From a virus, in IMG/VR virus record IMGVR_UViG_3300033991_000095, positions 1 to 28,095 of that record: a stretch of DNA of 28,095 nucleotides; one strand, written 5' to 3'. The first letter of the stretch is position 1, and the number at the start of each line of letters is the position of its first letter. This document shows positions 1 through 28,095 of this stretch, one piece after another. Position numbers and translations under genes: made by a program. A model generated the notes under the pieces. It saw only the letters and a program-made list of their open reading frames with translations, was not told where the DNA came from and made no database searches.

Positions 1-174
1 ATTGACCAAACGATAATAAATAATGCTGCATTAGTGGCCGACCCCTGTGTTAGGATACAAGAAGAGACTTTGAAGAGAGAATATAAAATTACTATGCAAC
101 TGAGTGTTGGATTAAACGCTCAGCAAGTTGTTCCATATCACTACATAACTGAATTCGAGGACCTATGTACATAG
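1..174 (+). CDS. 3' end of an unidentified upstream gene (partial), probably baseplate
   Basis: Frame 1 is open from the first base to a TAG at 172-174, giving 57 C-terminal residues of a protein whose start lies outside the window. The fragment reads NNAALVADPCVRIQEETLKR and ends TEFEDLCT. An 'AL..DPRV' pattern near the C-terminus occurs in small gp25/DUF2634-type baseplate proteins, and the next genes are tail fibres, so a baseplate role is a reasonable guess. The fragment is too short to assign a family. The stop lies inside the ribosome binding region of the fibre gene that follows, so the two are probably co-transcribed. Confidence 0.55.
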   Translation: MDQTIINNAALVADPCVRIQEETLKREYKITMQLSVGLNAQQVVPYHYITEFEDLCT

Positions 175-179
175 GAGAG
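173..179 (+). promoter_or_regulatory. Ribosome binding site of the first tail fibre
   Basis: AGGAGAG lies seven bases before the ATG at 187 and overlaps the stop codon of the upstream gene, which suggests translational coupling. Confidence 0.6.
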
Positions 180-186
180 ATAAAAC

Positions 187-1788
187 ATGGCAGCACACAC
201 AAAACTACACTCCTCTGAACATCAGTACGGTGGCGATGACGATGCCCACTCATACATCGACCACGGCTATATTCAGGGGTTGGATAGCGATGACCACACA
301 CAGTATGCTTTGCTTGCAGGGCGTTCTGGCGGTCAGTCGATTGTCGGTGGAACTGGAGCTGGAGAAGACCTTGTGTTAGATAGCACATCTCACGGAACGA
401 AAGGCGATATAGCTGTGAAGAATGCTTCCGACCTGGTTGTGTATTCAGATGACCTTTCCACTGAAAAGGCGCGAATTGATGGTGCAACAGGAAACATCAC
501 TACGGCAGGTACTGTAGATGGTGTTGATGTTGCCCTGTTGAAATCGGACTTCGATACCCACGATGGTGCAAACGCGAAGACAGCACACACAGGTGGATTA
601 GGAGACCATACACATCAGTCTGCTGGAGCGGAAGGAGGAAAGGTAGACCATGGGTTGGCTCTAGATGGTCTCAGTGATGATGACCATACTCAGTACGCCC
701 TGTTGGCTGGTCGTGCTGGAGGACAGATAATCTATGGTGGTACCGGGGATGGCGATGACCTGACGTTGTATTCAACAAGTCATGTAAACAAAGGTCAAAT
801 TCTTGTGAAAGACCCACTGGATATGAACAGCAAGAACATCACTGGATTGGCAGACCCTTCTAATGCACAGGATGCAGCTACGAAGTCTTATGTGGACAGT
901 CTTTCTCAGGGACTTGATTGGCAGGAAAGCGTTCTTGACAAAGACCTGACACAGGCACCTGGTGGTCCGACTACTGGCGATAGATACATCATTCATAGAA
1001 AAGCCAGTGCCAACATATCTGCAGTTAATCAGGGAACTAAGAAGCTCACTATTGAAGGTGACCAATCTGCAAACATATCTGCAGGTGATACTATCTTAGT
1101 GCACAACTCTACCGGAAATGATGGTTACTACTCTGTTGTGTCAGTCACCGTTGTTGGTGGACCATCCACAGAGATAGTTGTGAATGAAGCTATCCCTGAT
1201 GCAACAGCTGATGGTAAGGTGTGGTGGACTGGTTCTGCTGGTGGTTCTACGTGGGCTGTAATAGGACCTGAGAAGATTGCTGAGTATAATGGAGCTTCTT
1301 GGGTTGGCACCACACCAAACGAAGGAATGGCTACCTGGGTGGAGGACGAGAATTCACTGTATGTGTACAATGGAACACCTGGTGTTGGAGATTGGGTTCA
1401 GTTTGGTAGTACAGTGAACCACAATACGTTGAGTGGACTTCAGGGTGGTACGTCTAACCAGTATTACCACTTGACAAGCGCCCAGCAGTCTGGTTTGACG
1501 GGTGGTGGGGACATTGGAACTACCTACCACAACCACGATGGTATATACTACAGGGAGACCGAGTTCACTGCAACTGATGCAGATGCTGAAAAACCAGTGA
1601 AAACACTTGCAGCCGGACACCTGGACCATACTCTAATTAAGGAGATATACCACACGAGTAAGGGTGCTGGTGACCCAAGTGCAGGTTTGTCTGAGGGACA
1701 GGCTTGTATCTGGTATCAGACATCTACCTCCTGTTGGCTCGTCTTCAAGACGGATACTAGCGGAGTCAAAGTAGAGATGACGGTCTAG
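187..1788 (+). CDS. Tail fibre protein with duplicated DHTQYALLAGR repeats and a DUF2793-like region
   Basis: This is a 533-residue virion fibre, expected at the distal tail where it contacts the host surface. A block beginning GLDSDDHTQYALLAGRSGGQ (residues 31-75) recurs at 161-205. Its GGTGAGEDL...STSHGTKG continuation is a pattern seen in many phage fibres. Residues 211-237 carry the common LDMNSKNITGLADP...ATKSYVD linker. Residues about 244-406 (DWQESVLDKD, then GDWVQFG) resemble a DUF2793-type domain. Residues 410-432 hold a second widespread fibre motif, HNTLSGLQGGTSNQYYHLTS. The ATG follows AGGAGAG at 173-179. Its codons look more C-ending than those of the following genes, suggesting high expression. 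A strong terminator follows directly. A tail fibre role is well supported; the receptor is unknown. Confidence 0.85.
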   Translation: MAAHTKLHSSEHQYGGDDDAHSYIDHGYIQGLDSDDHTQYALLAGRSGGQSIVGGTGAGEDLVLDSTSHGTKGDIAVKNASDLVVYSDDLSTEKARIDGATGNITTAGTVDGVDVALLKSDFDTHDGANAKTAHTGGLGDHTHQSAGAEGGKVDHGLALDGLSDDDHTQYALLAGRAGGQIIYGGTGDGDDLTLYSTSHVNKGQILVKDPLDMNSKNITGLADPSNAQDAATKSYVDSLSQGLDWQESVLDKDLTQAPGGPTTGDRYIIHRKASANISAVNQGTKKLTIEGDQSANISAGDTILVHNSTGNDGYYSVVSVTVVGGPSTEIVVNEAIPDATADGKVWWTGSAGGSTWAVIGPEKIAEYNGASWVGTTPNEGMATWVEDENSLYVYNGTPGVGDWVQFGSTVNHNTLSGLQGGTSNQYYHLTSAQQSGLTGGGDIGTTYHNHDGIYYRETEFTATDADAEKPVKTLAAGHLDHTLIKEIYHTSKGAGDPSAGLSEGQACIWYQTSTSCWLVFKTDTSGVKVEMTV

Positions 1789-1810
1789 GACAACTAGGCC
1801 TTCCCCCCTG

Positions 1811-1838
1811 AGGAGGGGCTTGCAACCCCTCCTTTTTT
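1811..1838 (+). terminator. Intrinsic terminator after the first tail fibre
   Basis: AGGAGGGG (1811-1818) pairs perfectly with CCCCTCCT (1826-1833) around the seven-base loop CTTGCAA, and a T run continues directly from the stem. It sits 22 bases after the fibre stop codon. In bacteria this is a textbook intrinsic terminator, and in archaea the T run alone could stop polymerase. No promoter-like sequence fits before the next gene at 1860, so readthrough must be partial. It therefore probably lowers downstream expression rather than ending the transcript. Confidence 0.85.
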
Positions 1839-1859
1839 AATTTATTGGAGGAAAGTCAG

Positions 1860-2678
1860 ATGGTTCATCAAGACCAACATGGATTAACTTCTGAAGACCA
1901 TCCTGACGTGGAAATATCATCATTATCTGATGCTCAATTACTTCAGTATGAACAAGCGAGTGGTAAATGGAAAAATAAGGATGTAGCACCAACTGGTCAT
2001 ACGGAGTTTGGAACTGATGCTCCCTTTAATCTGCAGAGACATGACCTGTATGCAACCTACTACTGTTGGTCAGTTCTTAAGTGGGAGGATATCAATGGAG
2101 CGAATGGACTCTATTGGATTTCGAAGACTGCTAATAGCAATGCAGGGCTAGATATTACTTTTGATGGGACATATATGTTCCCCAAGATGGAGCCGGGAAC
2201 AGGTGTTGGACATGTAGTGAGGATGTTTCCGTCTTTGATAGTTCCTTCAAGTGGAGCAAAAACACTGTATTTCTTTGGAATTTTCGCGGTGAACTATAAC
2301 AACTTGAATAGTACTAATTTTCTGTGGGGATTTACAGGGACTGAAGCTTACAATGGGGCCAGAGTTTGGTTCCGATTACAGGGTGTAAATGGGGATACGC
2401 ATATTAGTGCGGAAACGGGTACGGGAGCTACATCCACAGTGGAAGATTGTGGGGTGTTGCCAGCAAAAGGAGAAATGTTTTCTTTGATGATTGAATATAA
2501 ACCCTCCGCAAGCGCGAAATTCTATATTAATGGAGAACTTAAGAAGACGATTACAACGAACTTGCCAGGATTACCGCAAAATACTTGGATTCACATGTGG
2601 TATGTGAAAAATCCTCCAGCAGGAAATGCAAATAAGTTATTCTTCCAATTACCGGTTATTTGTGCTATGGAAAAGTGA
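1860..2678 (+). CDS. Tail fibre or virion surface protein with LamG/concanavalin-like region
   Basis: This 272-residue protein starts at the ATG at 1860, placed by the GGAGG at 1847-1851; an in-frame TTG at 1845 overlaps that site and is less likely. Residues 1-42 contain HQDQHGLTSEDHPDVEI and then LSDAQLLQYEQASGKWKN, a small attachment module common in phage fibres. The rest looks like a beta-sandwich of the concanavalin/LamG type: ARVWFRLQGVNG, then MFSLMIEYKPSASAKFYING followed by ELKKT, typical of strands in sugar-binding jelly rolls. It follows the main fibre gene after a terminator, so a lower-copy receptor-binding or accessory fibre is likely. The LamG-like fold is inferred by eye. Confidence 0.7.
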   Translation: MVHQDQHGLTSEDHPDVEISSLSDAQLLQYEQASGKWKNKDVAPTGHTEFGTDAPFNLQRHDLYATYYCWSVLKWEDINGANGLYWISKTANSNAGLDITFDGTYMFPKMEPGTGVGHVVRMFPSLIVPSSGAKTLYFFGIFAVNYNNLNSTNFLWGFTGTEAYNGARVWFRLQGVNGDTHISAETGTGATSTVEDCGVLPAKGEMFSLMIEYKPSASAKFYINGELKKTITTNLPGLPQNTWIHMWYVKNPPAGNANKLFFQLPVICAMEK

Positions 2679-2690
2679 TGAGGTGATAAT

Positions 2691-2939
2691 ATGACGAAAG
2701 ATACATTTCTTTATCGTGGTGCAAAGGAAACAGCCATACGTAAGGCTAAGAAACAATTCCATAAGAAGTATGGAAGAGACCCCAAAAGCGCGAGAGCAAT
2801 TGAGCCAGTAGCAAATGCCTGGAAGGTTGAAGTCTCTGATTCTACTGATGAGATTGAAGATATGTTGAAAGAAATGGAGGAACAGGAAAAGAAAACACCT
2901 CCTAAGAAAACTAGAACACGGGGCCGTGGAAAGAGGTGA
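2691..2939 (+). CDS. Small charged protein of unknown function
   Basis: An 82-residue protein that I do not recognise. It starts at an ATG preceded by GAGGTGA (2680-2686). The N-terminal third is strongly basic (AIRKAKKQFHKKYGRDPKSA), the middle is an acidic helix (DEIEDMLKEMEEQEKK), and the tail is a basic, probably disordered stretch ending TRTRGRGKR. This composition could suit DNA binding or a flexible assembly factor. It lies among tail fibre genes and ends inside the ribosome binding region of the next gene, so it belongs to the same late operon. Confidence 0.7.
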   Translation: MTKDTFLYRGAKETAIRKAKKQFHKKYGRDPKSARAIEPVANAWKVEVSDSTDEIEDMLKEMEEQEKKTPPKKTRTRGRGKR

Positions 2940-2943
2940 TTTG

Positions 2944-3363
2944 ATGGTTAATGTACCGCCGGTTGGTCAGCCAGCTAAGAAAGATTATAGTCGTCATTTT
3001 AATGGGGCACCGAATGTGGGCGATTATCTAATTGGTGATGGGTCAACTGGTGAACATTTTGATAGTACGGGTCCCATTACATATATTGGTGCTTGTATTC
3101 AGGTGAAATCCGACATTACAGATGCATGCATTTTACAGGTTGAAAATGTGACAAAATCGCTGTTAGGATATATTTTCCTTCCTGTACCACTGGGAACTAA
3201 TCCTGCGGAGTACCATACATATCTTGCTGATGAGGAAAGTGCACCCATCTCGATGACATTTGACGACGGAGACGAGATTAGGATACAATTTATATTTACA
3301 GATGACACATTTGGTTCCGATTGGATTGTTACTCTTGTAGACCATGAACATGCACTTGAATAG
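2944..3363 (+). CDS. Hypothetical virion-associated protein
   Basis: This 139-residue protein is not one I can assign. I chose ATG 2944, which has GAGGTGAT at 2933-2940 just upstream; an in-frame GTG at 2926 would precede that site. The sequence is rich in beta-prone segments and acidic residues (ISMTFDDGDEIRIQFIFTDD) with no membrane segment or signal peptide, which suggests a compact beta-sandwich. Its position among fibre genes makes a fibre-associated or surface decoration role plausible. Confidence 0.65.
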   Translation: MVNVPPVGQPAKKDYSRHFNGAPNVGDYLIGDGSTGEHFDSTGPITYIGACIQVKSDITDACILQVENVTKSLLGYIFLPVPLGTNPAEYHTYLADEESAPISMTFDDGDEIRIQFIFTDDTFGSDWIVTLVDHEHALE

Positions 3364-3373
3364 GAGGGATTTG

Positions 3374-3571
3374 GTGAAAGTTAACGGTGAGATTGTTGAC
3401 GATGATGCTGTTCAAAAATTTAAAGATGCTTTACGTCGGAAGCAAGCTGCACAAATGCAACAATCTGCAGAGATTCATTTCACCCTAGAGAACGGACGGA
3501 ATAGTGAACTTGAGGAGGTTTTAAATGGGAGAGTTAGAAACTCTAATAAAGGCAAACACACAAGCAGTTGA
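3374..3571 (+). CDS. Small helical protein of unknown function, GTG start
   Basis: A reading frame of about 66 residues beginning at GTG 3374. AGGAGGG (3362-3368) overlaps the previous stop codon and sets this start over an in-frame ATG at 3344. The sequence has a likely amphipathic helix (DDDAVQKFKDALRRKQAAQM) and a basic, low-complexity tail. Its last 47 bases overlap the next gene in another frame. It could be a short cytoplasmic regulator of the neighbouring membrane proteins, but I have no family match. Confidence 0.55.
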   Translation: MKVNGEIVDDDAVQKFKDALRRKQAAQMQQSAEIHFTLENGRNSELEEVLNGRVRNSNKGKHTSS

Positions 3572-3794
3572 AAGAAATACCGAATTTGCTAAAGCTCTAA
3601 CTGCAGAGGTAAAAGCCTACCGTGATACTACGGAGAAGGCCTTGGAGTTTCACAAACAGTTAATTCACAAGTTGATATCATTTGAGCAGAGGATAACGTC
3701 AAAATGGCAGGAGGCAGCTATAAAGTGGGGAGGATGGGTAGTGGGTGTTGGAATTGTGATAACAGAGATTGGAATAAGACTTTTAGGAGAGTGA
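3525..3794 (+). CDS. XhlA-like small protein: coiled coil plus one C-terminal membrane helix
   Basis: An 89-residue protein with a long heptad-like helix (about residues 3-60, ETLIKANTQAVERNTEFAKA onward) and one hydrophobic segment near the C-terminus (about 68-86, WGGWVVGVGIVITEIGIRLL). This layout and length match the XhlA family of phage lysis-associated membrane proteins, and the adjacent gene encodes a multi-spanning membrane protein, as expected of a holin pair. The ATG follows GAGGAGG at 3512-3518. A lysis role is inferred from topology and position only. A membrane-anchored tail or baseplate accessory remains possible. Confidence 0.6.
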   Translation: MGELETLIKANTQAVERNTEFAKALTAEVKAYRDTTEKALEFHKQLIHKLISFEQRITSKWQEAAIKWGGWVVGVGIVITEIGIRLLGE

Positions 3795-3798
3795 ATCC

Positions 3799-4320
3799 AT
3801 GGATTACATCATTCTGATTATGGCAATTGTGTACGGTATACTTAGCGGTATCATGACCGGTGTTTTAGGTTATTTGAAGACAGTGGCCGGATTGCTTAAG
3901 GCTGGGCAAACGGCTGAAGCCCTAGACTATCAGAAAATGGCTCAAACGATTGTTCTAGGTGGTATCATTGGTGCATTTGCGGGATATTCGGGATTACCAT
4001 GGGACCAAGCGCAAACAATGTTTTGGATTATGATTCAAAACATGGGTCTTACCGCTGTGTTTGATTGGGCTCTAAAGATTGTATCTAGGGCTCTTGGAAA
4101 ATGGATGCAGGACCACGATAGACAAGAGAAGCCTAAGAAGAAGAAGAAAAAGAAGGTAGAAGAAAAGGAGAAGGAATCTAAAGAGGAGAAACCTCTCGAG
4201 GAGAAGAAGGAAGAACCTCAAAAGGAACTTGGGGAGGTAGAAAAGCTTGTTGAGGAGTGTAACAAGCTAGAAGAAGAGATTAAATCAAAGAGGTCGAAGA
4301 AGAAGTCCAAGAAAGAATAG
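3799..4320 (+). CDS. Holin-like membrane protein with long charged tail
   Basis: This 173-residue protein has three probable membrane segments, at about residues 3-27, 48-66 and 72-92. An extremely charged C-terminal tail of about 65 residues follows, dominated by Lys and Glu (KPKKKKKKKVEEKEKESKEE). Holins of the multi-spanning class are short membrane proteins with charged cytoplasmic ends, and this gene follows an XhlA-like gene by four bases, so a holin is the best guess. The tail is far longer than usual for a holin. No endolysin gene is visible in the window. The ATG follows GGAGAG inside the preceding stop region. Confidence 0.6.
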   Translation: MDYIILIMAIVYGILSGIMTGVLGYLKTVAGLLKAGQTAEALDYQKMAQTIVLGGIIGAFAGYSGLPWDQAQTMFWIMIQNMGLTAVFDWALKIVSRALGKWMQDHDRQEKPKKKKKKKVEEKEKESKEEKPLEEKKEEPQKELGEVEKLVEECNKLEEEIKSKRSKKKSKKE

Positions 4321-4330
4321 GTGAGATGTA

Positions 4331-5716
4331 GTGAAGAAGATAATTGAGGGTTCACCTGCTTTAAAGCTAACGGGACAGCCAAACAGCCCTGAAATGATTG
4401 GTTGTCCCCTCCCTAATCTAAATGCACAGAATCAAATAGGAGTTTGTGCTGCTTTAGATAGGATGATAGCTCGTATGCCTTTTGTTTATCATACAGAAGA
4501 CCCTAGCAATATCAGGAAATTGATTACAATAGAATCTGAACAATTATGTTTATTGTATGATGAACTAGAGGATGTGCAGCATTCACACTGGGTGGATACT
4601 GCTAGTGGGTTTGCCCTTGATGCTCTAGGGTCTTTATTGTCAACACCGCGTCGCGCGGGCGAAACGGATTCAGCGTTTAAGGCCAGACTTAAGGCTGTAT
4701 TACCTACTTTCACTGGTGGGGGAACAATACCCCACTTAAAGAAGATTGTTGCTGGTGCTCTGGGTGGATATGGGGTTACTGAAGATAATGTGCAAATTAA
4801 TGATGGATACTTGGTTGTATGGCACGGACCCCATTATGAGTACATTTTGAAATTAGATGGTGATGCTACAGATTGGGAAGGGAATCATAATGGCGTTGAA
4901 GTGGGTGCCCCATCATATGATGACAGCCGATTTGATGACGGTTTATCTCAGCCTGACGACGTTAATTACATCAGAATCCCTGATGATTCAGCATTTGATA
5001 CTAATGACTTCTATTTGTGGGCCTGGGTCAATACGTCAGATGTATCTGGTACAAGAATCATTAAGATTAAGTCTACCGTGGGAGGAAGCATTGAATGGTA
5101 TCTACGAGTTGTGAATGGGCAGGTTCAGGGCAAAGTGAAGTTGGCTACAACAGATGCAGATGTGGATTCTGGTACGAATACCCTTGAAACGAATAAAACG
5201 TACTTTATTTTGCTTGCATATAATGATAGTACTAAACAGTCGACATTATATATTGTGGAAGATGGACTTCAGGGAAGAATGATAGCTTTAAGTAAGTTTA
5301 CCGGTGCTGCAGGTGCTGGAGCACGCAGCCTATATGCAAGTGCAGATATTTATTTGGGTATGAATCCCGCGGTAGCGGGTCAAGTGTGGGATGATGGATG
5401 GATAGACCATGTTGGATATAATTCTGGAGTTATGGATAATAAGCTAGCTGACGAACTAGCTTACTGTGCTCCAGGTTTAAATCATTACGCACACTTTAAT
5501 ATTGAGATTGCTAATTTCGACACTAGTGAAATTTCTGTGGATGATTGGTTATTTGCTGAAGAGGAAGTTAGGAAGAATAAAGCTGCAGCTATTGAGTTTG
5601 ATGGGTTCTCTAACGGACCAAAGATTGAAAGTATATTGGTTACAGGTCACGGTCACAGATATCATCATACGGAGATAACATTTACGGAAAGTCTTAATAT
5701 CACTTATCCGGGGTGA
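4331..5716 (+). CDS. Baseplate/tail-tip protein with an inserted LamG-like domain
   Basis: A 461-residue protein starting at GTG 4331. Residues about 40-170 contain FALDALGSLLSTPRRAGETD followed by SAFKARLKAVL and GGTIPHLKKIV. This 'LG..L..PR..GESD..FR.RL' pattern is typical of contractile-tail wedge proteins of the DUF2612/DUF2313 or tail-protein-I kind. Residues about 171-380 look like a LamG jelly roll (IRIPDDSAFDTNDFYLWAWV, TLYIVEDG, DDGWIDHVGYN). A baseplate-like sequence then resumes (HFNIEIANFDTSEISVDDWL followed by FAEEEVRKNKAAAI). The natural reading is a wedge protein carrying a carbohydrate-binding insertion. The C-terminus is histidine rich (HGHRYHH). Confidence 0.7.
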   Translation: MKKIIEGSPALKLTGQPNSPEMIGCPLPNLNAQNQIGVCAALDRMIARMPFVYHTEDPSNIRKLITIESEQLCLLYDELEDVQHSHWVDTASGFALDALGSLLSTPRRAGETDSAFKARLKAVLPTFTGGGTIPHLKKIVAGALGGYGVTEDNVQINDGYLVVWHGPHYEYILKLDGDATDWEGNHNGVEVGAPSYDDSRFDDGLSQPDDVNYIRIPDDSAFDTNDFYLWAWVNTSDVSGTRIIKIKSTVGGSIEWYLRVVNGQVQGKVKLATTDADVDSGTNTLETNKTYFILLAYNDSTKQSTLYIVEDGLQGRMIALSKFTGAAGAGARSLYASADIYLGMNPAVAGQVWDDGWIDHVGYNSGVMDNKLADELAYCAPGLNHYAHFNIEIANFDTSEISVDDWLFAEEEVRKNKAAAIEFDGFSNGPKIESILVTGHGHRYHHTEITFTESLNITYPG

Positions 5717-5723
5717 AGATTAC

Positions 5724-6179
5724 ATGAGCGAATTAAAAATTAAACAGAATGTCTATTGGGAGTTAATAGGTCCAGATGGTGTTGTGAAGGACTGCGGAAC
5801 TGTTCATAATTTAGTTTTAACTGATGGATTTGAGATAATTTGTGATAGACTTACGGGTCTAGGTGCTCAACCCAATTTGAAGTGTATTGCAATTGGAGAT
5901 AGTAACACAGCTGCTCAGGCGAGTCAAACAGATTTACAGGGAAGTGAACTAGCGTTTCAAGCTTCAACTAACTCGAGAGATGGGAGTAATGTCGCTATTA
6001 TGTATACTACGTATGCGGCAGGCGTTGGAACGGGGACTATTAAAGAAACAGTAATAGCCGATACCGTTGCAGCGAAAGGTTCTCGAAAGTGTGCAGGAAG
6101 AACGGTATTACCCGACATCGTGAAGGGTGCCGGAGATACACTAACTATCATCTGGGAATTTATCTTTGAGGAGGCGTAG
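5724..6179 (+). CDS. Small phage tail-fibre-family protein
   Basis: A 151-residue protein matching a pattern common in phage tail clusters. An opening GTVHNLVLTDGFEIICDRL is followed by a short loop and LKCIAIGDSNTAAQASQTDL, ending in a strand-rich tail (LPDIVKGAGDTLTIIWEFIF). Relatives show 'N.v...G...i...l', 'yiaiG.g..a....dt.L' and a final 'LTITWti' strand. Its exact job is unknown; these proteins are usually fibre-connector or minor virion components. It lies between the baseplate-LamG protein and the tailspike. The ATG has GGGGTGA upstream, overlapping the previous stop. Confidence 0.7.
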   Translation: MSELKIKQNVYWELIGPDGVVKDCGTVHNLVLTDGFEIICDRLTGLGAQPNLKCIAIGDSNTAAQASQTDLQGSELAFQASTNSRDGSNVAIMYTTYAAGVGTGTIKETVIADTVAAKGSRKCAGRTVLPDIVKGAGDTLTIIWEFIFEEA

Positions 6180-6181
6180 AG

Positions 6182-7453
6182 ATGGCACAGCTTTATACAA
6201 AGAAGACCTGGTTGAGTGAAGTTATTAAGGATTCTGATATGAACCGCATCGAGAATGCGTGCTCAGGAAGAAAATATCATGTATTTGCAAACGGCACTGA
6301 CGGTGATTTTTCCACGATTGCTGAAGCCATTGCTCAAGTGGGGACTGATGGTGGTGGAACAATTGTCTTACATGGTGAATTCACACTTAGTGCGACTATC
6401 AATCTAAATGTATCTCATTGTGCGTTAACTGCTGGGCCAAAAGGAGCTACAATTAAGAAGGGAGTGGGACTTAATGCACCTTCCCTTTATATTCATAGCG
6501 CTGTAGGGCTTTCAAGCGTTATAATTCAAGGAATTCTCTTTGATGGTGAAAAGACCTCTCAAGCAGCCGGTATTGGAGAGATTGAAATTGGTAAGATAAA
6601 TAATCTCATTATTAAGGATAATATCATAGAGGATGCATATGCTGATGGAATCCATATAGATAGTAACGTTAACAGAAACATTTGGATACTTGATAATGTG
6701 TTCTCTGGAATTGACGGATATCCTGTCAACCATGATGTTGATACTAGCTCAGAACGATTATGGATTAATAAAAATCGTTTTGCTAGCTTTAAGAAGTCGG
6801 CGATTAGATTCTATGGAAATAGCCCTGAGCATGTTTATATTACGGAGAATAATATTGATTGTAGCGGACAAACTTCAACATACTATGGAATTGAGACCGC
6901 AGCTGGAGTTGCAATAGCTTATGGAGTGATACATAATAATATAATCATCAATGTATATGATGATGCAATCCATGTTGCTTCAGCCGGTGTTGAAGTGACG
7001 GGAAACGAAATCGAGTTATGCGGTGGAGATGGAATTCATGTCAGCGGAAGTCAATTTGTAGTTGCACAGAATATTATTAATAATGTCGATGGACATGGAA
7101 TAAATGTACCTATTGATGAGTATAGTATTGTTACTGGAAATATCATCAACGATGTAATGTTCCATGGGGTATACATGCAGTCAAGCACACAGTCATCGGT
7201 TGTTGGAAATCTGATACACAATTGCAGTCAGGCATCTCATAACACATACAGTGGTGTTAAGTTGGTTGGACTTAATAGTGCGGCCCACGCAAATCATGTG
7301 GCTAGTAATACTGCTAATAAACATCAGTACGGTGTTGATGAGTCCGGAACTAAGAATCATGTAGTTGGAAATTCAAGCCATGGGCATGCAACTGGTGCTG
7401 TCAATGTGACTGGAGCTGGTTCGCAAAGTTCTTCAAATACAGGAACAGTGTAA
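6182..7453 (+). CDS. Tailspike-like right-handed beta-helix protein (pectate-lyase fold)
   Basis: A 423-residue protein whose residues about 30-70 (FSTIAEAIAQVGTDGGGTIV, LHGEFTLSATINL) match the entry motif of pectate-lyase-like beta-helices. The body repeats short coils rich in Asn, Ile and Val such as NNLIIKDNIIEDAYADGIHI, ILDNVFSGI, IHNNIIINVYDDAIHVAS and VTGNIINDVMFHGVYM, each one turn of a parallel beta-helix. Tailspikes of this fold bind and often cut surface polysaccharide. Catalytic acidic residues cannot be assigned without a structure. The C-terminus (HGHATGAVNVTGAGSQSSS) is low complexity. The ATG follows GAGGAGG at 6168-6174. It closes the receptor-binding cluster. Confidence 0.8.
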   Translation: MAQLYTKKTWLSEVIKDSDMNRIENACSGRKYHVFANGTDGDFSTIAEAIAQVGTDGGGTIVLHGEFTLSATINLNVSHCALTAGPKGATIKKGVGLNAPSLYIHSAVGLSSVIIQGILFDGEKTSQAAGIGEIEIGKINNLIIKDNIIEDAYADGIHIDSNVNRNIWILDNVFSGIDGYPVNHDVDTSSERLWINKNRFASFKKSAIRFYGNSPEHVYITENNIDCSGQTSTYYGIETAAGVAIAYGVIHNNIIINVYDDAIHVASAGVEVTGNEIELCGGDGIHVSGSQFVVAQNIINNVDGHGINVPIDEYSIVTGNIINDVMFHGVYMQSSTQSSVVGNLIHNCSQASHNTYSGVKLVGLNSAAHANHVASNTANKHQYGVDESGTKNHVVGNSSHGHATGAVNVTGAGSQSSSNTGTV

Positions 7454-7465
7454 GGAGGTAAATAA

Positions 7466-7693
7466 ATGCCAACAGTAGCAGACTACGATGAGCTAATTCG
7501 ATTAGCACAGAGGGCAGTGCGACTTCAAAGAAAAAGAGATTTGATTGTCGAGGGTAAGGTGATAGTTCGCGACCCCATTACTCATGAAAACTTTGAACGG
7601 AGTATTGATGCAGGAGCTATTGCCACTTTGGATGGAAAGATAGCTACAGCAGAGGCTGATTTAGCAAATAAGTTCGCGGCGATGTTTCCATGA
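7466..7693 (+). CDS. Small helical protein upstream of terminase
   Basis: A 75-residue protein with a strong AAGGAGG site before its ATG. It is largely helical (DYDELIRLAQRAVRLQRKRD at the N-terminus; IATLDGKIATAEADLANKFA at the C-terminus) with a short beta-prone middle. Its stop overlaps the terminase start as ATGA, so the two are translationally coupled. The position is where a small terminase subunit is often found. The length is short for that role and I see no clear helix-turn-helix, so it stays unassigned. Confidence 0.65.
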   Translation: MPTVADYDELIRLAQRAVRLQRKRDLIVEGKVIVRDPITHENFERSIDAGAIATLDGKIATAEADLANKFAAMFP

Positions 7694-9177
7694 GTGTAGC
7701 TTTACATACAATGCTAAAGAGCGAACTCCGTGCGATGGAGGATGTACTTTACTTTGTGTCAGAGCCATCGCTACTTAATGCTCCCTGGCTGTGGCCTAAA
7801 CAGAAGGAAGTCTTAAGTGGTTTCTATGATCCGAAGAAGCAATTTCGTGATATGATTCTCATTTGGGGAATGAGAGGAGGAAAAACAACTGTCGCTTCCG
7901 TAATTGCATGCTTTGAGGCATTTAAACTTATCAACATGGGTTATCCGTGTAGAAAGTACGGATTGCCTAAGGGCACTGAAATCTTTATCATCAATGTAGC
8001 TACCTCAGACAGGCAAGCTCGTGATACTGTTTTTGCTCATACGAAAGCAAGGATAGATAACTCTCCATGGTTTCAGAGGCAGAAGTATACGGAGCATTTT
8101 AATGAGTTTATTTTCCCTGTGAAAGATGGGAGAGTAATAGTGAGAAGTGAGCATTCGAATAGCGCCTCTCTAGCAGGCAAAACCGTCATCTGCGTTACTT
8201 TTGATGAGTTATCGAGATTTAAGGACACCGGTGGAAATTCATCGGCAGAGATGGTTTATGACACCTTGAGTAGGTCAGTAAGAACGTTTGGACATGATGG
8301 AAAGAGAGTTGTTATTACTAGTCCTATGTATCAGGGTGATTTTGCAATGGAATTGTATAATCTCTATAAGAATAATGAAAGGTGGTTCTGCAGAAGATGG
8401 CCCACATGGGAGGTAAATCCTACTATTACGTTTGAAAATCTTGAGGATGAATTTGCTAAAGACCCTGAAACTGCGTGGAGGGACTACGGTGCAACTCCTT
8501 CAGCCTCCTTAGAGGTTTATTTTAAGGAACCGTCAAAAATTGAAATATGCATGACGGAGAAGAAGAATCCTGTTAATCCGGAAGGAGTAACTCCAACAGA
8601 CCAGCTTAAAGACTTTAAAGGAATCAAAGGTATTCCTTATACCCTTGCAGGTGACCCTGCATTGAAAAATGATGCGTTTGGCCTTGCTCTAGTGCACATC
8701 GATAATAAGACTGATTTTGTGATATGTGATTTATTACACAGATTCACTGCACACAATACAAGAGAGGAAGGGGACCAAACGAAAACAGCTCGTGAAGTGA
8801 ATGCCGGATTTGTAAGGGAATTTATTCATGAGCTTAATAAGAGATGTTGGATTGAGACATTTTTAACGGATACCTGGCAATTTCCTGAGACTATACAGAG
8901 CATTCGAGCAGATGGAATTGAGGTTGAACAGAATCATGTTACTAAGACGGAGTATGATAGATTGAAGGAGCTCATGTATACTAAAAGGATTGAGCTTCCA
9001 CACTATCCGTTTGTAATTGAGGAGTTAAAGGGATTAGAGTTAAAGCGGGGAGAGCGTGTTGACCACCCAAGAAGCGGCTCAAAAGACGTTGCTGACGCAC
9101 TAGCGAATGCAACGTGGTATGCAACTAGTTCTCCGGCAGCATCGGAAGAGCCTATAGCAGTTTCGTTTGGGTTGTGA
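7690..9177 (+). CDS. terL: Terminase large subunit (DNA-packaging ATPase and nuclease)
   Basis: This 495-residue protein has both halves of a large terminase. The ATPase shows Walker A GMRGGKTT at residues 60-67, Walker B VICVTFDE at 166-173 with D172 and E173, and the coupling motif VVITSP at 207-212. The RNase H-like nuclease shows its acidic residues at D322 (AGDPALKND), D394 (FLTDTWQ) and D466/D469 (SKDVADAL). It would dock on the portal, drive DNA into the prohead and cut the concatemer. It overlaps the upstream small gene by ATGA and is followed four bases later by the portal. No recognisable small subunit lies next to it. Confidence 0.95.
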   Translation: MSVALHTMLKSELRAMEDVLYFVSEPSLLNAPWLWPKQKEVLSGFYDPKKQFRDMILIWGMRGGKTTVASVIACFEAFKLINMGYPCRKYGLPKGTEIFIINVATSDRQARDTVFAHTKARIDNSPWFQRQKYTEHFNEFIFPVKDGRVIVRSEHSNSASLAGKTVICVTFDELSRFKDTGGNSSAEMVYDTLSRSVRTFGHDGKRVVITSPMYQGDFAMELYNLYKNNERWFCRRWPTWEVNPTITFENLEDEFAKDPETAWRDYGATPSASLEVYFKEPSKIEICMTEKKNPVNPEGVTPTDQLKDFKGIKGIPYTLAGDPALKNDAFGLALVHIDNKTDFVICDLLHRFTAHNTREEGDQTKTAREVNAGFVREFIHELNKRCWIETFLTDTWQFPETIQSIRADGIEVEQNHVTKTEYDRLKELMYTKRIELPHYPFVIEELKGLELKRGERVDHPRSGSKDVADALANATWYATSSPAASEEPIAVSFGL

Positions 9178-9181
9178 TAAA

Positions 9182-10504
9182 ATGGACCCTTTCAATAAGA
9201 AGAGAGTTGTAGCATTGGAGAATGAAGTTAAACAGGTCAGACAACAATTAAGCGATAATAGTAAGAAGGAGTTGTCTGCTGTGTTGTATGGTAGCGTGTG
9301 GGATGTAGAGTCCTGGTTAGATAAGATAGATGAGGACCTTTATGTTGAAGGGCCCATGGATGCATACAGAAAGGTTGCATTAGTTGCACAGTGCATTAAT
9401 GGTACTTCTCATTACGCTACGAGAAAAGGTTTTAGAACAAGTATCACCCAGGATGATGATAAAGGTAAGGGTGCTCTTGACTATATCAATGCAATTAATA
9501 GACAGGTAAATATGGATAATGTGATTGCTATTGCAATAGTTAAGAGGGAAATATATGGAAGAGCGGCATTTGAGATTGTTAGGGATGAACAGGGGCAAAT
9601 TGTTGCGTTGTTACCCTTAAGGTCGAGTTTGATACGACCTCATATTGACCCTGAGACTCAAATGGCTGATTACTTCGAGTATAGTGAGGCGAAGGATGGT
9701 AAGCTACAATTAAAAGATGTTTTGTATTTCTCTAGGCTGTCATTGCATAGGGATATGAGAGGACAAAGTGCAATAACACCGATAATGAATGTAATCAAGT
9801 TAAAGTTGGAGTTGTATAAGGACCTTTTAGAAAGTGCGAAGAGGCTCTGGGCCCCAATGGGATTGTTTCAGATGGATACCACCGACTTGAGGGACCCTCT
9901 TAAAAAGGAAGCGAGAATGAGAGAGTTTGCAAATCAGCTTAAACCAGGGAGGAGCATTATCTATAATACGGCGGTAGAGGGAAAGGTAGTTGACTTAAAG
10001 CCTGATATCATGGGTTTAGTGCGTGCAATTGAGAAAGCTGACGAGGAAATTATGGGTAATTGGCAAATGCCAAAGGCAATCTTCGCGAGAGAGAAGTCAA
10101 TTACTAAAGCTACACTATCAGCAGCTTTAAATGCACTTTATGAGGGACCGATTGAGAGTGTTCAGAGGTATTTCAAAAGAGAACTCGAAAGGCAATGGTA
10201 CGATATGATAGTTAGAGAATATCTGAAGTTGGACCCATTGGTATATTCGGTGAAACACCTTTGGAATCCTGTGGTAATTTTGGATTCAACACTAATTCGG
10301 TCTCTTGCATATGCAGTGCGTGTTGGTGCTATGACTAAGGAGGAGTTCTTCCACACTATGGGGTGGGAAATATTAACTCCAACTACTGCTATGCCGCCTG
10401 TTCAAGATATTTCAACACCAGATGATTTCGAGAATTTGATAGCTGAAGTTCAGGATGTTAGAGATGCACTATCTGAGCCGAAAGAATTTCCAGAGGAGGA
10501 GTGA
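9182..10504 (+). CDS. Portal protein
   Basis: A 440-residue protein starting at ATG 9182; an in-frame TTG at 9167 inside the terminase end is less likely. It opens with a short coiled coil (VVALENEVKQVRQQL). The core has portal signatures: an AIAIVKREIYGRAAFEIV strand-helix region, YFSRLSLHRDMRGQSAITPI leading to a long helix (MNVIKLKLELYKDLLESAKR), and a later QMPKAIFAREKSITKATLSA segment equivalent to the tunnel-loop region of HK97/SPP1-type portals. Length, motifs and position directly after the terminase agree. The dodecameric ring would form the DNA channel and bind the neck. Confidence 0.9.
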   Translation: MDPFNKKRVVALENEVKQVRQQLSDNSKKELSAVLYGSVWDVESWLDKIDEDLYVEGPMDAYRKVALVAQCINGTSHYATRKGFRTSITQDDDKGKGALDYINAINRQVNMDNVIAIAIVKREIYGRAAFEIVRDEQGQIVALLPLRSSLIRPHIDPETQMADYFEYSEAKDGKLQLKDVLYFSRLSLHRDMRGQSAITPIMNVIKLKLELYKDLLESAKRLWAPMGLFQMDTTDLRDPLKKEARMREFANQLKPGRSIIYNTAVEGKVVDLKPDIMGLVRAIEKADEEIMGNWQMPKAIFAREKSITKATLSAALNALYEGPIESVQRYFKRELERQWYDMIVREYLKLDPLVYSVKHLWNPVVILDSTLIRSLAYAVRVGAMTKEEFFHTMGWEILTPTTAMPPVQDISTPDDFENLIAEVQDVRDALSEPKEFPEEE

Positions 10505-10506
10505 AT

Positions 10507-11103
10507 ATGGAGGAGAAACAGCTGAAAGATGTCAATGAGCTTGTGGAGATAGGGCTTGCGACCTACGTTGAACTAGAGAATAAGCAGTATAAGACAGAAC
10601 CCCCATCTGGAGTTAGACCTGGTCAAGCAGAGCCTGAGAGTCATACACATATCGCGGTTGTAGATGAAATGGGTATGGGAGATACAAAACCAGATGCAAC
10701 AAGGCATGTGCATAAAGTGCGAAATTGGGTTGCTTTGTACTCGGGTGTTGGACCCCACATTCATAAGATAGTTCGAATGCAGGCTAACTCCTATGAATGC
10801 TCGTGTGTGAAGTGCGGGTTTACTATGCTTACGGAGAAACACTGTGTTGATATTAAATGTCCGAAGTGTGGTAGTGAGATGAGAAGGGCTGACCGAACGG
10901 GAAGAGGTACGGGAACTCCAACGAAGACCAGAGAGAATATGGCAGTTATAACGGAGATGTCGCACGGTCACCAGCATCAAGCAAATGTGAATGATGTTGG
11001 CAATGGAGCTACATACCGAGATGATACTGGTCATATGCACTTGGTTAAGAATTGGATTGCTGAGAAGGGTGAATTGAATCACCAGCACGTAATCAAGAAG
11101 TGA
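10507..11103 (+). CDS. Zinc-ribbon protein flanked by two histidine-pair modules
   Basis: A 198-residue protein starting at ATG 10507, placed by GAGGAGG at 10493-10499. Its centre is a probable zinc ribbon, with C100-x2-C103 and C118-x2-C121 (IKCPKCGSEMRRADR) plus C98 and C113. On each side is a module with three His-x-His pairs. The first uses H46/H48, H67/H69 and H84/H86; the second uses H155/H157, H176/H178 and H192/H194. In each, a D-E/D-x-G-x-G turn follows the first pair and an NW follows the second. A third copy lies inside the giant protein encoded next. Similar HxH pairs bind metal in some viral trimeric fibres. Position between portal and protease suggests a prohead component. Confidence 0.7.
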   Translation: MEEKQLKDVNELVEIGLATYVELENKQYKTEPPSGVRPGQAEPESHTHIAVVDEMGMGDTKPDATRHVHKVRNWVALYSGVGPHIHKIVRMQANSYECSCVKCGFTMLTEKHCVDIKCPKCGSEMRRADRTGRGTGTPTKTRENMAVITEMSHGHQHQANVNDVGNGATYRDDTGHMHLVKNWIAEKGELNHQHVIKK

Positions 11104-11107
11104 ACGA

Positions 11108-14100
11108 ATGCCGTTCTATAAGGGTCGCAATTGGAAGAGTCTTCCTGACTCGGAGTTAGTCTGGGCTCATTGGAGAATACATCAAGCTTGGGGTCTTTAT
11201 CAAAAATACGGGAAGTATAACGATTATAAGGGCAACTCCTGGTCGAAGGAAGACTTTTACAATCAGCATAAGCTAATATATGATGAGATGAAGAGAAGAG
11301 GAATGAATGTCGACCCTAATGACCCTATGCTAAGGATTGGACCACATCCGAGAAAGCAAGATAAGTGGGATGATATTCATATTGGTCCGTTGAAAGAAGA
11401 AGATATTGAGCGGTGTGTGAGGGATAGACAGTGGCAAAAGTTTAGAGAGGGATTGGAAGGTTTGCCGCTTTATAACAGATATGAAAGACTTAAATGTTGG
11501 TTCCAAAGTAACACACCCTGTGCAAAAATTCAAGTGACAAACTATATTAATGCCCTTCGCAGAAGCGGGCTACTGGAGGGGATAGCAATGGATAAACCTA
11601 AGAAACTCATGATGTTTCTGGTAGGCGCAGAAAAGAAACCGATTGCTGATTTGGCAGATGGGGTTATGATTAGCGCTGTCCAGATTAAGTCAAGAAATAT
11701 GCTAATGCCATGGTTGGATACGTATAAGGGTAAAATTATGATGGACAATGGAATTTTCAGCAATATAGTGATGTCCGTCGAGGAACTGGCTCAAAGAGTT
11801 AACTCAATTGAACCTCACATTGTATGCGGTCCTGATGTATTATTCGACCATGAAATTCATTTGAAGAGTCTCAAGAGACAAAAACAATTTATGGCTCAGC
11901 ATCTACCTAAGAGTACTGAAGTTATGTTGATTCCTCAGGGGAATACCTGTCTTGAGTATGAGTGGTGTATAGGTGAAATTATCAAGATGAATCCCGATTG
12001 GATTGGACTAGGTAGAATGTCAATGAAGGTGGCAGGTTACCCGGGAAAAGGACATCAGCAGAGAGTTTACTGTTTGCGAAGGTTAGAAGAGCTTGAACTG
12101 ATAGATAAGATTAAAAGTGCTGGTATCAAGATGCATGCATTGGGAGTTAGTAAACCCTTTGAATTTAGATACTTTAACCGATATGGGTTTAGTGCTTTTG
12201 ATAGTATGTCCTATATTTACGCTTCCTTATTTAATCAGCTCGTTTATCCGTTAGACTCTACGGAGAGTCAGTTCCATTTAGAAGAGGGAGTTATCAAGCG
12301 GAAGGCGAAGGAGAGCGACGAACTGTACAATGCTAAAATGGAGTTTGCAAAATCGTATCCGTGGGATAAGTCTCTAGAGGAACGACAAATTTGGATTGTA
12401 AAGAATATTTGGCGTCCGATGATGGAACAACATGCTCAAGATAAGCATGTTGAGAGGTTAACAGGAAATCTTTTATGGGACGATAGAGATGATACCCCGA
12501 TGTTGATAAAGCCTGGAACTGAGAAGATAAGAGATGCTATCCAGATGAATGATTCACTTGCCCTCGAGGACCTTAAGACAATAGATATTATGAAGTTGGA
12601 TTCGGATTATGTTCGCTCATATCATCTAATTGTGCATAATGCTTGGAATAAAGGAACTGAAAAAATGGATGTCAATGAGCTTAGGGACATCCACGATAGG
12701 ATTGTAGAGAGGATGCAAGAGCTTGGTATTTCACATCAGAGTCCACTGGTATTGGAGGATTCTCTCGCAGAGGTAAGGTCTAGTGGTCACGAAATTGGGA
12801 ATGAAGTTAATTTGCAGGATGTGCTAAAGCACTTTGAGGACTTTCGAGTTTCATGGCCCCACGTCTATCTGACTGGAGGGATTGTTAATAGGGGTAAAAC
12901 AAAAGGTGATATTGATATTTTGATTAGGACTGTCAAAAATGACCCTATGAATGTACCCATTATGTTTAGGATTCTAAGAATGTTACCTCCCGAGCTAAGT
13001 GAAAGAGTGCAGTTTCTCTTTGAAGATACCACCGAGAAGTTTGGTCACGTACCAGGACCATATACGAATCATGTTCCTCTCTACGGGGTTCAGTTGCATA
13101 CTTTGAAGCCGTTTAGTACAGTTGAAATGGAGGCTAAAGTTAGTGTTGGAAAGTTTTTCACTCCGCTTAAACCTACGATTGGATATAAAGTGGGAGTTGT
13201 CTACGGGTGGGATGCATTAGCTAGGCTGGTAGATGAAGATATGTATCCTGTTGTCATACAAAAAAAGTATGATGGTGCAAGAATTCAAATTCATAAGAAG
13301 GGTGAAGATATTAAGATATTCTCGGATGATGGTCACCGCATTGAGCATAGATTACCATCCTTTGTGGAAGAGCTTCAAAAGGATAACTGGCCGAGTGAAG
13401 TAATTCTCGATGCGGAATGTGAGATGTGGATAAGGGGAAAACATCAGGGAAGAGAGATTGTGAGCGGATTTCTTCGGAAGGGAGAGAAACTCTTCAAAGG
13501 TGAAGATGGCAATTTAGTAGTGAATGTGTTTGATGTGTTATACGAGAAGGAAAGCTTAGCAGATAAGCCTCTTGGGGAGAGACAATCTATCCTTGATAAA
13601 CTTCCACTTAAGCAAAGTACCGACAGAGTCCCGCGAACCGGTGAATTTAATCGGACACCCTCTTATGTGGCTAAGAATGACGGTGATATGATTAGGTTCG
13701 CTAAGAAGGTGACTACTTTACCGGGGTCTGAAGGAGCAATGGTGAAAAGTATCATGAGTAAGTATGAGCTGGATGGTCAAACTTCAGAGTGGTTTAAGTA
13801 TAAGAAGACTGTTGAATTTGTGGTGGCTGCTATTGAGAAGATAGAGACTAAGACCCCGGGAGTATACAACTACCGGATGGGAGTAAACCCTAAAGGGATG
13901 GATATAGCGGAGTCAGATATTAAGACGGTTGATGGACACAAGTATGCTTACGTGGGAAAAACAATGAACACTACAATTAGTGTTCCCATTGGAACCTCTC
14001 TAAGGGTCTCAGCGGAAAATGTTTTCTTATATCATGATAAACTTAGGTTGTACTTGCCTATTGTTTTAGAAGCTAAGAGCAATGATAAGGTATATGATGT

Positions 14101-16138
14101 AACTACAACTATCGATGTGGCAAGAGAAGCAGGTTTATTACAAGAGAAGGAAATGCAAACTGAATGGCCAAGTGAACAGAAGAAACATAAGTTTGTGATA
14201 CAACATCATTTCAGGGGAAAGTCAGTACATACGGATTTCAGGTGTCAAGTAAACGATGAACTTGAGGGGTGGACTATATTTTCACAACCTCCTGGAGTTG
14301 TTAAGCAGGAGCCGGATAATAAACAAGAGGCTAAAAGGATTGCCGATAATATTAAATGGAAATGGCCAAAAACCGATGTCCACGCACAAGCAGGACCGAA
14401 ATCACCTCAACCTGTTGAGTGGTTAAAGGTAGAAGGAAAGTTTGACCCTGGTGAAGTTGGGGCAACAAGAGAGAAGCCGGGGTATATGTTGATAGAGGAT
14501 AAAGGAGAAGTGGAATTTGGAGCGAGGAAACCCTACTTCTATGAATACTTCCTCCATGGAACTAAAACTGATGGTAGACTTATCTTTAGGTATATTCCAC
14601 GACAGGGTCTTATAGCGGAAGTGCAAACTGAGGATAATGATAATCATTTCCACACGGTTAAAATCGATGAGAAAGGGAATGGTAAAACTACTGTGGCAGA
14701 TAATCACTTCCATGAGGTTGTTAAGTGGGAGATTCAAAGAGAGCAGAACCACGTACATACACTGCCTTGGTCTGAATCTCCTATAGAGCAGGTATATGAT
14801 GAGGATTTGCGATTGCAGAGAGAAACCGGCTTTTGGAATACATGGCTTCCTGAAGATGAGGAACCGTATGTATTAAGTAGGGGTGCAGTTAATGATAACT
14901 GGATTCCACCACAGGGTATAAGTGCTTTGCCAAAACTAATGAGGGACAAAATTCCATCTAAATACCAGTACTGGCATCCAGCTAGTCGTACAGAACGTAT
15001 TCGGATTAGAAATGAGTTGCGAAAAGCCAAAGAGATTAAATTCAAGGTGAAACAAAAGTACGATGAACACCATTATTTGTTGGAGAAAGATGGTGACCAC
15101 TACCTTGGAACTGCACCTATTTGTAAATATAAAGAGGGAGATGAAGCTACTTGGGCGTGTTTCGAGAATGTGGTTGAAATTGATTTGCAAAGAAATTCTT
15201 TTGTTCTTCAGCATCACTGGTGGAAAGGGCAAGCAGTTATTAGGGCAGGTCCCTCGGTAGAACACTGGGATTTATTTATATTACCACAGGGCGATATGTA
15301 TGTGTTGAATTCTAATCCGCTTGAGGGTCCAACGAACGTTTCCACAAGACGTCCATATTCAAAAGCATTCTGGGAGAAGGGAGCGAGGGGGCCAGAAGCC
15401 ATTAAACCTGGTGAACCTGGCAATCCAACCAAGAATACCCCTGCATGGATTGAGATGATAGATAAGGGAGAGGTTGGTATATTGGAAGATGGAAATTTGT
15501 TTAAAAGATTTAACTTCCATGGAAAACAACTTAAGAGTACCTATACTATGAAACGAGAAGATGCGAATATAAACCTGTGGGTATTTGAAAAAGCGCAAAT
15601 GCCCGGAGAGAAATTGCAACAGTTACAGAAGGTTGTTCTCCAAGCAGGTCAGTGTGTTAAACAGCAGAATGTTTACTTAAGCATCGAGAAGTTCGGAAAG
15701 TATGGAGATAAGTTTGTTGTTACTGGTACTGCATTATCATATGGTGTTTGGAATGGGGATTGGTACCCACCACAAGTACTCGATGACCGTCCCGAGAGAG
15801 TGCTTAATATCCCCCTAGGGGTGGGTAGTCATAAGGATAAAGATAACCATGGGAAGGTTATAGACTTTGAGTATGATAATGAGAATCATACTATCAAAGT
15901 GGCAGTTGAGGTTACTTCTCCGGAAAAGCAGTTAGAAGTGGAGAATGGAGATTATGTTGGTTTTAGTGTAGAGATAACGGTATTATCGGATGATATCCGA
16001 CATATCATAGAAAAGATTGTCAGTTATGATAGGGTATGTTTGGTTAAGAACCCCGCGTGTGAGGTGTGCACAATTGAGCGAATTGAAGGTAAAGCAGCTG
16101 GTAGAAAAAGCCATTGTCGGTATTACAGTAAGCAATAG
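11108..16138 (+). CDS. Giant fusion: TGT-like, nucleotidyltransferase, ATP-DNA ligase, two phosphoesterase-like domains, prohead protease
   Basis: This is one uninterrupted 1676-residue frame. In order: a helical H-rich domain (6-66); a TIM-barrel domain resembling tRNA-guanine transglycosylase/DpdA (about 160-380; MMDNG 211-215, GPD 241-243, PQGNT 276-280, GLGR 300-303, HALG 343-346); a second helical domain (493-545); a nucleotidyltransferase (588-664; GG...GDIDILI, D601, D603); an ATP-dependent DNA ligase core (681-900; KYDGAR with K720, SDDGHRI, LDAECE, EGAMVK, WFKYKK) with an OB-like region; a LigD-type phosphoesterase (1026-1165; H1033, H1041, D1043, R1045); a histidine-pair module (1180-1217); a second phosphoesterase-like domain (1363-1495); and a prohead-protease-like domain (1530-1660; H1575, S1620, VCLVKNPACEVCTI). 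It sits where a prohead protease gene belongs. Autocatalytic processing and packaging of the enzymes as cargo are inferences. Confidence 0.85.
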   Translation: MPFYKGRNWKSLPDSELVWAHWRIHQAWGLYQKYGKYNDYKGNSWSKEDFYNQHKLIYDEMKRRGMNVDPNDPMLRIGPHPRKQDKWDDIHIGPLKEEDIERCVRDRQWQKFREGLEGLPLYNRYERLKCWFQSNTPCAKIQVTNYINALRRSGLLEGIAMDKPKKLMMFLVGAEKKPIADLADGVMISAVQIKSRNMLMPWLDTYKGKIMMDNGIFSNIVMSVEELAQRVNSIEPHIVCGPDVLFDHEIHLKSLKRQKQFMAQHLPKSTEVMLIPQGNTCLEYEWCIGEIIKMNPDWIGLGRMSMKVAGYPGKGHQQRVYCLRRLEELELIDKIKSAGIKMHALGVSKPFEFRYFNRYGFSAFDSMSYIYASLFNQLVYPLDSTESQFHLEEGVIKRKAKESDELYNAKMEFAKSYPWDKSLEERQIWIVKNIWRPMMEQHAQDKHVERLTGNLLWDDRDDTPMLIKPGTEKIRDAIQMNDSLALEDLKTIDIMKLDSDYVRSYHLIVHNAWNKGTEKMDVNELRDIHDRIVERMQELGISHQSPLVLEDSLAEVRSSGHEIGNEVNLQDVLKHFEDFRVSWPHVYLTGGIVNRGKTKGDIDILIRTVKNDPMNVPIMFRILRMLPPELSERVQFLFEDTTEKFGHVPGPYTNHVPLYGVQLHTLKPFSTVEMEAKVSVGKFFTPLKPTIGYKVGVVYGWDALARLVDEDMYPVVIQKKYDGARIQIHKKGEDIKIFSDDGHRIEHRLPSFVEELQKDNWPSEVILDAECEMWIRGKHQGREIVSGFLRKGEKLFKGEDGNLVVNVFDVLYEKESLADKPLGERQSILDKLPLKQSTDRVPRTGEFNRTPSYVAKNDGDMIRFAKKVTTLPGSEGAMVKSIMSKYELDGQTSEWFKYKKTVEFVVAAIEKIETKTPGVYNYRMGVNPKGMDIAESDIKTVDGHKYAYVGKTMNTTISVPIGTSLRVSAENVFLYHDKLRLYLPIVLEAKSNDKVYDVTTTIDVAREAGLLQEKEMQTEWPSEQKKHKFVIQHHFRGKSVHTDFRCQVNDELEGWTIFSQPPGVVKQEPDNKQEAKRIADNIKWKWPKTDVHAQAGPKSPQPVEWLKVEGKFDPGEVGATREKPGYMLIEDKGEVEFGARKPYFYEYFLHGTKTDGRLIFRYIPRQGLIAEVQTEDNDNHFHTVKIDEKGNGKTTVADNHFHEVVKWEIQREQNHVHTLPWSESPIEQVYDEDLRLQRETGFWNTWLPEDEEPYVLSRGAVNDNWIPPQGISALPKLMRDKIPSKYQYWHPASRTERIRIRNELRKAKEIKFKVKQKYDEHHYLLEKDGDHYLGTAPICKYKEGDEATWACFENVVEIDLQRNSFVLQHHWWKGQAVIRAGPSVEHWDLFILPQGDMYVLNSNPLEGPTNVSTRRPYSKAFWEKGARGPEAIKPGEPGNPTKNTPAWIEMIDKGEVGILEDGNLFKRFNFHGKQLKSTYTMKREDANINLWVFEKAQMPGEKLQQLQKVVLQAGQCVKQQNVYLSIEKFGKYGDKFVVTGTALSYGVWNGDWYPPQVLDDRPERVLNIPLGVGSHKDKDNHGKVIDFEYDNENHTIKVAVEVTSPEKQLEVENGDYVGFSVEITVLSDDIRHIIEKIVSYDRVCLVKNPACEVCTIERIEGKAAGRKSHCRYYSKQ
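11575..11590 (+). promoter_or_regulatory. Possible internal ribosome binding site and start inside the giant ORF
   Basis: GGAGGG at 11575-11580 lies seven bases before an in-frame ATG at 11588, which encodes M161. This is exactly where the TGT-like domain begins. A shorter product lacking the first helical domain could be made, or this could be an ancestral start retained after a fusion. Confidence 0.4.
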
Positions 16139-16145
16139 ACCTAAG

Positions 16146-16481
16146 ATGAGATATCATATTAAGTTGTTTCCTTACGTTGAGGTCTCTGGAGAAAGAGTAC
16201 ACCTAGAGGTGTTACAATCAGAGTTATTAAAGTTCTCTGTGGGAAGTACCCTCCGGCCTAAGTTCCTTAGAATTCAGGGAATTGAAAATTGTTCCATTAT
16301 GACGAGATTTTTGGACAAAAATAAATACCAATGGTGGTTTGAATGTATGGAGCTTTTTGTTGATAAACAACATCTCTCTCGCAAAGGAATTAAAACTATA
16401 TTAAATAAAAGACCTTTCGTAAAAAATCAGGGACTGAGGGTCAAAGACCAGGAAATAATACACGCTTTAATGTCCGCTTAA
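16146..16481 (+). CDS. Hypothetical protein, AT-rich, between giant ORF and capsid operon
   Basis: A frame encoding 111 residues from ATG 16146, eight bases after the giant ORF stop. The frame is open further upstream (to 16017), overlapping the giant ORF, but those starts lack a ribosome binding site; the ATG at 16146 also has none that is clear. The product is basic and mixed alpha/beta (MRYHIKLFPYVEVSGERVHL at the N-terminus; a KYQWWFECMELFVDKQHL segment later), with no family that I recognise. The DNA looks AT-richer than the flanking genes. It may be a recent acquisition or an accessory factor placed just ahead of the capsid promoter. Confidence 0.5.
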   Translation: MRYHIKLFPYVEVSGERVHLEVLQSELLKFSVGSTLRPKFLRIQGIENCSIMTRFLDKNKYQWWFECMELFVDKQHLSRKGIKTILNKRPFVKNQGLRVKDQEIIHALMSA

Positions 16482-16501
16482 ATTCAACCCTTCACCCTTT
16501 G

Positions 16502-16531
16502 TTTATATCCCTGTACTAGTATATAGAATAA
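16502..16531 (+). promoter_or_regulatory. TATA-box-like promoter for a leaderless capsid-operon transcript
   Basis: TTTATAT at 16502-16508 is centred 26 bases before the ATG at 16531, the spacing expected between an archaeal TATA box and its transcription start. No Shine-Dalgarno sequence precedes this ATG, unlike most genes in the window, so transcription starting at the ATG itself would give a leaderless mRNA. I see no clear purine-rich BRE element. It drives the scaffold, decoration and capsid genes. Confidence 0.5.
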
Positions 16532-17211
16532 TGGTGAAAACTGTGGCAGAAACGGACACACCGCAAGAATTCATGCAGCAGGCGTATCCACCCCAGGAAA
16601 CGCCGGAGACTCCTCCGCCACAGACTCCGCCAGAAGAGGAATTGGCAGGATACCCATTGCCTGGAGATAAGATGAAAGTACTGAAGGTTGATGGGTCTGC
16701 TCTGGAGTACATAGTGTTGGTACCAAAGGGTGTTAAGACACAATACCCAATGGCATCAGCACCGAAAGCTCCGAAGCCGGCTGCAGCTCCTCCAACACCG
16801 CCTAAACTAGATATTGAGAAGGATTCGTTGAAGAAGGAAAACGAACAGCTACGCGCTGAGCTTGAGACTCTTAGGAAGGAAAATGAAGCAAGAGACACCG
16901 AGGAGAGGAAAGCTCTGGCAACCCTTGTAACAGATAAGCGTGTAGAGAAGGGTCTGTTGACTGCTGACAAGAAGGATGTCACAGTTGCAGAACTTTCGAA
17001 GCTGCCCAAAGAGCAGTTAGTAATCCTCTTGAACGACACGAAGCTGTTGGAGAAGGTACAACCCGCCAAGCCATTGCCTCAGACCAGAGAATCTCCTGAC
17101 CAGAAAGAACTGTCAGAAAAAGAGAAGAAGAAATCACTCATGAGGAAGGAGATGTTTGGTCACGACGAGCCTGCAGAGGAGTACTACAAGAAGAAGGGAG
17201 GCGATAATTAA
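16531..17211 (+). CDS. Probable capsid scaffolding protein
   Basis: This 226-residue protein has the layout of a scaffold. It has a proline-rich, flexible N-terminal region (PPQETPETPPPQTPPEEELA), a second Pro/Ala linker around residues 76-93, a coiled coil at about 96-130 (KDSLKKENEQLRAELETLRK), and a charged C-terminus (SEKEKKKSLMRKEMFG). Scaffolds fill the prohead interior and are removed by the maturation protease before DNA entry. It lies directly upstream of decoration and capsid genes and downstream of the protease domain, the usual order. The first ATG has no ribosome binding site, fitting leaderless translation. Low sequence conservation makes this a call from layout and position. 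Confidence 0.7.
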   Translation: MVKTVAETDTPQEFMQQAYPPQETPETPPPQTPPEEELAGYPLPGDKMKVLKVDGSALEYIVLVPKGVKTQYPMASAPKAPKPAAAPPTPPKLDIEKDSLKKENEQLRAELETLRKENEARDTEERKALATLVTDKRVEKGLLTADKKDVTVAELSKLPKEQLVILLNDTKLLEKVQPAKPLPQTRESPDQKELSEKEKKKSLMRKEMFGHDEPAEEYYKKKGGDN

Positions 17212-17606
17212 TGACGAAAACCGAGATAATGAGGACAGAGAGTCTTGAGGTTTTGAAAGGAAAATCCAAGACTACGACTGCAGTGGTGGCTGGCCTGATT
17301 CATGTATATGACACGGATGGTTGGGCCCCTGCAGGTGCTGACGCTGGTGGACCACATGCATTCCCTGAGGTTTCTGTGGCTGCTCCCGGCGCGGGCCAGT
17401 CGGATGTGGCAATGATTACAGAAGGAACTGTTATGTGCCAGAAAGCGGCTGGTGCCCTTGCACAAGGCATTTTCGTCAAGTCGGATGCAAACAGCAAGGC
17501 TGTTGCCTGGACGAAGGGCGTTGATGAACCCGACGAGATAGTAGGCTATGTCGTTGAGGCTGCTGCGAACGCTGACACGGAGGTCATGATACGGATATCC
17601 AACTGA
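17211..17606 (+). CDS. Capsid decoration protein (DUF2190-like or lambda gpD-like)
   Basis: A 131-residue protein starting in a TAATG overlap with the scaffold stop, with GGGAGG at 17196-17201. It is Ala/Gly/Val rich with beta-prone segments. Its EGTVMCQKAAGALAQGIFVK followed by EIVGYVVEAAANADTEVMIR is the pattern of small capsid-cementing proteins: an early GTV segment, GxxVKxD, then a 'vGya...a..g..v.v' ending. Decoration proteins bind the expanded shell and strengthen it against packaged DNA pressure. Position just before the capsid gene and its C-ending codon choice, shared with the capsid gene, support a high-copy virion protein. Confidence 0.7.
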   Translation: MTKTEIMRTESLEVLKGKSKTTTAVVAGLIHVYDTDGWAPAGADAGGPHAFPEVSVAAPGAGQSDVAMITEGTVMCQKAAGALAQGIFVKSDANSKAVAWTKGVDEPDEIVGYVVEAAANADTEVMIRISN

Positions 17607-17634
17607 GGATAGCCGTTGACAAGAGGTGAAAAAC

Positions 17635-18450
17635 ATGCCAGGAATTATAGTAGCAGATGATATATCAGACGGCATGAAAGCGGAACTCATCGTCGAAGAG
17701 GTTCTTGGTCTCGCACACCCGAAGTATAACTTGAGGCCATTTGCCAGGGTCATCGATACAGGCACCAAGAGGTCCGGAAAATGGCCAGTATCCACGAAGC
17801 TTGCTGGTCATGAGAAGGTACCTCCGCTTGTGGAAGCTCCCTTGAGTGCACAAGCATACCAGGACATCGATTTCGAACTGTGGAAGAACGTTGTTCACGT
17901 TGCCATAAGCCGTGAAGCTGAGATGGAGAGCAAAGTGGACATCATGAGGATGAACACCAAGGATGCTGCGAGGGACCTCGCAAGAATGGAGAACAAACAG
18001 ATTGCCGAGGTTATCACAGGATTCACGGATGTTCCTGGTGGTGACTGGACGGGTACCGATAGCCCGTTGGATGACATCATGCCATTAGTGGCAGTTATCC
18101 AGGACCTTGGTTACGACCCAAATGCCCTTATCATGCAATCACAGGTATACGCGTACTTCCTTGCGAATGAGAACATTAAGGAAGTGTATGAGCGCGGTGC
18201 TGTGGTTGCAAGGGGTGGCATCCAGATGTTGGGCAACTTGAAGATTGCTGCTGAGTCCTCTCTGGTTGCGGAGACCGCATTCCTTGCTGATACCGAGGCA
18301 CCCGCCATTGCATTGTTCGATGGACCTTCCATAGTGGAGCAATACACTATGCAAGCGAAGTTCGCAAGAGGTTATGCCATTGCGAAGTTCCTACAGCCGT
18401 ACAAGGTACTTGACGATGCTGGTAGGGAGATGACCGGTCTGCTGTCGTAA
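17635..18450 (+). CDS. Major capsid protein (HK97 fold)
   Basis: A 271-residue protein starting at ATG 17635, set by GAGGTGA at 17623-17629; an in-frame GTG at 17626 overlaps that site. An N-terminal helical stretch (SDGMKAELIVEEVLGLAHP) is followed by an E-loop-like strand region (ARVIDTGTKRSGKWPVSTKL), a long spine-helix segment (TKDAARDLARMENKQIAEVI), and a P-domain/A-domain (DPNALIMQSQVYAYFLAN; ALFDGPSIVEQYTM), ending in a beta strand. Length and order fit HK97-fold shell proteins without a large N-terminal delta domain, consistent with the separate scaffold gene upstream. Its codons favour C-ending choices, as expected for the most abundant virion protein. Confidence 0.9.
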   Translation: MPGIIVADDISDGMKAELIVEEVLGLAHPKYNLRPFARVIDTGTKRSGKWPVSTKLAGHEKVPPLVEAPLSAQAYQDIDFELWKNVVHVAISREAEMESKVDIMRMNTKDAARDLARMENKQIAEVITGFTDVPGGDWTGTDSPLDDIMPLVAVIQDLGYDPNALIMQSQVYAYFLANENIKEVYERGAVVARGGIQMLGNLKIAAESSLVAETAFLADTEAPAIALFDGPSIVEQYTMQAKFARGYAIAKFLQPYKVLDDAGREMTGLLS

Positions 18451-18474
18451 GGCAGTGTCTTAGTGGTGGACGCC

Positions 18475-18876
18475 ATGACAGTCACCATAACCGACGTTCG
18501 CATACATCTGAATAATATATCTCCAGAGGAAGTGAGTGATGATACAGTTCAGCAGAAGATTGATGATGCTGAATTTATGTCAAACACCTTTGGAATACCA
18601 GCAGGTGCGTTGCGAGATAGGTTTGTTAGGGCGTGGGCTGCGTGGCGTTCTTTTCTTATTTCACACTCATATAATCGTACGAAGATTGGAGTCATAGATG
18701 TTCGAGAAGACCTCGAAATGAAAGCGGCCGCTCTGCAGAAAGATGCAGAAGATACACTGATAGATGCAACCGGAGATATGTCTGCGGTCTTAAGTACTCC
18801 GATGTTCGATGATAGACCTATAGACCCGTATGAAGCGGGTGAAGACCCAGAAACGGTCGACCAGACAAAACTCTAA
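18475..18876 (+). CDS. Head-tail connector (gp6-like adaptor)
   Basis: A 133-residue, mainly helical protein beginning MTVTITDVRIHLNNISPEEV and continuing with DDTVQQKIDDAEFM, the start of gp6-type head-tail adaptors that bind the portal ring ('t..dv...L.......d..l...I..A...i'). A further helical region (RDRFVRAWAAWRSFLISHSY) follows, with an acidic, probably disordered C-terminus. I prefer ATG 18475 over the in-frame GTG at 18463. It lies directly after the capsid gene, the normal place for the first neck protein. The stop codon lies in the loop of a hairpin discussed separately. Confidence 0.75.
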   Translation: MTVTITDVRIHLNNISPEEVSDDTVQQKIDDAEFMSNTFGIPAGALRDRFVRAWAAWRSFLISHSYNRTKIGVIDVREDLEMKAAALQKDAEDTLIDATGDMSAVLSTPMFDDRPIDPYEAGEDPETVDQTKL

Positions 18877-18904
18877 AGGGTTTTGTCCCTCCAAAGACTG
18901 GAGG
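18864..18904 (+). promoter_or_regulatory. Two adjacent hairpins, the second covering the next ribosome binding site
   Basis: GACAAAAC (18864-18871) pairs with GTTTTGTC (18880-18887), enclosing the connector's stop codon. CCTCCA (18888-18893) pairs with TGGAGG (18899-18904), which is the ribosome binding site of the gene at 18913. Folding would hide that site, and ribosomes ending the upstream gene would disturb the first stem. This looks like a translational coupling switch. Confidence 0.5.
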
Positions 18905-18912
18905 ATGCATAG

Positions 18913-19470
18913 ATGGCTCTAAGTCAAGATATTGCTAGCTACAAATCAGGTTTATATATTGGTTTAGCGCAGTATCTCCGGTGGGCGGTGGAGCGTTTTC
19001 AGCAGTTATACGTTGAGCAGTTTAAGACTAGTGGTGGAGTTACAGGAACTTTTTGGCCTCCGCTATCTCCTTTTACCACATGGATTAGGACAGGTGGTGG
19101 TGGTGGTGGTCTAGCAAAACCCCTGATGGACACAGGAGAGCTTTCTCAGGCACTGGTAGTTGTACAAACTGACGAATTTCACTATTCATTGACAATAGAC
19201 CCTATTAATGCTACCCTTATTAGGATGTTTGAGTACGGGTATTCTGTTGACTGCTCTCCGGAAACTGAAAAAGGACAGAGAGTTAGAAAGTGGTTTGCTA
19301 CAATAGGATGGCCACTTGCTGACAGCACTAAGCGTTTAGTAATTCCTGCTCGACCTATTTTAGGTCCTATCATTGCAATGATTAATGAGGAGTCTAAATC
19401 AATATCTGAGGGAATCTTTGGTGTGGGGTCTTCGATTAGTTTGAATTTTTCAATGGAGTGTCAGACATGA
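18913..19470 (+). CDS. Tail completion/virion morphogenesis protein (Mu gpG-like)
   Basis: A 185-residue protein with the hallmarks of the phage virion morphogenesis (gpG-like) family. These are an N-terminal helix, then FWPPLSPFTTWIRTG, then KPLMDTGELSQAL (the 'W.PLSP.T...R...L..TG.L..S' signature), and RLVIPARPILGPI ('iPaRPfl') before a final helix. These neck proteins help attach heads and tails. Six glycines in a row encoded by GGT repeats lie at about residues 61-66. The ATG has GGAGG at 18900-18904, inside a hairpin. It ends in an ATGA overlap with a micro-ORF. Confidence 0.8.
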   Translation: MALSQDIASYKSGLYIGLAQYLRWAVERFQQLYVEQFKTSGGVTGTFWPPLSPFTTWIRTGGGGGGLAKPLMDTGELSQALVVVQTDEFHYSLTIDPINATLIRMFEYGYSVDCSPETEKGQRVRKWFATIGWPLADSTKRLVIPARPILGPIIAMINEESKSISEGIFGVGSSISLNFSMECQT

Positions 19471-19562
19471 TTATTGAAGGAACTGTAATAACTAGTATGA
19501 ATCTGCAAGGAAAAGTACAGATAAAGATTTCATTGGAGGGTGTTGCTGATGTCGGATGCTGA
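19467..19562 (+). CDS. Possible 31-residue micro-ORF bridging two neck genes
   Basis: A short frame starts at the ATG of an ATGA overlap with the previous gene and stops at 19560-19562, 14 bases into the next gene. The product begins MIIEGTVITSMNLQGKVQIK. There is no independent ribosome binding site. It may simply carry ribosomes across the 78-base gap to the next start, or it may be a chance frame. Confidence 0.35.
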   Translation: MIIEGTVITSMNLQGKVQIKISLEGVADVGC

Positions 19563-19908
19563 GATTAAGATTTATCAAGGAGATGCGATAAAGCTCGAGA
19601 TGCATATTGTTGATGAGGAGGGTAAGGATTTTGACCTCACAGATTTCGAGTCACTGCAATTTATGGTTAAGTCTAATAAAAGTGACATTAACGCAGATGC
19701 ACTGCTCTCTAAGACCGAAGCTGATATCGTTGTGGTTAATGCTACCGCTGGGAAGTTGGAGTTACAATTGAAATATGACGATACAAAGGGGATTACTATT
19801 GGAAGAAATTGGTATGAGCTTCAGCTATACGATAGCGGAAATGATATTGAGTATACACCTCTGCAAGGCTATTTCACAGTGATGGAAAAAGTATTGGATG
19901 TGGGTTAG
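19549..19908 (+). CDS. Small beta-sandwich neck/tail protein
   Basis: A 119-residue protein starting at ATG 19549 with GGAGG upstream (19536-19540). The pattern IKIYQGDAIKLEMHIVDEEG, then FDLTDFESLQFMVKS, and a closing YTPLQGYFTV is typical of small Ig-like or BppU-N-like beta-sandwich proteins in phage operons ('i..GD...l...v.d..G...dLt...i.f.v'). Its role in this neck region is unknown; similar proteins are accessory virion subunits. It overlaps the next gene's GTG start by one base. Confidence 0.65.
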   Translation: MSDAEIKIYQGDAIKLEMHIVDEEGKDFDLTDFESLQFMVKSNKSDINADALLSKTEADIVVVNATAGKLELQLKYDDTKGITIGRNWYELQLYDSGNDIEYTPLQGYFTVMEKVLDVG

Positions 19909-20273
19909 TGCCAGCACCATATGGCAATGTAGGACAGACACTGATTACATTCGAAAGAGACCTAACGGTAGTTAGAAAAGGAGAATCACAGATTGTAGAT
20001 GGGTATGTGGAGGAGTCACTTGAGCAAGAGGTAAGTTTCCGCGGTGTCATTGTACCAGTTTACACTTTGCGTTTGGAAGATATAGGTATGCATATAAAGG
20101 GAGATTCCATTCTATATGTTAGAATTACACAGCCAAGTGCTCCAGAGATTCATATTAATGACATAGTGAAGGATGGGAAGGGTCAGTGTTGGAAAGTCCT
20201 AGGAATGGATGATTATAGTGAGCATGGAAAGGTTTTGTTGTATGATATACAGAAGGTGAACCCACCATGTTAA
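19908..20273 (+). CDS. Probable head-closure (stopper) protein
   Basis: A 121-residue, mainly beta protein starting at GTG 19908, overlapping the previous TAG. It ends with the pattern ILYVRITQPSAPEIHINDIV, then GKGQCWKVLGMDDYSEHGKV and LLYDIQKV. Small neck proteins that follow the connector commonly end in 'D.i.....y.V......y...g...y.l.kv'. Such stoppers close the portal channel and form the tail interface. Length and gene order agree, but sequences in this family diverge widely. It overlaps the tail terminator gene by seven bases. Confidence 0.6.
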   Translation: MPAPYGNVGQTLITFERDLTVVRKGESQIVDGYVEESLEQEVSFRGVIVPVYTLRLEDIGMHIKGDSILYVRITQPSAPEIHINDIVKDGKGQCWKVLGMDDYSEHGKVLLYDIQKVNPPC

Positions 20274-21709
20274 GTGAAGACCAAAAGAAGTATATCATCC
20301 GCAACATTCCCGAGGATTTCATGGCAGAAGGAATCCCGTTTCACGTTCAAAAGATTTACGCCAATCAGTACGAATGTGAGAAATTTCCGGCAGTAGTACT
20401 GCAGTACATGAGTCAAGATATAATTGATAATAAGGTGTTACAGGATATAATAAAATCCACGAAACAAAATGTTGATGTCATTAGATATCATCTCCCTGGG
20501 AATCTTTCTACGGAAGATATTAAGATAACTAAATTTCCAGTTATAAATGGCCCTCCAGGACTAAAGAAAGGCGGATATTATGGTAATAGTACTCATTCTA
20601 ATTATATGACTTCCTGGAATGAGATTGGGTGTAGTTGTGGAGGAATAGGAAATAGCACGTGTGGAGGTTCCTCCTTCCGAGTTGGGCAAGCTCCATGGGG
20701 TGATTTTGGAGGAGAACCATGGTATATAAGGAGAGCATGGCTTTACTTTAATTTAGCATCTTTGCTAGGTAAACACATCAAGAGTATGATGTTTAAATTT
20801 TGGCCAACTGCTAAAGAGCAGGGCAGAGATATGTTTATGACTCCTTATCCTTGGCAAGATTTCGATATTGATGTTCAGTATGGGAGTGAGGAAAGGCCCT
20901 CACTTGAAATGCCCAACTGCTTTGATTTCTATCAAGGATACTACAGTGGGTCACTATCTGAAAAAATTAATACTGGTGTGATAATTCTCAATCAGTATAA
21001 TGCTTTAGTGATGAATTCCAATGGAATTGCAAAAATGACTGAAGATATGATGGCGGGAAGAGCGTACAGAATAACTTTGAGGTCTATGAACGATATCAAT
21101 GCAACACTTTCGATTGACGGATGGTTAAAATGTGAAGCGGAAACTGTAGGTAGAGAACCTTACCTAGAATTCACATTGTATGATGAAACGGAATATCCCT
21201 TTTCATATGGTAATGTTTTTAGTATTGATGAAGTAAAAGGAACTGTTGATGGAAGCCCCTATACATTTGAAGAAAGTGAATATGAGCTAGTAAATGATGG
21301 GATTAAGTTTCTCGGTCCTAACTTTCCAGACGATAACACCAATGTTGAAGTTACATACTCTGCTGCTTATGTGTTTAAGGTTGTTGGGGCGAAGAAACAT
21401 GATAATCTAATGGTGCAAATTTACGCTGATGATGTCTTTGAGGGAAAGCGTAAACTGAATGGAATCATTCTTGTTGAGGTGATTGCCACATCGGTAAGAC
21501 AGTGGTTTGAATACACTATGCAAAGAGATGATATGGTAGTTCTTACAATCACGCCTACCACGAATACAGATTTCGAAGTGGATGGAAAAGTAACCAGGAG
21601 AAGAACGTTTACTGTTTCTATCTCTTACTGGGAGGCGATAGATAAACAACCTGTTGAGTCGATTGAAGAGGTAGAGAAGGTTCCAGTTACACCTAGCTGG
21701 GAGGAGTAA
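20267..21709 (+). CDS. Tail terminator-like protein with a large inserted domain
   Basis: A 480-residue protein whose two ends look like one myovirus tail terminator. Residues 1-52 (PFHVQKIYANQYECEKFPAV, VLQYMSQD) form the first half. Residues about 370-465 (NLMVQIYADDVF, GIILVEVIATSVRQWFEYTM, FTVSISYWEAIDKQ) form the second. Between them are about 300 extra residues. These include a Gly/Cys-rich stretch (EIGCSCGGIGNSTCGGSSFR), a DNRLRE/CBM-like strand region (YIRRAWLYFNLASLLGKHIK), and a segment with TVDGSPYTFEESEYELVNDG, a recurrent phage beta motif. The usual family length is 130-200 residues. The insertion would project from the neck or tail top and could bind sugar. The terminator assignment rests on flanks and gene order. 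Confidence 0.55.
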   Translation: MLSEDQKKYIIRNIPEDFMAEGIPFHVQKIYANQYECEKFPAVVLQYMSQDIIDNKVLQDIIKSTKQNVDVIRYHLPGNLSTEDIKITKFPVINGPPGLKKGGYYGNSTHSNYMTSWNEIGCSCGGIGNSTCGGSSFRVGQAPWGDFGGEPWYIRRAWLYFNLASLLGKHIKSMMFKFWPTAKEQGRDMFMTPYPWQDFDIDVQYGSEERPSLEMPNCFDFYQGYYSGSLSEKINTGVIILNQYNALVMNSNGIAKMTEDMMAGRAYRITLRSMNDINATLSIDGWLKCEAETVGREPYLEFTLYDETEYPFSYGNVFSIDEVKGTVDGSPYTFEESEYELVNDGIKFLGPNFPDDNTNVEVTYSAAYVFKVVGAKKHDNLMVQIYADDVFEGKRKLNGIILVEVIATSVRQWFEYTMQRDDMVVLTITPTTNTDFEVDGKVTRRRTFTVSISYWEAIDKQPVESIEEVEKVPVTPSWEE

Positions 21710-21711
21710 AT

Positions 21712-22083
21712 ATGGGAAAAAGAATAATAGCCAACCGTGCAGTGCAGCTCCCTACTATTGGTAAGACTCTAATGGTAGGTGAATCAATAGAGCTTCCTGA
21801 TAAGTTGTCAGGAGTTCAACAGAAGGAGTACGAGCGTGCACTGAAGATTGGGTTGATTAAGGAGGTCAAAGAAGAGAAGAAGGTGGAGAAGAAAGTTACA
21901 CCTCCGTTGAAAGAGAAGAGGCCAGAGCCAAAAGAGTCTTTAAAGTATTCCTACGAGGGGTTGGATGAGAAGTTCAAGAGTGAGGTTAAGAAGATTGCGG
22001 AGGAGGAGTTTCTCTTGGACATTAAGACAACCGATAAGAAGGAAGATATCATACAGAAGATTCTTTCAGCTCAAAAGGCTTAA
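21712..22083 (+). CDS. Small protein upstream of the sheath gene
   Basis: A 123-residue protein with a short beta-rich N-terminus (RIIANRAVQLPTIGKTLMVG followed by ESIELPD), a Lys/Glu-rich linker (KEVKEEKKVEKKVTPPLKEK) and a helical C-terminus (DKKEDIIQKILSAQKA) that resembles a LEM/SAP-like helix pair. Small proteins with a similar N-terminal strand pattern (DUF2635-like) often precede sheath genes in myoviruses, but their function is not established. It is co-transcribed with the sheath and terminator genes. Confidence 0.6.
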   Translation: MGKRIIANRAVQLPTIGKTLMVGESIELPDKLSGVQQKEYERALKIGLIKEVKEEKKVEKKVTPPLKEKRPEPKESLKYSYEGLDEKFKSEVKKIAEEEFLLDIKTTDKKEDIIQKILSAQKA

Positions 22084-22099
22084 GCAGTAGGTGAGAGAA

Positions 22100-23416
22100 G
22101 TGCCAGTAGAACCCGTGATAATTGACACAACCATCGAAGCCGTCGGGGAGGTAAGTCCATCGTATGGAAATGTCCTTCTCGTTGGCGAAGATGAAGCTGG
22201 TGGACTTGCGGTTAACACCGTACAGTCATACACCAACATTGACGATGTGGGAACTGATTTCGGTGCATCGTCAAAGGTTTATAGAGCCGCACAGATGGTG
22301 TTCGCCCAAGGTGTGTATAAGCTTTGGGCGGTTAAAGTGGATGTTAAATCCATTGCTGCGGAGTCGATTACAGCCGGAAGTGCTCAGTCTTTTGCCCACA
22401 GTCCCGTAAAGGGCGGTACTGTCGTATGCGCAACATATACAGTCCAGTATGACTACAACGACCCTCCCGTGGACCCGGGTGCGAACAAAGCGGAAGTGGG
22501 TACAGAAGGAACTAAAATCTTTCTTAATGGTGCTGGAGCTAAGAACGTTGACTACGATTATTATGACTTAGCTGCCCTGGAAGCTGCCATCAAGGACTAT
22601 GAAGATGACATTGATTTAGTCTACTTCTGTGCGTTTACTGATGGGTCTGGAAATGGTGGTGCAGGACCTCAGGATTGGGGTATATTAGCTGAAATAGTAG
22701 ACCTCTGCGATACGTACACATGGGTTACTGTAATTCCGGGAAGAGGTGATGAGACCAAAGCTGTCCAGAAGACCGACCTTACGTGTGATGGTGAGGATTC
22801 CTACGAAAGCCGCAATGTCATGTTAATTGCACACTTGGATACATCTTCCGATGATGATGTAGGTGCTGCAGTTATTGGACAGATGTCTGTTGTGGTTCCG
22901 TGGGATAAGATGATGTGGAAGGCCATCAAGGGACTTGACGAGGATAATATATCTGAGTTCCCGAAGTCGGATGTTTCTGACCTTGAAAACACTACAATCA
23001 ATGCTTTGTTCTATAGGTCCGGATTTTACAGATGCAGTGATGGTCTAACGAGTGCTGGTGGCGATTACAAGTATGTCGATATCACCAGAACGAGGTATTG
23101 GATTGAGAAGTACATCAAACAGGACTTGGGTAACTTAATCCAAGATACCACACTTCCGTATGACCCTTCAGGAATATCAATCGTTAAGAGCACAATTCAG
23201 CACACCTGTGATGATGCAGTTTTACAGGGTGCGTTGAGAGTTCCGTGGACCGATTCTGGTGGCATATTCCACCGCGGCTACGTAGTTGAGGTACCTGATT
23301 TCAATGATGTATCGGAAACAGATAGAAAGAACAGGATTCTTCGCAATGTGTATGTAACTATCTATCTGAGAGGACACATCCAAGAGATTAGGTTGAACCT
23401 TGCAATACAACTGTGA
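22100..23416 (+). CDS. Tail sheath protein
   Basis: A 438-residue protein. I chose GTG 22100 because AGGTGA (22089-22094) lies five bases upstream; an earlier in-frame GTG at 22091 lies inside that site. The C-terminal half carries sheath hallmarks: YVDITRTRYWIEKYIKQDLG (the conserved strand and long helix before the C-terminal domain) and EVPDFNDVSETDRKNRILRN followed by VYVTIYLRGHIQEIRLNLAI, equivalent to the donor strand that links sheath subunits. The middle contains an alpha/beta domain (YVTVIP-like TYTWVTVIPGRGDE). It would form the contractile cylinder. C-ending codons and direct linkage to the tube gene fit a high-copy structural protein. Confidence 0.85.
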   Translation: MPVEPVIIDTTIEAVGEVSPSYGNVLLVGEDEAGGLAVNTVQSYTNIDDVGTDFGASSKVYRAAQMVFAQGVYKLWAVKVDVKSIAAESITAGSAQSFAHSPVKGGTVVCATYTVQYDYNDPPVDPGANKAEVGTEGTKIFLNGAGAKNVDYDYYDLAALEAAIKDYEDDIDLVYFCAFTDGSGNGGAGPQDWGILAEIVDLCDTYTWVTVIPGRGDETKAVQKTDLTCDGEDSYESRNVMLIAHLDTSSDDDVGAAVIGQMSVVVPWDKMMWKAIKGLDEDNISEFPKSDVSDLENTTINALFYRSGFYRCSDGLTSAGGDYKYVDITRTRYWIEKYIKQDLGNLIQDTTLPYDPSGISIVKSTIQHTCDDAVLQGALRVPWTDSGGIFHRGYVVEVPDFNDVSETDRKNRILRNVYVTIYLRGHIQEIRLNLAIQL

Positions 23417-23426
23417 GGTGATGTAG

Positions 23427-23885
23427 TTGGCTGACCAAGGAGCAGAAACCCCGAAAGTGTATGATGTCCGCAGGGTTACTCTGAAGATAGGTGGAGAGGT
23501 CATCACTGGGCTTGCCCCCGATGGTTTCGGTATTTCGCCTACAGCAGAGACTACGCTGATATCGGGATTAAAGGGTGAAGTTGGTTTTAACGTGGACCCC
23601 TCATCTGGGGCAGAAGCCACCGTAACCCTGAAGTCAGTGAGCGACAGTAACGAGTACTTGAGACAATTGCTTAATAAGCAGAGAGAAGCTATGCAAAGCG
23701 ACTCCCCATTCGAACCTTTCAAGTTCGAGGTCATTGTTGACCCAGGCTGGGACAGAGCGTTTGGCTTCAAAACAAAGCGCATCGAGTACTGCGTCATCAC
23801 GAAGTGGCCTGACTTCGCAACCGATGAGAAGGAAGCACCGGACTACGAATGGGGCTTTATGGGATACGGGTATAAGGAGGAGTAG
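23427..23885 (+). CDS. Tail tube protein (TTG start)
   Basis: A 152-residue protein beginning at TTG 23427 behind GAGGTGAT (23415-23422); the only nearby ATG, at 23421, is followed at once by a stop. The N-terminal part reads VYDVRRVTLKIGGEVITGLA, and the middle ISGLKGEVGFNVDPSSGAEA then VTLKSVSDSNEYLRQLL. This matches the tube pattern 'v.ltv.G..i.G......e......G..Gev......sg..tvtl...S..n..L'. A rare start codon for such an abundant protein is notable. A terminator overlaps its stop codon, limiting readthrough to the chaperone genes. Confidence 0.85.
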   Translation: MADQGAETPKVYDVRRVTLKIGGEVITGLAPDGFGISPTAETTLISGLKGEVGFNVDPSSGAEATVTLKSVSDSNEYLRQLLNKQREAMQSDSPFEPFKFEVIVDPGWDRAFGFKTKRIEYCVITKWPDFATDEKEAPDYEWGFMGYGYKEE

Positions 23886-23911
23886 AGCGAAAGCTCTACT
23901 CTAACTTTTTT
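23881..23911 (+). terminator. Hairpin terminator after the tail tube gene
   Basis: AGTAGAGC (23881-23888) pairs perfectly with GCTCTACT (23893-23900) around a GAAA tetraloop, and six Ts follow at 23906-23911. The tube stop codon TAG lies in the left arm. No promoter is visible before the next gene at 23930, so it probably reduces rather than ends transcription into the chaperone and tape-measure genes. Confidence 0.8.
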
Positions 23912-23929
23912 ACCAGGAGTTGAAAGAAC

Positions 23930-24274
23930 ATGAATTCGGAAGAACCGAAAACAACCCAGGAACACAGGCCCGATGTTAATGCACTGTATTGTGATGCGGA
24001 AAGAATCCACGAATGTACAGTGGCTGGTGTGCCTATTAAAATTAAGGAGATAAGTGGGGAGGCATACACAGCGATAGTCGACAGATGCTCTGATGTCCGT
24101 AAGCAAACGCTGAATAGGAGAAAGTATTTTGACGAACTAGTGGATGCTTGCGTGATTTCACCCAAGATTGATGTCGATAGGCTTAAACCGGGTAGTCTAA
24201 CAATGCTGATATCCGAAATTGAGGGGGTTCTTGGGCTATCTGAGGTGGTGCAAAAAAACTTGCTGAACAGGTAA
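23930..24274 (+). CDS. Tail assembly chaperone, short form (gpG analogue)
   Basis: This 114-residue protein lies between tube and tape-measure genes, the fixed position of tail assembly chaperones. It has a Glu/Thr-rich start, a small beta segment (CTVAGVPIKIKEISGEAYTA) and a helical remainder (LTMLISEIEGVLGLSEVVQK). A slippery heptamer near its end can shift ribosomes to the -1 frame and produce a longer form. Chaperones of this type coat the tape-measure protein before tube assembly and are absent from mature virions. The ATG follows CAGGAG. Sequence identity in this family is low, so the call rests on position, size and the frameshift. Confidence 0.8.
   Translation: MNSEEPKTTQEHRPDVNALYCDAERIHECTVAGVPIKIKEISGEAYTAIVDRCSDVRKQTLNRRKYFDELVDACVISPKIDVDRLKPGSLTMLISEIEGVLGLSEVVQKNLLNR
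24253..24259 (+). promoter_or_regulatory. -1 programmed ribosomal frameshift site
   Basis: AAAAAAC reads as A AAA AAC in the frame of the chaperone gene, a canonical X XXY YYZ slippery heptamer in the correct phase. It lies 13 bases before the zero-frame stop (24272-24274), and the -1 frame is open from it to 24489. Confidence 0.85.
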
Positions 24275-24489
24275 AAGAGAAAGAATACGATTTTTTTCTT
24301 GTTGCAAAGGAGTTTGGACAAGATGTTGATACAGTTAAAAGATGGCCTTTGCGCAAGTTTTTGAAACATCGTTTCTTTCTAAAAGACTACTACGAGGCCA
24401 TGAGCCAAGGTCTTGGTAGTGGGAAGCGGGGATTCTCGAGGAAATATCCACATAAGTCGGCAAACAAGCACATATATCAGTTTAGGTGA
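24253..24489 (+). CDS. -1 frame extension of the tail assembly chaperone (gpGT analogue)
   Basis: After slippage, the -1 frame adds 76 residues beginning LAEQVKEKEYDFFLVAKEFG and ending in a basic tail (GKRGFSRKYPHKSANK), stopping at TGA 24487-24489. The fusion product would be about 186 residues against 114 for the short form. The helical 'f..akeFg.d...v...p...f' start is typical of the T domain, which recruits the tube subunit to the chaperone-bound tape measure. This frame has no ribosome binding site or convincing start of its own, so frameshifting is the only sensible expression route. Its stop overlaps the ribosome binding site of the tape-measure gene. Confidence 0.8.
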   Translation, partial: KKLAEQVKEKEYDFFLVAKEFGQDVDTVKRWPLRKFLKHRFFLKDYYEAMSQGLGSGKRGFSRKYPHKSANKHIYQFR

Positions 24490-24493
24490 TTTA

Positions 24494-27055
24494 ATGGCAG
24501 GAAGAGAAAGGCTTGCAGTTAGTGGTGGTGGGGGCTTAGTAATTAATGCCGAGATAAGCGGTGTTCCTCAAGTTGGCAAGGGACTGGATGTTGTGGCAGA
24601 GAAATACAGAACAACATCAGATGCCATGGCTGGTTTGAGAGCCTCGCTTCTATTTCTTTCTTTTGGTATGCTAGCAGCTGGAGGCTTAATGTCTAGAGCT
24701 GCTAGTGTTTTCGATAAAGCAGTAAAAAGTATGATAACCACATTTTCTGATGTTGAATATCGCACTTCAGTTGTTGGTACTATTATGGGTGCTACCGCAC
24801 AGCAGACTGACACCCTCAGGGAAACCATGCTGCAGTTGGGGAGAGATACCGAGTGGACGGCTGTTCAGGCCGGAGAAGCAATGGAAAGACTAGCAATGGC
24901 GGGTTTAAATGTTCATGAAACTATAGGTGCGGCAGAAGGGACTTTAAAGCTAGCTACCATTGGGATGGTAGATACTGCAACTGCTGCCGATTTGGCAGTT
25001 GGCATGTTGCGTGGATTTAATTTAGAAACGTCTACTGCCTCAGAAACTGCTGGAGGGATGACAGTAATTGTTTCTGAGCTAGCTCAAGCAGCAACTCATT
25101 CAGCAACAACCGTTGAGGAGTTGGCCAACGCAATGAAATTCGTTGCTGCAACAGCGGAAGCAGCTGGCATAAGCATGGAGGAGTCTATTGCCGTTTTGAT
25201 GATTTCTGCTGATAACATGGTTAGGGCTGGCATTGCAGGTAGGGCATTAAGACAATCACTGATTAGGCTATCGCAAACAGCTGGGGGTGTAGCGGAATCA
25301 ACGAAAGGTGCTGCAGAAATGATGGAAGAGCTGGGTGTTGAGCTAGTTGATGAATATGGTGATGTAAAGAATTTGGCAGATATAGTTGACGAGTTAAATG
25401 TAGCATTCGAGGGAATGGCTTCCGCAGAGGTTAACTCTGCATTGGCTGCTTTATTTGGTGCAAGAGCAATGACGATGTGGGCAGCACTTCTTCGCGAGGG
25501 TGGAGATGCAATTAGAGAGAGGGAGTTAGCTTTAACTGCAGCTGCCTCTAAGGAAGCCATCTTCATGAAGACCAGTGAAGATTCAACAGAGTTACTGTTG
25601 AAGTGGCGTTCACAAGTTCAGGATGCAGAAGTTGATACTGCTGATCTAGCTACCCAATTGACGGCAATGGGTTTTGCGGGAGAAGAGGTAGATGCAATTT
25701 TAACTACCATTACCTCTGACCTTGAAAATGCAACGGAAGTGATTGAGGATGCGGCCCTAGCTTCTGCAATCACAAAAGAAAGACTCGAAACATTACATGG
25801 AACAATAATCTTGTTTCAAAGCAGTTTAGAGGCACTTTATGCAACCTTAGGCCAGGAGTTAGTACCGATTTTTATGCTTTGGAATAAACTTTTAAGAGAG
25901 TTTGCCGATTGGTTAAGTGAACAAGACTCTCGGTTGAAGATGCTGATTGCTATCTTGATTTTAGCGGGATATATTTTCACTACTCTAGGGTCTAAAATAC
26001 TTCTCACAACTGGTACTTTAGTTATGATGGCAGCAGCAGTGGTATTGCTTAATAAACAGCAGGGTCACGGAATGACGATGTCTGCACTATTTGGGCAGGC
26101 TATTCGAACACTCGGAGTAACTGCAAAAAGAGCAGCAGCTTCCTTAGGGTTATTGACATTAAGAGTTATGATGTTATCAGCGGCAGTGGGTGTTTTACTA
26201 GTTACATTATCATATGCACAATATGCTTGGGAACAAGGGGATTATGCTGCTGCCGCTTTGTCAGCTACCATCGGAGTTTTAACTGTAGTTTATACTGCTT
26301 ACATGTTAGTGCGAAAAACGGAGATATGGGCTACTATCAGACAGATGTATCTCACGTGGGGTTTAACTAAAGCTTATATTGCACAGAAGTTAGTGTTGCT
26401 AGGTTTAACAAGAGCGAATCTAGCCGCAACCTGGGCAATGATTAAATTGAATACTGCCCTTTACGCTTGTCCTGTTTTACTCATAGCTTTTGCTTTTCTT
26501 GCTTTCACACAAGATTTGTACTTTTTAGGAACTGCCCTAGTAATTGCGGCAATTGCTGTGTGGGCATTTAATAAAGCGTTATTAGCTAATCCTTTGATAC
26601 TTATGATAACCGCATTGACAGTGGTTATTTTACTTTTGGCCGAGCTTGTAAAACACTTTGAGGAGGTAACAAATGCATTTAAAGGCGGCTGGGATTGGTT
26701 CTTTGGTTCACCTGATACTATATTTGACCATCTAGCATGGGGAGCAGATGCTGCAAGTGCTTCTGTTGCAGGATTAGGGGCTTCACTTCGGGCATCGAAT
26801 AAAGAATGGAAGAAATCCGCGAAGTTTAGCGAGATGATAGGTGCTACCGGCCCTCGGGCTCCACCAGCTATGCAACAGCATCAAAGGGTTATTACAATTG
26901 TGAACCCATCATCAAATGTCCAAATGGGTGGTGTTAGAATTGCTGGTTCCATGCAAGCTGACCAACTACGAACGATTGTAAGCGATGCTGCTGATGAAGC
27001 TAACCGTAGACTAATTTCGTCATTTGCTGCCGAAACCGAGGAGGAAACAAAATGA
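24494..27055 (+). CDS. Tail tape measure protein
   Basis: An 853-residue protein starting at ATG 24494 with AGGTGAT at 24484-24490; an upstream in-frame TTG at 24413 lies inside the chaperone extension. The N-terminal half matches the TP901-type tape-measure core: TIMGATAQQTDTLRETMLQL, DTEWTAVQAGEAMERLAMAG, EELANAMKFVAATAEAAGIS and RALRQSLIRLSQTAGG. Several hydrophobic segments follow in the second half (for example LKMLIAILILAGYIFTTLG and LILMITALTVVILLLAEL), as in tape measures that enter the host membrane. At roughly 0.15 nm per residue the tail would be near 125 nm. It overlaps the next gene as ATGA. Confidence 0.92.
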   Translation: MAGRERLAVSGGGGLVINAEISGVPQVGKGLDVVAEKYRTTSDAMAGLRASLLFLSFGMLAAGGLMSRAASVFDKAVKSMITTFSDVEYRTSVVGTIMGATAQQTDTLRETMLQLGRDTEWTAVQAGEAMERLAMAGLNVHETIGAAEGTLKLATIGMVDTATAADLAVGMLRGFNLETSTASETAGGMTVIVSELAQAATHSATTVEELANAMKFVAATAEAAGISMEESIAVLMISADNMVRAGIAGRALRQSLIRLSQTAGGVAESTKGAAEMMEELGVELVDEYGDVKNLADIVDELNVAFEGMASAEVNSALAALFGARAMTMWAALLREGGDAIRERELALTAAASKEAIFMKTSEDSTELLLKWRSQVQDAEVDTADLATQLTAMGFAGEEVDAILTTITSDLENATEVIEDAALASAITKERLETLHGTIILFQSSLEALYATLGQELVPIFMLWNKLLREFADWLSEQDSRLKMLIAILILAGYIFTTLGSKILLTTGTLVMMAAAVVLLNKQQGHGMTMSALFGQAIRTLGVTAKRAAASLGLLTLRVMMLSAAVGVLLVTLSYAQYAWEQGDYAAAALSATIGVLTVVYTAYMLVRKTEIWATIRQMYLTWGLTKAYIAQKLVLLGLTRANLAATWAMIKLNTALYACPVLLIAFAFLAFTQDLYFLGTALVIAAIAVWAFNKALLANPLILMITALTVVILLLAELVKHFEEVTNAFKGGWDWFFGSPDTIFDHLAWGADAASASVAGLGASLRASNKEWKKSAKFSEMIGATGPRAPPAMQQHQRVITIVNPSSNVQMGGVRIAGSMQADQLRTIVSDAADEANRRLISSFAAETEEETK

Positions 27056-27648
27056 ACGAGGATGTTTATTTATACATTGCTGATAGCAAAGGAAATGTTT
27101 TAGAGACTAAACAGTTTAAGGCAGTTTCAGTGGTTGATGTATCCTTTGAATCAACAGTAACAGAAAATGTCATCGAGTCCGGGGAAGTTATCTCAGACCA
27201 TGTGCTGCATACTCTCCCAACGATAGAAGTTGATATGATTTTATTCGATGACCACAGACCCGGCAAAATGGGGTTTGCTTCTAGGTTTGATTCTTATGAG
27301 TGGTTGTTGCAAATGTGGTGGCAAAAAAGATTTGTTACTTTAGCATGTGACCTTGGTGAATTCAGCGAAATGGTGATTGCATCAATTTCTCCATCAGAAG
27401 AAAACTCATCCGGGAATACTTTCCGAGTTAGAGTGACCTTCAAGCAAATTATGCGTGTTGAATTTGTGCCTGTTAGCTTTCAGTATACAACCGATGAGGA
27501 TGGAACTGTCTACGAAGCTGCGCCAATTACTAAGGAAGGGGAGCAAGTCACCTTATATCAGCCAAATAAAAAGAAGAAGGAAGAGGGTGGATGGAATTAT
27601 CCTGTCCTTAATTGGGTGGCGGATAATACATGGAGGGGGTGGATTTAA
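27052..27648 (+). CDS. Dit-like tail/baseplate protein
   Basis: A 198-residue protein starting in an ATGA overlap with the tape measure. Its N-terminal region (VVDVSFESTVTENVIESGEV, ISDHVLHTLPTIEVDMILFD) matches the Dit-like tail domain found in myovirus baseplate operons ('sfesTvTe.pvEsGa.itDHv...P..l.v'). The following region (RFDSYEWLLQMWWQKRFVTL) and later strands (FRVRVTFKQIMRVEFV) complete the beta barrel. The C-terminal about 45 residues are linker-like and tryptophan rich (LNWVADNTWRGWI). It would sit at the tail tip, joining the tube to the hub. Confidence 0.8.
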   Translation: MNEDVYLYIADSKGNVLETKQFKAVSVVDVSFESTVTENVIESGEVISDHVLHTLPTIEVDMILFDDHRPGKMGFASRFDSYEWLLQMWWQKRFVTLACDLGEFSEMVIASISPSEENSSGNTFRVRVTFKQIMRVEFVPVSFQYTTDEDGTVYEAAPITKEGEQVTLYQPNKKKKEEGGWNYPVLNWVADNTWRGWI

Positions 27649-27989
27649 TGGTCGATGTTGAGTATACAGAGGACGGTGATTTGCAGGCTAACAATATGAC
27701 ATTTCAACTGCCTGTAGATTTTTCTATCGGATTTCCTCAAGCCTTCTTCACCGTGATTAAAGGGGTTACTTTCTATATATCCTATAGGTTTAACGCTATC
27801 GATGATAGTCTCATTATAACCATTATTAGGACCATTGACCAGTCGTTAGTGTTTACTGGAAAGCTACCCCAGGGTACGTGCATACGGGTATACGACCCTA
27901 ATTATCATTTGCCCTATTTTGCGTTGTTCGCGGAGGATGTTTCAAAGGATAAGTTATCGGTACTCTTCTTATCCAAAGTGGTGGTGTAA
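27648..27989 (+). CDS. Baseplate plug-like protein
   Basis: A 113-residue protein starting at ATG 27648 in a TAATG overlap, with GGAGGGGG upstream; an earlier in-frame ATG at 27630 lies within that purine tract. It is nearly all beta: MTFQLPVDFSIGFPQAFFTV, IKGVTFYISYRFN, SLIITIIRTIDQSLVFTGKL, PQGTCIRVYDPNYHLPYFAL. This succession resembles the small baseplate plug domain described for myovirus baseplates (a 'f...l.g..y.l.l.yN....d.w.l.i.d' pattern). Gene order after a Dit-like protein agrees. Next gene starts in another TAATG overlap. Confidence 0.7.
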   Translation: MVDVEYTEDGDLQANNMTFQLPVDFSIGFPQAFFTVIKGVTFYISYRFNAIDDSLIITIIRTIDQSLVFTGKLPQGTCIRVYDPNYHLPYFALFAEDVSKDKLSVLFLSKVVV

Positions 27990-28095
27990 TGGCTCTATTT
28001 GGAAGGTATACAGAAATTACTATAGGGCCAGCACCTGAGGCTGTTGATGCTAAAAAAGTGCTCGATGATTTGGGAGTTCCAGTTATAACCGGTAG
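27989..28095 (+). CDS. Start of the next baseplate gene (partial)
   Basis: A frame opens at ATG 27989 in a TAATG overlap with the plug gene and runs off the window end. The 35 visible residues begin MALFGRYTEITIGPAPEAVD. After a plug gene the usual next component is the baseplate hub, whose N-terminus often reads like 'r...l.ig.....'. The fragment is too short to confirm that. Confidence 0.6.
   Translation, partial: MALFGRYTEITIGPAPEAVDAKKVLDDLGVPVITG

Follow-up and report, generated by a model that had tools for sequence, protein, structure and literature searches.

A single open reading frame in the head operon of a virus joins a predicted prohead protease, at its C-terminus, to about 1,500 residues of predicted DNA enzymes. 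The first-pass annotation of this DNA had claimed such a fusion from the sequence alone; it is borne out here and recurs in dozens of viruses. The frame lies in a stretch of 28,095 nucleotides (IMG/VR record IMGVR_UViG_3300033991_000095, positions 1 to 28,095), which we call the window. We propose, with a probability of about 0.5, that its product is a late 'polyvalent' polyprotein in which the protease ties the DNA enzymes to the prohead and then frees them. It is a virus of uncultured microbes, with archaea as the probable hosts.

The fused reading frame and its surroundings

The head operon of the window comprises the following features.

7690..9177, + strand: terminase large subunit (phrog_17415, E 1.7e-20)
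9167..10504, + strand: portal protein (PF04860, E 5.3e-13)
10501..11103, + strand: His-rich, possible Zn-ribbon protein in the interval between portal and fused ORF (shorter version in L002)
11108..16138, + strand: whole fused ORF, 1676 aa (frame read, intact orthologue, purifying selection)
16531..17211, + strand: scaffold-like protein (weak profile matches, position, homologues)
17211..17606, + strand: small head protein ahead of the major capsid protein (conserved position)
17626..18450, + strand: major capsid protein (MCP), HK97-type (phrog_1650, E 6.5e-13)

Homologues of the scaffold-like protein are present in the related loci L002, L013, L102, L148, and L150. The stretch from the fused ORF to the scaffold gene (16146-16481) holds a possible small gene of about 111 aa, starting MRYHIKLFP, which gave no profile match.

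On ORF reading of the window, the frame at 11108-16138 runs without interruption across its 1676 codons, and two other IMG/VR contigs (L002 and L003) carry an intact orthologue of 1652 aa, which is about 72-73% identical end to end and showed no internal stops in the protein scan of viral contigs. Comparison of the window with L003 gave pN of 0.13-0.27 against pS of 0.70-0.95, a range in which synonymous sites are saturated, indicating purifying selection in all domains. Because the orthologue is intact and few nonsynonymous changes have accrued in any of the domains, an assembly join is excluded for the arrangement as a whole, and the claim of a single open ORF of 1676 aa stands; a frameshift is likewise ruled out by the intact orthologues and the purifying selection. 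That the ORF is an assembly artefact or a chance frame can be dismissed for practical purposes, given the orthologues in two contigs, the selection in each domain and the many fused relatives.

The ligase domain was the sole clear Pfam match in the fused ORF; the other domains were recognised via relatives, and their order was obtained with iterated profiles run over all ORFs of the loci. From N- to C-terminus the domains are as follows.

11108..11587, + strand: N-terminal helical region, residues 1-160 (profiles, model)
11588..12547, + strand: TGT/DpdA-like barrel, residues 161-480 (fold search, PHROG match, conserved Asp)
12548..12787, + strand: helical linker region, residues 481-560 (iterated profiles)
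12788..13177, + strand: nucleotidyltransferase-like (NT-like) domain, residues 561-690, with GG(9)GDIDILI (conserved motif)
13178..13822, + strand: ATP-dependent DNA ligase adenylation domain, residues 691-905 (PF01068, E 2.3e-25)
13823..14167, + strand: ligase OB-fold region, residues 906-1020 (iterated profiles)
14168..14611, + strand: LigD-phosphoesterase (PE)-like domain 1, residues 1021-1168 (HxDxR at H1041/D1043/R1045)
14612..15097, + strand: family-specific conserved insert, residues 1169-1330 (iterated profiles)
15125..15622, + strand: PE-like domain 2, residues 1340-1505, with degenerate active-site positions (alignment)
15650..16135, + strand: predicted prohead protease domain, residues 1515-1676 (invariant H1575/S1620, predicted fold like T4 gp21)

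The motifs named in the first-pass annotation all sit where it had placed them, namely KYDGAR at 720, LDAECE, EGAMVK at 875 and WFKYKK at 895, together with GG...GDIDILI at 590, SVHTDFR at 1039, H1575, S1620, and VKNPAC at 1646. Stretches similar to the N-terminal helical region occur free-standing or duplicated in L005 and L008, and residues 10-72 gave a weak, sub-threshold match to Pyr_excise. At residue 161 (about position 11588), where the TGT domain begins, GGAGG followed by ATG is common to the window and its orthologue, a possible internal translation start.

Assignment of the domains

The C-terminal domain is identified as a prohead protease of the gp21/XkdF type by structural re-alignment, by its invariant residues and by relatives that match known profiles, and it is predicted to cleave head proteins. 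The predicted structure (pLDDT 81) re-aligned best with T4 gp21 (Z 12.9, rmsd 2.7, 125 residues), with herpesvirus assemblins next (Z 6-9), and assemblins were the top Foldseek matches, which were weak (best E 0.012, none below E 0.001). H1575 and S1620 are invariant in the alignment of 23 relatives (23/23), and S1620 is kept in 86/86 sequences of the wider family alignment. The window's own domain went unmatched by the PF04586 and PF14550 profiles, while its relatives match them at 1e-14 to 1e-30; four of the 23 match Peptidase_S78 in Pfam (best 1.2e-14) and four match XkdF, and other fused ORFs carry XkdF at the same position with E of 1e-17 to 1e-30. The protease gene or domain is placed between the portal and the scaffold or MCP. 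The earlier claim of a C-terminal prohead protease with H1575 and S1620 is thus upheld, and the match of the predicted structure to T4 gp21 excludes a fold foreign to prohead proteases. Separate translation of the protease, as from the internal starts of some protease/scaffold genes, was considered and is unlikely, because no start codon with an SD-like site before the protease is common to the window and the orthologue.

The TGT-like barrel, also proposed at first pass, is confirmed by fold and by PHROG match. A model of residues 1-490 was of moderate confidence (pLDDT 70); its barrel had as top Foldseek match the DNA preQ0 insertase DpdA (7ui4, E 6e-7), and on structural re-alignment many TGTs were level at Z 15-16. 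PHROG 887 (queuine tRNA-ribosyltransferase) matches four of the five barrel members. D213 (in DNGIF) and D365 (in DS) are kept in 5/5, and we propose from the motifs that they form the catalytic pair. Since the barrel scores 16.9 bits against the NCBIfam DpdA equivalog, far under the cut-off of 200, we name it 'DpdA-like' only.

A TGT fold leads to the prediction that such viruses make or use preQ0. No preQ0 genes were seen in the 28-kb window itself; the orthologue's 41-kb contig has QueC (E 5e-68), as have a second TGT-bearing contig and a third found later. In all, queC is present in 3/3 TGT-bearing contigs of at least 41 kb against 1/25 contigs without a TGT and about 45 kb or longer (Fisher one-sided P about 0.001, calculated by hand and a rough guide, the contigs being related and incomplete). 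PTPS/QueD-type and radical-SAM genes were found in both TGT-bearing contigs tested, and GTP-cyclohydrolase-like and UDG-like ORFs, read from the sequence, lie next to QueC in the orthologue contig. The orthologous virus (G001; loci L139, L143, and L144) has its QueD-like, radical-SAM, GTP-cyclohydrolase-like, UDG-like and QueC genes clustered in a few kb. The TGT module and the viral preQ0 genes point to modification of the genome in the producing cell. A Type IV CBASS-like use of the TGT was considered, as Cap10 was among the Foldseek matches, and is disfavoured, since DNA modification agrees with the preQ0 genes and with neighbouring modules that are directed at DNA.

All of ligase motifs I, III, IIIa, IV and V are present, and in the family alignment K720 is kept in 84/85, E770 in 84/85 and K897 in 78/78 sequences; motif I belonged to the search pattern, whereas motifs IV and V did not. 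The ligase motifs reported earlier are therefore real and nearly invariant across the family. Motif VI in the OB fold is weak in the window, where P984, kept in most members, is followed by I985 at the position of the next Arg. For the NT-like domain, the claim of a nucleotidyltransferase holds in respect of its GG...GDxD motif, with D601 conserved in 81/83 and D603 in 87/87 of the family alignment; no Pfam or PDB profile matched the domain, and so it is named by its motif only.

In PE-like domain 1, H1041 and D1043 are kept in 96/96 and R1045 in 95/96 members, and its profile matches the PE structures 3p4h (E 2.6e-4) and 3p43 (E 6.9e-4). The second catalytic pair of the LigD PE is His84/Tyr88; at the corresponding positions of PE1, nearly every member has Q/E and W instead. 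Thus, of the LigD-type HxDxR phosphoesterase claimed at first, the HxDxR motif stands and the H84/Y88 pair is replaced; as PE2 is moreover degenerate, 'LigD-PE-like' is as far as the evidence from these sequences reaches. Pfam and NCBIfam scans of the fused ORF gave no LigD polymerase/primase-like domain. The analogy with LigD end joining drawn in the first-pass annotation is weakened by the altered PE1 pair, by the missing polymerase match and by the fact that the ligase is the part most often absent in relatives, and LigD-type end joining is not supported as the function. The insert carries at residues 1180-1202 one copy of a His-rich motif, HxH...GxGxT...HxH, of which two copies lie in the ORF at 10501-11103; the motif is also present in L002 and, by pattern search, in no other ORF among the loci.

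A family of related loci

The scans for relatives included one with an alignment containing ANMV-1 (48 related loci), a PE-based scan of viral sequences (80 loci, several on contigs already in the set), and a PE-based scan with a closer subset of the PE alignment, which added 10 loci on genome contigs; the bins of these are labelled Planctomycetota, Myxococcales, Archaeoglobales, Euryarchaeota, Methanosarcinales, Geothermarchaeota, and Thermoprotei. After removal of duplicates the family set has 115 distinct contigs, the window included, some of which are close relatives. Ligase, PE and protease share one ORF in 32/115 contigs, and PE and protease are fused without ligase in 10/115; ligase and PE are fused with the protease separate in 32/115, all three are separate in 23/115, and the remaining 18/115 have a cut or incomplete module. 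In all, 42 ORFs of the set are enzyme-protease fusions, and the fused relatives exclude the possibility that the domains are always separate genes. The protease forms the end of the ORF (tail of at most 24 residues) in 41 of these 42 fusions. Where a portal was found it lies upstream on the same strand (62/63), and the MCP, where found, lies downstream of the module (32/32).

Only the window and its orthologue have the full set from TGT to protease in a single ORF; in L013, L102, L148, and L150 these parts are distributed over 2-3 genes, and L148 lacks the ligase. The module order may also be shuffled, the ligase standing after PE in L053, L112, and L125. D12 adenine methylase domains lie in the same ORFs or operons at 28 listed loci, with at most three per protein, and in L023, L053, L072, L107, and L135 a D12 methylase and XkdF share one ORF. 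Other uncovered segments match the MBL fold, 2H/LigT, UDG, C5 methylase, PNK 3'-phosphatase, and intein parts. Nearly all modules swapped among the relatives are DNA-directed. The open-licence literature gave no description of this ligase-PE-protease family, and apparently the family of 115 contigs is undescribed so far.

Several further observations were made among these loci. Intein and LAGLIDADG domains lie inside several fused head-operon ORFs (L049 and others). L053 and L054 are two distinct prophage-like modules, each carrying three methylase domains, at opposite ends of one Myxococcales contig (JACPVI010000063.1). In L151 (2272-11648) the TerL, TGT and PE parts are broken over overlapping frames; its close relative L150 is intact, and the breaks are frameshifts or assembly errors.

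Proposed role and comparison with known systems

Computed directly are an intact ORF under selection, a protease fold with its catalytic residues and the ligase motifs, as well as a TGT fold linked to preQ0 genes, the position near the portal and the recurrent C-terminal protease fusion. Prohead recruitment, autoproteolysis, and the place and time of enzyme action we infer. We envisage that the fused ORF would be expressed late, from the head operon, as a polyvalent polyprotein, and that its C-terminal gp21/XkdF-type protease would tether the base exchanger, the NT-like domain, the ligase and the two PE-like domains to the forming prohead. The protease would then cut itself and the linkers and so release the enzymes at the packaging vertex or in the head. 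There they may modify the viral DNA and clean or seal breaks in its strands, during packaging or on entry into the next host. Action at packaging is favoured by the viral origin of the preQ0 genes and by the impairment of DNA-full T4 heads under ligase deficiency, a statement cited in PMC10893049; action on entry is favoured by the suitability of repair enzymes for stored DNA and by the T4 internal proteins, which are packed into the head and processed (PMC3012670). Several points speak against this explanation. The protease is a separate gene in 55 contigs (32 + 23), so the covalent link is not essential; the preQ0 genes of these viruses imply TGT activity in the producing cell, a site of action that delivery as cargo does not require; and the joining of adjacent late genes may be neutral. 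The first-pass annotation had proposed cargo for cleaning ends or circularising the genome on entry; a fusion pattern with the same proposed role has been published (PMC5512222), and the proposal leaves the TGT module and the preQ0 genes unexplained.

These preQ0 genes, carried by the orthologous virus itself, fit modification before packaging, and the module gene directly adjoins the portal. Both would suit repair coupled to packaging without any cargo, in which nick sealing and base modification take place on the concatemer at the portal or terminase and the enzymes are discarded at maturation. We consider this rather unlikely, as the UDG, PNK phosphatase and ligase of relatives also suit repair of stored DNA after entry, and injection is presumed for the polyvalent relatives (PMC5512222). 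The fusion in the late operon could also be incidental, the protease merely releasing itself and the enzymes working in the cytoplasm with no role in head assembly, as the split genes of 55/115 contigs and the shuffled order in L053, L112, and L125 would allow; this is improbable, since the protease is C-terminal in 41/42 fusions, the module adjoins the portal or MCP wherever found, and PE-protease persists where the ligase is lost (L080-L082, L107, L135, L148). A further proposal, that the PE-like and perhaps the NT-like domains are degenerate enzymes put to structural use, binding DNA or scaffold to hold the protease at the portal with ligase and TGT as later passengers, draws on the degenerate PE2, on a PE1 without the H84/Y88 equivalents and on PE plus protease being the most persistent core (L148 included). 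It is very improbable, because HxDxR kept in 95-96/96 PE1 domains goes beyond a purely structural need.

We prefer the processed head-bound polyprotein. That 115 contigs have such a toolkit in the same place suggests that genome modification and repair are tied to head assembly. By extension it is possible, though short of probable, that a protease-processed genome care kit, so far unrecognised, is widespread in the heads of tailed viruses that infect archaea and bacteria, covering base modification, damage removal and strand sealing in or at the capsid. In such a kit DpdA, Dam and Dcm would modify, UDG, PNK 3'-phosphatase and PE would remove damage, and the ligase would seal. Among prokaryotic viruses it would correspond to the repair enzymes that giant viruses package in their virions. 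In many uncultured viruses a single self-cleaving protein would then link capsid maturation to the modification of DNA and the repair of its strands. The proposal is relevant to the question of how a stored viral genome stays intact and out of reach of restriction, and it makes a testable prediction, cleaved enzyme fragments within the virion. The family also accounts for the puzzling annotation of head-operon genes as 'DNA ligase' or 'DNA methyltransferase', and compact enzymes of the ligase, TGT and PE types could be drawn from it.

Among known systems, bacterial and archaeal LigD likewise has ligase and PE-type domains in one protein; the fused ORF differs in the undetected polymerase domain, the altered PE active site, the viral head operon and the domain order. 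DpdA/DpdA2, the DNA preQ0 insertase (Hutinet et al. 2019, PMC6884629), shares with the barrel the TGT fold, the conserved Asp pair and the linked preQ0 genes, whereas the barrel is part of a head polyprotein and far under the NCBIfam cut-off. T4 gp21 and herpesvirus assemblin resemble the window protease in predicted fold, His/Ser residues and prohead role; on the other hand, the window protease ends a multi-enzyme polyprotein and the scaffold has its own gene. ANMV-1 AJP62006 (KP703175; 866 aa) shares with the fused ORF the order NT-ligase-OB-PE-PE and directly follows a portal-like gene, but has neither TGT nor protease domain and is annotated as ligase only; the word ligase is absent from the main text of the ANMV-1 paper. 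The gene directly preceding it, AJP62005 (L004 1913-3193), labelled 'MutT-like phage hydrolase', matches a portal profile and is probably a portal.

In known phages, PHROG 13242 and PHROG 1530 join a methylase and this protease, as judged by profile match positions. They resemble the fused ORF in having a DNA base-modifying enzyme N-terminal to the same protease, and differ in that their profiles span 379-450 positions and are without ligase, PE, NT, and TGT. Short prohead proteases in L137 (3003-3467, 154 aa) and L136 (3968-4606, 212 aa) are labelled 'DNA methyltransferase', as is PHROG 1530, and such labels are apparently inherited from methylase-protease fusions. Tsac_2860 of Thermoanaerobacterium phage THSA-485A was tried as a methylase-protease fusion and rejected, as it gave only head protease-type matches near the N-terminus.

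The closest concept is that of the polyvalent proteins, in which an assemblin-like peptidase is always C-terminal and would, by prediction, process the protein while the virion is being assembled (Iyer et al. 2017, PMC5512222). In these proteins, as in the fused ORF, numerous unrelated enzyme domains are united in a single chain whose gene lies among the portal-terminase virion genes, and the assemblin-like peptidase is at the C-terminus (PMC5512222). LigD, XkdF, TGT and queuine are absent from the text of that paper, and the ligase passages found there concern RNA ligases only. In contrast, the domains of the present family are nearly all DNA-modifying or strand-repair domains and form a recurrent, fixed set, and the family fits the polyvalent concept with a new and coherent set of enzymes.
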